Positions 1 through 55,044 of a stretch of DNA of 55,044 nucleotides are shown here, piece after piece. The position numbers and the translations under genes were made by a program. Source of the stretch: Candidatus Bathyarchaeota archaeon (GTDB lineage: Archaea; Thermoproteota; Bathyarchaeia; 40CM-2-53-6); the NCBI GenBank assembly GCA_005888745.1, contig VBBS01000027.1, positions 1 to 55,044 of the forward strand, written 5' to 3'. The notes under the pieces are model-generated. The model saw only the letters and a list, made by a program, of their open reading frames with translations. It ran no database searches and was not told the DNA's origin. Every line of letters starts with the position of its first letter. Position 1 is the stretch's first letter.

Positions 1-234
1 CAGATAGGCTTCCAGTTCTCTCGCCCATCGGGTCTGCTCCTCGTATTCGGGGCTCCTCTGGGCGACCTTGACCACCTCGACCCACTCATCCACCGACCCA
101 TACTTTCTCGATAGCAGATTACGCCAGTAGCGGCTTAGCTGGGAAGCGTAGGAACGAGCCGTTCCCTCAGCCTTCGCTGCCTTTGAGCGATACCATTCCA
201 AGACCCGCGGGTTGGATGCGACCCAGCTTGCCAA
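1..234 (-). CDS. Tyrosine recombinase/integrase, N-terminal part (cut by window edge)
   Basis: The reading frame is open from position 303 down to the left edge. The peptide (for example WYRSKAAKAEGTARSY followed by LSRYWRNLLSRKYGS) resembles the helical SAM-like core-binding domain at the N-terminus of archaeal phage-type integrases, which wraps DNA before the catalytic domain. The catalytic R-H-R-Y part would lie outside the window. The only canonical start is a TTG at 234; the frame remains open and plausible for 23 more codons upstream to a TAA at 304-306, with no ATG, GTG or TTG in that stretch, so the start is uncertain. A TTAAGAGG stretch near 303 could be its promoter. Family assignment rests on overall look, not on catalytic residues, so it is moderate. 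It may mark an integrated element that continues to the left. Confidence 0.5.
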   Translation of the reverse strand, partial: MASWVASNPRVLEWYRSKAAKAEGTARSYASQLSRYWRNLLSRKYGSVDEWVEVVKVAQRSPEYEEQTRWARELEAYL

Positions 235-344
235 GGCTGAAGGTTTCTGTCGGCCCGAATATTTGGGTAAGCTGATACCGTGAATTTCTACCGCGTAACC
301 CTCTTAACCAGCAACCTATCGCCTTCGCAGTCTGGAGATCAGAA

Positions 345-713
345 ATGAGCACCCAAATGGTCGAAATAGCTCACGAACCGCTGAAACGTATCGTCATACG
401 AGAACTAGTCAAATATGATAACCCACAACAACTCGTGAATGCATTATCGTTCATCATGAAGATGGGGCAACCCGTGTTACTAACATGGGCCGAGAGGATG
501 GTGTTTGTATCACAGCCAATCCCGCCCTCGGATATGCCCGAGGAATACGCTCGCGGGGAACTCTACATCGCGTCCATAAGTTATGCGCCCATGGCCGAGT
601 TTGTTCACAATGTGAAGTCGGGAAATATTGAGATGCCCGTAATCGACGTTTCTCGAAGCCCACTTAGCCAGGAACTGGCGAAATTCCTGAAGTCCAAGCT
701 CGACGACGCTTAA
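345..713 (+). CDS. Conserved-looking hypothetical protein, 122 aa
   Basis: ATG start at 345 and TAA stop. The product is a soluble, mixed alpha/beta protein with no signal peptide, no membrane segment, no cysteine and no motif I can name. Residues 20-60 alternate hydrophobic and polar positions as in a compact domain (VLLTWAERMVFVSQ). It is divergent from the recombinase fragment, and its stop is 9 bp from the convergent etfA end. Codon use resembles its neighbours, so I believe it is a real gene, but I cannot assign a function. Confidence 0.6.
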   Translation: MSTQMVEIAHEPLKRIVIRELVKYDNPQQLVNALSFIMKMGQPVLLTWAERMVFVSQPIPPSDMPEEYARGELYIASISYAPMAEFVHNVKSGNIEMPVIDVSRSPLSQELAKFLKSKLDDA

Positions 714-722
714 CAGACCAAG

Positions 723-1678
723 TCAGTTCTTGCCGAAGTACTTTCTCATCTCCTGAGTGAGAGCCGGCACAACCTCGAAAACGTCCCCCACAATCCCGTA
801 ATCCGCGAACCCGAAAATTGGCGCCTCAGGATCCTTATTGATCGCGACTATCACTTTCGAGTTTATCATGCCAACTCTATGCTGAATGGCTCCGGAGATG
901 CCGCAGGCGATGTATAGCGTCGGAGAGACAGTTCTCCCGGTCTGTCCTACCTGGTCGGAGTGCGGCCTCCAACCAGCGTCCACGGAAGCTCTCGAAGCGC
1001 CGACCACGCCGCCCATAACATTGGCGAGGTCTTCCAGAATCTTGTAGTTTTCCGGACCGCCCATTCCCCTTCCACCCGACACGATGACTCCTGCCTCAGT
1101 AAGGTCTTGTTTCCTTGCCCCATGAGTAACGAACTCTTTCACAGTCATCCGGGTAACCTGCTTCTCGAACGAAAGAGATTCGACCCGAGGGCTAATTGGA
1201 GGAGTCACCTCTTTAGCCGTGAAGACATTTGGACGAAGAGTTGCGACCTTTGGATTCCCCTTCATTTTGACTTTCAGCAACACCTTGCCTGCATAAGCAG
1301 GGCGAGTCGCGATGAGTTCATCGTTTCTGATTTCTAACTCGGTACATTCAGCTGCGACGACGGTGTTGAGATGGATTGCGAGACGCGGCGCCAGGTCCTT
1401 GCCGGTCGAAGTAGCTGGGAGAAGAATGAAGCTGGGGCTGATCTTCTTCGCCAAGTCGAGAGCGACTTCAACGACTCGTCGTCGACGACGGAAACCTTGT
1501 CCGCGCCGAACTTGCCGAGAGAACTCGCCTGACCCTTTACTCCATGACCTATCGATAGGGCATGAACCTCGGTTTTTGATAAGTCAGCTAGTCGCCGGGC
1601 CTCTGTTACAGATTCGAACGCCGATTTTCGGAATTCGCCCCCCGAGGACTCCGCGAAGACAAGTATCGGGCCGTGCAT
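723..1678 (-). pseudogene. etfA: Electron transfer flavoprotein alpha subunit, frameshifted
   Basis: EtfA with EtfB carries FAD and AMP and passes electrons from flavoprotein dehydrogenases to a quinone reductase. The N-terminal part reads in one frame from ATG 1678 (MHGPILVFAES, through SVVDDESLK). The rest reads in another frame from about 1475 (LDLAKKISPSFILLPATSTGKDLAPRLA) to TGA at 723 and includes the FAD-binding C-terminal domain (SGGRGMGGPENY, SDQVGQTGRTVSP, ACGISGAIQH). The break lies at about 1455-1480 next to a GTCGTCGACGACG simple repeat. Compared with the family, roughly eight residues are also missing at the junction, which suggests a small deletion rather than a single-base error. 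Gene order etfB-etfA on the minus strand is normal, with 4 bp between them. It could be a real inactivation or an assembly error. Confidence 0.8.
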
Positions 1679-1682
1679 CTGG

Positions 1683-2420
1683 CTAAATCACTTTAGCCTC
1701 TTCGTGCAGAACTTTGACTAATATTGGAACGGCTTCGACGCCCTTCCCTAGAACTCTGCCAGGGGGTCTAGGTGGAGGGTATTGGACCGAGACCACCTCT
1801 AGCGCCACCGGAAACCGTTGGGGCTCCTTCACGAGAATAGGTTTCTTCCTAGCGGCGACTAATTCTCGAAGGGACGCGTATCGAGGAACCGTCAGATCTT
1901 TCTCGGCCGTAAACGCTGACGGAAGGGTGGCTTCAACAACGATTATCCCTCCCTCAACTTCTCGATGAGCCATCGCTTTCCCAGCGGAAACGTCGAGTTT
2001 GACGATTTGAGTGACACACGGGATTCCAAGAAGCTCAGCTACCATCGGTCCCACCTGTTGATTGTCGTCGTCAACGCCCTTCTTACCAAAGAGTAAGACA
2101 TCGAATTCGACAGTCTTCAATTCCGCCGCAATTGCCCGAGCAACAGCGCTGGGGTCGTCTGGGAAATTTTCGGCCTTGAGATGAACAGCCTTGTCTGCGC
2201 CAAGTGCTAGGGCTTTCAGAATTACGCTAGTTGACTTCTCAGGCCCTATAGTGAGAACAGTGACTTCTCCACCATGCTTCTCCTTCAGCTGAACGCCCTG
2301 TTCAAGGGCATACTCTTCGTACGGATTGATTACGAACTCTGCGTCGCTCGTAACAATTGACTTACCATCCGGCGCTATCTTGATGCGAGCTGCTGTGTCC
2401 GGGACGCGCCGCACGCACAC
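1683..2420 (-). CDS. etfB: Electron transfer flavoprotein beta subunit
   Basis: EtfB binds AMP and forms the ETF heterodimer with EtfA. Seen: the N-terminal core CVRRVPDTAARIKI, the INPYEEYALEQGVQL segment, LTIGPEKS, GADKAVHL, and the DDDNQQVGPMVAELLGIP region typical of the family; length about 246 aa is normal. The first canonical start is GTG at 2420, but family members begin with about four more residues (M-x-I-V-V-C-V). Here those codons are CTG-AAC-ATA-GTC, preceded immediately by an in-frame TGA, so the likely start is a CTG at 2432 or translation begins late at the GTG. It ends with TAG 4 bp before etfA. Divergent from tatA across 139 bp, where both promoters must lie. Confidence 0.9.
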   Translation of the reverse strand: MCVRRVPDTAARIKIAPDGKSIVTSDAEFVINPYEEYALEQGVQLKEKHGGEVTVLTIGPEKSTSVILKALALGADKAVHLKAENFPDDPSAVARAIAAELKTVEFDVLLFGKKGVDDDNQQVGPMVAELLGIPCVTQIVKLDVSAGKAMAHREVEGGIIVVEATLPSAFTAEKDLTVPRYASLRELVAARKKPILVKEPQRFPVALEVVSVQYPPPRPPGRVLGKGVEAVPILVKVLHEEAKVI

Positions 2421-2559
2421 GACTATGTTCAGTTCCCATCAGCCTAGCCGGACGCGATTTGGGCCGAAGAATAAGGTTTCCTTGAGCACAGTGACTTCCT
2501 GTACTAATTATGGTAAACAGTTAAAGCCCGGAACAGTTACCGGTTACTGCGGATTCAAC

Positions 2560-2847
2560 ATGGCTTTAACAGACCCGATCAACATACTACTAGTGCTAGG
2601 CGTACTGGCAGTCATTTTGATCTGGGGCCCACAAAAGATACCGGAGCTGGCAAGGTCCATCGGTAGAGCACGCAAAGAGTTCGACGACGCTTCAAAGGGA
2701 CTCACGAACCCGACGGGATCTCTTCAGCAAGGGATTTCTGCCTCCGACCCGCTGATAGATACTGCACAAAAGCTCGGCATTAATACGCAAGGTAAGACGC
2801 GTCAAGAGATATCCGACGAGATCGTCAACGCCGCGAAGTCGAAATAG
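2560..2847 (+). CDS. tatA: Sec-independent (Tat) translocase protein TatA/E
   Basis: 95-residue protein with one N-terminal membrane helix (residues about 8-24), the Gly-Pro hinge (WGPQKIPELARSIGRARKEF) and an amphipathic helix, then a polar tail, which is the TatA pattern. TatA oligomers form the pore for folded twin-arginine substrates in the cytoplasmic membrane. I chose ATG 2560 because the conserved helix begins directly after it; the frame is open farther upstream, but that part overlaps etfB on the other strand. tatC follows after 113 bp and a Tat-signal protein lies 2.2 kb downstream, so the translocase and a probable substrate sit together. Confidence 0.9.
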   Translation: MALTDPINILLVLGVLAVILIWGPQKIPELARSIGRARKEFDDASKGLTNPTGSLQQGISASDPLIDTAQKLGINTQGKTRQEISDEIVNAAKSK

Positions 2848-2925
2848 TCGAGCTGGCTCCGACCCGGCAGTTTGGCCAAACATCACTTATGATGGGGCCA
2901 ATTGAGTACGAGAAGTAATCTTGTA

Positions 2926-2937
2926 GTTTTAATTAGG
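2926..2937 (+). promoter_or_regulatory. TATA box-like promoter of tatC
   Basis: An A/T-rich box (GTTTTAATTAGG) in otherwise mixed sequence is centred about 28 bp upstream of the TTG start of tatC. That is the spacing expected if transcription starts at or just before the start codon, so the tatC mRNA may be leaderless. Pattern-based only. Confidence 0.45.
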
Positions 2938-2960
2938 CCAGCCGAGGAGATCAGAAGCTC

Positions 2961-3851
2961 TTGCCTGCAGACGAATCGCACGAGAGAGTTCAACCTCTTT
3001 GGGATCATATTTCCGAACTGTCGCGACGGGCGAAAGTTTGGATTTACTCGTTTGTGATTTCAACACTCCTTTACCTTCTGATCCCATCTGATTTTTCACT
3101 TCTGCAGAATCCGTTCCAAGGATATCATCCCATTATCACAGCGATACTTCTCGAGATCAAAACGAGGCTGTTGCCGTCCCAGTACACTCTGATTGGGGGA
3201 ACGATTACAGCACCTCTAGAAATAATCCTGGTAGCTGCGGCAGTGTTTGGATTTGCCACCAGCGTTCCTGTGCTCGCGTACGAGGTCTACAAGTTCATAG
3301 ATCCCGCTATCAAACCCAGCGAGAAACAGTCTGTATACCCCTTCGTTGCAGCATTTTCGATTCTATTCTTCGTAGGCGGCGCGTTCGCGTTTTTTGTCCT
3401 CTTGCCCTTCGTATTCTTCTTCTCTCTTCCCTTCTTCCAAGGTCTTGGAATATCCCCTTTCATCTACGCCGACCAATTCTACAATCTCGTTTTCTTCGTG
3501 ATCGTGGCCGCGGGTTTCGCCTTCACGATTCCCGTCTTCTTTGTCCTCCTGGTCAAAATGCACGTCCTGGGGACTAAGATGCTTACGAAGAATCGAAAGT
3601 ACGTCTGGGCCGTGACCTTGATTCTAACGGCGATCGCTTCGCCAGACGGCGGTCCCTTGGCAGACGTTGCCTTGTTTGTTCCGATAATCATACTCCTCGA
3701 AGGGTCTATCTGGTACGCAAAGAGGTACGAAAAAGGGCGCGACGAAGAAGAGCCCGGGAACGGGGCCACAGGAACCACATGCGTCTTTTGTGGAGGAGAT
3801 ATAGACGCAGGTGGGGTGTTCTGCGGTCGATGCGGAAAATCTAGGCTGTAA
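2961..3851 (+). CDS. tatC: Sec-independent (Tat) translocase TatC with C-terminal zinc ribbon
   Basis: TatC is the membrane receptor that recognises the twin-arginine signal. The protein has the N-terminal cytoplasmic segment ending in LWDHISELSRR and six hydrophobic segments (about residues 28-43, 75-105, 128-165, 172-195, 215-230, 233-248), with the conserved FIDPAIKPSEK loop and the TAIASPDGGPLAD motif near the last two helices, all as in archaeal TatC. Unusual: after a polar linker (KGRDEEEPGNGATG) the last 25 residues contain two CxxC pairs, CVFCGGD and CGRCG, which form a typical zinc ribbon. The TTG start at 2961 fits the promoter spacing and family N-terminus. Confidence 0.93.
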   Translation: MPADESHERVQPLWDHISELSRRAKVWIYSFVISTLLYLLIPSDFSLLQNPFQGYHPIITAILLEIKTRLLPSQYTLIGGTITAPLEIILVAAAVFGFATSVPVLAYEVYKFIDPAIKPSEKQSVYPFVAAFSILFFVGGAFAFFVLLPFVFFFSLPFFQGLGISPFIYADQFYNLVFFVIVAAGFAFTIPVFFVLLVKMHVLGTKMLTKNRKYVWAVTLILTAIASPDGGPLADVALFVPIIILLEGSIWYAKRYEKGRDEEEPGNGATGTTCVFCGGDIDAGGVFCGRCGKSRL

Positions 3852-4190
3852 AGACTAACTCCATCTTTCCGGAAATCTCCAAATCCGTTAATAGTTGCCG
3901 GTTCGAGGCTGGAACCAGATGATGAATTTCCGCAAATACATGCGGACGGAGCGTTCTCAGCCGACGCAATGACGAACGACATCGGGCGGGCTGATAATAG
4001 GACCTTGTCCGCCCGAATCCCATCTTTCCGAACTTTCATTCCAACTTTGAGCCTCCAGTACCTGTCGGACGCTCTAGTCTGCGTGGCAGCTGACCATTTC
4101 GAAGAAATATTATAACGAGACCAAAGAGAGCATTCCAAAGAAACGCCAAACAATCCCTAGTGATTCGATTTGATAGCGCCAAAATCGTCC
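3852..4190. other. Gap of about 340 bp without a confident gene
   Basis: Frames on both strands are open for long stretches here (on the plus strand in the same frame as tatC for 85 codons after its stop, on the minus strand 224 codons running into tatC), but neither translation resembles a known family, and the minus frame covers tatC itself, so composition probably explains both. An AT-rich stretch AAATATTATAACG at about 4105-4117 could be the promoter of the downstream regulator gene. I see no repeats or RNA-like folds. Confidence 0.4.
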
Positions 4191-4604
4191 ATGCTTCTTG
4201 AGATTGGGCAACTCCTTCGCCGAATCCCATTGCTCCTAGCAACGACCAGGGAAGACCCAAAGCCATCGCTCTACGGGGAGAAATATCTCAAAAGACTCCT
4301 ATGGTATCTTTTTGCCGGAACGCGCGGAGGACCCAGCAGGGCCGAGATCATAAGAGCCCTTCAGAATCGTCCCAGCAACGCGAACCAGCTTGCGCAGATT
4401 CTTCGTGTAGACTACAAAACAATACAGCATCACGTCAGAGTTCTAGAAGAGAATGGCCTCATCGTTCCATCGGACAAGGAAACGTATGGTGCTGTTCTCT
4501 TTCTTACTCCGAAAATGGAAGAGGCGCTTCCGATCCTCGACGAGATTTGGAGCAGAATTGGAAGAAGAAAGATAAACGAAACAAATGCGGGAAGGAGTGA
4601 CTGA
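4191..4604 (+). CDS. Winged helix-turn-helix transcriptional regulator (ArsR-like)
   Basis: About 137 aa. Residues 45-110 form a winged helix: SRAEIIRALQNRPSNANQLAQIL, then a recognition helix in DYKTIQHHVRVLEENGLI and a wing around YGAVLFLT. This is the archaeal ArsR-like layout where 'KTIQHHVRVLE' contacts DNA. The frame allows a TTG at 4170, but ATG 4191 gives a compact protein. The next gene, a three-helix membrane protein, starts 2 bp after the TGA, so the pair is co-translated; such regulator-membrane pairs are common in archaea and the membrane partner may sense the signal. The target is not known. Confidence 0.8.
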   Translation: MLLEIGQLLRRIPLLLATTREDPKPSLYGEKYLKRLLWYLFAGTRGGPSRAEIIRALQNRPSNANQLAQILRVDYKTIQHHVRVLEENGLIVPSDKETYGAVLFLTPKMEEALPILDEIWSRIGRRKINETNAGRSD

Positions 4605-4606
4605 GC

Positions 4607-4909
4607 TTGGGCTATGCACTATGGGCTAGCGCAATAATCGCTTTTGCAAACATAGCCATGACCCTTGCCTTGCTCGCAATTTATCTCGGGACGTATCGAA
4701 CGGTCAGGTCTTCCTTCACGATGGGTCTCGTTCTCTTCGGAAGCTTTTTTGTGGTGCTGAACCTTGCAATTCTCGTATTCTGGCTCTTTCTATTCGAAAA
4801 TGTAAGTTCAGCCGCCAACTTTGTGGATCAAGCCTCGACCTACATGCTCCTAGTGAATGTCGGGGAAGCTCTAGCTCTGGCAAATCTGCTTAGAGTGACC
4901 TGGAAGTAG
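4607..4909 (+). CDS. Small three-helix membrane protein paired with the regulator
   Basis: 100 aa, TTG start at 4607 two bases after the regulator's stop. Three hydrophobic helices at about residues 7-28, 40-64 and 78-95 with a short basic loop (YRTVRSS) after the first. The arrangement (short regulator followed by a three-helix protein) is like the DUF7521-type membrane proteins found beside archaeal HTH genes; that family label is from memory of layout, not from a search. No enzymatic motif is visible. Confidence 0.65.
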   Translation: MGYALWASAIIAFANIAMTLALLAIYLGTYRTVRSSFTMGLVLFGSFFVVLNLAILVFWLFLFENVSSAANFVDQASTYMLLVNVGEALALANLLRVTWK

Positions 4910-5064
4910 GAGCGATAGACTCCTTTCTTCTCCGCAGTTCCCTCTGAAAGTATCCCGCCGCAGCTATCTTCGAGTAGAATCTGGGTCAGATTCCGGGGAG
5001 ATTTGGAAAAACCGTTAAGAATCAACCCAGGCCATTTCGACCAGAAATCCTCTTGAAAGAGAAT

Positions 5065-5364
5065 ATGAAGACTGACGAGAAATCCGATTCCAAACAAGAA
5101 TCGAGGAACAAGATAACCCGAAGAGACTTCTTGAAGTACGGTGTAGGCGCAGCCGCCGTCGCGGCTGGCGCGACAGCCCTAATGGGCAAGATTCCTATCC
5201 CCGCAGAGCAAATGAAGACACCTGCGGAGAACGACAGCGCAGAGCCCATTGTCGCCTCCGTAAGTGGTGATCAGCTCACCGTCATGAATGGACAGGTTTC
5301 AGTGAAAGTGAAGGACGCGGGGTTGGCCGCTCAAATCGCAGACAAATTACGGACGGGGAACTAG
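5065..5364 (+). CDS. Twin-arginine signal protein, first part of a possible Tat-DUF4331 product
   Basis: 99 aa from ATG 5065 (a TTG at 5053 is also in frame). After a polar N-region comes the twin-arginine motif TRRDFLKYG and a hydrophobic, Ala-rich stretch (GAAAVAAGATALMG), a clear Tat signal. The remaining 55 residues look like a short linker plus a small beta-rich stretch (VASVSGDQLTVMNGQVSVKVKD) and end at TAG 5362-5364. The DUF4331 coding region continues in the same frame directly after this TAG and has no canonical start of its own, so this ORF may be its export signal read through the UAG. Alternatively it is a separate small exported protein. Placed close to tatA/tatC. Confidence 0.7.
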   Translation: MKTDEKSDSKQESRNKITRRDFLKYGVGAAAVAAGATALMGKIPIPAEQMKTPAENDSAEPIVASVSGDQLTVMNGQVSVKVKDAGLAAQIADKLRTGN

Positions 5365-6795
5365 ACAACGACATCTCACAGAGAAGCGCCCAAGATTTCA
5401 AAGGACCCAGTCGCTGACAATACTGACCTCTACGCTTTTGTTAGTCCCGACAAACCCGACACCGCAACCATTCTGGCCAACTACATTCCACTACAGGAAC
5501 CAGCCGGCGGCCCAAACTTCAACACCTTCGGGGACGATGTGCTCTACGAGATAGTAATCGACAACAATGGCGATGGAATAGAGGACATAACATACCAGTT
5601 CAGATTCAAGACCAAGATCGGAAATCCTGACACCTTTCTCTACAACACCGGTCCAATCGGCTCCCTCTCTGACTCCTCGTGGAATGTGAAACAGTTCTAT
5701 TCAGTCACAAAGGTGGTCGGACCCCGTAGGTCAAGGAGGTCCACGATACTAGGCAGCGACCTCGCAACCCCGCCCGTCAACGTTGGACCACGGTCAACAC
5801 CGAAGTATGCCGACCTAGCAAACGCGGCCATCAATGTATTGAGCGATGGTTCGACCGTATTCGCCGGCCAGAGGGACGAAGCATTCTTCGTAGATCTCGG
5901 AGCCATATTCGACCTTGGAGCGCTCAGACCGGTTCAGAATTTCCACCTCATACCAACACCAGCGGCTCCAGGCGTCGATGCTACAAAGGGATTCAGCGTT
6001 CACTCGATCGCGATACAAGTTGCCAAGAACAAACTGACATCAGATGGATCAAACCCCACTGACCCGCTAGGAAAGAACTCGACGATCGGTATTTGGGCGT
6101 CCGCCAGTAGACGAAGAGCCGCAATACTTCCAGGCGACAGGGAAGGCAACCAGTCAGGCGACAACGAGTCTGACACAGTCCTGACCGGACCGTTTACCCA
6201 GGTATCCCGATTAGGAATGCCTCTCATTAACGAAGTAATAATCCCGCTAGGGAAGAAAGACTTCTGGAACACCTTACTTCCCAGGTTTGACTCCCAGTTC
6301 CTCCAGTACTACCAGACACCAGAACTTCAGAAGCTGCTCCCAGTCCTCTACCCGGGGGTCTTCCCGAACCTGGCAGCGGTAGCTGAATCTCGCGCAGACC
6401 TCATCGCAATACTATTGACCGGAATACCCGCGGGTATTATTCCAGGGTTCCAAAACTTCACTGGGCCCCTCCAAGCTGACTATCTCCGCCTCAACCTCGC
6501 AATCCCTCCGAACACCACCAACCCCAACAGGCTAGGACTCGTAGGCGGGGACCCCGCAGGATTCCCGAACGGACGAAGAGTATTGGACGACGTTGTGGAC
6601 ATTGAAATCAAGGCGATCGCCGGAGCGACCCTTCCATTAGTAGACAAGAGCTTCGCGACAGACGGTGCTGTGAGCTTGGTAAGCCAAGGCATCTCACGTA
6701 ATCCGACCCAGCCACCCAATACCGCTCCGTTCCTCTCAGTGTTTCCATACCTCCCACATCCAGTCCCCGGCTACGAACACTCTCACGACCCCTAG
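5365..6795 (+). CDS. DUF4331 family protein without canonical start codon
   Basis: The family signature SHREAPKISKDPVADNTD and LYAFVSPD begins four codons after the TAG of the Tat-signal ORF and in the same frame; DNNGDGIEDITYQF and further DUF4331-like segments follow (DLGAIFDLGALRP, PLINEVIIPLGKKDFWN, GRRVLDDVVDIEIKA). DUF4331 proteins are extracellular or periplasmic and of unknown function. Between the TAG and the signature there is no ATG, GTG or TTG; the first canonical start is GTG 5539, which would remove the signature and 58 codons. An ACG at 5368 would give M-T-S-H-R-E, the start seen in relatives. Either UAG is read through to give a Tat-exported product of about 576 aa, or a non-canonical start is used, or the gene is broken. 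Stop is TAG. Confidence 0.8.
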   Translation, partial: TTTSHREAPKISKDPVADNTDLYAFVSPDKPDTATILANYIPLQEPAGGPNFNTFGDDVLYEIVIDNNGDGIEDITYQFRFKTKIGNPDTFLYNTGPIGSLSDSSWNVKQFYSVTKVVGPRRSRRSTILGSDLATPPVNVGPRSTPKYADLANAAINVLSDGSTVFAGQRDEAFFVDLGAIFDLGALRPVQNFHLIPTPAAPGVDATKGFSVHSIAIQVAKNKLTSDGSNPTDPLGKNSTIGIWASASRRRAAILPGDREGNQSGDNESDTVLTGPFTQVSRLGMPLINEVIIPLGKKDFWNTLLPRFDSQFLQYYQTPELQKLLPVLYPGVFPNLAAVAESRADLIAILLTGIPAGIIPGFQNFTGPLQADYLRLNLAIPPNTTNPNRLGLVGGDPAGFPNGRRVLDDVVDIEIKAIAGATLPLVDKSFATDGAVSLVSQGISRNPTQPPNTAPFLSVFPYLPHPVPGYEHSHDP

Positions 6796-6973
6796 TTGGG
6801 CCGACTTGCCGCCATCAAGGCCACACCCTCTACTCTCTTACGGCTAGTTCCGCGAGCGAGCGCCACTGCTTACGATTATCGAGTTTAGACCCTACCAGCT
6901 TGCGCTCTTGATCCAGCCGGGTCCGAGAATATGGCTTGGATCGTAATTAGTCACGGAAAATCATTTCAAAAGT
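6796..6973. other. Intergenic stretch upstream of purA
   Basis: About 215 bp separate DUF4331 from purA. No ORF, repeat or RNA fold is apparent apart from the promoter-like box listed next. The 3' part is A/T-rich (GATCGTAATTAGTCACGGAAAATCATTTC). Confidence 0.4.
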
Positions 6974-6979
6974 CTTATT
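6974..6979 (+). promoter_or_regulatory. TATA-like box of purA
   Basis: CTTATT preceded by an A-run (CAAAAGT) lies about 32 bp upstream of the TTG start of purA. The spacing fits an archaeal TATA/BRE promoter with a very short or absent leader. Pattern-based. Confidence 0.35.
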
Positions 6980-7010
6980 CTGCCGCAGTTCTACGCTGTT
7001 TGGATACCTG

Positions 7011-7982
7011 TTGCCCTGTACGGTCATTGTCGGAGGGTTCTTCGGAGACGAGGGGAAGGGGAAGATAGCCGCTTACCTAGCAATGAAAGACAAACCCGAC
7101 ATTTGCGTTAGGGGTGGAAACGGACCTAACGCTGGCCATACTGTAATCCACGGTGGAGTCCAGTACTCCCTCAGGCTCATCCCGAGCGGCTTCGTCAATC
7201 CTTCGACCCGTCTTCTCATCGGACCCGGGGTCCCCGTCGACCCTATCGTCTTACTCGACGAGCTTCGGAAAACCGATTCCGAACGCAGGATCGAGGTGGA
7301 CAATCAGTGCGCTATCGTTGAGCCACGCCACAAAGAGCAGGAATCGAGATCGGATCATTTGTCGAAGAAAGTTGGCTCTACTAAGAGTGGAGTCGGAGCG
7401 TGTAATGCAGAACGAGCGTTGCGAATGGCGAAATTGGCTCAGCAGATCCCGAGCCTCAAACCGTACGTAGGCGATACCGTCGGGGAAATCCAGAAAGCGC
7501 TTTCAGAGAACAAGAAGATCATGATTGAGGGGACTCAAGGCACCTTTCTCAGTCTCTATCACGGAACTTATCCTTACGTCACTTCCAAGGATACGACGGC
7601 TTCCGCAGCTTGCGCCGATGTCGGAGTGGGCCCTACACAAGTTGATGATGTCATGGTCATCTTCAAGGCATATGTGACCAGAGTGGGAGAAGGACCCCTG
7701 GAAGGCCAGCTAGATCGCGATGAAGTTGCACGTCGTGGGTGGACCGAGTTCGGGACTGTTACCGGCCGCGAGAGAAGAGCAGCGCCTTTCGATTTCAAGC
7801 TCGCCAAAAGAGCTGTCCAACTCAACGGCGCAACTCAGATCGCGCTTACAAAGCTCGACGTGCTATTCCCAAGCGCAAAAGGCGCACGTCGTATTGAAGA
7901 TCCCGATAAAGCCGCGAAGGCGTTCGTTTCAGAGATCGCGAAACAGACAGGGGTTCCAGTGATGCTTATCGGTACTGGTTAG
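7011..7982 (+). CDS. purA: Adenylosuccinate synthetase
   Basis: Joins IMP and aspartate with GTP to form adenylosuccinate, the first committed step to AMP. The phosphate loop VGGFFGDEGKGKIAAYLA at residues 7-24 carries the catalytic Asp, followed by GGNGPNAGHTV with the catalytic His, the switch region EGTQGTFLSLYHGTYPYVTS and GVGPTQVDDVMVIFKAYVTRVGEGP, and the guanine-binding KLDVLFP near the end. At 323 aa it is the short archaeal form, which lacks segments of the 430-aa bacterial enzyme. TTG start chosen because the P-loop follows directly. Single gene; the next gene is convergent with 2 bp between stops. Confidence 0.95.
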   Translation: MPCTVIVGGFFGDEGKGKIAAYLAMKDKPDICVRGGNGPNAGHTVIHGGVQYSLRLIPSGFVNPSTRLLIGPGVPVDPIVLLDELRKTDSERRIEVDNQCAIVEPRHKEQESRSDHLSKKVGSTKSGVGACNAERALRMAKLAQQIPSLKPYVGDTVGEIQKALSENKKIMIEGTQGTFLSLYHGTYPYVTSKDTTASAACADVGVGPTQVDDVMVIFKAYVTRVGEGPLEGQLDRDEVARRGWTEFGTVTGRERRAAPFDFKLAKRAVQLNGATQIALTKLDVLFPSAKGARRIEDPDKAAKAFVSEIAKQTGVPVMLIGTG

Positions 7983-7984
7983 AT

Positions 7985-8734
7985 CTAAGGGGTGTTGCCC
8001 GCAGTTCCAGGGTTCGAGCTGCCCCGATCGCTAGGCAAAACTGAAGGACTTTTTGAGGCCCCTGGTAAAGTCAGGGTTCTGCGAATCCACTCTCTGCCTG
8101 CTACAAGCTGAGGCGCTCTCGTCAGGATTGCGTTCACCAGTACGAGCGAAACGACGATTGAGAATACAGCGTGTATCGCATTGAAGACCGCCGTGAGCCC
8201 GAGTATGAAAAAAACAAACCCAGTTCCAGTGAGATTAATTCCGACCTCGCTGAGCGTAAGTTCGGCAAAATATGAGTAGTTCACGCCAAACACAACTTGT
8301 GCGAGAACGATGAGGTACAGATAGTTAACAAGAGTCATAATGACGACTCTTGTCAGCACACCCATGACGGTCATTATCGAGCCAGTTGTCAAGAGCTTAT
8401 GTCTTCCAAATCTCGAAGCCAGTATCAACCCCCCGTAAGTCGAAAGAACTGATAGGAACTTCAGACTCGCCCCGAATGGTCCTGCCCCTCCCGGTGCAGC
8501 GGTGAGGATCGTTGCGTGAACAGTTGCGGTGACTAGCCCGGCTATAGGACCAAATATGAGAAACGCGGTGACATCAACTATCTCGGCGAGATCGAATTTC
8601 AGATAGAACAAGATCGGAAACGATGGCTGAATCACCGGTGGAGCTAGTAATGAGATTAGTGCCGCGAGTGCGCCGAAAGTTGCGGCCCCAGCGATTACGA
8701 CTGTTGGCTTGATGTTTGCGTTCGTTGAGCGCAT
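7985..8734 (-). CDS. ECF transporter substrate-binding (S) component, RibU-like
   Basis: Membrane protein of 249 aa with about six helices (residues about 10-33, 53-75, 95-110, 118-148, 165-180, 180-203) and a polar tail. The segment FYLKFDLAEIVDVTAFLIFGPIAG is close to the YLKFDPSDIP..LFGP..G motif of RibU-type ECF S components, which capture vitamins (riboflavin in RibU) and work with a shared energising module. No ATPase or T component gene is nearby, so it may share one encoded elsewhere. Ligand is inferred by resemblance only. ATG start at 8734; stop TAG. Confidence 0.75.
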   Translation of the reverse strand: MRSTNANIKPTVVIAGAATFGALAALISLLAPPVIQPSFPILFYLKFDLAEIVDVTAFLIFGPIAGLVTATVHATILTAAPGGAGPFGASLKFLSVLSTYGGLILASRFGRHKLLTTGSIMTVMGVLTRVVIMTLVNYLYLIVLAQVVFGVNYSYFAELTLSEVGINLTGTGFVFFILGLTAVFNAIHAVFSIVVSLVLVNAILTRAPQLVAGREWIRRTLTLPGASKSPSVLPSDRGSSNPGTAGNTP

Positions 8735-8806
8735 TTCAGCAGGCGGGGCGAGGATGTACTCATAAAAGAGTTTCTACTCACAATTGAGTTGCAACTCTAA
8801 CCCGTT

Positions 8807-9475
8807 CTACTTGGAGATCCTGGCGACAAGGTGGGGCGGTGTCACTTGCTGAAGACATCGAGCCGTGTGCGTCCTTCCATGAGGGTCCCGTCTCCGCATC
8901 GTGATCAAGTCTTCCGGGGTATCGATATCGAAAGACAAACGCGGGTTTGAGACAGAGTAAACAGCAAGTCCTGTCCTTTGTGCCGCTCTAAGATGGGTAC
9001 TATAGCTCCATCTCCCATACGCGGGTGGCATAATGTCAGGAGGCACTCGCACCATTACATTGGTCCCTCCCTTTAGTGAGGGCGACAAGACAACTCTTGG
9101 GACGTTGTCCCTCACAGAGTACAGCTCCTTCAAATCACGTCCTTCCACCAGGGGAATGTCTGCCAATAGAACGACGACGGATGCCGCGTTCTCACGAGTC
9201 GCAAAGAGGGTGGACTGGCGAACGCCAGCGTTGAGCCCTTGTCCCTCTTGGGGAAGGAATGACCCATCAGGCAAATTCGCCTCCGCCTTGACATTTAGGT
9301 CAGGGGAAACAACCAGGACTCTGCTGAACAGTTCAGATTCCTCGACCGAAGTCAGCACGTCTTTCAGCATGGCAAGGATGAGCTTTTTCTTGTCTCGGGA
9401 TCCTAGGGATCGGGAAAGCCTGCTCTTGCTTTCAAGCAATCCCTTGACAGGAATGACTGCGAAATCTCTTGTCAT
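8807..9475 (-). CDS. cofC: 2-phospho-L-lactate (or phosphoenolpyruvate) guanylyltransferase
   Basis: CofC activates 2-phospholactate or PEP with GTP for F420 synthesis. N-terminal AVIPVKGLLESKSRLSRSL is the nucleotide-binding signature of this transferase fold; VVVLLADIPLVEGRDL carries the metal-binding Asp; GGTNVMVRVPPDI and LSFDIDTPEDL are typical of CofC. 222 aa is a normal length. The ATG overlaps the TGA of cofD by ATGA, so the two are co-translated. The last about 25 residues (RTHTARCLQQVTPPHLVARISK) look like an unconserved tail. Confidence 0.93.
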   Translation of the reverse strand: MTRDFAVIPVKGLLESKSRLSRSLGSRDKKKLILAMLKDVLTSVEESELFSRVLVVSPDLNVKAEANLPDGSFLPQEGQGLNAGVRQSTLFATRENAASVVVLLADIPLVEGRDLKELYSVRDNVPRVVLSPSLKGGTNVMVRVPPDIMPPAYGRWSYSTHLRAAQRTGLAVYSVSNPRLSFDIDTPEDLITMRRRDPHGRTHTARCLQQVTPPHLVARISK

Positions 9476-10410
9476 ATCGTCTCCGCCAGCTTCAAAGAAT
9501 CCTCCGCCAACCTGGCCCTTGCTGCCGACGAGTCCATTATTGTCTGGGTTGAAACAACCTTCATTCCAAGATCGTTAATCTTGGAGGCAACGGCCTTGTC
9601 GACATTATCGATAACGAAACCTCTCAAAAGTCCCCTGTAGAGCTGGGCAACTCCGAGGGGAGAAACCTCCAAACCCAAGTGGCGCATGATACGATCCAAC
9701 GGACCTTTTATCGATCTTCCACCGACAATTGGAGTGATTCCGAGAATACGGCCCTTAGTCTTCGCTAGAGCGTTGCGAATTCCAGGTATAGCAAGGATTG
9801 GTCCGATGCTGAGAATGGGGTTACTCGGGCAAAGGATGATGACTTCCGATTTTTCTATTGACTCCACCACGCCCGGCGCAGGCGTCGCTATGCTCGCTCC
9901 CTCGTAACTTACGTCCTGCACGTTATCCTCAAACTTTCTCTTGACAAAATACTCCTGAAAATCTAGAAGCCCAGCAGAGGTCTTAATCTTGGTAGCCACC
10001 ATCTGGTCCGACATAGGCAGGATTTTGACTTTCACGCCGAGGAGCATTCGAATTTTCTCGGTTAGCTCCGATTGGCTGAACCCCTGTTGAAGGAAGGCAG
10101 TTCTGAGAAGGTGGGTCGCGAAATCCCTATCCCCGATCCGGAACCATGTCTCAGCAGAGTACCGTTCGAGTTGCGCCATGCAGTTGTAGGTGTCCCCATC
10201 GATCCCGTATCCCTTTTCCTTGTCAACAATCCCCGCGAGCGTGTAAGTCACAATGTCAATGTCAGGGCTAATGTGGACACCAAGATAATCAAGGTCATCT
10301 CCGGTGTTGACGATCGCCGTTACCTTTTCGGCCGGATAGACTTGTGAAAGGCCGTCGAGGAAACGTGCTGCCCCTACCCCGCCTGCGAGGCAGACTATTG
10401 ATCGGAACAT
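9472..10410 (-). CDS. cofD: 2-phospho-L-lactate transferase
   Basis: CofD moves the phospholactate/enolpyruvyl group to the deazaflavin Fo, giving F420-0 or its dehydro form. Visible: CLAGGVGAARFLDGL near the N-terminus (substrate/GTP binding), VNTGDDLDYLGVHISPDIDIVTYTLAG, GDRDFATHLLRTAFLQQG, and ILCPSNPILSIGPILAIPG with TPIVGGRSIKGPLDR, all core CofD motifs. The frame is open to 10470, but I chose ATG 10410 because the signature strand follows it directly. Forms an operon with cofC. F420 would serve F420-dependent oxidoreductases elsewhere in the genome. Confidence 0.93.
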   Translation of the reverse strand: MFRSIVCLAGGVGAARFLDGLSQVYPAEKVTAIVNTGDDLDYLGVHISPDIDIVTYTLAGIVDKEKGYGIDGDTYNCMAQLERYSAETWFRIGDRDFATHLLRTAFLQQGFSQSELTEKIRMLLGVKVKILPMSDQMVATKIKTSAGLLDFQEYFVKRKFEDNVQDVSYEGASIATPAPGVVESIEKSEVIILCPSNPILSIGPILAIPGIRNALAKTKGRILGITPIVGGRSIKGPLDRIMRHLGLEVSPLGVAQLYRGLLRGFVIDNVDKAVASKINDLGMKVVSTQTIMDSSAARARLAEDSLKLAETI

Positions 10411-10527
10411 GCTGAAGGCCTGCGAGAGGGCTTGCGCCAAGCCCGCCCCTAGATAAACCCTCAAGTTCAAAACGGGTCTCGAGAATGGCTGAGTGCTTCC
10501 TTGCCTCTGAGAGGAGATGTTGTTTCT

Positions 10528-10911
10528 CTAGCAACGAATTTCTCGGTCTTGTACGAGGTTAACCCACTTCCGGAGCCGCACCCCTACTTGTCGTGACAAA
10601 CACCGCCCCCAGCTCTCTTTTTCAGAACCCACCAATTCGAAGAATATGTAACTTCGGATGGCTCGAAGGATTAACGTCTCTCTTGACTTGGGCTTCAGCT
10701 TGGGATCTCTTACATAGAGGTTGGCGAAAAGCCCTCGAGAGTTGCAGGGTATCCTATCCGATAAACCTAGTGCAGATAGAAGCATCTGCGGAAAATATGA
10801 AGCTTCTGGGTTAGTTCTATTATTCGCGACTCTGATCACGCCCTTGCCCTTGAGCATGGCCAGTGCCAATCGGTCCGGGACCACTAGTGTCACGCTTTCG
10901 AACAAGCCCAC
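10528..10911 (-). CDS. Hypothetical protein
   Basis: 127 aa from a GTG at 10911; the frame is open 16 codons farther, to a TAA, with plausible sequence (VAEITVQSELVGLFESV) but no canonical start. The first 70 residues are moderately hydrophobic, the last 50 strongly basic (KLKPKSRETLILRAIRSY, CLSRQVGVRLRKW). I do not recognise a family. It could be a real small gene or a decaying one; the next region upstream holds a clearly broken gene. Confidence 0.35.
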   Translation of the reverse strand: MGLFESVTLVVPDRLALAMLKGKGVIRVANNRTNPEASYFPQMLLSALGLSDRIPCNSRGLFANLYVRDPKLKPKSRETLILRAIRSYIFFELVGSEKESWGRCLSRQVGVRLRKWVNLVQDREIRC

Positions 10912-10955
10912 AAGTTCCGACTGGACAGTAATCTCCGCGACTTAGCGTTCGCTAA

Positions 10956-11413
10956 AGGGAACCTGATGGATCAGGCGTTTCGACGCTCTCTCCCAAGATA
11001 GAGTCTTCGGCCATTTTTCCTAGCGACCGCACTTTTAGTGTGATATTCAAGACTGAAGTTCCAGGTACCCAAGATTATTACGCTGGCTGGTCTGCCGGGA
11101 AATATGTTTCAGAATATAATCGGACAGGAATCGTACCGCACAACTCGGGAGTACTGGAGATGTTCGTAAGCGAACTCGGGTCAACTGGACTTGTCGACAA
11201 CATTTACGCTACTTCATACCTCCTTGAGCAATCTTTCCTGGGCATAGTTTGACAGTGGTTTTCAGGGGCAACAATGCTCAGGTCTCCATCGATGGCACTC
11301 TATACCTCGACGTTACAGACGGTATTATCGGAGCTCTCGGCGCATGCCATGTAGAACTCGCATCGTGGGGTAACTCGCGATCTCAATTCAGCAGCACAAC
11401 AATAATTTTCTAA
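10956..11413 (+). pseudogene. Broken surface/secreted protein remnant (LamG-like end)
   Basis: From a TAA at 10953 the plus frame reads SDRTFSVIFKTEVPGTQDYY and continues through YNRTGIVPHNSGVLEMF to a TGA at 11250. The adjacent frame, open from about 11226, takes over with HSLTVVFRGNNAQVSIDGTLYL and ends at a TAA near 11413. The two halves join into one beta-rich sequence that resembles the concanavalin/LamG-like jelly-roll domains of surface proteins, so one frameshift at about 11226-11250 splits it. There is no start codon and no signal peptide at the 5' end. I read it as a remnant of a larger gene. The exact family is uncertain. Confidence 0.55.
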
Positions 11414-11507
11414 CAATCCGATTTCCCTTAGTCGGATACGACTCTAGAATCTAGAGCTGGACAGACAAACCTGCTTGGTTACGACATCAATCGGCGCCTA
11501 GGCTACC

Positions 11508-11912
11508 CTAGTTAGAGATTGGAAGCTTCTTCGACCCGGTTTTCCCTAGAATGTGGTGTGCTTCTCTAAGCTTGTAGACTGCGACCCTGAGATGCTGGTA
11601 CCCTTCCAAGGGTGATTTGTCCCGAAGCTCCGTCGCACGCCGTAGGGATTCCGATGATTCCTTAACCAACGGAATGAGCTCGGCGTTCCTCTTCCTCACC
11701 GGGACGGGGGGGTCCTCGTCCTCGAGACTGTAGGTGAGCGAGTAGAGCAGACTGCTATATTCGGCCGCTTCCTCGGCAAGCCAGACAATCTTCTCCGAGT
11801 CTGTCACACCTTTGGAGAGATTTTCCATGGCCGTGTCGAGCTTGGTCCTTGCCTCTTCCAAGGCCTTGCCGACCTTCTCCTCTAGCATTCGCTGTTCTTC
11901 AGCGGCATCCAT
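11508..11912 (-). CDS. Helical hypothetical protein, 134 aa
   Basis: ATG start (MDAAEEQRMLEEKVG), TAG stop. Nearly all helical and charged, with heptad-like spacing in residues 1-60 (coiled coil likely) and a second helical pair at 85-125 (GYQHLRVAVYKLREAHHIL). No cysteines, no membrane segment, no enzymatic motif. It lies 18 bp downstream of glmS on the same strand, so it is probably the second gene of that operon. Function unknown. Confidence 0.6.
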   Translation of the reverse strand: MDAAEEQRMLEEKVGKALEEARTKLDTAMENLSKGVTDSEKIVWLAEEAAEYSSLLYSLTYSLEDEDPPVPVRKRNAELIPLVKESSESLRRATELRDKSPLEGYQHLRVAVYKLREAHHILGKTGSKKLPISN

Positions 11913-11930
11913 TGAGGCGACCTGACGTAA

Positions 11931-13757
11931 CTATTCTACGGTTACGCTCTTGGCCAGATTTCTCGGATAGTCAGGATCATGGCCCAGAATTACTGACATG
12001 TAATAGGCGAGGAGTTGTAGTGGAACAACGTAGACGATAGGAGTAGCGAGCGATGGAAGGGAGTCAGGGATTTCTATTACATCGTCTGACAGGTTTCTGA
12101 CCTCCGCGTCTCCCTCTTCTATGATCGAGATTATTCGTGCTCCGCGAGCCTTCATCTCCATGATATTACCGATAATTTTCTTGTGAGTCTCGTCCTTTGG
12201 TGAGACGAATACTACTGGGAATCCTTCTTCGATAAGCGCGATAAAGCCGTGCTTGCTCTCCCCTGCCGGGTAAGCCATCGCTGGAATGTAGCTCAGCTCC
12301 AGGAGTTTCAATCGTCCCTCCAATGAGGTTGACACGCTGATTCCTCTCCCGAGAAAGCAGATACTAGACGCGCCGCTGCAGCTCTCGGCAATCTTCTTCA
12401 CCTCCTCCACCTTCGTATTGAGGAGGTTCTCGATCAGGGCAGGGGTTCGGTGAAGGGCTTCTTCCAGCTCGCTGATCTCTTTCGATGAGACCTCGCCCTT
12501 CTTTCTACCGATAGCGATCGCTAGTCGGAGGAGAACGGTGACTTGTGAGGTGAAGGTCTTTGTTGCCGCGACACCGACTTCGGGTCCCGAGTTCTGTCCG
12601 ATATAGACATCCGAGAGGCGCATCAGCGTCGAACCTAGGACGTTCGTTATGCTAACAATCGATGCTCCCTTGGCCTTCGCATCTCTAACCGCGTTTAGAG
12701 TGTCCATAGTCTCCCCTGACTGGCTTACTGCGAGGATCGTAGTCTTGGAGTCAACGAGGTCGAAGGCTTCGTCTGCGAACTCGGATGCGATCACGACCCT
12801 TACGTTTATTCCTGCCAGTTTCATGAGGGCTTGTCCCCCGACGAGACCGGCGTGGTATGAGGTTCCGCAGGCAACAATGAACACTTTCTCGGCCTGCATC
12901 AGCTTGCTAGCGAGAAGATCATAGTAGATCTCGTGTGTTCTCATCGCGTCCCTTATGGTGTGGACTTGTTCGTGGATCTCCTTGAGCATGAAATGTCGGA
13001 AGCCCTGTTTCTTAGCGGACTCCGGATCCCAAGTTATCGTGATAGGATCTCTCTTTACCGCAACCCCGTTCTTCGCTTTGAGGATCTTGATCCCGTTCGG
13101 GTCGAGAACCGCCATTTCCCCCTCTTCTAGAATCAGCGCTTTTCGGGTAAGGGGAAGGAAGGCGGCTATGTCGCTGGCGCAGTAGTATTCTCCATCTCCC
13201 AGTCCGAGGACCAGCGGGCTTTCCTGGCGGGCGCAGAGAATTGTCTTCGGCTTCTCGACACTTGTCAAGACGATGGAGTAGGCTCCCTCCAGTCGGTTGA
13301 TGGTTTTCCGGAATGCGTCTTCCAGACTGAGGCCCTGGCTGAGATATTCTTCAACCATATGAGGGACCACTTCGGTGTCTGTTCGTGAGAGGAACCGGTG
13401 CCCTTTGGTTTCGAGTTCGCGTTTGAGGTCGAGATAGTTCTCAATAATACCATTATGGACGACTGCGATTCGGCATTTACAGTCAACCAACGGGTGAGAG
13501 TTTTCCTGGACTGGGCGGCCGTGAGTTGCCCAGCGAGTGTGTCCGACGCCTACGGGTCCGGGCAGAAGGTCGAGGTTGTACTTGGCGTGAACCTCGTCGA
13601 GTCGCCCGCTGTCCTTCTTTATCGAGAGGATTCCATCCGCTATGGTTACTTCGCCGACCGAATCGTATCCTCGATATTCTAGCCGTTTGAGGGCTGAGTG
13701 GATGAGCGGAGCAGCTTCCCTGCCGTCGTGGAGGACGCAACCGAATATTCCACACAA
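11931..13757 (-). CDS. glmS: Glutamine-fructose-6-phosphate aminotransferase (isomerizing)
   Basis: Makes glucosamine-6-phosphate from fructose-6-phosphate and glutamine, the entry to UDP-GlcNAc used for archaeal glycans. N-terminal glutaminase domain (1-215) with the catalytic Cys2 (MCGIFGC), GHTRWATHG, HNGIIENY and SRTDTEVV; two SIS sugar-isomerase domains follow with CGTSYHAG, SQSGETMDT, NSGPEVGVAATKTFTSQ and AYPAGESKHG; the C-terminus ends DPDYPRNLAKSVTVE as in the family. 608 aa is normal. The start is a TTG directly before the catalytic Cys codon, fixed because the N-terminal Cys must be residue 2. Confidence 0.97.
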   Translation of the reverse strand: MCGIFGCVLHDGREAAPLIHSALKRLEYRGYDSVGEVTIADGILSIKKDSGRLDEVHAKYNLDLLPGPVGVGHTRWATHGRPVQENSHPLVDCKCRIAVVHNGIIENYLDLKRELETKGHRFLSRTDTEVVPHMVEEYLSQGLSLEDAFRKTINRLEGAYSIVLTSVEKPKTILCARQESPLVLGLGDGEYYCASDIAAFLPLTRKALILEEGEMAVLDPNGIKILKAKNGVAVKRDPITITWDPESAKKQGFRHFMLKEIHEQVHTIRDAMRTHEIYYDLLASKLMQAEKVFIVACGTSYHAGLVGGQALMKLAGINVRVVIASEFADEAFDLVDSKTTILAVSQSGETMDTLNAVRDAKAKGASIVSITNVLGSTLMRLSDVYIGQNSGPEVGVAATKTFTSQVTVLLRLAIAIGRKKGEVSSKEISELEEALHRTPALIENLLNTKVEEVKKIAESCSGASSICFLGRGISVSTSLEGRLKLLELSYIPAMAYPAGESKHGFIALIEEGFPVVFVSPKDETHKKIIGNIMEMKARGARIISIIEEGDAEVRNLSDDVIEIPDSLPSLATPIVYVVPLQLLAYYMSVILGHDPDYPRNLAKSVTVE

Positions 13758-14123
13758 GGACGACAGGAATACCGGGTAAGGTCGGCATTAAGAGCTTCGT
13801 TAACTTCTCGTCGAATTGAATGGCCATTAAGTCTTCCAGCATGACCACTGGCACTAGTTATGAAGAGCGGCGCGAGATTCGAGTACGCCCTCTGGGCCCC
13901 TGAAAATTCACGGTTGCCTCTTTCCAATAACCGGTTTCAATCTTGAAGTCTCAATAGTGCATTTCAAAAGGCGGTTCTAGGACTTGATATCCGGCGGTTG
14001 ATTCCATTTTTCAGCTTCGCATCGTTCCTCCCATTCTATGTTTTCTACGAAAAAAGGTACGATGGAGAGCCTATAGCACATCATAATAACTCCAAACACT
14101 TCATCCCCTCACAGGTTCAGCAA
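13758..14123. other. Divergent intergenic region glmS / membrane protein
   Basis: No convincing gene. On the minus strand a CTCTTAATG box near 13780-13790 sits about 27-30 bp upstream of glmS and could be its TATA element. On the plus strand CCTATAGCAC and CATAATAAC (about 14072-14090) precede the membrane-protein ATG at 14124. The plus frame is open back to 13998, but those extra residues look unconserved (FYEKRYDGEPIAHHNNSK). Confidence 0.4.
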
Positions 14124-14621
14124 ATGGCCGATGCACCATTCCTCGCTCTGCTAATCCTCCACATCGGGGCGATAGTAGCTTGGATGGGAGGCGCTGTACT
14201 ATTCGTCTCAATCATCATCCCCTCACTCTCGAAAATGTCTCAAGCCTCCAGAGCCGAATTCATCCAGTTCGCGCTCCCAAGATACCTTAGGTTCATCAGC
14301 GGAAGCTCAATACTGGCAATAATAGCAGGACTCATCTTGTACGGGTATATTGCCCCTAGCGGCCTAGGAGCAGGCTACATCCAGGCGGGCGCAGTACTGG
14401 GCCTGGTCGCCCTCTTAATAGCACTAGGAATCCTAGTCCCTTCAGGCCGGAAACTCGTATCGCTCGTAAAACAAACCCCCGCACCGCAAGCAGGAACAAC
14501 CTCTCAAGATCCGACAATGACGCAAATGGCCAGGCTGCAAAGGAGGATGAGCCTAGTCGGACGATTGGGAATTACCCTGCTTGGAATCGCCCTAATCCTG
14601 ATGATAATCGGAGCCAGCTAA
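14124..14621 (+). CDS. Four-helix membrane protein (CopD/DUF2269-like)
   Basis: 165 aa, hydrophobic helices at about residues 4-27, 50-72, 80-105 and 142-163. The first helix contains LLILHIGAIVAWMGGAVLF, reminiscent of the H-x(6-7)-W-x-G pattern of CopD/DUF2269-type membrane proteins, in which the histidine may bind haem or copper. A polar, basic loop (VKQTPAPQAGTTSQDP) precedes the last helix. The family assignment is by resemblance. Monocistronic; the dispersed repeat and a promoter region follow. Confidence 0.6.
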   Translation: MADAPFLALLILHIGAIVAWMGGAVLFVSIIIPSLSKMSQASRAEFIQFALPRYLRFISGSSILAIIAGLILYGYIAPSGLGAGYIQAGAVLGLVALLIALGILVPSGRKLVSLVKQTPAPQAGTTSQDPTMTQMARLQRRMSLVGRLGITLLGIALILMIIGAS

Positions 14622-14764
14622 ACCGGCTCACAGGCCCAGGACCACCAAGGTCCGGTCTCACACCCCCTACCTGTCTCGCGAGAAACGGGAAGGTTCCAGG
14701 AACGCTATTCCAGGTTCTGTGATTCTGCTGAGTCTTCGGTTTGTTCGAGGACTCGGCTGCCCTC

Positions 14765-14962
14765 ATCGACTCCGGGGATACCGCCGTCACCGGGTTCCCC
14801 TTCGCTGCTTCACCTGAGAGCCCTTGCGCCTCAGAGACACGCAACCTCGTCTCGGCAGGGAACGGTCGAACCTCAACCGCCCCCTCACGCCCATAGCATG
14901 GTAGCTTGGCCAGTTGCCAGGCAAGGATTTTACGGTGGCCAGTCAACCTGCTATCCCAGTTC
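14765..14962. repeat. Dispersed 200-bp repeat, copy A
   Basis: This stretch is repeated at 37080-37279 in the same orientation. In the central 125 bp I count 8 differences; the flanks diverge more. It lies in a gene-free region between the membrane protein and lysC. A minus-strand frame is open through both copies, but nearly all differences change the encoded residue, so it does not behave as protein-coding. Short inverted stretches (for example CGGTTGAGGTTCGACCG in minus orientation) suggest structure. It may be a miniature mobile element or a structured RNA; no terminal inverted repeats or target duplications were identified. Confidence 0.65.
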
Positions 14963-15128
14963 ACGCCTCTCACCTGGTCGGAGTCACTTCCCTCATCCCA
15001 TGATGGCAGGCTCATACGACGACCGCCTAACCTGATAATCAGTCAATCCTTGAACATTATAGTTAGAGGTGGCCGAAGCTACCCACCAGACCAGCAACCG
15101 AAGAGTTTACAGTTCCTTATTCCATAAC

Positions 15129-15139
15129 GCTAAATAAGC
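15129..15139 (+). promoter_or_regulatory. Probable promoter of the lysC-aro-trp block
   Basis: GCTAAATAAGC is a good archaeal TATA-like box, 44-54 bp upstream of the first possible lysC start (GTG 15183). It is the only clear box before a run of 16 kb of closely spaced plus-strand genes, so it may drive much of the block. A short ORF starting ATG 15179 (18 codons, MGGHLYWHEPAPETLIQV) overlaps the lysC start in another frame. Confidence 0.4.
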
Positions 15140-15182
15140 GGACGCTGTAATTGAATCTCATCTCTGGTGTGAACGGGGATGG

Positions 15183-16493
15183 GTGGTCATCTTTACTGGC
15201 ATGAACCCGCTCCCGAGACCCTCATCCAGGTCTAAGCACCAGAATCAGACTCTAGCACTAACAACAACCAAGCTAGGATACCAACCGAGCGAGGCTCTCC
15301 GAAGGCGTCAACGTTGCCGCCTGATTATCGCGAAGTTTGGCGGGTCCAGCCTATCCACCGGGAAAAAGATCAATCTCGCAACAGAATCCGTCGCCAGAGA
15401 ATACTCCCGAGGGAACAGGCTAGTCGTAGTTGTCAGCGCCATAGGAAGAACCACTGACGAGCTTATCGAACTCACGAACCACGGCGCCGGCATAGTAGAA
15501 ACGGATAGAGATGATATTGTCGCGATGGGCGAGAGAACAAGCGCTAGGATCTTCGCCGCATCCTTGAAAGCACGCGGGATACAGGCCAGACAGTTTGACC
15601 CCTCAGACCGAGATTGGCCGATAGTAACTGACCGTGACTTTTCAAACGCCAACCCGTTGAAGACCTCAAGCATTCAACGAATACGGAAATATGTGAAACC
15701 CCTCGTCGAAGATGGAATTATCCCGGTCGTCGGTGGCTTCATAGGCCGCACCAGAGACGGAAGGATCACCACAATGGGACGCGGAGGAAGCGATACGACC
15801 GCCCTCCTGCTCGCCACTGCGCTTGGAGCTGACGAAGTAGTCCTAGTAACTGGTGCGCCAGGAATCCTGACCGGAGACCCCGACCTGATCAGTAACGCGC
15901 AAGTTCTCAGAGCCATTGACATGAAGACGTTGATTGGAATCGCCGATAGCGGAACAAAATTCATCCATCGAAAGGCTTTGCGATACAAAGACCCAACGAT
16001 CAACATCCGGGTTATACCTAGCGTAGCAGGGCGACTCGACGCCCGAGGAACGGAGATTACAGGCGGACCACTGCCCGAACTGGAGGTGACAATTCACAAT
16101 CCAGATCCAGTAGCCTCCGTAACCCTGGTAGGAAGAAGCCTGCCCCAGAATCCCGAACTCATGGGCAAAGTCACACAGATCACTAGAAGGAATCTGATCG
16201 CCATCTCGCAAGACAGCGATAGCGCGATACTCTACCTCAGCCAAACGTCGAGGCTACGACGGGAAATATCCAGGCTCCACGATGTCGTCGCTAACGATCC
16301 TCACGGTCTAGCGCTTGCTGCTCGGATGGGAATGGCTCTCATCACAGTCAAGGGAACGGGCTTGGAGGAAACACCGGGACTGGTCGCGAAAATCAGCGAT
16401 GCCCTCCATACGAGTAACATCAACATATTCGGCATCCTCACCATAACATCGAAAGTTGATCAGAAACACTCTGGAGAACCACTAAAATGGTAA
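15183..16493 (+). CDS. lysC: Aspartate kinase
   Basis: Phosphorylates aspartate, the first step toward aspartate semialdehyde. Kinase motif AKFGGSSL, then VVVSAIGRTTDEL, MGERTSARIF, GFIGRTRDGRITTMGRGGSDTTA and TGAPGILTGDPDL; two ACT regions follow (LEVTIHNPDPVASVTLVGRSL and ALITVKGTGLEETPGLVAKI). Two oddities: 45 residues of low-complexity sequence precede the kinase motif if GTG 15183 or ATG 15201 is used, and a CTG at 15321 would give the normal N-terminus (LIIAKFGGSS); and the final ACT domain stops at TSKVDQKHSGEPLKW, about 25 residues short. Overlaps asd by 7 bp. In this genome its product feeds both amino-acid and aromatic synthesis. Confidence 0.92.
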   Translation: MVIFTGMNPLPRPSSRSKHQNQTLALTTTKLGYQPSEALRRRQRCRLIIAKFGGSSLSTGKKINLATESVAREYSRGNRLVVVVSAIGRTTDELIELTNHGAGIVETDRDDIVAMGERTSARIFAASLKARGIQARQFDPSDRDWPIVTDRDFSNANPLKTSSIQRIRKYVKPLVEDGIIPVVGGFIGRTRDGRITTMGRGGSDTTALLLATALGADEVVLVTGAPGILTGDPDLISNAQVLRAIDMKTLIGIADSGTKFIHRKALRYKDPTINIRVIPSVAGRLDARGTEITGGPLPELEVTIHNPDPVASVTLVGRSLPQNPELMGKVTQITRRNLIAISQDSDSAILYLSQTSRLRREISRLHDVVANDPHGLALAARMGMALITVKGTGLEETPGLVAKISDALHTSNINIFGILTITSKVDQKHSGEPLKW

Positions 16494-17536
16494 ACAGGAG
16501 AAAGGTAGCCGTTCTTGGCGCGACCGGAATGATGGGTCAGAAATTCGTCCAGCTACTAGCCCACCACCCATGGTTCGAGGTAAGCGCGGTCGCCGCATCT
16601 GACAAGAGTGTAGGCAAAGAATACGCATCCTCGATCGGATCGAGAAAAGAGGCAAACCTCCCCGATGAGCTAGGAAAACTCGTACTTACAGAACCCAAAC
16701 CACAAGCCCTAGACGACCCCGATATAGCCTTCTCAGCCCTGCCTGCTGAAGTCGCAGGACCAGTGGAGGAGGATTTCGCGAAAGCGGGAATGCCAGTATT
16801 CTCCAACGCGTCATCACATAGAATGGACAAGTACGTCCCGCTCCTAAACCCGGAAGTAAACCCTGAGCATGCCGAGATGGTTGAAGAACAGAAGCGACGG
16901 ATGAAGACAGACGGTTTCATAGTCTCCAACCCCAACTGTACAACCGCTATCCTAACCCTCTCTCTCAAACCCCTCCAAGACAAGTTCGGCCTCGAAACCG
17001 TCATAGTGTCGTCGATGCAAGCCGTGTCCGGGGCAGGCTACCCCGGAGTTGCGTCCCTCGACATCATGCAGAACGTCATCCCCTTCATCCGAAACGAGGA
17101 GGAAAAAGTCGAACATGAAACCAACAAGATACTCGGGACGCTATCGAAACCCGCAGGGATAACTGTCTCCGCGAGCTGCAACAGAGTCCCAACACTCCAC
17201 GGACACATCGAAGCAGTATTCGCCAAAACGCGATCATCAGCAACACCCAACGAGATCATAGAAGCGATGAGAGGGTTCAAGGGAACGCCTCAACAGCTCA
17301 GACTCCCCTCAGCGCCCGAATACCCAATCGTGGTCCGGGAGGAAGAGGATCGTCCTCAGACAAGACTCGATGTCGATGAGGGAAACGGAATGACAGTAAC
17401 TGTTGGACGGGTCCGCCGAGACCCAGCGCTAAACGGCGTCAAGTACATGGCCCTGGGCCACAACCTGATCCGCGGGGGAGCAGGATGCTCCATCCTCAAC
17501 GCCGAACTCCTCCTCGCAAAGAAACTCATCAAGTGA
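16487..17536 (+). CDS. asd: Aspartate-semialdehyde dehydrogenase
   Basis: Reduces aspartyl phosphate to aspartate semialdehyde with NADPH. Nucleotide-binding VAVLGATGMMGQKFVQLL, catalytic Cys in SNPNCTTA (about residue 150), and the His-bearing RVPTLHGHIEAVF segment match the archaeal/fungal-type enzyme; 349 aa is normal. The ATG overlaps the end of lysC. The semialdehyde is one of the two substrates of the ADHS encoded next, so lysC-asd in this position connects aspartate directly to the aromatic pathway. Confidence 0.96.
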   Translation: MVNRRKVAVLGATGMMGQKFVQLLAHHPWFEVSAVAASDKSVGKEYASSIGSRKEANLPDELGKLVLTEPKPQALDDPDIAFSALPAEVAGPVEEDFAKAGMPVFSNASSHRMDKYVPLLNPEVNPEHAEMVEEQKRRMKTDGFIVSNPNCTTAILTLSLKPLQDKFGLETVIVSSMQAVSGAGYPGVASLDIMQNVIPFIRNEEEKVEHETNKILGTLSKPAGITVSASCNRVPTLHGHIEAVFAKTRSSATPNEIIEAMRGFKGTPQQLRLPSAPEYPIVVREEEDRPQTRLDVDEGNGMTVTVGRVRRDPALNGVKYMALGHNLIRGGAGCSILNAELLLAKKLIK

Positions 17537-17546
17537 TCCGAGAAAA

Positions 17547-18359
17547 ATGGAAACTGGAAAAACCCGCAGACTCAGACGAATATTCCAAAGAGACGGCAAA
17601 ACTGTCATCATACCTATGGACCACGGAGTATCCGTTGGACCAATCGAAGGACTCACAGACATGGAAACGACGATAGACAACGTAGCCAAAGGCGGAGCGG
17701 ACGCCGTACTCGTCCATGCTGGCATCGCCAAGACAGTTGACACACAGGAAATGGGCCTCATACTCCATCTCTCAGGCGCCACCCGACTGACCCGCGAGCC
17801 GAACTGGAAAACGCAACTGTCCGCAGTCAAACTAGCCGTTCGTCTGGGCGCGGACGCAGTATCTGTTCACATCAACGTCGGATCCGAACACGAACAAGAC
17901 ATGCTCGATCAATTTTCGCGAATACTGGACGAAAGCGACAAGGTTGGGCTACCGGTCCTCGCGATGATGTACCCGAGAGGACCCGGAATCCAGAACGAGC
18001 ACGCTTACGAAGTGGTCAGCCACGCAGCACGGCTCGGATATGAGTTAGGAGCGGATATCGTCAAGACGAACTATACAGGAGATGTTGAAAGCTTCCGAAA
18101 CGTGATCAAGACCGTCAAAGCACCAGTGGTCGTGGCCGGCGGGCCCAAAGCCAGCAACGAATACGAAACTCTCAAGCTCGTCTCAGACTCGATCAAAGCA
18201 GGAGCTGCCGGAGTATCGATTGGGCGAAACGTGTTCCAGCACAGCAAGCCCACCCTGATGACTAGAGCACTCGTCGAGATAGTCCACAACGGCTCCGATC
18301 CCACCCAAACACTATCGATCCTCGGTGAAAGAAGTGAAAGAATTCTGGCTAGAGCCTAA
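17547..18359 (+). CDS. 2-amino-3,7-dideoxy-D-threo-hept-6-ulosonate synthase (ADHS)
   Basis: A class I aldolase-like enzyme that condenses aspartate semialdehyde with a deoxy-ketohexose phosphate, replacing DAHP synthase in many archaea. VIIPMDHGVSVGPIEGL near the N-terminus, ADAVLVHAGIA, LPVLAMMYPRGPGI, the Schiff-base Lys in GADIVKTNYTGD (about residue 178) and APVVVAGGPKAS with GVSIGRNVFQH are all characteristic. 270 aa. ATG at 17547, 10 bp after asd; the next gene overlaps its 3' end by 35 bp. Confidence 0.95.
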   Translation: METGKTRRLRRIFQRDGKTVIIPMDHGVSVGPIEGLTDMETTIDNVAKGGADAVLVHAGIAKTVDTQEMGLILHLSGATRLTREPNWKTQLSAVKLAVRLGADAVSVHINVGSEHEQDMLDQFSRILDESDKVGLPVLAMMYPRGPGIQNEHAYEVVSHAARLGYELGADIVKTNYTGDVESFRNVIKTVKAPVVVAGGPKASNEYETLKLVSDSIKAGAAGVSIGRNVFQHSKPTLMTRALVEIVHNGSDPTQTLSILGERSERILARA

Positions 18360-19380
18360 CCCTAACCAATCCGCCGAAGCCATCTGCGAGATCGTCGACA
18401 AAGCCAAACCGCACACCATACTCACCGACGTTAAACTACCCAGGGTCACATCGAAAATTGCTTCGCGACTTGAGGGAACGGATATTCTCGTCACATCAAA
18501 CCTTGATGATGCGTCGAGCGCGAAACAAAACAAGACCCCTATAGCACTCGAGGTCACGATCAGTGACCGGAGAGATCTGGAACGAATAACACAAGCCCTA
18601 GAGCTGCGTCCCGATTATCTCCTCATCAACTGTCCCAACTGGAAAATAATACCCCTCGAAAATCTGATCGCGGAAACGAAAGGACGCTCAAAGCTTCTTG
18701 CCAGAACAGCAAGCTTTGACGAAAGCAGAGCAGCCCTCTCTACTCTTGAGCTGGGAGCGGACGGAATAGCCCTTGCTTCCCACGACACAAATGAGATTCT
18801 CAAGACCCGAGACTTGATACTCGGAGAATCCGAAGCCATCTCGCTCTCAACGGCTAAGGTCACAAGCGTCAGGCCCATTGGGACCGGGGCTAGGGTCTGC
18901 GTAGACACGACCGAGATCCTCGAAGCTGGCGAGGGATTATTGACCGGCTCTTCCTCGCGGGCACTCTTCCTGGTGGAAGGCGAGGTACATCCCAACGCCC
19001 ACGTGAACTCGCGACCCTTCAGAGTGAACGCTGGCCCAGTTTCATCATACGTTCTCTCAGCAAATGGAAAAACCCGCTATCTCTCCGAGTTATCAGCTGG
19101 TGAAACCGTTCTCTTGATTGACAGGATGGGGCGGACGAGAAGTGTTGATGTCTCGAGGATCAAGATCGAGCGTCGGCCAATGATCCTCGTCGAGGCAAGC
19201 ATCGGAAGCCGAAAGATAACGACAATAGTTCAGAACGCAGAAACAGTCCGGCTGGTCACGAAAGACGGGTCCAAGCCAGTTTCAGAGATCAAACCTGGCG
19301 ACGAGGTATTGGTCCGATCCGAAGAGGGAGGACGACACTTTGGAACAAAAGTAGCCGATGAGATGGTCATAGAAAGGTGA
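18325..19380 (+). CDS. 3-dehydroquinate synthase II
   Basis: Oxidatively deaminates and cyclises the ADHS product to 3-dehydroquinate with NAD, the archaeal alternative to AroB. The family hallmarks are present: KEFWLEP at the start, ILLTDVKLP-like region TILTDVKLPRV, the middle FLVEGEVHPNAHVNSRPFRVNAGPVSSY (split here as FLVEGEVHPN and SRPFRVNAGPVSSYVL), TRYLSELSAGETVLLIDRMG and the C-terminal GDEVLVRSEEGGRHFG. 351 aa. GTG start at 18325 overlaps the ADHS gene by 35 bp; its stop overlaps aroD by 4 bp (GTGA). Confidence 0.95.
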   Translation: MKEVKEFWLEPNPNQSAEAICEIVDKAKPHTILTDVKLPRVTSKIASRLEGTDILVTSNLDDASSAKQNKTPIALEVTISDRRDLERITQALELRPDYLLINCPNWKIIPLENLIAETKGRSKLLARTASFDESRAALSTLELGADGIALASHDTNEILKTRDLILGESEAISLSTAKVTSVRPIGTGARVCVDTTEILEAGEGLLTGSSSRALFLVEGEVHPNAHVNSRPFRVNAGPVSSYVLSANGKTRYLSELSAGETVLLIDRMGRTRSVDVSRIKIERRPMILVEASIGSRKITTIVQNAETVRLVTKDGSKPVSEIKPGDEVLVRSEEGGRHFGTKVADEMVIER

Positions 19381-20060
19381 ACCCCAAGGTCTGCGTCTCA
19401 ATCTCCTCAACCGACACCCCTGAACTATTAGGAAGAGCGCAGAGAGCCGAGAGGCTATCCGCCGATCTCGTCGAGGTTCGTTTGGACAGGCTACGTAGCT
19501 ACCACGGACTCACAAAGATTGCCCGCGCGGTAGAACGGCCGATCATCGGGACCAACCGGCCACTGTCCGAGAAAGGGTCCTTCGACAGGTCCGAAGCTGA
19601 ACGTCTGAAAATATTGATGGAGGCAGTGGAGGGCGGATTCCAATACGTGGATCTAGAGCTCACAACCGCCAAGCTCGACCGGGTCATCAAGACTTTCCGG
19701 GAGAAAGGCGCCAAGATCATCCTATCTCACCACGATCACTTTAGAACCCCTGATCCAGCGAAACTCGCCTCAACCCTCGTGCAGCTCCAGAAGTTCAAAC
19801 CGGACGTCTGCAAGATCGTTACAACAGCTCAGACTCCAGAAGACAATCTCACCGTCCTCAGTCTATTGAAGGCAAACCATCAGAACTCACCACTCGTCAG
19901 CTTCGCAATGGGACAGGCAGGAGTCTGGTCAAGACTACTAGCACCTTTCTACGGAGCCCACTTCACCTACGCCTCGCTAGAGAGAGGACAAGAAACGGCA
20001 CCAGGGCAGTCGACCATTGCCGACCTCCGCAGAATCTACGAGATGTTAGGCGTGGAGTAA
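19377..20060 (+). CDS. aroD: 3-dehydroquinate dehydratase, type I
   Basis: Dehydrates 3-dehydroquinate to 3-dehydroshikimate through a Schiff base. Visible: LVEVRLDRLRSY (substrate binding), RPIIGTNRPLSEKGSF, YVDLELTT, KIILSHHDHFRTPD with the catalytic His, VCKIVTTAQTPEDNL with the Schiff-base Lys (about residue 147), and SFAMGQAGVWSRLL. 227 aa, the usual archaeal length. GTG start overlaps the preceding stop; aroE follows after 6 bp. Confidence 0.95.
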   Translation: MNPKVCVSISSTDTPELLGRAQRAERLSADLVEVRLDRLRSYHGLTKIARAVERPIIGTNRPLSEKGSFDRSEAERLKILMEAVEGGFQYVDLELTTAKLDRVIKTFREKGAKIILSHHDHFRTPDPAKLASTLVQLQKFKPDVCKIVTTAQTPEDNLTVLSLLKANHQNSPLVSFAMGQAGVWSRLLAPFYGAHFTYASLERGQETAPGQSTIADLRRIYEMLGVE

Positions 20061-20066
20061 CAGTTC

Positions 20067-20906
20067 ATGATCAAAGGCGATACCAAAGTCTACTCTCTCT
20101 ACGGATCGCCGGTAGCCCACAGCTTCAGCCCTGTCATTTTCAACACGACCTTCGAGAAACTATCACTCAATAGAGCCTACTTACCCTTCGAAGTCAGTAG
20201 AGAAAATCTGAAACAGGCGGTAGAGGCGGCACGCACGCTCGGGTTTGACGGCTTCAACGTCACAATGCCCCACAAGACCGCTATCCTGGAAATACTCGAC
20301 CGGCTTGACAAGAACGCGGAGGAGATCGGGGCAGTCAATACGGTTGCAAAGACCAAGAGTGGACTCGTAGGATACAACACCGATGGAGAGGGGGCGATCA
20401 GGGCCCTAAGATCCTACGGTTTTCAACCCAACAACAAGCGGATAATAGTGCTCGGGGCAGGAGGAGCAGCTCAAGCCCTAGTCCATTGTCTTTCCAGCGA
20501 AAACAACACGGTTAGGATTCTCAACAGAACTCTAGACAAGGCTCGGCAAGTAGCGGATAACACAACAGGTCCCGGCAGAGTCTCCTATGAAGAGCTTGCC
20601 AAGAGCAGCTTGGAGAAAGGCATGGAGGATTCGGATCTTCTGGTCAACACGACTCCGATCCCGACCTCGACTCTCGTTTCCCAGCTCAAAATCCCATTCA
20701 ACAACGTCAAAGATACAGGCTGGATCTTCGACCTCGCATACGACCAGCCCCCCAAACCTATTCCTTTGGGACGCGGGACAATCAGCCCACTGGAGATGCT
20801 AGTGCACCAAGCAGCACTGTCATACCAGATCTGGCTAAACCAGAGGGCTCCTTTCGATCTCATGCGTTCCTCCCTTGTTGATTATCTAGGGAAAGACTGG
20901 AGATGA
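20067..20906 (+). CDS. aroE: Shikimate dehydrogenase
   Basis: Reduces 3-dehydroshikimate to shikimate with NADPH. Substrate-binding YGSPVAHSFSPVIFN, DGFNVTMPHKTAIL with the catalytic Lys, IGAVNTVAK, YNTDGEGAI with the catalytic Asp, the nucleotide loop VLGAGGAAQAL followed by ILNRTLDKA, and the C-terminal SPLEMLVHQAALSYQIW are all in place. 279 aa. ATG start at 20067; stop overlaps the next start by 4 bp (ATGA). Confidence 0.96.
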   Translation: MIKGDTKVYSLYGSPVAHSFSPVIFNTTFEKLSLNRAYLPFEVSRENLKQAVEAARTLGFDGFNVTMPHKTAILEILDRLDKNAEEIGAVNTVAKTKSGLVGYNTDGEGAIRALRSYGFQPNNKRIIVLGAGGAAQALVHCLSSENNTVRILNRTLDKARQVADNTTGPGRVSYEELAKSSLEKGMEDSDLLVNTTPIPTSTLVSQLKIPFNNVKDTGWIFDLAYDQPPKPIPLGRGTISPLEMLVHQAALSYQIWLNQRAPFDLMRSSLVDYLGKDWR

Positions 20907-21775
20907 AGGGGACAGGCCAGGCTCTTTCCCATGGAGCCATCAGTATCCTAAACGCGTTTCCAACAAGCAAGGGAGGCGCCCTAGGAGTAGACCTTTGGAC
21001 CCGAGCCAAGGTTACCCTACGAGAAGGACCAGGCCAGATTTCCGGATTCATTTCCTCTGATCCAGAGGAATCCGACAATCTCATGGTCACGGTGGTCAAG
21101 AAGACCCTCGAGCATTATGGGTATGAACGGAAACTCCAGGGAGAAGTGATCACTTCGTCAAACATCCCAACAGCTGTAGGGCTCAAGAGCAGCAGCGCGG
21201 CAGCCAATGCAGTTGCCTTGGCCACAGCATCCGCCCTCAGCGAAGAGCAAGACGATGACAAGTTGGTTGCGTTTGGAGTGGAGGCATCCGTCGAATCCGG
21301 CGTAAGCCTCACCGGGGCCTACGACGATTCATTCGCATCCTATCACGGCGGCGCTGTTCTGACCGACAACGATCGGAGGAAGGTAGAAAAAATTCTCAGG
21401 GTCCCACGAGAAATCAGAATCCTAATACTTGTTCCACCTCGAAAAACCCGAACTGGGCAGCTAGATCGGACAAGATTTGCCCCCATCAGACGTATTTCAG
21501 AACTTGCATACAGCGAAGCTGGCAATGGCCATCTCTGGGACGCGATTACGCTTAACGGCCTCGCAGTAGCATCCATTCTTGGAGAGGACCCTCGCCCAGC
21601 GCTCTCAGCGATCGAAGCAGGCGCACTAGGAGCAGGGCTATCAGGCAAGGGACCCGCTGTCGCGGCAATAGTCGATGAGAACAGCTTGAAACCCGTGCGG
21701 CAAGCGTTCGAGAAATTTGATGGACGAATAATCGAAGCAAATCCGAACTTCAAGAAGGCGCGGATAGAGACTTGA
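20903..21775 (+). CDS. aroK: Shikimate kinase, archaeal GHMP type
   Basis: Phosphorylates shikimate at O3. It belongs to the GHMP (homoserine/galactokinase-like) family and not to the bacterial AroK fold: the phosphate-binding PTAVGLKSSSAAANAVALA (about residues 89-107), LTGAYDDSFASYHGG and GAGLSGKGPAVAAIV near the C-terminus show this. 290 aa. The ATG overlaps aroE; the stop overlaps the TTG of aroA. Gene symbol as used for the function; fold unrelated to E. coli AroK. Confidence 0.94.
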   Translation: MKGTGQALSHGAISILNAFPTSKGGALGVDLWTRAKVTLREGPGQISGFISSDPEESDNLMVTVVKKTLEHYGYERKLQGEVITSSNIPTAVGLKSSSAAANAVALATASALSEEQDDDKLVAFGVEASVESGVSLTGAYDDSFASYHGGAVLTDNDRRKVEKILRVPREIRILILVPPRKTRTGQLDRTRFAPIRRISELAYSEAGNGHLWDAITLNGLAVASILGEDPRPALSAIEAGALGAGLSGKGPAVAAIVDENSLKPVRQAFEKFDGRIIEANPNFKKARIET

Positions 21776-23046
21776 GAGTCAGGATCAAAGGTCCGCAGGC
21801 ACTGCGTGGAAAAATGAAGGCTCCCCGCTCGAAGGCTTACACACACAGAGCACTCCTAGCCTCCCTACTGTCACCTGGTAAATCGGTGATTGAAGGAGCG
21901 TTGCAATGTGATGATACCCAGCGAACACTCGAAGGCATCCAGAGGCTAGGAGCAAAAGTCCTAGTTAAGAAAACCCGAACAATCTCCAGCGGAATCAGGA
22001 GACCTACGACATCCAACAGGCCTATCAACTGCGGCGAGTCGGGAGCCACCCTCAGGTTCCTCACCGCGATATCATCGACATCTCCAAAGACAGTTAGACT
22101 AAGTGGTAGCGGAAGACTTGCCAACAGACCATTAGGACCACTCGTGAAGGCTATCAACACTCTCGGTGCTTCTGCCCACTCCATTTCCAACGGGCGTGGA
22201 CTCGAGGTGCTCGTTAGGGGACCTCTTAGAGGAGGAGAAGTCACAGTTCCGGGCGATGTCAGTTCCCAGTTTATCTCAGGACTCTTATTCGCAGCCCCAT
22301 TGGCGATGAGAGATGTCACGATCAACACGGAAGGCGCGTTGGAATCGCGCCCCTACGTTGACATGTCCATTGATGTGTTGAAAAAACACGGAATCTCGAT
22401 CGTAGAATCTGATGGGAATTTCAGGGTTCCGGCACCGCAAAAGTTCGTCCCCGCGTCTCATCAAGTTCCAGGAGATTTTTCGTCCGCAGCCTTCCTCATC
22501 GCCGCGATCGGAACCGCGGGAGACGAGATCACGATCTCTGGCCTCTGCCCCTATGAGTTTGAGCCTGATTCTGCGATCTTGAAAATAGCGCCTAAAATCG
22601 GGTTAGAAGTCCAACAGAATGGAAATTCTCTATCAATCAGGAAGGGAGAGCTAGATGGATTCCAATTCGACGCGAGTAACAACCCGGATCTTGTTCCTCC
22701 CCTTGAAGCGATTGGATGTTTCGCGAACGGCTCATCAGAAATCCGAGGGGTAAAGAGGCTATCCTACAAAGAGTCAAACCGTTTGCAAACCCTCCCATCT
22801 GAGCTAGCAAAGATGGGTGCCAAGATTCATGTCGAAGACAATTTGATCAAGATTGATGGAAAAAGAGAATTGACCGGGGCCACGTTCGATTCACAAGGTG
22901 ACCATCGAGTCGCGATGTCATGCGCAGTCGCTTCTCTTGGTGCCAGGGGAGAATCAGTAATACGCAACACGGAAACAGTTGCAAAATCCTACCCGGAATT
23001 CTTTCAGGACCTCTCAAGATTGGGGGTACAACTCATTGTGGAGTAA
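21772..23046 (+). CDS. aroA: 3-phosphoshikimate 1-carboxyvinyltransferase (EPSP synthase)
   Basis: Transfers enolpyruvate from PEP to shikimate-3-phosphate. Family motifs: APRSKAYTHRALLASLL at the start, NCGESGATLRFLTAI (the LFLGNAGTA-equivalent region), GSGRLANRPLGPLV, GDVSSQFISGLLFAAPL, PGDFSSAAFLIAA, RLSYKESNRLQTL and SQGDHRVAMSCAVA. 424 aa, normal. TTG start at 21772 overlaps the shikimate kinase stop. The downstream aroC start lies inside its last codons. Confidence 0.96.
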   Translation: MRVRIKGPQALRGKMKAPRSKAYTHRALLASLLSPGKSVIEGALQCDDTQRTLEGIQRLGAKVLVKKTRTISSGIRRPTTSNRPINCGESGATLRFLTAISSTSPKTVRLSGSGRLANRPLGPLVKAINTLGASAHSISNGRGLEVLVRGPLRGGEVTVPGDVSSQFISGLLFAAPLAMRDVTINTEGALESRPYVDMSIDVLKKHGISIVESDGNFRVPAPQKFVPASHQVPGDFSSAAFLIAAIGTAGDEITISGLCPYEFEPDSAILKIAPKIGLEVQQNGNSLSIRKGELDGFQFDASNNPDLVPPLEAIGCFANGSSEIRGVKRLSYKESNRLQTLPSELAKMGAKIHVEDNLIKIDGKRELTGATFDSQGDHRVAMSCAVASLGARGESVIRNTETVAKSYPEFFQDLSRLGVQLIVE

Positions 23047-24136
23047 TTCGATCGGCAAAGCATTCGTTGTTACTTGCTTCGGAGAAAGCCACGGCCCAGT
23101 GGTAGGAGTCACTGTAGACGGCTGCCCAGCCGGATTATCATTGATAGTCGACGATATTCAGCGAGCGCTGGACACGAGGATCCCGCAGGAGAAAGACGTT
23201 GTTTCTGCGCGACGGGAACCTGATGCCGTAGAGCTGTTCTCCGGAGTATTCCAAGACCATACGACCGGCGCCCCTTTGACTCTGCATGTCAGAAACAAGG
23301 ATGTGAAATCATCTGATTATGATTCGCTGAAGGACGTGGTTCGGCCCGGACACGCGGATTATCCAGCCAAAGTGAAGTATGGTGGTTTCAGCGATTACCG
23401 CGGAGGCGGAAGACTCTCAGGAAGAATGACGGCAGCGTTTGTAGCTGCGGGAGCAATTGCTCAGAAACTCCTCTCCACCTTTGGAGTGGAAGTCCTGGCG
23501 TATACCCAGGCTATCGACGGAGTTCAATTAGAGAATACTCCTAGCATTGAAGCTGTCAAGAAGGTTACCTACGAGAATTCGATGAGGTGCCCAGACTCGT
23601 TCTTGGCTGAGAAAATGCATCGGATAGTGATAAGCGCGAAGACTCATGGGGACAGCGTAGGGGGAGTCGTTGAGTGTACTGCGCTAAACCTTCCAGTCGG
23701 AGTTGGTGAGCCACTCTTCGATGCCATCGACTCCGAACTCGCCAAGATACTATTCGGAATCCCCGCAGTCAAGGGAGTGGAATTCGGAGCCGGCTTCCAA
23801 GCAACCCGTCTCAAAGGATCAGAAAATAATGACCAGTATGCGATCAAAGAAGGAAAGGTCGTCACGCTGACGAACAACTCCGGAGGAGTGCTGGGGGGAA
23901 TGTCGACCGGAATGCCTCTACTACTCAGAGTTGCCTTCAAGCCGCCATCATCCATCGCGAAGGAACAAAGGACCGTGAACGTATCCCAAATGGAAGAGGC
24001 CAAGCTCGGAGTCAAAGGACGACACGATCCGTGCATAGTCCCCAAAGCCGTCCCCGTAGTCCAGGGAATGGTAGCAATAGGGCTGGCCGACTTGATGATC
24101 CGTGGAGGAATGATTCCTCGGGTCTTGAAGAGCTAA
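23036..24136 (+). CDS. aroC: Chorismate synthase
   Basis: Removes phosphate from EPSP to form chorismate, using reduced flavin. N-terminal SIGKAFVVTCFGESHGPVVG, the RREPDAVELFSGVFQDHTTGAPL loop (cited in two parts: RREPDAVELFSGVF and TTGAPLTL), RPGHADYPAKVKYGGFSDYRGGGRLSGR (RPGHADYP and GGGRLSGR), and NNSGGVLGGMSTGMPL with GRHDPC are all diagnostic. The frame is open to 22979, but I chose TTG 23036 because the conserved N-terminus begins there; it overlaps aroA by 11 bp. About 366 aa, normal. Confidence 0.95.
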   Translation: MWSNSIGKAFVVTCFGESHGPVVGVTVDGCPAGLSLIVDDIQRALDTRIPQEKDVVSARREPDAVELFSGVFQDHTTGAPLTLHVRNKDVKSSDYDSLKDVVRPGHADYPAKVKYGGFSDYRGGGRLSGRMTAAFVAAGAIAQKLLSTFGVEVLAYTQAIDGVQLENTPSIEAVKKVTYENSMRCPDSFLAEKMHRIVISAKTHGDSVGGVVECTALNLPVGVGEPLFDAIDSELAKILFGIPAVKGVEFGAGFQATRLKGSENNDQYAIKEGKVVTLTNNSGGVLGGMSTGMPLLLRVAFKPPSSIAKEQRTVNVSQMEEAKLGVKGRHDPCIVPKAVPVVQGMVAIGLADLMIRGGMIPRVLKS

Positions 24137-24142
24137 CTGTCA

Positions 24143-25228
24143 ATGGACGATGTCGCTAGAATTCGAGACAGGATTGACGAGCTTGACCAAGAGATAGTTC
24201 GACTTCTCAAGAACAGACACGAGAATGCGAAGGCCCTTGGCAGGATCAAGAGTCAGAGGGGCCTTGACTATCGCGACCCTGAGCGAGAGAAAATCATTCT
24301 CAGCAGGATCGAACGCGCCGCCACATCATTGGACCTTGACCCGAAGCTTATCCGGCCAGTATTCGAACAGATCTTTGCACTCAGCGTCCAGGCCCAGCAA
24401 GACCACCCGGAAAAATCCGCGAAGAGACTTGACCAGGCAAGAATCCTAATCGTGGGTGGAACAGGTGGAATGGGACGCTTCTTTGCAAGGTTCGCCAGCC
24501 TTCAAGGAGCGAAGGTCAAGATAGCGGGCCGAGAGATCAACAAGACTCGGACAGCAGCGAAAGAGATGGAGGTCGAACCGGGAACAATCCTGGACGCGGC
24601 CTCCTCAGACATCGTTATACTCTCCGTCCCGACCGCGGAAACCGTCAGAGTCGCCAGCGAGACGGCGTCGCTTATGGCAGCCGGTAGCCTCCTCACTGAC
24701 CTCTCCTCGGTCAAGACGGGAATATCGGATAGGGTTGCGGAAAAGATCCCGAAGGGTATCGAGTACATGAGTCTGCATCCTCTCTTCGGACCCAGCACAG
24801 ATCATCTTCATGGTCAAACAATCATCGCTGTCTCCTATCGACCTGGCCAGAAGTGGTCTAAGCTGGTCCGCGCATTCCAACGCAGCGGATCGAAAGTCGT
24901 TACAATGTCGGCAGCCCAACATGACCGGACTATGGCCTACATCCAAGGCCTCCACCACTTTGGACTGATCACGCTTGGAATAGCCCTCGATGGGATGGGT
25001 GGAGAACCAAGAACCCAATCCCTTAGAGAGACTGAGGCCAGGATTGCTAGTCTCCTGGATAATTGGGACAATATTGTTGGAATCCAACTGCTGAACCCGT
25101 TTGTCCCCCCTGTCAGACAGAAATTTCTTGAACTCACAGGGAATCTTGCCCAAATCCGACCTGCACAGGCGAGCGGGGTGAAGAAGAGACTTGCGTCGAA
25201 TGTACAGAAGTGGACACGCAAGCTATAA
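24143..25228 (+). CDS. tyrA: Chorismate mutase / prephenate dehydrogenase fusion
   Basis: Bifunctional route to 4-hydroxyphenylpyruvate. Residues 1-85 are an AroQ-type chorismate mutase (RIDELDQEIVRLLKNRHENAKALGRIK, with the catalytic Arg/Lys pattern; DPEREKIILSRI). From about 95 a Rossmann domain begins (ILIVGGTGGMGRFFARF), followed by ILSVPTAETVRVA, LLTDLSSVKTGISD, SLHPLFGPS and YIQGLHHFGLITLG of prephenate dehydrogenase. 361 aa. It ends at TAA, followed by about 60 bp before trpE. No prephenate dehydratase or aromatic aminotransferase gene lies nearby. Confidence 0.94.
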   Translation: MDDVARIRDRIDELDQEIVRLLKNRHENAKALGRIKSQRGLDYRDPEREKIILSRIERAATSLDLDPKLIRPVFEQIFALSVQAQQDHPEKSAKRLDQARILIVGGTGGMGRFFARFASLQGAKVKIAGREINKTRTAAKEMEVEPGTILDAASSDIVILSVPTAETVRVASETASLMAAGSLLTDLSSVKTGISDRVAEKIPKGIEYMSLHPLFGPSTDHLHGQTIIAVSYRPGQKWSKLVRAFQRSGSKVVTMSAAQHDRTMAYIQGLHHFGLITLGIALDGMGGEPRTQSLRETEARIASLLDNWDNIVGIQLLNPFVPPVRQKFLELTGNLAQIRPAQASGVKKRLASNVQKWTRKL

Positions 25229-25288
25229 AAGCGACATACGGGAAGGGAGTGAAGGCTCCATCAATGGGGTATAGTCTTTGGACAACAG

Positions 25289-26671
25289 CTGACAACGCGC
25301 CCCACCAGGCTGAACTATCTTCCGCTGGAAACTAGAAAGCAACCGATCGATGTTTTCGCAACAATCAGAAACAAGTTTGACATATGCTTCATTCTTGAGT
25401 CAGTTGAGGGACCGCGCGCCCTAACCAGGTACACGTTCCTAGGATTCGACCCGCAGAAGATCATTCGAACCTCAAAGAAACAGGCTGAGATCCTAGATCG
25501 GCAGAAATCCGAGAGACGGATCGAAAAGTGCCAAAACCCGCTAACCCTCTTGGCCAATCTCAACAGCCCGGTCAAGGAACGAACCCCGGGGGAAAGATAC
25601 GCTGGGGGCCTAGTCGGATACGCGTGCTACGACCTCGTACGTTCTTTTGAAAGAATCCCCAGATTGGGAAACAAAAACAACAGGTTTCCCGATATAGAAT
25701 TCGGACTCTTCGAGGACGGGATCGTTTTCGACCATCTCAGCCGCAACACGCACTATTTCTACCGTGAAGAGAACAGGATAGAAAAGGTCAGAGAAATACT
25801 GAGAGATTCGGCCGGCAACGATCAAGTCAGCTTCGGCAAGCCAAGGTCGAATGCTAGCCAGGAGGATTTCTGTGAACGAGTCGAAACGGCCAAGAACTAC
25901 ATTGAATCGGGAGACGTCTTCCAGGTAGTCCTGTCGAAGAGTTACAAAATTCCGTTCAAAGGCTCGCTTCTCCGGTTCTACCGTGCGCTGAGAAGGATCA
26001 ATCCGTCTCCCTACATGTACTACCTCAAGTTTGGCCACAGGGAAATCGTCGGGTCCAGCCCGGAGATGCTGGCTCGGAAGATCGGGCGCAACGCGGAGAG
26101 CTTCCCCATCGCTGGAACGCGGCCATGCACTGGCGATTCTGCCCGAAACAAAGCGCTGGCAGCCGAACTGCTCCAGGACGAGAAGGAACGGGCGGAACAC
26201 GTGATGCTCGTCGACCTAGCTCGGAACGATCTTGGCAGAGTCTGCGATTATGGGACCGTCAAGGTTCCCGAGTTTATGAGAGTTCAGGGCTATAGCCACG
26301 TCCAACACATTGTTTCGAGAGTCACTGGACAACTAAGAAAGAACGCAACTAGCCTAGACTTGTTCAGGGCCGTTTTCCCAGCAGGCACAGTTTCAGGAGC
26401 CCCCAAGGTTCGCGCGATGGAGATCATCGAGGAACTTGAAACCACTGCGAGAGGTCCTTACGCGGGAGCTGTTGGTTACTTCTCTGCCAATGGAAACGCT
26501 GATTTTGCGATAACGATCAGGACTCTTTGTGCCCAAGACGGATATTGCTATCTCCAGTCCGGTGCGGGAATTGTCGCCGATTCAGTGCCTGACCGGGAAT
26601 GGATCGAGTCGGAGAGAAAAACGGCCGCCTTGTTCACTGCCATAAATCAAGCTCAGGAGGAGCAACAGTGA
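25289..26671 (+). CDS. trpE: Anthranilate synthase component I, no canonical start codon
   Basis: Converts chorismate and ammonia (from TrpG) to anthranilate. The N-terminal regulatory strand with the Trp-sensing ILES motif (FDICFILESVEGPRALTRYT) and the catalytic C-terminal half (SPEMLARKIGRNAESFPIAGTR in part, HVMLVDLARNDLGRVC, GTVSGAPKVRAMEII, YFSANGNADFAITIRT) are complete. The first ATG/GTG/TTG in frame is TTG 25550, which would delete the ILES region. Upstream the frame is open to a TGA at about 25250 with only CTG (25289, 25310) or ATA as near-start codons; I use CTG 25289, giving 460 aa. A 30-codon ORF from GTG 25249 overlaps in another frame, so a frameshift is the alternative. Confidence 0.9.
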   Translation: MTTRPTRLNYLPLETRKQPIDVFATIRNKFDICFILESVEGPRALTRYTFLGFDPQKIIRTSKKQAEILDRQKSERRIEKCQNPLTLLANLNSPVKERTPGERYAGGLVGYACYDLVRSFERIPRLGNKNNRFPDIEFGLFEDGIVFDHLSRNTHYFYREENRIEKVREILRDSAGNDQVSFGKPRSNASQEDFCERVETAKNYIESGDVFQVVLSKSYKIPFKGSLLRFYRALRRINPSPYMYYLKFGHREIVGSSPEMLARKIGRNAESFPIAGTRPCTGDSARNKALAAELLQDEKERAEHVMLVDLARNDLGRVCDYGTVKVPEFMRVQGYSHVQHIVSRVTGQLRKNATSLDLFRAVFPAGTVSGAPKVRAMEIIEELETTARGPYAGAVGYFSANGNADFAITIRTLCAQDGYCYLQSGAGIVADSVPDREWIESERKTAALFTAINQAQEEQQ

Positions 26672-27246
26672 AAGTTCTGATCCTCGACAATTACGACAGC
26701 TTCGTCTACAACCTGGCGCAGTACGTGGGTGAGATCGCTGACAAGGTTGTTGTGAAAAGAAATGATGAGATAGATGTCGCAGGGGTCAAGGAACTCTCAC
26801 CGGACAGGATCCTAATCTCCCCCGGCCCAGGCACACCCAGCAATGCCCGGTACTTTGGGACGTGCACGGCCATCCTCCAAGAAGTAAGCAACGAAACCCC
26901 GACACTGGGGGTTTGCCTCGGACATCAAGGCATTGTACACGCGTTCGGCGGCAGGATAGTTCGAGCGAGGAGACTACGCCATGGCAAGACGAGCCCGATC
27001 AGACACGATGGAAAAGGAGTTTTCCGCAGAGTAAATAGTCCTTTCGAGGCTACGAGATACCATTCACTCGTCGCAGAAAGAAAGAGCCTCCCGAAAAACC
27101 TCGAGGTAACCGCTCAGGCGATCGATGACAATGAGATAATGGGCGTCCGCCACAAAGATTTCCCCATCGAAGGCGTCCAGTTCCATCCAGAATCCATCCT
27201 TACAGTGCCTGGACACAGGATCATCGAGAACTTCCTGGAGGACTGA
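26668..27246 (+). CDS. trpG: Anthranilate synthase component II (glutamine amidotransferase)
   Basis: Supplies ammonia from glutamine to TrpE. Class I amidotransferase triad: nucleophile in LGVCLGHQGI (Cys about residue 78), HPES near the end with His and Glu; the ISPGPGTPSNA loop and LILDNYDSFVYNLAQY start are typical. GTG at 26668 overlaps the trpE TGA (GTGA) and is preceded by GGAGGAGC, a strong ribosome binding site. 192 aa. Confidence 0.96.
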   Translation: MKVLILDNYDSFVYNLAQYVGEIADKVVVKRNDEIDVAGVKELSPDRILISPGPGTPSNARYFGTCTAILQEVSNETPTLGVCLGHQGIVHAFGGRIVRARRLRHGKTSPIRHDGKGVFRRVNSPFEATRYHSLVAERKSLPKNLEVTAQAIDDNEIMGVRHKDFPIEGVQFHPESILTVPGHRIIENFLED

Positions 27247-27251
27247 ACAGG

Positions 27252-28301
27252 ATGATCAGAGAATGCATCCCGCTACTCCTCGAGAACCACGAGTTGACAC
27301 CAGACCAGGCGAAAGCTACCATGAAGGAAATCATGTCTGGACAGGCGACCTCATCACAGGTCGCAGCATTTCTAATAGGATTGAAAAAGAAACGAGAGAC
27401 AGCTGACGAAGTCACCGCCCTAGCGCAGGTAATGCGGGAATTCAGCCGTAGAATCCACCCGAAGATAAACGGTTACCTGCTGGACACATGCGGGACTGGC
27501 GGGGACAGAACGAAAACGTTCAACGTCAGCACAACCGCTGCCTTCGTAATCGCGGCAGCCGGTGTTCCGGTGGCAAAACACGGTAACCGATCGTTCACAA
27601 GCAGATGCGGAAGTGCAGACGTTCTCGAACAGTTGGGTCTGAACCTGAACATGGAAGCAAAGTTGGTCGAGCGAGCAATCGAAGAGATCGGAATCGGGTT
27701 CATGTTCGCACCCAACTTCCATCCAGCGATGAAAAAAGTAGCCTCGGTAAGACGCGAAATAGGCGTACGAACCGTATTCAACATCCTCGGTCCCCTAACG
27801 AACCCCGCGGGCGCAAATGCCCAGCTGATCGGAGTCTACGACAGTGAGCTTCTAGAACCGATGTGTCTCGCAGCACACAACTTGGGAGCGAAATCTGTGA
27901 TGACCGTCTATGGACTCGACGGAGTCGATGAGATTTCCATGACAGGAAAAACGATCATTGTAAGGCGTCAAAACGGAAGAATAATCCGGGATGAAGTAGA
28001 TCCGAAGGATCTGGGCTTCAAGAGAAGCACAGCTGAGGAGGTTGCTGGCTCGGACCCGGAGGAGAACGCACGCCTTACGGCCAAGATCCTATCCGGACAT
28101 CTCGGTCACGATGACCCCCGCGTCCAAATGGTTTTGGCGAACGCCGCAGCAGGGCTTGTCCTCTGCGAGAAAGCCGAGAACTTCAGGGAGGGAGTCGAGG
28201 TAGCCTCCAGAGTTGTGAGTGATGGAAAACCGTTCCAAACACTGTATCAGCTTGTAGAGTTCTCCGGCGGGGACACTCACCGGCTCAAGAACCTGGCTTG
28301 A
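27252..28301 (+). CDS. trpD: Anthranilate phosphoribosyltransferase
   Basis: Joins anthranilate and PRPP. DTCGTGGDRTKTFNVSTTA (PRPP pyrophosphate loop), AKHGNRSFTSRCGSADVLEQLG, FAPNFHPAMKKVASVRREIGVRT (in part) and LGPLTNPAGANAQLIGVYD are all family motifs. 349 aa; ATG 27252, 5 bp after trpG. The 3' end overlaps the trpC start by 4 bp. Confidence 0.96.
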   Translation: MIRECIPLLLENHELTPDQAKATMKEIMSGQATSSQVAAFLIGLKKKRETADEVTALAQVMREFSRRIHPKINGYLLDTCGTGGDRTKTFNVSTTAAFVIAAAGVPVAKHGNRSFTSRCGSADVLEQLGLNLNMEAKLVERAIEEIGIGFMFAPNFHPAMKKVASVRREIGVRTVFNILGPLTNPAGANAQLIGVYDSELLEPMCLAAHNLGAKSVMTVYGLDGVDEISMTGKTIIVRRQNGRIIRDEVDPKDLGFKRSTAEEVAGSDPEENARLTAKILSGHLGHDDPRVQMVLANAAAGLVLCEKAENFREGVEVASRVVSDGKPFQTLYQLVEFSGGDTHRLKNLA

Positions 28302-29083
28302 AATTCTTGGTAGACCATTTACCTGAGCTCGCCGCGTACGCAAGAGCTAGAGTCAAACGAGGCTATTACGACGGCAGCGACAGCGCAAACGCGTCTCAAA
28401 GAAGCCTAGTCAAGACCATCCAAGAAAGCAGAAAGATGCCGGTCATCACCGAGATAAAATACGCTTCTCCGTCCGCTGGAAAGATCAGAGAATCTGGAAA
28501 CCCTCTTCAGCTTGCGAAGGAAATGTTGAGCGGTGGAGCATGTGGAATCTCTGTGCTTACCGACCCTGAAAACTTTGACGGCAATTTGGAAACACTGGTC
28601 ACGATCAGCCGGGATACAGAAGCGCCTACGATAATGAAGGACATCATAGTGTCACCCAAGCAGCTCCAGGCCGGAGCTAGGGCCGGAGCCAGCGCAGTGG
28701 TATTAATTTCTGAAGTGTTCACCAGGAAATTGTCGAATGTTGGACTCGATAGTATGATTCTTGAAGCTAATCGGCTTGAACTAGAGGTCATAGTAGAGGC
28801 AAACAGTGCTGGCGAGTTTGAGAGCCTCCGAAGATTCAGACCGGACCTCTACGGTATCAACAACCGAAATCTATCCACTTTCCACCTGGACCTAGCGATC
28901 ACGGAGGAAATCCTAGCAGAGAACGTCGACATGGATAGACCCGTGGTTTCCGAGAGCGGGATAGAATCTCCGCATGATATTAGACGGCTCAGGGCCGCTG
29001 GCGCGAAGGCCTTTCTTGTAGGTACTTCAATAATGAAATCGTCGGACATCGAGGGAAAGGTAAGGGATCTGGTTAACGCTTGA
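28298..29083 (+). CDS. trpC: Indole-3-glycerol phosphate synthase
   Basis: TIM barrel that closes the indole ring. [15 protein letters not shown] with the catalytic Lys, [39 protein letters not shown] (in part; catalytic Lys in MKDII), [21 protein letters not shown] with the catalytic Asn, and [12 protein letters not shown] are visible. 261 aa, a single-domain enzyme with no fused TrpF. TTG start at 28298 overlaps trpD; 4-bp overlap with trpB. Confidence 0.95.
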
Positions 29084-30282
29084 AGAATCGCGTAGAATCG
29101 AGGCCTCGTTCGAAGCCGGGCAAGTTCGGAAGGTATGGAGGGCAGTATGTCCCTGAGACCTTGATGGAGCCGCTGAGAGCACTTGAGGAGGCATACAACA
29201 AGTTCTCGCACGACCTGTCGTTCAAGAAAGAACTGGCGGGCTGGCTGGATAGTTTCGCCGGCAGACCAACACCCCTGTACCTTGCTGCCAATCTGACCCG
29301 TCACGTTGGAGGCGCTAGAATCTACCTGAAGAGAGAGGATCTCCTGCACGGAGGTGCTCACAAGATCAACAATACTCTCGGCCAAGCTCTCCTTGCCAAG
29401 AAAATGGGAAAGCGAAGGATCATTGCTGAAACAGGGGCGGGACAACACGGGGTTGCTACCGCTATGGCTTGCGCGGCTTTCGGACTGCGGGCGGAGGTCT
29501 ACATGGGGAGTGAAGACATGGACCGACAGAAATTGAACGTGTACAGGATGAAGATGCTGGGTGCCAGGGTGCATCCTGTCGAGTCCGGATCTAAGACCTT
29601 GAAGGACGCGATCAATGAAGCGTTAAGAGACTGGGTTACAAACGTTCAGGACACATACTATCTTCTGGGATCTGTTGTGGGTCCGCACCCGTACCCGACA
29701 ATGGTTCGAGACTTTCAGAGCGTGATCGGGAAGGAGGCGCGGAAGCAAATTCTACTGCAGGAGGGAAAGCTCCCGAAGGCGGTTGTTGCGTGTGTTGGTG
29801 GAGGGAGTAACTCGATCGGAATCTTCCACTCATTCTTACACGATCTCGACGTGGACCTTTTCGGGGTCGAGGCTGGCGGGGAAAGCTTGTTGCCGGGACA
29901 AAACGCTGCGCCTTTGATTGCTGGACGCGAAGGTGTCCTGCATGGGATGATGACCTATGTTCTACAGGATGAGGTTGGGCAAGTGCAGACGACGCGTAGT
30001 ATTTCGGCTGGGCTCGACTATCCCGGGGTCGGGCCGGAACACGCCTTCCTGATGAACGCGGGGCGAGCCAGGTATGCTACAGTGTCCGATCAGGAGGCTC
30101 TGGAGGCGTTCAAGAACCTCTCACAACTAGAGGGGATCATGCCTGCTTTGGAATCCGCCCACGCTATCAGTTACGCGATGAAGTTGGCGAAAAGTCTCGG
30201 GACAAGAGATTCGATCATCGTCAACCTTTCAGGCAGAGGCGACAAGGATGTGGAGATAATTGCAAAGCACCTCCCACAGTGA
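29080..30282 (+). CDS. trpB: Tryptophan synthase beta chain (TrpB1 type)
   Basis: PLP enzyme that condenses indole with serine. N-terminal [21 protein letters not shown]-binding [21 protein letters not shown] (in part; Schiff-base Lys in AHKINNT), [19 protein letters not shown], the glycine-rich [13 protein letters not shown] and the C-terminal [12 protein letters not shown]. 400 aa, the TrpB1 length that works with TrpA. TTG start at 29080. Its 3' end overlaps trpA by 23 bp. Confidence 0.96.
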
Positions 30283-31093
30283 GGATAGGATAGAGGCGAA
30301 GTTCCGGGAACTCCAGAGCCACCGAGAGGGAGCGTTGATCGCCTACCTGACAGGTGGCGACCCAGACCCGAACGCATTCTTGGCCAATTCTACTGCGCTA
30401 ATAGAGGGCGGAGCAGACATTGTCGAGGTCGGGATTCCATTCTCAGATCCAATAGCCGACGGGCCCGTAATCCAGGCCTCTAGCATGCGGGCCTTGTCCC
30501 AAGGAGCCACCCCAGCCGGAGTTTTGGATCTCATCGGAGAACTCTCCTCACAGTGTCATGTCCCGTTTGTCGTCTTGAGTTACTATAATCCGATTCTTAC
30601 GATGGGCTTGGACCGATTCCTAGAGAAGGCTCGCGAAAGTGGAGTTGACGGGATAGTCGTCCCGGACTTGCCGGTTGAAGAGAGCTACGAATTTAGGACC
30701 CTTGCCCTGAAACACAATATCGATAACATCTACCTAGTAGCACCGAACACTTCCCGGACTAGACTCCGAACCGTTCTCGAAAAGTCGAAGGGTTTCCTCT
30801 ATCTCGTCTCACTCTACGGTGTTACGGGTCCTCGGGACAACCTCAGCCCACAAGCGCTCAAAGCTGTCAAGAAGGTCAAGTCCTTGACAAAGGGAAAGGT
30901 TCCCGTTTCAGCGGGATTTGGCGTCTCTCAGCCTGAACACGTATCTGCAATCATCAGGTCGGGAGCTGATGGAGCAATAGTCGGAAGCGCCCTGGTCAAC
31001 ATAGTTTCTCAGCATCTCGAGAGTCCAAACGAAGCTCCTCATCATCTCAAGAGTACCGTAGCAAAACTCAAAGCATCAACGAGGAGATCTTGA
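30260..31093 (+). CDS. trpA: Tryptophan synthase alpha chain
   Basis: Cleaves indole-3-glycerol phosphate and channels indole to Trp[34 protein letters not shown] with the catalytic Glu (about residue 55), [15 protein letters not shown] with the catalytic Asp, [15 protein letters not shown] and [11 protein letters not shown] are family motifs. 277 aa. TTG start inside trpB. It is the last recognised pathway gene of the block. Confidence 0.96.
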
Positions 31094-31109
31094 GGCGAAT
31101 GTCTCAAGA

Positions 31110-31562
31110 TTGAGCGAACAAGTCACCGGTCAGCTCAGGGCATTAATTACTCGGGGTTTGAAAGGCGACCTCCATCGCGTTATCATCTTCACCACAGAGA
31201 GAATTATCGTAGCCGTTCAGAGCATGCTTTTTCAGGTCGCGAGCGGTATGGGAGGAGCCGGGGGAGCAATAGGCGCTGTCGCAGGTCAGGGTGCTATGAA
31301 ACGCCAAGATATCAAGGGCAAGCTCGATCAGCTTTCGCCGGAAGAAGTGTTGAGTGCAAACAAGAAGAACTTCCAAGTGCCCTACACGGGCGTCACAAAG
31401 ATCCAAGTTGGCAAGAAGCTTGGGACGTCAAGACTCTACATTCAGACGCCCAGTGAAACCTACAAGTTCAAGTTCCAGTTCATCAAGTTCGAACAGGTTG
31501 AAAGCTCGATTCGGAGTTTTCTACCATCTTCTGTTCTAGTTGAGAGTGGCCAACTGGACTGA
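31110..31562 (+). CDS. Hypothetical protein, possible PH/GRAM-like domain
   Basis: 150 aa, TTG start 16 bp after trpA, so probably transcribed with it. Strand-rich ends (HRVIIFTTERIIVAVQ at 22-37; GTSRLYIQTPSETYKFKFQF at 105-124) flank a glycine/alanine-rich middle (GMGGAGGAIGAVAGQGAM) that may be a flexible loop or lipid-facing segment. The pattern resembles small bacterial/archaeal PH-like domain proteins. No catalytic motif. A role in tryptophan synthesis is not suggested by the sequence. Confidence 0.55.
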   Translation: MSEQVTGQLRALITRGLKGDLHRVIIFTTERIIVAVQSMLFQVASGMGGAGGAIGAVAGQGAMKRQDIKGKLDQLSPEEVLSANKKNFQVPYTGVTKIQVGKKLGTSRLYIQTPSETYKFKFQFIKFEQVESSIRSFLPSSVLVESGQLD

Positions 31563-31599
31563 ACCGGCAGCCGTGTCTGCCCTCCTCTCGGGACACCGC

Positions 31600-32079
31600 C
31601 TACAATAATCTGAAATCTTCCTTTACGGTTGTAAGGACGATATGGGTGTTCGTTCGTTCCACGAAGGGCATGGCTAGAAGTGCTTTAGTGAATTTGCTCA
31701 AGTCGTCTCGGCTCTTGAATTTCGCGATGACCATCGCATCGGTGAGTCCTGTAACGTCGTACACGGCTAGTACCTGAGGCATCTTGGCGACCTCCTTCTC
31801 CAGCTCGAGGAGTTTGCCTTTTGCGACGCTCACTTCTGTGATGGCGGTAAGCTGGAAGCCGATCTTGTCATGGTCGAACATCGCCGAGTAGCCGCGTATG
31901 ATTCCTGCTTTCTCCAGTTTTGCGGTTCTCGATTGGACTGTAGTTGTGGAGACGCCTAGCTTGTGCGCTAGCTCCCTGTAGGAGAGGCGAGCGTCGATGA
32001 GATACCAGTGAAGAATCTTCTTATCGAGATCGTCAAGGGCGATATCCTCGACCTTTAACTCGTCCTTCATGTTTGTCAT
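31600..32079 (-). CDS. Lrp/AsnC family transcriptional regulator
   Basis: 159 aa. N-terminal helix-turn-helix (LDDLDKKILHWYLIDARLSYRELAHKLG, read in parts, with recognition helix STTTVQSRTAKLEKAGII) and C-terminal RAM/ligand domain (VLAVYDVTGLTDAMVIAKFKS). Lrp proteins form octamers and respond to amino acids; lying convergent to the amino-acid block suggests, but does not show, that it regulates it. ATG 32079 overlaps the gatE TGA by 4 bp, so it is in the gatD-gatE operon. Confidence 0.9.
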   Translation of the reverse strand: MTNMKDELKVEDIALDDLDKKILHWYLIDARLSYRELAHKLGVSTTTVQSRTAKLEKAGIIRGYSAMFDHDKIGFQLTAITEVSVAKGKLLELEKEVAKMPQVLAVYDVTGLTDAMVIAKFKSRDDLSKFTKALLAMPFVERTNTHIVLTTVKEDFRLL

Positions 32080-33980
32080 GGTTTGACTTGTTCCAAACGG
32101 GTCCGCAGTAGTTCCGTGACTTGTCGAGGGTCGGCTCGTCCCCTCACCTCGCCCATTACCAGGTTCATCATTCTTCCTAGAGCTTTGGTACCGCTTTCTT
32201 GAACCAGGGTCTGATTGGATTCGACAACCTTGCTGATTATATTCTCTAGATCCGACCTGGTCAGCATTCGGAGGTTGAGCATTTCCACCGCTTCATCAGC
32301 GGCTCCGTCTGGATGGAAGGCGAGCCATTTGAGAATGTCGATAACAGACTCCTTTGCGGTTGCACCCTTGGAAACTAGGTCGAACCCTTGCTTGAGCTGG
32401 TCTTCCCGAACATTCTCCACGGGCACTTGTTCCCTTTGCAGGCTCCTCAGAGATTCTGTGAGGATCGTTGCTACGAAGCTGGGCGCGACCCCTTTAGTTC
32501 TGGCGACAATTTCCTCGAACGCGGGAAGATAGTCGGAATCCACGAGCTGAGTCGCTAGCTTGGGGCTGAGATCATACTTTTTCTCCAGTTCCTTGGCCAG
32601 CTCTTCCGGCATTCGGGGAAGGTTCTCCCATAACCGTTCGAGTAGGTCCTGGCCGATCTCAACCGGTGGGACATCGGTCTCCGGATACATTCTAGCGGCT
32701 CCAGGCCTCGGGCGCAGATAGACCGTGGTCCCGTCAGGGTTTGCCGCGCGTGTTTCTTCCGGAACCCGTTCCACGGCTTCCCGAGCACGTTCTTCAACTG
32801 CCCTCAATCCGTCTTTCGCATTGTCGAGACTATCTGCTACGATGACGAACCCGTCAAGCTCCCCACATCCGAGCATCTTCGCGGCTTCTTCGACATGGTT
32901 AGAGTCAATTCCATAAGCAGGAAGCTCGTCTGAGTGAAAGATTCCTCCAACCCCTCCCCAGAAGACGGCGCGTTTGGCCATCTCAGTTCCGAGCCGGATA
33001 TTGGGGATGAGTTCGCGCTTGAGCAGCCCTTTGAAACCGGGAAGTTTGAGGGCCATTGCTACTCCTCCTTGATTGAGAGCAGATTCGACTATCTTCGATT
33101 GTGAGCTTGCGAGAATGTTGGTGACGTCAATGAATTCCTCTTTGATATCCGAAGCCTTGACGTTTCTCTGTCGGAGTTCATCTCTGATCTCAAGTAGCCC
33201 GAGCTGTCTCTGAACCTCGTATGCTACAGCCTTGGAAACGAGTTCGAGCTCTTGGACCCCTTTTATCTCGATGAGGGCGCCGTTCTTGATCGATACGTTG
33301 AGGTCCTGCCGAATACTTCCTAGACCTCGTTTTACCTTCTTGGTTGCCCGGAGGATGCGGCCAATAGCGAATGCAACTTTTCCAGCTTGCTCTGGATCGT
33401 GGATTATTGGCCCAGTGGAGACTTCTATCAGTGGAACTCCAAGCCGATCTAGACGGAAGAATACCGAGGTCTTTGTGTCGCCTGTTTTGCGTCCCGCGTC
33501 CTCTTCTAGTGTCACTTGTTCTATGGGGACTTCTACTCCATCCACGGTTATGGACCCGTTGAGTGCGATGACAGCGGTTCGTTGGAATCCGGTGGTGTTG
33601 GATCCGTCGATGACCACTTTTCGCATAACGTGAATCTCGTCCAGCGGCTTTGCGTGCAGGAGCATGCTCGTGGTAAGGGCGGCATCCAGTGCTTCCGGGT
33701 TCGATGGGTGCGGAGGCTCCTCGTCCAGTTCTACGAGGCATGTGGTTTCCGGGTCCGCCTCGTAAGTGATGGTTTTGCCCTTGTGGAACTCGAAGAGAGC
33801 GGCTGGATCAATTTGGCCTAGCTCGCTTTGTGTGGGCCTAAGTCTCCGTTCGAAGGCGACTGTGGGAGGCTTTGTTGATAGAATGGTTGGACAGTCGCAG
33901 AAGAGCTTGTGCCCGGTGTCGAGCTGTCGGTGTATCTCGACGCCGACCTTGAGGCCGACGGCTCGATAATCTGGGGACGA
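32076..33980 (-). CDS. gatE: Glu-tRNA(Gln) amidotransferase subunit E, no canonical start
   Basis: GatE binds tRNA(Gln) and activates the Glu for amidation by GatD ammonia. The full N-terminus is present (VGLKVGVEIHRQLDTGHKLFC, RRLRPTQSELGQIDPAAL, CLVELDEEPPHPSNPEALDA), then MRKVVIDGSNTTGFQRT, GLGSIRQDLNVSI, the AspRS-like insert FHSDELPAYGID and a GatB/YqeY-type helical tail with the MMNLVMGEVRGRADPR end. From the gatD TAG (33981-33983) to the first ATG at 33665 there is no ATG, GTG or TTG, nor a near-cognate codon before the conserved region. Both genes are in the same frame, so UAG read-through would make a GatD-GatE fusion. 634 aa from the TAG, the usual GatE length. Confidence 0.92.
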   Translation of the reverse strand, partial: SSPDYRAVGLKVGVEIHRQLDTGHKLFCDCPTILSTKPPTVAFERRLRPTQSELGQIDPAALFEFHKGKTITYEADPETTCLVELDEEPPHPSNPEALDAALTTSMLLHAKPLDEIHVMRKVVIDGSNTTGFQRTAVIALNGSITVDGVEVPIEQVTLEEDAGRKTGDTKTSVFFRLDRLGVPLIEVSTGPIIHDPEQAGKVAFAIGRILRATKKVKRGLGSIRQDLNVSIKNGALIEIKGVQELELVSKAVAYEVQRQLGLLEIRDELRQRNVKASDIKEEFIDVTNILASSQSKIVESALNQGGVAMALKLPGFKGLLKRELIPNIRLGTEMAKRAVFWGGVGGIFHSDELPAYGIDSNHVEEAAKMLGCGELDGFVIVADSLDNAKDGLRAVEERAREAVERVPEETRAANPDGTTVYLRPRPGAARMYPETDVPPVEIGQDLLERLWENLPRMPEELAKELEKKYDLSPKLATQLVDSDYLPAFEEIVARTKGVAPSFVATILTESLRSLQREQVPVENVREDQLKQGFDLVSKGATAKESVIDILKWLAFHPDGAADEAVEMLNLRMLTRSDLENIISKVVESNQTLVQESGTKALGRMMNLVMGEVRGRADPRQVTELLRTRLEQVKP

Positions 33981-35315
33981 CTAGGAAGCCTCCACCAATG
34001 TTCTCGAAGTCATTTCACCTGCGACCGGGTGAAGCATCATCTCACGAATCTTATCAGCTGATTTGGTCTGGCCTGCAACCCACATCAGCTTGACAATTGC
34101 CGTTTCGGCGATCATGTCTTCAAGAGGAGTGACCCCCAAGTTGAGTAAGTCGCGTCCGGTGTTGTAGACGTTCATGTCGACGCGTCCCCATATCGTCTGG
34201 GAAGTCATGAAGATGGGAAGATCTTGCTTCAACGCTTTCTTCAGGGAATCGAATAAGTGTCTGGAAACGTGTCCTAGCCCGGTTCCTTCGACGACTATTC
34301 CGCGGGTTCCTGCAGATACGGCTGAGTCAATTATGCCAGTGTTGAACCCTGGGTAGAACTTGACCAGGTATGCATGTTGGTCAAAGCGAGATTTCAAGGC
34401 CAGCTTCCGGGTCTTATCTCTCTTCTGGATTCCGTTCGTCATTTCGATCTGGCCGGTATTCAGATCGTAACTTGCGATAGGCGTGGAATTGATAGACTTG
34501 AATGCGTCTCGACGACTCGTGTGACACTTTCGAACCCTAGTACCACGATGAGCAACGATGATATGGTCGGAAAGGTCTTGGTGCATAGCAACACCAACAA
34601 GGGCCATGTCGGCTCGGGCGGCGAGGGCGACTGCTCCCGTGAGGTTGGAGGCCGCGTCTGAGCTGGGACGATCGGAAGATCGCTGAGCGCCGACAAGCAG
34701 GACTGGAACAGCTAGGTTTGCAAGCGCGAAACTCAAAGCTGCCGCCGTATAGTGCAAAGTGTCTGTTCCATGGCTTATCACGACCCCTTCTGCACCGTCA
34801 GCTATCTTCTTGGCGACTTCTTCCGCCATGCCTTTCCAATGAGTCGGGCCTATGTTCTCGCTGTACTCGCTGAAGAGGATGTGAGCGTCTATTTCTGCGA
34901 TTGCTGAGAGTTCAGGGACGACGCTTGCGAGGTCGGCGGCTGTGAGTGCAGGCTGCACAGCACCAGTGCGATAGTCAACCCTACTGGCGATAGTTCCCCC
35001 GGTGCTTACTATGGCAACCATGGGTAATCCGACATGGTTCGCTGGTGGAGAAGGCTTAGTGAAATGCGGCTTCTCGCCCTGCCCGGTGACCTCCAGTTTT
35101 TCTGTTCTGTCGAGGGAGATGCCTATGTTGTAGCCATTCTTCATCTTCAAGACTATGTGAGCGTGATCGGAATATTCCGATCGAGGAATCAGGGTCCCTT
35201 CGAACACTTCACCCGATTTCGAGGTGAGACGGAGGATGCTACCGATCTTGGCCTTGGATTTCCTTAGCTGTTGAAGGACTGGCCCATGGTATCCTTCTAA
35301 CTCTCGGACAGTCAA
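33981..35315 (-). CDS. gatD: Glu-tRNA(Gln) amidotransferase subunit D
   Basis: Asparaginase-like subunit that releases ammonia from glutamine or asparagine. N-terminal GatD-specific barrel (about 1-85, GEVFEGTLIPRSEYSDHAHIVLK in part), then the asparaginase domain with VSTGGTIASRVDYRTGAV (catalytic Thr), SHGTDTLHYTAAAL (catalytic Thr/Asp), VLLVGAQRSSDRPSSDAA and VVEGTGLGHVS. The end VAGEMTSRTLVEAS matches the normal GatD C-terminus, so the TAG is at the natural end. TTG start at 35315. The gatE coding region continues in the same frame after the TAG. Confidence 0.95.
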   Translation of the reverse strand: MTVRELEGYHGPVLQQLRKSKAKIGSILRLTSKSGEVFEGTLIPRSEYSDHAHIVLKMKNGYNIGISLDRTEKLEVTGQGEKPHFTKPSPPANHVGLPMVAIVSTGGTIASRVDYRTGAVQPALTAADLASVVPELSAIAEIDAHILFSEYSENIGPTHWKGMAEEVAKKIADGAEGVVISHGTDTLHYTAAALSFALANLAVPVLLVGAQRSSDRPSSDAASNLTGAVALAARADMALVGVAMHQDLSDHIIVAHRGTRVRKCHTSRRDAFKSINSTPIASYDLNTGQIEMTNGIQKRDKTRKLALKSRFDQHAYLVKFYPGFNTGIIDSAVSAGTRGIVVEGTGLGHVSRHLFDSLKKALKQDLPIFMTSQTIWGRVDMNVYNTGRDLLNLGVTPLEDMIAETAIVKLMWVAGQTKSADKIREMMLHPVAGEMTSRTLVEAS

Positions 35316-35368
35316 TCGTGCAACACGTCGTTAGGAATCCGTGAGTTAGGTATCCGGTTAAAGGATTC

Positions 35369-37084
35369 TTAGGCTATGTTCTTGGACACGTAAGGTCCGT
35401 CGCGGGTGTAGCCGAAGCGTGAGTAATACCCCTTGGTACCGAGAGCGCTAATCACGAGCACTTTCTTGCGATCGTATTGTTCACGTGAGATTCGTTCTGC
35501 TTCTGCGAGAAGCTTTGATCCGTAGCCATTGTGCTGGAACGCGCCCGCCAGTCTTTCTCCTACCGGAACTGTTTGCCCGAATACGTGCAATTCTCTGATA
35601 ATTGCTGTGTTCTGTTCGGCGACCTCAGGCCTATGGGCTTTCTCGGAGGGTATCCTGACTCGAACATATCCAACGAGGATATCATGTTCGGAGTCTTCGA
35701 GGGACAGGAAAATGTCAGTCCCTCCAGACCCTTCATAGTCGACTCGCTTAAGCTGGATCTGTTCGACGTCTGGAGTTTCGCCGTTCCTAAGATAAGAGAT
35801 CCCGACTTCTCGGCATCTGATGCACTGACATGTCCTACCTTGACGAGCGAGCTCTTGCTGAACAAGCTGGCGGAGATTTCCGTGCTTCACACCATCTGAT
35901 ATTCCATCGACAGGTATCTCTCTCTGTATCCTCATGATCCGGACCCAGCGTGGAACGTACTGTTTGACTTCAGCGATGAGACGCGCGGATTCTTCTGTGG
36001 AATAGGGCTTGTACTCTCTTCTCTTCCATTCCTCGTGGAGCTGTGTTCCAGGAGTAACTAGGCACGGATAGATCTTCAGCATGTCAGGTCTGAAATCCGA
36101 ATCTGCAAAAATTCTCCGGAACGCCTCCAGATCCCGTTTGGCATCGCAACCAGGGAGACCAAGCATCATATGATACCCAACCTTGATTCCTGAATCCTTC
36201 AAGACCTGCGTTGCCTCAACAACATCGGCGACAGTATGATCTCGATGAATTTTCTCGTACACATCATCGTACAGGGTCTGGACTCCAATCTCAACTCGTG
36301 TCACACCCATGGAGAGCATGTGATCAACATGGCCGACTCTCGACCAGTCGGGCCGGGTCTCTACAGTAATCCCGACGTTCCTAATCTTCGCTGATTCAGC
36401 ATGATTCTTCGCTTCTTCCAAGGAAGGTGAGTCAATGCCATTCAACGCGTCGAGGCATCGTTTGACGAAATCCTCCTGGTATATTCGGGGCAGAAAGGGA
36501 AAGGTCCCGCCAACAAGGATCAGCTCTACCTTATCCACTGAGTGTCCCATCACCCGTAGCTGAGCGATTCTACTCCGAACCTGGAGGTAGGGATCGTATT
36601 CATCCTCTAGGGCTCGCATTACCGCCGGCTCCTGTCCCGTGTAGGCTCTCGGGACCCCGACTTCTGGCCCGCCAGGGCAGTAGGTGCATTTTCCGTGGGG
36701 ACAGGCGTACGGCTTGGGCATTACAGCCACAGTGGTTACGCCGCTAGCACTACGTACTTGTTTTCCCGTCAGTAGTGGCTTGAGCCTTACTAGTTCGGAG
36801 CCAGGGACTCGCCGGAGAAGGTCGGAGTTAGGAGGAACGGTTGGTGATCGGTGCAACCGGCAAACTTCGATTTTGATCCGATTGATGTCTTCACGAGAAG
36901 GATGGTCAAGACTGAGAAGGCGCTCGATTATCTCGGTCGAGACAATTTCCGCTGTCTGGCTCAATCTGCGAACATTCCGCTCATGTCTCTCAAGGACTTC
37001 TGGCGTCGAGCCTGGCCAGTTATGGGTTTTCCAGGTTCCGCCTCTTCTTCGGCTCGCCTTTTGGACTTGACTTGCCCTTATCAA
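35369..37084 (-). CDS. elp3: tRNA uridine-34 carboxymethyl synthase Elp3
   Basis: Radical-SAM/acetyltransferase enzyme that puts the carboxymethyl group on wobble uridine of tRNAs. Radical SAM cluster in YACPHGKCTYCPGGP (C-x4-C-x2-C, about residue 125), VELILVGGTFPFLPRIY, VGITVETRPDWSRVGHVD, VEIGVQTLYDDVYEKIHRDH (in part), and the C-terminal GNAT domain (ELHVFGQTVPVGE, QHNGYGSKLLAEAER, YYSRFGYTRDGPYVSK). 571 aa. TTG start at 37084; its first 5 bp touch repeat copy B, so the upstream region was probably replaced or shaped by that element. Confidence 0.95.
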   Translation of the reverse strand: MIRASQVQKASRRRGGTWKTHNWPGSTPEVLERHERNVRRLSQTAEIVSTEIIERLLSLDHPSREDINRIKIEVCRLHRSPTVPPNSDLLRRVPGSELVRLKPLLTGKQVRSASGVTTVAVMPKPYACPHGKCTYCPGGPEVGVPRAYTGQEPAVMRALEDEYDPYLQVRSRIAQLRVMGHSVDKVELILVGGTFPFLPRIYQEDFVKRCLDALNGIDSPSLEEAKNHAESAKIRNVGITVETRPDWSRVGHVDHMLSMGVTRVEIGVQTLYDDVYEKIHRDHTVADVVEATQVLKDSGIKVGYHMMLGLPGCDAKRDLEAFRRIFADSDFRPDMLKIYPCLVTPGTQLHEEWKRREYKPYSTEESARLIAEVKQYVPRWVRIMRIQREIPVDGISDGVKHGNLRQLVQQELARQGRTCQCIRCREVGISYLRNGETPDVEQIQLKRVDYEGSGGTDIFLSLEDSEHDILVGYVRVRIPSEKAHRPEVAEQNTAIIRELHVFGQTVPVGERLAGAFQHNGYGSKLLAEAERISREQYDRKKVLVISALGTKGYYSRFGYTRDGPYVSKNIA

Positions 37085-37279
37085 CTCTGGAGATTACCGT
37101 CGACGGCGGGTTCCCCCTCACTGCTACACCTGAGAACCCTTGCGCCTCAGAGACACGCAGCCTCGTCTTGGCACGGAACGGTCGAACCTCAACCGCCCCC
37201 TCACGCCCATAGCGTGGTAGCTTGGCCAGTTGCCAGGCGGGAATTTTACGGTAGGCCAACCAACCCGCTATCCCAATTC
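37080..37279. repeat. Dispersed 200-bp repeat, copy B
   Basis: Second copy of the element at 14765-14962, same orientation in the window. It fills the gap between elp3 and the glycosyltransferase almost exactly (about 210 bp). Best-conserved part is 37128-37253, where about 94% of bases match copy A; the outer parts are around 70-80% by eye. Since it lies upstream of elp3 on the minus strand it may also carry the elp3 promoter. Confidence 0.65.
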
Positions 37280-37295
37280 TGGCCTGCAGCACTCA

Positions 37296-38465
37296 TCAAA
37301 CGGAAACTTGACCGCGCAACTTTCCGTATACTCGACCCTTCCACGAAAATCCCATTCCTAGTGCTCCTCTGACGGTCGAGTCGATGCCTATACCGATGTA
37401 GAATACGATGGCTAGGGGGAGAAGTAGGGCATAGAGAGGACTCACCTCTATCGATCGGTCGAGAATTATTATTCCGAGCCATAGGAAGAAAGCCATGAAA
37501 GTCCCTGTGACGAGGTAGGCGTTCAAGGGCTTTGCCGGCGCAAGGTATACGCCATATCCGAGCACGATGAAGGGCAAAACCAGAAAGGCGAAGAGTAATG
37601 CCAATCGGTACGTGGCCCGAAAAAGCGGATGATTTCCGGAGACTGAGTAGAAATTCTTCCTCCATCCACGCCAGATTTCAGGAAGACTGGAGTACATTCG
37701 GACCCCTAGCGAGTCAGAGGCTGTAACCATTCTGAGTCTGAGACCTTTCGCTTTTATTAGCCTGCCCAGGGAATAATCCTCCGAAATTCTATCCCTAACA
37801 GCGGAGTGTCCACCGACTTTATCGTAGGCCTCGCGCCGAAACAGCATGTACTGGCCATTTCCAAGGGCCCAACGCGGCTTGCTATCGTCATTGACCCACT
37901 TGCCCCCGACGAACATCATAATGAGCCAGAATATTGGTGGCTGGAGAAGTTTCTCCCAGAAAGTTCGAAGAATCGCTGCAGGAGCGAGAGTTACAAGATC
38001 AGCCTTTGTGATCTCCAGATAGTTCACTGTCTTAGCTAGACTGTCGCGCGAGTGAATTGAGTCGCCGTCGGTGAACAGGAGAAGATCACCCCGGGCTTGT
38101 TGGTAACCCGTGTGGCAGGCCCAGTTCTTTCCTACCCAGCCTTGAGGAAGAGGTTCTTCCTCTACCAGCCTGATCTTGCCATCGTAACTATGGAGAATGT
38201 CCAGGGTACCATCGGTAGAATTGCCATCGACAACAACAATTTCCTTCTCGGGATAGTCCAATCCAACCAGCGAAGCGACACACTCGCCAACCGTTTTTGC
38301 TTGATCTCGAACAGGAAGAATAATCGAAACTAGCGAAGGCTTCGAAATGCGGGGCGCATCCACTGGTAAAGCGGGAAAATGCATCAGGGTAAGATATTCG
38401 TATCCTGCTAAGAGGAACACTAAAGCTGACTGAATGACAAGCAAAGCATCAATTGCGAGAGACAA
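37296..38465 (-). CDS. Membrane glycosyltransferase, family 2
   Basis: 389 aa. An N-terminal membrane helix (about 5-27) precedes a GT-A domain: SIILPVRDQAKTVGECVASL, KEIVVVDGNSTDGTLDIL, the metal-binding DGD in LLLFTDGDSIHSRDSL, and the acceptor-side ISEDYSLGRLI motif. Three or four helices follow (about 282-305, 315-333, 340-365). The layout is that of polyprenyl-linked or carotenoid/lipid glycosyltransferases; the substrate is not known. The 3' end is 16 bp from repeat copy B. Confidence 0.88.
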   Translation of the reverse strand: MSLAIDALLVIQSALVFLLAGYEYLTLMHFPALPVDAPRISKPSLVSIILPVRDQAKTVGECVASLVGLDYPEKEIVVVDGNSTDGTLDILHSYDGKIRLVEEEPLPQGWVGKNWACHTGYQQARGDLLLFTDGDSIHSRDSLAKTVNYLEITKADLVTLAPAAILRTFWEKLLQPPIFWLIMMFVGGKWVNDDSKPRWALGNGQYMLFRREAYDKVGGHSAVRDRISEDYSLGRLIKAKGLRLRMVTASDSLGVRMYSSLPEIWRGWRKNFYSVSGNHPLFRATYRLALLFAFLVLPFIVLGYGVYLAPAKPLNAYLVTGTFMAFFLWLGIIILDRSIEVSPLYALLLPLAIVFYIGIGIDSTVRGALGMGFSWKGRVYGKLRGQVSV

Positions 38466-38546
38466 CGCATGGGCTCCGAAGGCGCTAGCCAGAACCGTGA
38501 GCGGAATCGCTGCAGATAAGTGCTTGTCAGTTCAACCAACGGTGAG

Positions 38547-38786
38547 CTAGTCTCTCCACCAGCCCATCATGCCCCTACGGCCAGCCCAACTAACCCATAC
38601 AATTGCCAGGATGGTAAAGGCAATAATCATGGCTACCAAGATGGAGATTATTTTTTGGAGAGTGCTGAAACTCTCCGTGTAGAAACCCACGTAAACCAGG
38701 GAACCAACAAGAAAACCAGCAAATATCAAGATCGACAGGATAACTCGCAACATCAACCCCGAACGCATTTCCCGGACCCTTTCCAT
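38547..38786 (-). CDS. Small two-helix membrane protein
   Basis: 79 aa from ATG 38786 (TTG 38789 also in frame). Two hydrophobic helices (about residues 11-33 and 45-67) with charged ends (MERVREMRSG and GRRGMMGWWRD). No known family recognised, but a strong hydrophobic pattern and good start make it a likely gene. It lies upstream of the glycosyltransferase on the same strand (80 bp apart). Confidence 0.6.
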   Translation of the reverse strand: MERVREMRSGLMLRVILSILIFAGFLVGSLVYVGFYTESFSTLQKIISILVAMIIAFTILAIVWVSWAGRRGMMGWWRD

Positions 38787-38837
38787 CAAGAATCAACTAG
38801 AAAACACCACCTTGCAGCTAATAAGCTAGGCACCCAA

Positions 38838-38873
38838 GAGGACAAGAGTCCTCCTCATCAAGTCTAAAAAAAA
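38838..38873 (-). terminator. Possible terminator of the LAGLIDADG gene (minus strand)
   Basis: On the minus strand a run of about seven T (38866-38873 region) is followed by a GAGGAC/GTCCTC inverted repeat (38838-38853). Archaeal transcription ends at T-tracts, so this could stop minus-strand transcripts coming from 39111. The order T-tract then hairpin is not that of a bacterial terminator. Confidence 0.3.
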
Positions 38874-39110
38874 CTGAATCGAATCATAAACGGTTAGGTT
38901 CGGATATAATTCTGACCCGGCTTCCGGCCCAGAACAAACCTCTTCTCCGAATTCCGCCGAACCCTCTCCCTCGGAGAAAGACCCGGCTTATCCAACCCCT
39001 GAATCTTAGGAGTCTGCTGCCGAACCTTGCCCGCTCAGACCCGAGGAGACTTTTGTCACGCCTTGATTGGTCAACGAGCCATGTGTTGGTATACTTACAA
39101 CCCTCCCTTT
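38874..39110. other. Gene-free stretch
   Basis: About 240 bp rich in pyrimidine-purine clusters (CCCGGCTTCCGGCCC, CCCTCTCCCTCGGAG) with a GGATATAATTC box near 38903-38913 that could be a promoter on either strand. No gene is directly downstream in the plus direction. I see no repeats shared with elsewhere in the window. Confidence 0.35.
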
Positions 39111-39956
39111 CTATTGGACGCGGTAAGTCGAGATCATGTTATTTAACGCTTCTCTCTTTCTGGCAATTCCGAACCCAATCATCCTCTGATAGTCTAGGAG
39201 GTTGCTCCGACCGAATATGGCGATGCAATCTTCATAGACGCTATGTCGGACTCCAATCTTGTCCAGGAGAGTGGAGACCTGCTGCAGACCTTCCCAGTTA
39301 ACCGAGGATACAGTGACCTGTCTCGAAGATCTTTTGACCTCGTACTTCACGGATCCGTCTGCATCGAAAAGGCCTTTAAGGCCATGTCCCACATCGAGCC
39401 GAGACATTTTGTCCGATTTCAAGCACCTGAGAGATTCTTTCCGCAGGCCCCAGGATCGGGTTCCGAAAGTCGCGTAGCAATGTAAATCATTCCAGATGTC
39501 AAGAGACGAAATCGAAGCTTGGATATTGTTGACTCCGACCGTTCTGAGCGTTGGTCGGACCGAGTATTCTTGTTCGAATTGGGATATCCAGTTATCCGCG
39601 AAGTCTCGGTCCTTTCCCGCAGCAATTCCAATTAAGTGTGTTCCATGTTTTGTCTGGCTCGTGGGTCGAAGACCGTCACCGAACATCGCGAAGATAATGT
39701 AGAGTTTAGAGCGGCTGAGCCCAGGCCTGACCTTAGGAAATCTCCCGTGGAGGTCCATTAACATCTGCTGCGATTTCCCGCGAATCGGGACTCGGTGAGA
39801 AAGGAGCACTTGCCTAAGCTTGCTCCATTCGATATGAAACCTCTCCGCGATCCGAGATTGACTCGAGCCATTGAGATACTCTCGGACCAAGTCCTTCTCG
39901 AAGACTATGCCCTGTTTACCTTCCCACGTTTCGATGGAGAAGCCCAGCGGGGGCAA
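39111..39956 (-). CDS. Free-standing LAGLIDADG-type endonuclease-like protein
   Basis: 281 aa. N-terminal segment (about 20-60) looks like a helix-turn-helix (REYLNGSSQSRIAERFHIEW), as in archaeal homing-endonuclease-like proteins. Two LAGLIDADG-like helices follow: LYIIFAMFGDGLR (about 85-97) and LKGLFDADGSVKYE (about 198-211); the acidic residue of each is present. C-terminal half has the saddle-like beta pattern (RQVTVSSVNWEGLQQVSTLL). No intron, intein or split gene is visible around it, so it is not inside an obvious host. TTG start at 39956. Gaps on both sides suggest insertion. Confidence 0.75.
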   Translation of the reverse strand: MPPLGFSIETWEGKQGIVFEKDLVREYLNGSSQSRIAERFHIEWSKLRQVLLSHRVPIRGKSQQMLMDLHGRFPKVRPGLSRSKLYIIFAMFGDGLRPTSQTKHGTHLIGIAAGKDRDFADNWISQFEQEYSVRPTLRTVGVNNIQASISSLDIWNDLHCYATFGTRSWGLRKESLRCLKSDKMSRLDVGHGLKGLFDADGSVKYEVKRSSRQVTVSSVNWEGLQQVSTLLDKIGVRHSVYEDCIAIFGRSNLLDYQRMIGFGIARKREALNNMISTYRVQ

Positions 39957-40231
39957 AGAAAATCTTGACGACGCGAACGAACTGCCTCTACGGTTCTATC
40001 TAGGAGGATGGATAATTCTCGATCAGTCATCGAGCGCCAAAGTTTCCTGAGAGTGGAGTTTTCAGAGCGAGTCCAAGCTCGCAATTCTTCCGATCAGAGC
40101 TGGGGAGGCGAGGGGTAAATTTAAGAGAGATGACTGAAGCTACCTCGGGAATTTCTCCCGTGCATATCCGGAGCGAGTGGCTTGGATGGAAGAGGTCTAT
40201 GTGTTGACGTTTGCCATGTTCAGGAAGGTAG
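39957..40231. other. Gene-free stretch between pyrK and the LAGLIDADG gene
   Basis: Open frames here are short and unconvincing. On the minus strand CTCTCTTAAATTTACCC (about 40116-40133) is a good TATA-like box pointing toward the LAGLIDADG gene 160 bp away, which would leave a long 5' leader. Confidence 0.35.
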
Positions 40232-41065
40232 TCAGTGTCCTGTGCCAAGCGGAACCTTTTTGCCTGATAGGTCTCGTCGTGTTTTGCCGAACTCCGGCAT
40301 TCCGCTGAGTTCTCTTTCCGAGAATACTGGTCCGTCGTGACAAACCAGGTACGGTCCGATTACGCAGGCTGCGCATATTCCGATTCCGCACTTGAATACT
40401 CGTTCGAGGCTGACTTGTATGTGGCATTGCTTCTGCATGGCGAGGTCGTAGACTAGTTTCATCATGGGTTCAGGTCCGCAAGTATAGATGGCATCGAAGC
40501 TATTTTCTCTCAGAACGTGGTCGACGACCTTTGGCACCTGGTTCTTCTCTCCATAGGTCCCGTCATCCGTCGCGAAGAGTAGTCTGAAGTGGTTATCCTT
40601 GCTTTCCTTAAGCAGCCATTCTTTGAACAGGAGTTCGCTTGACGTTCTCGCTCCTGTGATCAAAGTTACATCTCGTCCTCTTAGATGGACCAGGAAGGAG
40701 ATCAGTGGAACAAGTCCTGTTCCTCCGCCGACGACGAGCAGTTTGTGGTGGTGTCCGACGCTGAACGGATGTCCATACGGGCCTCGGATCCAAAACTTGT
40801 CGCCAACTTTCTTTTCCCAAAGCGCAGTGCTAACGGGCCCCCCCTTCTTGATCACAACACCCGCCTCCGATCTCCCATGAATGGCCAGCACGCTCATGGG
40901 AACCTCATCAATCCCTGGGACCCAAACCATGGCAAACTGGCCGGGCTTGGCGTTGTGCAGAGTGGAGTCGCCGAACCAGAAAGAGCGGATTGAAGGCGTC
41001 TCGTCAGCAATGCGGGCGAGTCGGACCGCCCTGGGAGTGTGAAGCTGTTGGATTACTGACTCCAA
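40232..41065 (-). CDS. pyrK: Dihydroorotate dehydrogenase electron-transfer subunit (PyrK-like)
   Basis: FAD/2Fe-2S protein that passes electrons from dihydroorotate dehydrogenase B to NAD. FAD-binding GQFAMVWVPGIDEVPMSV, GPYGHPFS, NAD-binding VVGGGTGLVPLISFL and CGPEPMMKLV, and the C-terminal Cys set CGIGICAACVIGPYLVCHDGP in part (Cys pattern CxxxxCxxC-x(n)-C). 277 aa. No pyrD is adjacent, so its partner is elsewhere or it serves another oxidoreductase of the same fold. ATG/TTG start region at 41065; stop TGA. Confidence 0.88.
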   Translation of the reverse strand: MESVIQQLHTPRAVRLARIADETPSIRSFWFGDSTLHNAKPGQFAMVWVPGIDEVPMSVLAIHGRSEAGVVIKKGGPVSTALWEKKVGDKFWIRGPYGHPFSVGHHHKLLVVGGGTGLVPLISFLVHLRGRDVTLITGARTSSELLFKEWLLKESKDNHFRLLFATDDGTYGEKNQVPKVVDHVLRENSFDAIYTCGPEPMMKLVYDLAMQKQCHIQVSLERVFKCGIGICAACVIGPYLVCHDGPVFSERELSGMPEFGKTRRDLSGKKVPLGTGH

Positions 41066-41152
41066 TTCTGCGGGTTATGCAAAGAGGCGCGTACTAATTA
41101 CTTACGAGAGAAAGGGCTCTGTCCTATCCGTTAAACCTCGGGATCCTTATTA

Positions 41153-41530
41153 TCAGACAAGACGGGATGCTGCGACGTAAGCCGGCCGCTCGAGGAGTCG
41201 GTCGACGAGTTTCATCATTTCATCGTAGTGGTGCCGTATAATCCCGGCTCCTTGGGGGCCCATCATTTTCTCAGCGTTCGTCTTGCACTGGTTCATAGCC
41301 GTCAAGATTCCCTCTTTGGTCGGGTCCGTGTAGCTAGCCCCGCAGTTTACGAAAACGGATTCGACGAACTGTTTCACCTGCTGTTTCAGCTGTTCGTCGG
41401 TCACTGGCTGCTTGAGCAGGGTGGCGAATTCTCTATTGGCGCTCTCGAAACAGGTCAATAGCTCGTCCCTAACGAACTTGGGTGTGATTCTATCGCTTGG
41501 AACGCCTGGAGCCTTGTAGGTCTGGGTCAT
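41153..41530 (-). CDS. Hypothetical helical protein, 125 aa
   Basis: ATG start (MTQTYKAPGVPSDRITPKF), TGA stop. Mostly helical with amphipathic helices at about 20-40, 43-62 and 92-118 and two cysteines (residues 27 and 63 region, plus one in NQCKTNAEK). No known motif. Upstream of pyrK on the same strand, 87 bp apart. Function unknown. Confidence 0.6.
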   Translation of the reverse strand: MTQTYKAPGVPSDRITPKFVRDELLTCFESANREFATLLKQPVTDEQLKQQVKQFVESVFVNCGASYTDPTKEGILTAMNQCKTNAEKMMGPQGAGIIRHHYDEMMKLVDRLLERPAYVAASRLV

Positions 41531-41799
41531 AGGGGCAAGTTTATGACATACGTTATATTAAGCCTATCCATCTCCGAACTTATCCTCCTCAAGGTAATAC
41601 GTGCCAGTTACGCGGTTGAAGACCCACCGGGTCGCCCTAGCATTGTCTGAGCGGGGGCATCCTAATCGTTGAGAAATATGGAAATACGAGCCAGGTCTCA
41701 CTTGTAAAATGGTTCCACAACGAGATTCACAACCAACAACCAACACTGATTTTCGCGAAAGCTCCCTTGTAACCAGTCCTCGCGAGCCTGTTAGAGAAT
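41531..41799. other. Gap between the hypothetical gene and vapBC1
   Basis: About 270 bp. A minus frame of 136 codons spans it and runs into vapB1 on the other strand; its sequence is serine-rich and unlike any family, so I treat it as a shadow. GACATACGTTATATTAAGCC at about 41544-41563 contains a TATA-like box that, on the minus strand, sits 15-30 bp upstream of the 41530 start. Confidence 0.35.
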
Positions 41800-41835
41800 C
41801 CTTATAGGTTTGTCCCACCAAGGTATGGTGGGACA
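41800..41835 (+). promoter_or_regulatory. vapBC1 promoter with palindromic operator
   Basis: CCTTATAGG (41800-41808) is a TATA box 27 bp before the vapB1 ATG at 41835, so the mRNA is probably leaderless. A perfect 9-bp inverted repeat, TGTCCCACC at 41811-41819 and GGTGGGACA at 41827-41835, overlaps the presumed transcription start and the first base of the start codon. VapB-type antitoxins repress their own operon by binding such palindromes, so this is the expected operator. Confidence 0.7.
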
Positions 41836-42098
41836 TGACGTCCGTAGACGCTTCTAGTGCAAAGATTGACTCAAAGGGCAGAATACTCCTTCCTCCTGTG
41901 TTGAGGAGCGAGCTTGACCTCGAGCCGGGAGATACTGTTTCGCTCAGGAAGACGAGGGAGGGACTGATCGTCACTCGAGGTGGAGGAACGGACTACATTT
42001 CCAGGCTCAGACAGATGCTGGAGACATCACCGTCAAGGCTTGGAAAACCTTCGAACCCTACTCCTTCAAAGATGAAAAGGATCTGGAAGACAGCTTAG
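41835..42098 (+). CDS. AbrB/SpoVT-type antitoxin (VapB)
   Basis: 87 aa. Residues 8-50 are an AbrB-like swapped-hairpin DNA-binding domain: AKIDSKGRILLPPVLRSELDLEPGDTVSL (read as AKIDSKGRILLPPVLR and LEPGDTVSL), the usual fold of VapB antitoxins. The remaining tail (RLRQMLETSPSRLGKPSNP) would wrap the toxin. Stop TAG 3 bp before the toxin gene. A palindromic operator overlaps its start. Confidence 0.85.
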   Translation: MTSVDASSAKIDSKGRILLPPVLRSELDLEPGDTVSLRKTREGLIVTRGGGTDYISRLRQMLETSPSRLGKPSNPTPSKMKRIWKTA

Positions 42099-42101
42099 TC
42101 C

Positions 42102-42533
42102 TTGGCCAAAGGGCTGGACACCAACATCCTCTGCTATGCGCTCGATCCTGCCTTCCCGGAAAACCTGAAGTGTAGAAAGATTCTGCTGGAGGCTTCGCCG
42201 GAGAATCGGCTTGGGATCAACCCTACAGTTCTACATGAGACATATCATACTCTTGTCTTCTACCAGAAATGGGTCCCGTCCGAGGCGAGACAACGCCTCC
42301 TCACCCTCCTCCAGCATCCCCACTTGGAATTCTACAGTCAGACGAGGAGAATTTCCCAAATCGCGCTGGATCTTGCGGCCCGAAACAAACTGAGAGGAAG
42401 AGACGCCCTAATCATTGCTAATTTTCTAACGAACCAGGTCTCGACACTCTACACCAACGATCGCGACCTGCTGAAGCTGGGAAAGGTCGAGTGGAAAAAG
42501 TCCGTGATCGCCTTGCATAACCCGCTGGCATAG
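42102..42533 (+). CDS. PIN-domain toxin ribonuclease (VapC)
   Basis: 143 aa. Acidic metal-binding residues in the right order: LDTNILCYALD (Asp5 region), TVLHETYHTL (Glu), GRDALIIANF (Asp) and LYTNDRDLLKL (Asp), giving a complete PIN active site. VapC toxins cut specific RNAs when the antitoxin is degraded. TTG start 3 bp after vapB. After its TAG a PIN-like remnant continues in the same frame. Confidence 0.87.
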   Translation: MAKGLDTNILCYALDPAFPENLKCRKILLEASPENRLGINPTVLHETYHTLVFYQKWVPSEARQRLLTLLQHPHLEFYSQTRRISQIALDLAARNKLRGRDALIIANFLTNQVSTLYTNDRDLLKLGKVEWKKSVIALHNPLA

Positions 42534-42699
42534 CCGAACACTGATGCGAACAGGTCCCAGCCGCTAGGGCATGCCGACCTCTCCTTGGCCGACTGTCACA
42601 CCTTGGCCGCCGCCAAGCAGCTCAGAGCCACCCTCTCGACAAACGACAGGGAGCTTTCCAAGATCAAAGACGTCAGAACAACACTCTTCGTGCCATAGG
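42534..42699 (+). pseudogene. C-terminal remnant of another PIN-domain gene
   Basis: In the frame of vapC1, directly after its stop, the translation reads LGHADLSLADCHTLAAAKQL and LSTNDRELSKIKDV before a TAG at 42697-42699. This is the C-terminal half of a PIN domain (third and fourth acidic residues: LADC, STNDREL) without N-terminal half or start codon. It looks like the trace of a deleted VapC gene rather than an extension, since vapC1 is already complete. Confidence 0.6.
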
Positions 42700-42765
42700 C
42701 GTCCCGACCCCTGCCGTTTGTTGGCGTAGACTCCTCTGAGATATTCGTAGAAGTTCTGCAGGGTC

Positions 42766-43188
42766 TTAGAGATGGCCAAGCACCCGGAATCCCAAGGCTT
42801 CAAAGTCGCTGTCGTAACTGTACATGTCAGTTATGCCCTGCTTTCTGGCAAGGATCGCTGAGGTGCAGTCAGTCAGGCTGAGCGGTATCTCTCTTCTAGA
42901 CTTGTAAAGCTCCCATGCTTCCAAGAATGTATTCTCGTCTACTCTCAGAATCAACATCGATTCCGAGGAGAGGATTAGCGTGCCGAGCGCGACGGAGAGC
43001 TCGTGGTTACGCGTTCTCCGCCGGCATCCTGTCACGGCCTCGTCCAGGACATAGTCGGAAGTGTAGAGCTTTCTGTAGGAAGTCTTTCCATCTCTGATCT
43101 TGTCGAAGGACTCTACCGCATCGGAATGCTGCTTGTCTCTCTTGTTGTGCAGGGCCATGAAGGGTCCGGTGTCTATTAACAGCCGCAA
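42766..43188 (-). CDS. PIN-domain toxin ribonuclease (VapC), second module
   Basis: 140 aa. RLLIDTGPFMALHN (Asp), SDYVLDEAVTG (Glu), PLSLTDCTSAILA (Asp) and MYSYDSDFEALGF (Asp) make a full PIN site. Convergent with the PIN remnant. ATG start lies 14 bp downstream of its antitoxin gene. Unlike module 1 in sequence, so it is not a recent duplicate. Confidence 0.87.
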   Translation of the reverse strand: MRLLIDTGPFMALHNKRDKQHSDAVESFDKIRDGKTSYRKLYTSDYVLDEAVTGCRRRTRNHELSVALGTLILSSESMLILRVDENTFLEAWELYKSRREIPLSLTDCTSAILARKQGITDMYSYDSDFEALGFRVLGHL

Positions 43189-43202
43189 AGAAATGCTGTT
43201 CC

Positions 43203-43439
43203 CTATCCGTAGACTGTATCATCTATTTCCCTGGAAGCGTTCTCGGTGCCTTTTCCCCAGTCTCGAGCTTTGACGTGGAAAATTGGGTCGTTTGGGTTTA
43301 TCCCAGATTCTTCCTGTGCCCATCGGAGAGCGGCCTCGCGAAGCGCCTCTTTGATGGTCAACCCCTTCTTTCGGGCTGTCGCTGCGAGTGTCGAATACTC
43401 GGCAGGTTCCAGTTCGGTTTGGGCCACTTTATGCTCCAT
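43203..43439 (-). CDS. Antitoxin of the second VapBC module
   Basis: 78 aa, ATG start. Residues 1-45 (VAQTELEPAEYSTLAATARKKG, LTIKEALREAALRW) resemble the ribbon-helix-helix antitoxins of archaeal VapB; the tail (INPNDPIFHVKARDWGKGTENAS in part) matches those antitoxins that wrap VapC ('DPIF' segment). Upstream lies a palindrome, see next entry. Confidence 0.75.
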   Translation of the reverse strand: MEHKVAQTELEPAEYSTLAATARKKGLTIKEALREAALRWAQEESGINPNDPIFHVKARDWGKGTENASREIDDTVYG

Positions 43440-43450
43440 TCATCATCCAT

Positions 43451-43476
43451 CTAAAACTACATGCAGGATACATGTA
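43451..43476 (-). promoter_or_regulatory. vapBC2 promoter/operator
   Basis: On the minus strand GTTTTAG (43451-43457) is a TATA-like box 12-18 bp before the antitoxin ATG. A perfect 6-bp inverted repeat TACATG (43458-43463) / CATGTA (43471-43476) overlaps the upstream edge and could bind the RHH antitoxin for autorepression. Confidence 0.5.
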
Positions 43477-43787
43477 AGTCTTTTCCTCTCGCGCACGGAG
43501 ACGACTGGCTACGACAGACTATGAAGGAGAGGTGGGAAGCTAATTATGAAACGATGAAGGAAGAGAGACGCCGGACAACCAGCAAGATCCTAGTGAGGCA
43601 GATGACCCGTGGACCTCCATCAAGCTATGGCCCAATTTATTACACGGCGATGGTCCATAGTCGAGTTAGAGGACTTGGCATAATGTCAATCGGACTAAAT
43701 TCCTTCCTTGGAGGAATCCCAGGTCCCCGCCGTTTCTTGGGACAAATACGGGATAAGTCAGATGTTTTCCGGCCTTTAGTCATATGA
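43461..43787 (+). CDS. Doubtful ORF, 108 aa
   Basis: Open from ATG 43461 inside the presumed vapBC2 operator; an internal ATG 43521 would give MKERWEANYETMKEERRRTT with a charged helix followed by a basic, glycine-rich tail. No family recognised, no clear promoter. It may only be non-coding sequence between the toxin module and the PLP enzyme. Confidence 0.2.
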   Translation: MQDTCKSFPLAHGDDWLRQTMKERWEANYETMKEERRRTTSKILVRQMTRGPPSSYGPIYYTAMVHSRVRGLGIMSIGLNSFLGGIPGPRRFLGQIRDKSDVFRPLVI

Positions 43788-43815
43788 ACTCATGTCTCCA
43801 TTAGAAGGATAAGGA

Positions 43816-45381
43816 ATGCAAGAGTCAACAGCTCATCCAAAGGTTGACGAAGCGCTTCTCAAACGATTCCGGAGCGAGATAAAGAACAAAACCCCTTTCG
43901 TCGCCGAAAAGGACGGAAGGAAGATTATCGTCAATCCGACACCTTTGGAGGATCTGACGACTCCCCTCGTCGAGTGCGCCCGTGTCGAATATGGTCTCGA
44001 GATACTTGCAAAGAGCATCAAGGTCTTCGGAAAGTTCGACTCGAAAATCGCAGGTGGCTCAGTCAAAGTCCGCCCGGCCGTTGAGATAATCGAGGACGCG
44101 ATTGCTTCTGGCAAGCTGAGAACCGGTCAGACAGTCTTCGAGGCAACCTCTGGTAATTTCGGTATCGCTCTTGGAATGCTGGAAAAGATCGGGATCGCTG
44201 TCATTTTCCTAGTTTCAAGGAAGCTTCAGAGCGGGGTCCTGGATGAACTGAACAAGAGCTCAGCGAAGACGGTGAACCTGGACATCGACATTTGCCCCGC
44301 ACCCGGTCTAGCATTGGACCACGGCCTAGTTATTGCGAAAGCGACGGCGAACAATGTCCGCGGACAACTATCGGATCTCGGTCTCGACGGTGCAAGGTTC
44401 GACAAGGCGCGTGCCGAGATTGAAGGTCTCCTCGCCAGACAAGACGTGATCAACCTCGCGAAACTATTGGCCAAGATCTACGGAGGCTTCTGCCCCGAAC
44501 AATATGATAACGAGTTGAATGTCAAATCGCACGAGACAGTCACAGCGCCAGAGATAGACCAACAGCTCAAAGACAATGGTCTTTCACTCGCAGAGTTCAA
44601 AATAATCTCAGCGTTTGGTACCGGCGGAACGTCTGCAGGCATCAGCAAATACGTTCAAACGAAATATGGCAAGAAATCTGTTCACGTGGTATTCCCCCTC
44701 AACAACCAAGACGTTGCGGGAGTACGGACCAAGGACAAGGCTTTCGGCCTCAGATTTTATGATCCCGCTCTGTATGCGGGACAGCACGAAGTAGACTTCG
44801 AACAGGCTAAACGCGTCCTTCGCTTTTTCGTCGGGAAAGGCTACGATATCGGCGAGAGCAGTGCACTAGCGCTCTACGCTTGTTTACAGATGCTCAACTA
44901 TGGTGTCGGAGACAAGTTTGCCGTGATACTAGCCGATGGCATCGACAAGTACCGAAGCACTCTCGGAACAGTGGCGCAATCACCCCCTCCTCTCGAAGTC
45001 ACTCTCCCACAAGCCAGCTCCAACGTGACAGATTATGATGAGGTTCTCTGGACGCATGGCATGTTCGTGCCGAAGGAGGATGGAATCAAACTCCTGGCCT
45101 CATCTCTCGGATGCGATGAGAGCAAAATCAAAGTCGCAAGAGCATCAGATGTCCAAACGTTGATCTCGACCGAAAGGATACCCAATAATATCTCGAATGC
45201 CCTACCCAAGAACAATCGAAAGGTCCTCTTGGTGTGCATGGCTGGGGGCACCTCGTTACGGGTTGCCCAGATACTTGCCGCGAATGGAGTACAAGGTCAA
45301 AGTCTAACCGGAGGAATAATGAGCCTCTCCGAGAACAGCAAGAAGCAACCGTCCGACCTAGTGCAGATGGCCAGAGAATAA
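43816..45381 (+). CDS. PLP-dependent cysteine synthase-like enzyme fused to a rhodanese-like domain
   Basis: 521 aa. Residues 1-390 are a fold-type II PLP enzyme: NPTPLEDLTTPLVECARVEYG (in part), the PLP-lysine motif GGSVKVRPAVEII (Lys about 82), EATSGNFGIALGM, and GTGGTSAGISKYV with GESSALALYA. Compared with OAS sulfhydrylase it carries an extra helical insert (about 180-250). Residues 420-515 are rhodanese-like (VLLVCMAGGTSLRVAQIL with the Cys in the active loop, GGIMSL). The fusion suggests sulfur transfer or use of a persulfide as the sulfur donor; that is inference. AAGGATAAGGA precedes the ATG as ribosome binding site. Confidence 0.8.
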   Translation: MQESTAHPKVDEALLKRFRSEIKNKTPFVAEKDGRKIIVNPTPLEDLTTPLVECARVEYGLEILAKSIKVFGKFDSKIAGGSVKVRPAVEIIEDAIASGKLRTGQTVFEATSGNFGIALGMLEKIGIAVIFLVSRKLQSGVLDELNKSSAKTVNLDIDICPAPGLALDHGLVIAKATANNVRGQLSDLGLDGARFDKARAEIEGLLARQDVINLAKLLAKIYGGFCPEQYDNELNVKSHETVTAPEIDQQLKDNGLSLAEFKIISAFGTGGTSAGISKYVQTKYGKKSVHVVFPLNNQDVAGVRTKDKAFGLRFYDPALYAGQHEVDFEQAKRVLRFFVGKGYDIGESSALALYACLQMLNYGVGDKFAVILADGIDKYRSTLGTVAQSPPPLEVTLPQASSNVTDYDEVLWTHGMFVPKEDGIKLLASSLGCDESKIKVARASDVQTLISTERIPNNISNALPKNNRKVLLVCMAGGTSLRVAQILAANGVQGQSLTGGIMSLSENSKKQPSDLVQMARE

Positions 45382-45558
45382 ACTACCGGGCCATCTCCTG
45401 ATTCGGTTCGACCTCGGATGCGAAGGATCGAAATACTACGAGCCGACGCGGGCCGCAACCTAGGATTCAAGCGTGTTCTCGCCAGAAAGAAGCATCTCAT
45501 GAAGACGCAGGTACTTGCTAAACTGAGCTCGAGCAAAGGCTAGGGCGTGTTGTTGATG
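45382..45558. other. Convergent gene-free stretch
   Basis: About 175 bp between the PLP enzyme and herA, whose stops face each other. No gene or repeat is apparent. Confidence 0.4.
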
Positions 45559-46983
45559 CTAGGAGAAGAAGAGCCGTGTTTCTCCCATAGTCCTGACGTC
45601 CAGCTGTTCCACGTCGACCATCATTGGCAGGTCCTTGACGACATTGCCCAAGAGTAGGCACCGCCTAGTGGGGATTCCTCTGACGAGGTAGCGTATCGTG
45701 TCACTGTCCGCCTTTGCCACCTTACCGATAGCCTCAATGTCATGTTCGTTTGTGAAGTTGAAGATGAACACGTTGTCCGCTTGCCTGTAGATCGCTTCCT
45801 GGACAGTGTCGGGCTGGTTTGTGATGAACGTGGTGAACAATCCAATGTGCCTCATCCGCGTAACAATATCATCCCAGTAAGTATCACGCAGATACAGGTG
45901 CGCTTCCTCTGCAAAGAGAAAAGCAGCCTTGAGCCAGTTGGAGGAGAGAATCTTGGTCAGTTCTCCAAGAAAGATCTCGACGAGGATGCGTCGGACGATT
46001 TGGCTCTGATTCTTCAGATTAACCACTAGGACCCCGCCTCCCTCTATAGTGTGAAGAATCCGCTCTTCAGTTAGCGGGTTCGCCTCATCAAACAATCCCG
46101 ATTCCATCAAGACCTGCAGCCTAGAAGTCAGAGCTTCGCGGACGCTGTCGTGGCAGCTCCACGACTGTACCGCTTGAATCACCGTTGGCAGAGTCAAGTC
46201 TCCCCGAGCCTCGAGATCCTTCCAGATAGTCGTGAAGACCTTCGACGAGGTCGCTGGCAGATCCAGAGCGTGACTCAGGACCCCGGCGACAGTTCTCAAC
46301 CCTAGTTTTGCCATGGAGAAGTTTAGGCCGCTTCTCGGCGCGAGTACGGTCAGCCGGGCGGAAGATTGTCGTCCATCTTTCGATTTGTGCAGGTTGATGT
46401 ATTCTCCGTTAACGTCTAGCACGATGCAAGGAGCGCCCCATCCTGCCATGGACAGCAGTAGAAGTTTTGCCAGGTGAGATTTTCCAGAGCCCTTTCTTCC
46501 GGTGATTATGTTGAGACCGCCATCGAGTCCGCTGGCATCTACGCTTATTGGCTCGCCATCATTGTGTCCGAGCTTGACCGGCATCTTTCCCCCGTTCATT
46601 ATCAGCTTGTTGACTGCATAAGGTCGGATCTTTGATGATGTGCGTGATGGCAACCATGAAGTGCTAGGCGAAAGACTCCCGTCTTGAGCAATGGTTCCTC
46701 GAATCTTGCAGACCGCCAACCTCGTGTCTTTCAATGCGTCTACTTGGCTCGAAATGTTCAGTGGGTCTACGTCCTCCCCTGAAAGATCCCCGTCTGTCAT
46801 CACGTCTCTCAGAATGTCCTCCAAGACCCCGGGGACGTTGGCGTATTGGAGATCTATTGCTTGGACAAGGAGTCCCCTCGATTGAGATTGGTCTTCGATG
46901 ACGAAATAGTCGCCCTTGTGAACATGCTCGTCCGGGAAGGCGATAAGTTGAACCTCATCCGCTTCCTTCCGGTAAATCCGCAT
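45559..46983 (-). CDS. herA: HerA-like DNA translocase ATPase
   Basis: 474 aa. N-terminal beta-barrel HAS-like domain (about 1-140), RecA-like ATPase with Walker A GRKGSGKSHLAKLL (about 162-175), Walker B FLFAEEAHLYL (about 354-364), and sensor/arginine regions ITNQPDTVQEAIY and RQADNVFIFN. HerA forms hexamers that pump DNA and activate NurA during end resection. The ATG directly follows the nurA stop (TAGATG), so the two are co-translated. Confidence 0.9.
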   Translation of the reverse strand: MRIYRKEADEVQLIAFPDEHVHKGDYFVIEDQSQSRGLLVQAIDLQYANVPGVLEDILRDVMTDGDLSGEDVDPLNISSQVDALKDTRLAVCKIRGTIAQDGSLSPSTSWLPSRTSSKIRPYAVNKLIMNGGKMPVKLGHNDGEPISVDASGLDGGLNIITGRKGSGKSHLAKLLLLSMAGWGAPCIVLDVNGEYINLHKSKDGRQSSARLTVLAPRSGLNFSMAKLGLRTVAGVLSHALDLPATSSKVFTTIWKDLEARGDLTLPTVIQAVQSWSCHDSVREALTSRLQVLMESGLFDEANPLTEERILHTIEGGGVLVVNLKNQSQIVRRILVEIFLGELTKILSSNWLKAAFLFAEEAHLYLRDTYWDDIVTRMRHIGLFTTFITNQPDTVQEAIYRQADNVFIFNFTNEHDIEAIGKVAKADSDTIRYLVRGIPTRRCLLLGNVVKDLPMMVDVEQLDVRTMGETRLFFS

Positions 46984-48090
46984 CTAGGCCACGTACCTGC
47001 TCGTTCCGAAGGGTCCGAACAATGATCTTCTGAGGTTCGGCCGGGCTTGAAGACTGACATGATGGTTACTGGCAACGAATCGCTGGACTGCGAGGATTTC
47101 GTTGGCGGTGAACGTGCTGAAGATGTGAGCTATCCTCAGCGTCTCAGGATAGCCATGGAAGATCACATCGGTCCCCGCAACTCGGCCAAGTGCTATTAGC
47201 GACCGCTGTTCATCAGCATCACGATCGATATCGGTGCGGAACAGGAATCCGTCCGGTGAAAGTTTCGACACGCAGACTCGCCCGAGGAATCTGATCGGAT
47301 ACGCTGGATACTCGTTCTCCACAACAGATGTTATGTCGATGACGTGGGGGACTTTCTCGACGTCGAAGAAGCCGAGAATATTCTTCCCACCAACCGTAAG
47401 CTGCGTTGATTTGGAGAGAGCGATGACAATGCTGTTGTTGTTGCGGGCCGTGGAGAGGATCCGCTGGACCCTGCTGGAAGGATTGTCTGGAGTCCCAGCG
47501 GTCAATGATCCATCTAGCAGCACTATTCCGTCCTTGACGGTGACCGCGAGTTCTTCCTGGACCCAGCGTTCCACGTGATTTCTTAGCTTTGTCAGCACTC
47601 GGAGAGTCTTGACTGATAATCCACCGAAGGCTCGTGACTCGTCGTCTCTGTAATTTTCTTGTTGGCCATCGGAGTTTGGAATATGAAATAGCAATGGTCC
47701 CCAGCGCGTGAAGGCAATCCTGTCGGGTTGTCTCCAGACGGCGACCGCGCGGATGGCGAAGATCATTCCAGTGTCGGTTTCACCGATCTTGACGCTCGAT
47801 GCGTCGCAGGCAGCAATTGGAACCGATTCTCTCAACGGGTTGATTGGGCAACGTTTCAAGCCCATCGCGATCGAGGAGCCTCCGATCTCCAGTTGCTCGT
47901 CAGAATCTCCATCGTCCAAGCCCATGTCCATGAGGGACACAGCTCGAGGGTTGAGAGTAGATCCCCGCAGCGATTGCATCGATCTAGTCGAGAGTTGAAG
48001 GAGCGCTTCCGGAATCGGATGTTGAAGCTCTTCCGGTATGCTTTTTAATTGTGCGAGAGGTTCAGTTAGTTCCTGGGTGCGGTGGAGCAA
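46984..48090 (-). CDS. nurA: NurA-type 5'-3' nuclease
   Basis: 368 aa. Two Asp motifs of NurA: IAACDASSVKIG (about residue 93) and IVLLDGSLTAGTP (about residue 195), plus VIALSKSTQL and the C-terminal HVSLQARPNLRRS region. NurA digests DNA inside the HerA ring to produce 3' tails. Order wHTH-wHTH-nurA-herA on one strand; mre11 and rad50, usual neighbours, are absent from the window. Confidence 0.88.
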   Translation of the reverse strand: MLHRTQELTEPLAQLKSIPEELQHPIPEALLQLSTRSMQSLRGSTLNPRAVSLMDMGLDDGDSDEQLEIGGSSIAMGLKRCPINPLRESVPIAACDASSVKIGETDTGMIFAIRAVAVWRQPDRIAFTRWGPLLFHIPNSDGQQENYRDDESRAFGGLSVKTLRVLTKLRNHVERWVQEELAVTVKDGIVLLDGSLTAGTPDNPSSRVQRILSTARNNNSIVIALSKSTQLTVGGKNILGFFDVEKVPHVIDITSVVENEYPAYPIRFLGRVCVSKLSPDGFLFRTDIDRDADEQRSLIALGRVAGTDVIFHGYPETLRIAHIFSTFTANEILAVQRFVASNHHVSLQARPNLRRSLFGPFGTSRYVA

Positions 48091-48157
48091 GGTTAGATTC
48101 CCCCAGTATTGGGCGGGAGATCCCCCTCTCCCGCCTGTCCCCGCACCCTCTCTAGTA

Positions 48158-48700
48158 TCATCCTGGCGCGGTCACCTTCGTTTCATGCTGGGACGCGGCG
48201 GCACGAGCCGTGACGCCTCTCGCGATCTCGTGTGATTTGCGGATCCCCTGGATTGAGAGCCTGTAGTTTCCTTGGCTAGTCCGCTCTACAACACCGGTCT
48301 TTCCCATCATCGCTAGGGTGTTGCGGACTGTCTTGACGGATTTTCCAATAGCTTTGCTGATATTCTCAGGGCTCATGTCGACGCTAGGTCGAGTGCCAAC
48401 TGCATGCGCAACCCGGGTGGCTAGTAGGACAAGTGAGATCGAGTGCTCTGCTGACATCTCCGGCTTCAGAAATACAGCCTCCCCCTCAGGCGTTAGCTTG
48501 ACGGTCTCAGAGAGATCGTCCACCATCGAAGAGTAGTCTGGAGAGAAGGTCAATTTCGACGCGAGCGAATAGTTGGGTAGGACTTGCGCTGCGAACCGCA
48601 TGACCTCTTGCACAACCGTCTCTAGGTCGCCTTCGACGGTATGTTTGATGTCTCCCCATTCGATCTGAACCTTGATCTTCGGACGGTCTGTTATCGCTTT
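48158..48700 (-). CDS. Winged-helix protein, second paralogue; no canonical start
   Basis: The first canonical start, GTG 48613, gives 151 aa, but similarity to the preceding paralogue begins upstream: IKVQIEWGDIKHTVEGDLETVV here aligns with IEVTVRHNGAETKV..SPENVV there, and YSLASKLTFSPD with LELASKLVLSVD. That N-terminal stretch has no ATG/GTG/TTG and is preceded directly by the TAG of the paralogue in the same frame (ATA at 48694 is the only near-start). C-terminal winged helix at about residues 95-150 (SPENISKAIGKSVKTVRNTLAMMGKTGVVER, in part). Probably regulates or assists nurA-herA; 67 bp upstream of nurA. Confidence 0.75.
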   Translation of the reverse strand, partial: KAITDRPKIKVQIEWGDIKHTVEGDLETVVQEVMRFAAQVLPNYSLASKLTFSPDYSSMVDDLSETVKLTPEGEAVFLKPEMSAEHSISLVLLATRVAHAVGTRPSVDMSPENISKAIGKSVKTVRNTLAMMGKTGVVERTSQGNYRLSIQGIRKSHEIARGVTARAAASQHETKVTAPG

Positions 48701-49249
48701 CTACCTCTCCGGGAGCTGTACGGCTTTCGGCATCAGTGTCTGGATGACAATTCGTCGTCCCATCGTGGTGAGCCTGTAGGAGCCTTTTCCGATTCGTTCG
48801 ATTAGCTGTTCCCTAACGAGTTCGCTGAGCCGGCCTGCTATTGTCCCGGTTACTCGGCCTGTAATCTTTGCGAGTTCGTCTAGCGAGATTGAATCGTTGT
48901 CCTTCTTTCCCATCAGGTAGAACATGCATGCTCCGGCGACATGAAGCATCATGAGTTCTCTGTCCTTCAAGGTTGCTGTATTCTTGAGGATCACCAGACC
49001 CTCAGGGGAGTAGGCAATGACGCCCGCACAGCTTTGCAGGAACTCTACACTGTCGACAGAAAGAACTAGCTTCGACGCCAGTTCGAGGGCCGGGTAGGCT
49101 TTCGAGAAAAAGATGACCAGCTCTCGAACCACATTCTCCGGGCTTCCAATGACCTTGGTCTCTGCCCCATTGTGTCTTACGGTAACTTCGATCGTTCCGC
49201 TAGGCTGGCTGCGCTGTACTGAGTTTTGAACTGTTTCCAGGTCAGACAA
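48701..49249 (-). CDS. Winged-helix protein, first paralogue
   Basis: 182 aa, TTG start at 49249. N-terminal beta region (TIEVTVRHNGAETKVIGSPEN), a helical middle, and a C-terminal winged helix (SLDELAKITGRVTGTIAGRL, QLIERIGKGSYRLTTMG). Ends with QLPER and TAG, after which the second paralogue continues in frame. Good promoter upstream. Known archaeal relatives are annotated only as HTH proteins; a role with NurA/HerA is inferred from the operon. Confidence 0.75.
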   Translation of the reverse strand: MSDLETVQNSVQRSQPSGTIEVTVRHNGAETKVIGSPENVVRELVIFFSKAYPALELASKLVLSVDSVEFLQSCAGVIAYSPEGLVILKNTATLKDRELMMLHVAGACMFYLMGKKDNDSISLDELAKITGRVTGTIAGRLSELVREQLIERIGKGSYRLTTMGRRIVIQTLMPKAVQLPER

Positions 49250-49279
49250 TAACGCTCAGCCCGAGCCTTCTCTGTTGTA

Positions 49280-49289
49280 GATATATAAC
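49280..49289 (-). promoter_or_regulatory. Promoter of the wHTH-nurA-herA operon
   Basis: GATATATAAC (minus strand GTTATATATC) lies 31 bp upstream of the TTG at 49249. It is the best TATA box in the window and places the transcription start next to the start codon, so the message is likely leaderless. Confidence 0.6.
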
Positions 49290-49314
49290 GATTTTCGGTC
49301 CCGAGTGTGATCCC

Positions 49315-49400
49315 ACAAGGTGTTACTCTACAAATCGGGAGTGAAAGTGAAAGTGTTTCGCCGAAACAGCATGTCCGGGAGAACAAACAAGGTGTTACTC
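49315..49400. repeat. 14-bp direct repeat between divergent genes
   Basis: ACAAGGTGTTACTC occurs at 49315-49328 and again at 49387-49400, 72 bp apart (close to seven helical turns). Between them is GTTTCGCCGAAAC, a short inverted repeat near 49356-49368. The region divides the wHTH-nurA-herA operon from the small winged-helix gene at 49489, so the repeats are candidate binding sites for a regulator of one or both. Confidence 0.55.
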
Positions 49401-49488
49401 GAAGCCCTCTCAAGAATATGCTAAGAGAATTCCTACACTCGCGTCTCCGACATAGCTTTATGAGTTCGACCCCTCCGGTCTCGCGAGA

Positions 49489-49740
49489 ATGAACTACAAC
49501 GAGCTCAAGATTCGAATTCTTGGCCTATTCGAAGCGAAACGGGAGTTTGACAGCCTCATGATTCGTGAGCTTTTGGCATCCGACAAGACGCTCAAGTTGA
49601 CAGACAAGGGTGTAGAGATGGCGCTTCTTCGGTATTGGAGGCAAGGACTCTTGAGCCGGACCCGTCGAGCCGGCAGGTTTCAATACGCTCTAACCGAACG
49701 CGGCCTCGGTCGAAGGGAGTGGTTGCTCAAGAACAGATGA
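49489..49740 (+). CDS. Small winged-helix protein, 83 aa
   Basis: ATG start; a compact winged-helix pattern: KIRILGLFEAKREFDSLMIRELL, KGVEMALLRYWRQGLLSR (recognition helix), then wing AGRFQYALTERGLGR. Basic. Probably a DNA-binding regulator. Divergent from the nurA-herA operon, and the direct repeats in between may be its operator; that is inference. Confidence 0.65.
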   Translation: MNYNELKIRILGLFEAKREFDSLMIRELLASDKTLKLTDKGVEMALLRYWRQGLLSRTRRAGRFQYALTERGLGRREWLLKNR

Positions 49741-49769
49741 GTACCCAGGGACGCGTGATCATGACTTCT

Positions 49770-50792
49770 CTAGTCAAGCTTCAGAGTCATGAAGATCTCA
49801 TCGACATATCCCTCTTGCAACCATCCCGGCACTCTTCCAGATTCTTCGAAGCCTGATTTCCGGTAGAGTTGCATCGCTGGGGTGTTTCCGTCAAAGACGC
49901 CGAGCCAGATTCTCGCCAGATGCAACCTCATTGCCAGGATCTTTGCTGCTTCCATTAGCATTGTGCCAACTCCAATTCCCTGATACTCGGCTCTGACGGC
50001 GATTCCAAGACCCATGGAGTGTTGCATCACTTCCTCTGAGGGTCGGGTAAGATCGACTAGGCCCACGGGCTCGCGAATCAGTTCATCTTCGCATACTATT
50101 GGGAAAACGTGTCCAGAGTCCACGTGCTGCTGGTAGTCCCCCTGGCGCCATGGGTATAGTCCTTCAAAGACCCCGGAGGCGATTCCCCGAAGAACGTTGT
50201 GTTGCGTGATGAATTTGTCGATGAACGGGCGATCCTCTCGCTTGTAACCTCTGACCTTGAGCGTTGGAGATTTCGCCTTCCCCATTTCAACCGGCTTGTA
50301 GAGCCCCGGTTTCGCATAGCTCCTCTGAGGCTTTGCTTTGGAAGCAACGCTGAGATCTTTGAAGAGAATGTTGTAGTCAAATCTCCTCCCGTCCAAGGAG
50401 ACAGTTCCAGGTAAGGAAGCACCAACTGTGTAACCTAGAGCTTTCAGGGCTTGAACTCGTTTTCTATCGTACCCGAAAACCGTGGTTGTTACGACCATCC
50501 TCTCTCCGGCAACAGCGGTTTCTTCAACAACCCGCGTCGCCTCTTTGAGACCCAGCAAGGAATCTGTTACTACTCGAAACCTCGCAGTCGGAATATGCTT
50601 GTCCTTGCCTGCATGATAAGAAAACATGGCGTCGATCGTTCCGCCCTTCATGAGAAGAAAACTGCTGCCTGTTGCAAAGTGTTCCCCGAGGAGACTAGCC
50701 CCCAGAGGTAAAATATGGCCTATCTGCAAACTCCTATCGTTAAGATAGTCACGGGCCCGAGATGGATCGTGCTCAAGCGGGACAATTTTCAA
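49770..50792 (-). CDS. Protein with two GNAT acetyltransferase domains
   Basis: 340 aa. Two halves each with GNAT-like layout; the C-terminal half is clear: GLGIAVRAEYQGIGVGTMLMEAAKILA (acetyl-CoA loop R-x-x-Y-Q-G-I-G-V-G-T), LARIWLGVFDGNTPAMQLYRKSGFEESG. The N-terminal half (1-160) is weaker (RFRVVTDSLLGLKEATRVVEE; KRVQALKALGYTVG). Substrate unknown. TTG start at 50792. Near the tRNA-Gly gene but divergent from it. Confidence 0.8.
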   Translation of the reverse strand: MKIVPLEHDPSRARDYLNDRSLQIGHILPLGASLLGEHFATGSSFLLMKGGTIDAMFSYHAGKDKHIPTARFRVVTDSLLGLKEATRVVEETAVAGERMVVTTTVFGYDRKRVQALKALGYTVGASLPGTVSLDGRRFDYNILFKDLSVASKAKPQRSYAKPGLYKPVEMGKAKSPTLKVRGYKREDRPFIDKFITQHNVLRGIASGVFEGLYPWRQGDYQQHVDSGHVFPIVCEDELIREPVGLVDLTRPSEEVMQHSMGLGIAVRAEYQGIGVGTMLMEAAKILAMRLHLARIWLGVFDGNTPAMQLYRKSGFEESGRVPGWLQEGYVDEIFMTLKLD

Positions 50793-50941
50793 ACCATTCC
50801 CTCTGGTCTTGTCAGATTCCTAAGACTAGTTGAGACTTGTCCCGAACTTGACCCTCATGATTCTACAACTAGTGCAACGCGCCTGCCCAGTGTTTCGACC
50901 CATCGTAAGGCAGAAAAGACTATGGACTAAACGCATGGTTA

Positions 50942-51063
50942 GCGGCCGTAGTCTAGCCTGGTCTAGGACATAGCCCTATTAGCGTCCAGTGGGCTTCCAA
51001 CCCAACGACCCGGGAAGCCGTCTCAACAACGGCTCGGGACTTCAAATCCCGGCGGCCGCACCA
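50942..51063 (+). tRNA. tRNA-Gly (anticodon TCC) with two introns, CCA encoded
   Basis: Acceptor stem GCGGCCG (50942-50948) pairs with CGGCCGC (51053-51059); discriminator A and CCA follow. D-arm 50951-50969. Anticodon loop CTTCCAA (50994-51000) with TCC. T-loop TTCAAAT (51041-51047). The cloverleaf closes only after removing 18 nt at about 50972-50989 (between positions 27 and 28; spliced anticodon stem TTGGG/CCCAA) and 26 nt at about 51015-51040 (between positions 53 and 54; T stem CCGGG/CCCGG). The second intron has its own hairpin (AGCCGT/ACGGCT). Splice sites are by best fit. Spliced length 78 nt. The 3' 15 bp are repeated at 52719-52733. Confidence 0.85.
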
Positions 51064-51299
51064 AATTACGCACTCTTGAAGAATCTCTATCGCTGTCTTT
51101 CAACCTATCATCTGATTATCTTGAACCAGTCAGGGTGGTTCCATCACTGTTCCATGAGGGGCAGGCTGGCTCAATCAGTTCTCGGGGAATTTACAATGAG
51201 CTGAAGGCTGAACTGATCGAGTCTCCTCGCGAACTCAGCCGTGATCCTTGGGAATTCAAGCTAGCACATTGCCGTCGCGCCCTATTCTCAACCCAGGGA
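51064..51299. other. Gap between tRNA and ATPase gene
   Basis: A plus-strand frame from 51135 shows a stretch SPRELSRDPWEFKLAHC that looks coding-like, but it runs on into the ATPase gene of the opposite strand and has no recognisable family. I leave it unannotated; it may be residue of another gene. Confidence 0.3.
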
Positions 51300-52550
51300 C
51301 TAGCGGATTGCCTCTGCGAGGAGCGGGTCTCCTATTTGGTAGAGCTCACCAGTCTTTTCGATGAACCCTGCTTTGACCAGCGTGCTTATCAGATCTGTGA
51401 TGCCCCTGTCGTTGACCGTCCTACCCTCCAGCTCTTGTACAGACCTCTTGATCTCAGACCATGTCGCCGGGTGGGAGACGACAGTCTTCATGATTCTCAT
51501 GTACCTCCTCTTTGCAATCTGACGAGAGGCGAGGAAGTTCAGAAACTCCTTCCTCGCCATTGATTTCCCAATTTCACGGACTTTCCCGATTGATGAGGCT
51601 GATACGCCTCCTCTCTTGCATATCGATCCGAAAAGAGTAAGCCATCCGATTATTCCGTCGAGCCTGATGAGCGCCTCCCTTAGCACTTTCTCGTTTGGTC
51701 TCGTGCCGAGCTGCTCGAAGCCCTTCTGGAGAAAGTCCCTCGACTGACCCTCGCTGAGTCTGCCCAAGACGATCTCTGTGATAGCCCTCCCGTAGAGGGG
51801 AGCATCCGGATCGTCAGTGCCGACGAAGTCTCTCAGTAAACCGATTGCTGACCCTGTAAGAACGATACTTGTGTTCTTGAAGTAGTCGTACACGTGTGCA
51901 AGAATTTTTTGAACATTGAAACCTGCAATCTTTCCGAGTTCCTGCGCCTCATCGAATGCGATAATGAACCGATGCTTCTCGCGAGCCGCCATCTCCTCCA
52001 GCAGCTTGAACACGTCGACAATCTGGAGCGGCTCCTTTCCGGCCCAGCTGAAGCTGACGCCGGTTCCCATCACTTGAACGCCCCTTATCCCTTTCAGCCG
52101 GTCAATGACTCTGCCAGCACGTCCCTTCTGCTCTGAAAGGAAGTTGTTGACCGAACTCTCCAGGAGTTGGAGCAGGTCCTTCTTTGTCGCGTAGGGCTTC
52201 TCTCCGATCGCCCTTAGGTCAACTATTATCCCAGGAAGCTTGGCCTCGGCCAGTCCAGTTTGGAGGAGAGACGTCTTTCCGGTTCTGCGGAGACCTACGA
52301 TGAGGACCATGGGATCTCCCTCTCGAATTGCCGAGACGAAACTAGCAAGCTGTCTTTCCATATCGTATAGGTCTCGTTTCGTCGTCTTCGGCCGCTCATC
52401 AAACAGCAACTTGTACCAGTCCAAGTAACTTGGGGGAGTACAAGTTAAGACTATCCCTTGAAGAACGACTTTGTAGTCTTCTAGAGATAAAGGCCGAGCA
52501 AGGAGCGTCGGATTCTGGGCGATGAGGACTCCTTGGCCTATTTCCGGCAC
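51300..52550 (-). CDS. Archaeal ATPase (AAA/STAND-type, PF01637-like)
   Basis: 416 aa. Walker A GLRRTGKTSLLQTGL (about 86-100), Walker B FIIAFDEAQELGKI (about 196-209), sensor SIVLTGSAIGLLRDFV and a lid region LGRLSEGQSRDFLQKGFEQLG (in part), followed by a C-terminal winged helix (SWSEIKRSVQELEG-like TWSEIKRSVQELEG, LVKAGFIEKTGELYQIGDPLL). This family is multiplied in archaea and often lies in mobile or plasmid-derived regions; its function is not settled. GTG start at 52550. It is the only clear gene inside the att-flanked interval. Confidence 0.85.
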   Translation of the reverse strand: MPEIGQGVLIAQNPTLLARPLSLEDYKVVLQGIVLTCTPPSYLDWYKLLFDERPKTTKRDLYDMERQLASFVSAIREGDPMVLIVGLRRTGKTSLLQTGLAEAKLPGIIVDLRAIGEKPYATKKDLLQLLESSVNNFLSEQKGRAGRVIDRLKGIRGVQVMGTGVSFSWAGKEPLQIVDVFKLLEEMAAREKHRFIIAFDEAQELGKIAGFNVQKILAHVYDYFKNTSIVLTGSAIGLLRDFVGTDDPDAPLYGRAITEIVLGRLSEGQSRDFLQKGFEQLGTRPNEKVLREALIRLDGIIGWLTLFGSICKRGGVSASSIGKVREIGKSMARKEFLNFLASRQIAKRRYMRIMKTVVSHPATWSEIKRSVQELEGRTVNDRGITDLISTLVKAGFIEKTGELYQIGDPLLAEAIR

Positions 52551-52741
52551 TCAATTCTGGTTCGCCGAAGACCATTCTCGTTTCTAGTCAATCGCGGTCG
52601 AGAGTTGGTCACGTGGAGAATCGAAACCCCGGATCAATTAAATGGAATGACGGTAGACTTCAGTGCAGACCAAGGATGGAGACAATGACGCATGCGATTT
52701 GTACTTATAGTGTGGTGTCCGGCGGCCGCACCACACAAGAG

Positions 52742-52990
52742 TTATCGAGTCTTTCTAACGGGTCTAAACGCCACGATGAGCCACCATACGATAGCCTGTC
52801 CTGCAATGGTGAGGGCAGTAAGATCTAGTCCACTGATCGCGAAAAGCGGAACGAAATAGGTCAAGATGGATGCCGAGGGAATGCTAGCCGTCTTCCTTGG
52901 AACTTGAGAATTCTTGTTCAGCACGGTAGGTAGGCTAAACACGGCAAGCCCAGCGCTGCCGATCGAGATCAGAACGTCCACCAAGCTCAT
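52742..52990 (-). CDS. Small membrane protein, 82 aa
   Basis: ATG start. Three hydrophobic segments (about residues 4-24, 41-57 and 60-75) with a polar loop NKNSQVPRKTAS between the first two. The first helix with FSLPTVLN slightly recalls SemiSWEET-like proteins, but the length and lack of the usual PQ pattern make that weak. The att-like copy lies 9 bp beyond its stop. Confidence 0.5.
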   Translation of the reverse strand: MSLVDVLISIGSAGLAVFSLPTVLNKNSQVPRKTASIPSASILTYFVPLFAISGLDLTALTIAGQAIVWWLIVAFRPVRKTR

Positions 52991-53111
52991 GGGTAAAACC
53001 CCACTAGTCTATCCATTCTTTTCCGATGAGTTGGAAGCCTCTCTAACAGAAAGGTCAACTGTACCATCCAGACTCTTCGGCTGGCTCTCCGGTACTGTCG
53101 TTGTGTTACCG

Positions 53112-53900
53112 CTAGCTAGACGGCTCGGGTAAACTGCGCTTCTCCCTTAGAGTGAATCGGAGCCCTGACCAAGTCGGGTCGATCGAGCAGATCTTGAAGT
53201 CGACCATCCCGGCAGCTATCCCTGCCTCCCTGACCACTGGTTGCCTCAAGTCGGTTTGAATTTTGGAGGTCTGCTTCGGCCAAATAATCCATAATCCAGC
53301 TTTCTTTGAAAACACTCTCATGTGTTGTAGTCTCTCCTCCAATTCTGTTCGAGACTTTGCGAACCATAATGTAAGGTCGGATTGGCCTCTTATCCCATCT
53401 CGTAACAATACGTTTTCTGGTAATTCACCTAAGGTCTGTCGGAATCCAGGAGGGGCCCCGACCAGGGAAACGGTATATCCTGATTTGATTCCGAGCTTCT
53501 GGTAGAGAGGCGCGCCTGCGTAGACTTCGAGGCGTGACCGGGCCTGTGGAGTTTCTTGAGGAGGGTGTCTGATGACCTCTTCCAATCCTTCGACTGCCTG
53601 ATCCCATCTTGCGTAGATTGCGTCTGGGATCTGAGCCTTGATCCTCTTTACCTTCTCAGGCTCTCCATCGACGAAGACCAAGGGTATTCTTCGGGTGGAT
53701 CTGGAAGATCTCAACGCCATCGCCACGTCCCGTCCTTGAGATGGTAGCCGAGAAAGATCAATAATGATGGCGTTTGGAGGATCTTCCCTTTCGCGGAGCC
53801 GGCTCGGGTTGAACTTGTCGTATTTCACGAGATATCCAGCCGAGCGTAGCTGGTCTGCTTTCTGTTTCGCTTCGACCTCGTTCCAATGTATGAGTCGCAC
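53112..53900 (-). CDS. Receiver-like domain fused to DUF3052
   Basis: 262 aa. Residues 1-110 look like a response-regulator receiver fold without full acidic pocket: KADQLRSAGYLVKYD, AIIIDLSRLPSQGRDVAMAL (Asp at the phospho-site position), IPLVFVDGEPEKVKRIK. Residues 125-255 match DUF3052: YQKLGIKSGYTVSLVGAP, LTLWFAKSRTELEERL, GLWIIWPKQTSKIQTDL, and IDPTWSGLRFTLRE at the end. DUF3052 proteins are cytoplasmic, of unknown function. The fusion suggests a signalling role. Divergent from the surface protein. Confidence 0.75.
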   Translation of the reverse strand: MRLIHWNEVEAKQKADQLRSAGYLVKYDKFNPSRLREREDPPNAIIIDLSRLPSQGRDVAMALRSSRSTRRIPLVFVDGEPEKVKRIKAQIPDAIYARWDQAVEGLEEVIRHPPQETPQARSRLEVYAGAPLYQKLGIKSGYTVSLVGAPPGFRQTLGELPENVLLRDGIRGQSDLTLWFAKSRTELEERLQHMRVFSKKAGLWIIWPKQTSKIQTDLRQPVVREAGIAAGMVDFKICSIDPTWSGLRFTLREKRSLPEPSS

Positions 53901-54021
53901 ACGGTACGTTACGCTTCACCGTGTTGCATTGTGTTCAGATGCACTCACCTATACACTTCGTGCTAATATGCTTCAGACCAACCTAGCAGTTACAAAAGAT
54001 ACACAATTCGTGATCCAACCC

Positions 54022-54696
54022 ATGCGCCCCTCATTGATCATCCTTCTCAGTGTAGCCATTCTAGTTGCAACTTTACCGGCGCTAGTCACGGGCCAAGCCC
54101 CGAACAATGCACAAACCCTTCTCGTTGGATTCAGTCTGAACGTAACCCCGGGTACCTTGAGTGTTCAGAACGGGAGCAGCGCAAACGCCGCTATTATCGT
54201 TACAAGTCAGGGGCTAAACGGGCCTGTAAACCTTGACGCATCTGTTTCCCCGAGCTCTGGGCTTCAAGCAGCGGCAGACCCTTCGAGAGTGATGGTCTTG
54301 CCAGGAGGCAACGCGGCGTCCACCCTTGAAATCAACGCAACTTCCGCTCAAGTTGGAGATTACCAGATCAACGTAACTGGCTCCGCAATACTAACTCCTT
54401 CTCAATCGTTCATTGTAACCGTGCACGTAACGGCCTCCTCCAGTCAGCCTCCCGTATCTCCTCCATCAAGTCCTCCCGCTCCAGGCACATCCGGTCCCAA
54501 TAATCAGCAACCCTCAACTACCACGTCAGGGTCCAATCCAAAGGGCCCTTCGACCCCCAAGGGTCAGGGCTCGCCATCAATCTTCGACCCTGTTGGAGTC
54601 ATAGTCGCAGGCAACTTGCTCGCCGCAGTCGGGACCATTGGCGCAATAGCGTCAATGTACAGAAAGAGAAGCAACCCCTCCCATTCGAGCTCGTAA
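54022..54696 (+). CDS. Secreted, membrane-anchored surface protein
   Basis: About 224 aa from ATG 54022 (an ATG at 53968 is also in frame). N-terminal signal peptide (MRPSLIILLSVAILVATLPALV), an Ig-like beta domain (about 28-130; SANAAIIVTSQGLNGPVNLDAS, YQINVTGSAILTPSQSFIVTV in part), a Pro/Ser/Thr-rich stalk (PVSPPSSPPAPGTSGPN) suited to glycosylation, and a C-terminal membrane helix (GVIVAGNLLAAVGTIGAIASMY) with a basic tail. It would sit on the outer face of the membrane. Ligand unknown. Confidence 0.7.
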   Translation: MRPSLIILLSVAILVATLPALVTGQAPNNAQTLLVGFSLNVTPGTLSVQNGSSANAAIIVTSQGLNGPVNLDASVSPSSGLQAAADPSRVMVLPGGNAASTLEINATSAQVGDYQINVTGSAILTPSQSFIVTVHVTASSSQPPVSPPSSPPAPGTSGPNNQQPSTTTSGSNPKGPSTPKGQGSPSIFDPVGVIVAGNLLAAVGTIGAIASMYRKRSNPSHSSS

Positions 54697-54769
54697 TATC
54701 CAGCGTTGAATAGGAACTGTCGTCGCGGGCCGCGTGGCACGCGGCGAGAGGGAACTCCGAGGGTTAGTG
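54697..54769. other. Convergent intergenic hairpin
   Basis: Between the surface protein and the FKBP gene, which face each other, CCGCG (54730-54734) and CGCGG (54740-54744) form a short GC-rich hairpin. No T-tract follows, so I do not call it a terminator. Confidence 0.3.
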
Positions 54770-55044
54770 TTATTGGCGTTTGATGTTAGTTACCCTAAGT
54801 TTGAACTGGAGAGTCTTGCCTACCATGGGATGATTTCCTGATTTTCCGTACGCCTTCTCGGGTGGAATGACAACTTCCTTCTCCTCGTTGATCTTCATGC
54901 CGATCAAGGCTTCGTCAAACCCTTGAATCACTTTTCCGGCTCCGAGAATTACCTGCAATGGCTTGTAGTCCCGTGCAGGGTTGTAGAGTCCTGCGGATTT
55001 GGCTTCTTTCTCAATTGAGGTGTCGAAGACCTTCCCGCCGGGAT
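54770..55044 (-). CDS. FKBP-type peptidyl-prolyl isomerase, C-terminal part (cut by window edge)
   Basis: Speeds cis-trans change of prolyl bonds during protein folding. Visible: [51 protein letters not shown] and [13 protein letters not shown]. In archaeal FKBPs a chaperone insert sits between AYG and the last strand; here it is absent ([14 protein letters not shown]), so this is the short form. The start is beyond position 55044. Stop TAA at 54770. Confidence 0.9.

Follow-up and report, generated by a model that had tools for sequence, protein, structure and literature searches.

The archaeal tRNA amidotransferase gene gatE probably starts at a non-canonical NCG codon directly past the gatD stop in a family of uncultured archaea

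In most genomes of one uncultured archaeal family, gatE, which encodes subunit E of the Glu-tRNA(Gln) amidotransferase, directly abuts the stop codon of gatD and has no canonical start codon where its protein begins. We think it likely that gatE gives a separate protein from a non-canonical NCG start immediately past the gatD stop, reached by termination-reinitiation. Comparison of sequences among relatives supports the position of this start, its conservation, the SD motif in front of it, the similar starts of other genes and the presence of a CAU initiator tRNA gene. The window, meaning the whole stretch of DNA that was analysed, comprises 55,044 nucleotides (bases 1-55044 of contig C20) of a 2.2-Mb genome in 75 contigs, with an estimated completeness of ~93% and an estimated contamination of 3.8%. 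The source family (Bathyarchaeota MAGs) is represented by 21 genomes, the source genome included, of which 18 belong to the source genus.

After the TAG at 33983-33981, the gatD frame continues as TCG TCC CCA GAT TAT CGA GCC GTC GGC CTC AAG GTC GGC, and 105 codons pass without ATG, GTG or TTG before the ATG at 33665 (Table 1). The first-pass annotation, made on this DNA alone, had placed gatD and gatE in one frame with a lone stop between them and had found no canonical start for gatE. Both points hold on the sequence; the same layout recurs in 17 genomes, and 16 of them have no canonical start at the junction codon, the exception being G009 (TTG). The further claim that no near-cognate start exists was too strong, as TCG differs from TTG at a single base and occupies the position at which gatE starts in other archaea. 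The 201 bases spanning the junction occur a single time in the genome, and both GatD and GatE score far above the cut-offs of their curated models. No GlnRS match above the curated cut-off was found in any of the 21 genomes searched, the source genome included, and therefore the GatDE amidotransferase is presumably needed. The GlnRS model gave a weaker match below the cut-off in 19 of the 21 genomes and a match above it in 4 of 14 control genomes.

Table 1. Coordinates of the features discussed (positions in the window)
Feature	Position	Strand	Details
gatD, Glu-tRNA(Gln) amidotransferase subunit D	33981..35315	-	TTG start, TAG stop; TIGR02153, E 1.2e-162
gatE, Glu-tRNA(Gln) amidotransferase subunit E	32076..33980	-	NF003107, E 1.6e-247, best stretch 3-631 of 633 residues
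SD-like GGAGG inside gatD 3' end	33989..33993	-	8 nt upstream of TCG
gatD stop TAG, abutting gatE	33981..33983	-	TAG 13, TAA 4 among 17 genomes
Proposed gatE start codon TCG	33978..33980	-	Conservation in 17 genomes; alignment to NTG starts elsewhere
First canonical in-frame start of gatE, ATG, within the conserved protein	33663..33665	-	ORF reading
DUF4331 gene, ACG at start position	5368..5370	+	Gene 5365-6795; PF14224, E 5.8e-136
ATA at start position	48692..48694	-	Gene 48158-48700; ATG or TTG in 8 of 10 genomes compared
HerA-like gene	45559..46983	-	Directly after TAG of NurA-like gene 46984-48171
tatC start TTG	2961..2963	+	CTG in G013 and G015
ArsR-like regulator start TTG	4170..4172	+	CTG in G013 and G015
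trpE frame	25253..26671	+	Canonical start lacking until codon 99; 5' end carries a conserved out-of-frame ATG plus a hairpin

A GatE match of some kind was present in 60 of 61 genomes, although a few were weak only, and 30 loci were retrieved. In the source genome and its 14 nearest relatives (13 of the same genus and G018 of another genus), the stop falls at the identical codon and is followed by TCG in 13 and by GCG in 2 of these 15 genomes, and two further genomes of the genus read TAA CTG (G002) and TAA TTG (G009). Over all 17 genomes, which belong to two genera, the stop is TAG in 13 and TAA in 4, and the codon after it is TCG in 13, GCG in 2, CTG in 1 and TTG in 1. An ATG, GTG or TTG codon at the junction of a relative was the kind of finding that the first-pass annotation had set against its own reading; it occurs in G009 alone, the other 16 genomes remaining odd, and as it lies at the same codon it marks which codon is the start. 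The assembly of G009 has gatE split over two frames. In G008, a GTG is present at codon 7, where it encodes the V of the conserved VGL, and this counts against our reading. The two remaining genomes of the genus gave no GatE N-terminus (no match in G001 and a partial one in G011). In G020, of a third genus, gatE is out of frame with gatD and again lacks a canonical start (TAG CA ACA ACG TCG CAA ACA GAC TAT), and in G019, of a fourth genus, gatE starts with ATG. The arrangement is present in the named records of nine Bathyarchaeota isolates BA_x, including BA_7 (TTG), of two '13_1_40CM' bins of Crenarchaeota and of a Centralia bin; to judge from these names, the genomes probably come from soil and from more than one project.

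In a broader set of 80 gatE loci, 12 belonged to the group with the odd start. Five of the 68 others were excluded (three cut off and two with a broken N-terminal frame), and all 63 that were used, including L111, which is probably the G019 genome of the source family, have a canonical start nearby. This start lies exactly at the NCG codon of the group in 46 loci (ATG 29, TTG 13, GTG 4) and at most 6 codons upstream or 3 codons downstream of it in the other 17. Codon 0 is NYG in all 17 genomes with the arrangement, and its third base is always G, whereas the third base of the codons that follow varies. Codon -5 also ends in G in 17 of 17, though it may encode V, M, A or T, and every one of them has GAG as codon -4; the fixed G and the invariant GAG therefore indicate that the GGAG core is conserved as nucleotides. 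The anti-SD energy at gatE is -9.3, against a median of -3.9 for canonical genes.

The first-pass annotation had also considered that ribosomes read through the stop and produce a GatD-GatE fusion, for which no gatE start would be required. Such a fusion would agree with the shared frame and with the single stop that separates gatD from gatE in 17 genomes, which represent two genera, but we regard it as unlikely. The stop alternates between TAG and TAA, the codon after it keeps its third-base G in 17 of 17 genomes though Ser and Ala need no G ending, the SD motif is kept, G009 has TTG, and the two frames differ in G020. Moreover, pheT and scpB have equally odd starts with the upstream gene in another frame, at distances of +1 and -23, respectively. 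Pyrrolysine recoding, as a form of stop read-through, likewise fits poorly, as it would call for one kind of stop and an in-frame continuation in all relatives, whereas the stop is TAG in 13 genomes and TAA in 4 and G020 is out of frame.

Non-canonical starts in this lineage appear to extend beyond gatE. We scanned contigs C20 and C46 of the source genome against the matching contigs of relatives and retained genes with at least 10 conserved codons, with mostly third-position changes, ahead of the first NTG in either member of a pair. With G013, 13 of 118 ortholog pairs on C20 and 4 of 70 on C46 were flagged, together 17 of 188; other relatives gave 5 of 99 and 3 of 69 (G005), 6 of 69 (G017) and 3 of 24 (G018). 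In control genera, the counts were 1 of 52 in the AT-rich g8, where we think that the sole flag is a short ORF and no gene, and 0 of 67 in g7. Fisher tests gave p values of 0.0046 (17/188 versus 0/67) and 0.0014 (versus all 119 controls), with the control pair of similar GC (0.54 and 0.56 in the g7 loci measured, 0.52 and 0.51 in the source) being slightly closer, at a mean identity of 89% versus 85% and 84%. When the 17 automated matches were checked by eye, 11 were convincing and about 6 were not. On C20, 10 of the 13 convinced us, the one labelled 95729 was possible, and 62599 and 114945 were rejected; on C46, topA was convincing, 36056 and 43853 were graded open, and 53802 was rejected. 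Counted separately for each member of a pair, the raw test before the third-position filter flagged 28 and 23 of 118 for C20 with G013, 16 and 15 of 70 for C46 with G013, 24 and 22 of 99 for C20 with G005, and 4 and 5 of 52 in the g8 control; most of these raw flags look like untranslated leaders.

The two clearest further cases are pheT and topA. The start of pheT is ACG in 14 of 16 family genomes, ATG in G003 and CTG in G019 (17 family loci, one without an N-terminus being left out). Outside the source family, 10 of 13 pheT loci have ATG or TTG, G024 and G029 have CTG, and G026 has ACG. Of 14 family genomes, 7 start topA with ATC and 2 with ATT, in both cases directly after a TAG, G014 and G017 have ATG, and G003, G018 and G019 have a GTG nearby; here one of 15 family loci was left out for lack of an N-terminus. 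In other genes, ACG or ATA occurs in a single genome and NTG in most orthologs, as at 5365, 62028, 48158 and 45559. The ACG of the DUF4331 gene is the second codon past the TAG of the upstream ORF, and ATG, TTG or GTG stands there in 6 of the 7 genomes compared. The HerA-like gene starts with ATG in the source genome and with ACG in G010, scpB has ACG in the source genome and NTG in most orthologs, and a thiolase gene has TTA at its start position. A tally of start columns over 112 genes was used only for single cases read by eye, as some of its columns, that of gatE included, are wrong. We dropped trpE as a clear case of an ATA start, which is ambiguous in view of a GGGG/CCCC hairpin and the conserved ATG in another frame.

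On the two contigs, the position relative to the stop of the upstream gene is between -25 and +15 nt for 7 of 11 non-canonical and 34 of 180 canonical starts (p 0.0022, a value for which the 11 starts were hand-picked, with trpE still among them). This association is partly ascertainment, because a missing NTG is noticeable only when an in-frame stop is nearby. The anti-SD energy of the 11 non-canonical starts has a median of -6.6, with 8 of 11 at or below -5; for 177 canonical starts the median is -3.9 (41% at or below -5), and for random places it is -2.7 (20%).

These genes also bear on editing of the mRNA, by which C-to-U changes would convert NCG (and CTG) into NUG, like the ACG starts of plastids. 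ACG, TCG, GCG and CTG are all C-for-T forms of NTG and the orthologs often have NTG. However, no C-to-U change turns the ATC and ATT of topA, the ATA of 48158 or the TTA of the thiolase gene into NUG, and because of the topA starts we abandoned editing as the sole cause; for gatE we rate it as improbable, a little more so than read-through. It is more improbable still that the UAR codon itself is the start. Its spacing of 5 nt to the SD motif would be workable, but 46 of the 63 other loci start one codon later, as does G009 with its TTG. An mRNA intron whose splicing supplies the start codon has even less in its favour. Inserts bounded by hairpins and resembling BHB introns are present in purA and gatE of other Bathyarchaeota, and tRNA genes here contain introns, but folding of 15 genomes gave no conserved RNA fold at the gatD-gatE junction, and the spacing at the junction is that of relatives with ordinary starts. 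There is next to no chance that an error of sequencing or assembly, or a gene that is dead, is the explanation, despite the fragmentation, incompleteness and contamination estimated for the source genome, as the arrangement is found in 17 genomes, the named records come from differently named projects, and 35 of 52 changes relative to G017 before the first NTG fall on third codon positions, the pattern of a living gene. The oddity of gatE is real and is neither chance nor sequencing error. From the three options offered by the first-pass annotation, sequence error is excluded by this conservation and read-through is left unlikely, and a start mechanism out of the ordinary is the one that remains.

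Under termination-reinitiation with an NCG start, ribosomes that end translation of gatD would stay on the mRNA, held by the GGAGG SD motif near the gatD end, and would restart at NCG with the ordinary CAU initiator tRNA (Met-tRNAi), presumably with methionine as the first residue. The pair is of the kind expected for this route, gatD and gatE being on the same strand at distance 0, where up to about 10 nt would be expected, and encoding subunits of one complex. Restarting after termination may allow the identity of the start codon to relax, and the same laxity could act at the ACG of pheT, at the ATC or ATT of topA, and at the ACG that DUF4331, scpB and the HerA-like gene have in single genomes. 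A CUG start in E. coli yields 0.86% of AUG, according to the part of PMC11497404 available, and because such codons are weak in E. coli, it is difficult to see how UCG could give efficient expression unless a special factor takes part.

An altered initiator tRNA is not supported at the level of gene sequences. The exact pattern of the initiator tRNA with CAU, GGGCTCATAACCC, is found in 16 of 18 genus genomes, and a search with a free anticodon and up to 3 mismatches in 13 genus genomes found no variant anticodon; 11 of the 13 matched, once each, and all with CAU. ARAGORN found no tRNA within the window. Of the initiation factors, aIF1A does not track the trait, with a single match in 18 of 21 family genomes. 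The number of aIF1/SUI1 matches differs more: three in 14 of the 21 family genomes (two of the three in G002 being partial), two in G004, G011, G016 and G020, one in G007 and G012 and none in G019, and for 40 genomes of other families one in 33 and none in 7. The extra copies split from the ordinary copy with full support in a tree of few columns, and both extra copies of the source genome are nearest by sequence to solved aIF1. One stretch, which probably corresponds to the basic loop 1, reads RKWGKPAT in copy 1, RRWGKPVT or close to it in copy 2, and HHSGRLVT, HHTGRLVT or the longer HH(R/H)SGREVT in copy 3.

The extra aIF1 paralogs may set the laxity of the start, a suggestion that is only a correlation. 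As odd pheT starts also occur outside the family (G024, G029 and G026), the extra copies cannot explain everything. It is conceivable, though we consider it rather doubtful, that the family has a second, lax start mode for stop-coupled genes, which tolerates NCG and further near-cognate codons, with the two extra aIF1 paralogs, one of them altered in the putative loop 1 (HHSGRLVT or similar in place of RKWGKPAT), as its dedicated factors. Such a role would resemble that of DENR and eIF2D, which serve reinitiation in eukaryotes. The available portions of the aIF1 literature hold no tie between extra aIF1 copies and non-canonical starts.

If our reading of gatE is correct, conserved UCG, GCG and ACG starts in needed genes such as gatE and pheT would be a non-canonical event at initiation in archaea; in the accessible text of PMC8211752, such events in Archaea are described as demonstrated at elongation and termination only. 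Archaeal starts at UCG, GCG or ACG are absent from the literature matches listed, which lie chiefly outside subscription journals. Such starts in gatE and pheT would also mean that a start codon can lose its middle base permanently, and gene finders would then be likely to truncate such genes. Whether the aIF1 copies and their loop 1 determine the stringency of start codon choice becomes a question that can be tested.

The AUU of E. coli infC is a rare non-AUG start. It resembles the present case as a conserved near-cognate start in a needed gene, but the archaeal starts described here have their mismatch at the middle base (UCG, GCG, ACG) and concern more than one gene. Termination-reinitiation operates in Haloferax and E. 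coli at overlapping or adjacent genes, where coupling depends strongly on distance and favours subunits of one complex (PMC10666635, as far as its available text goes). There, too, the start lies at most a few nucleotides from the upstream stop and the pairs are often subunits of one complex, here GatD/GatE and PheS/PheT; the difference is that in the accessible part of that work the starts are canonical, with ATT just a possible rare case. Plastid genes, for which the available text of PMC9845219 describes ACG starts turned into AUG by C-to-U editing, share the NCG in the DNA at the start position, but the ATC, ATT and ATA starts in the same archaeal genomes are not explicable in this way. 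For archaeal aIF1, the portion of PMC6237735 at hand states that it favours discrimination against non-canonical starts and notes loop variations in the reinitiation factors eIF2D and DENR, and one of the two aIF1 genes of Haloferax is dispensable (PMC3828320, in its accessible part); in the source family, most genomes carry three versions.

Early in purA, three genomes of the family, G003, G017 and G018, carry about 23 nucleotides inserted out of frame. The frames 5' and 3' of this insert both agree with those of the orthologs. The hairpin that encloses the insert has one bulge of 3 nt and, judged by eye, another. No such insert was found in the six other genomes read. It is a candidate bulge-helix-bulge mRNA intron inside a protein gene. 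At two loci of other Bathyarchaeota (L093 and L095), gatE itself has an out-of-frame insert near residue 18, which is hairpin-bounded and resembles that of purA, and it is a candidate for a second mRNA intron.

Locations of the features discussed (G000, own genome; other G, compared genomes; C, contig; L, locus)
Feature	Location	Loci	Start codon
purA with insert (ortholog of window 6951-7982)	G017:C56; G018:C57; G003:C1	L152-L158, L170-L175, L176-L179	
trpE leader	window 25253-25340		
pheT, non-family	G024	L324	CTG
pheT, non-family	G029	L326	CTG
pheT, non-family	G026	L327	ACG
aIF1/SUI1, three genes	G000:C46:35591; C43:496; C43:18496		
Initiator tRNA	G000:C43:113654-113666 and relatives	L185-L201	

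The trpE leader contains ATG GGG TAT in a frame that differs from that of TrpE and a GGGG/CCCC hairpin conserved across eight genomes; no canonical start for TrpE was found. This 5' end may represent a leader peptide, a frameshift, an intron or an ATA start.

Among the initiator tRNA genes of the genus, the D and T arms vary in sequence, a pattern that would fit introns. Introns are also predicted in several other tRNAs, and the call of one as tRNA-SeC(tca) is doubtful.

A canonical start is missing from pheT outside the family as well, at three loci. For the start-codon fidelity factor aIF1/SUI1, 40 genomes from other families of Bathyarchaeia have one gene or none; three genes are present in our genome and 13 further family genomes.
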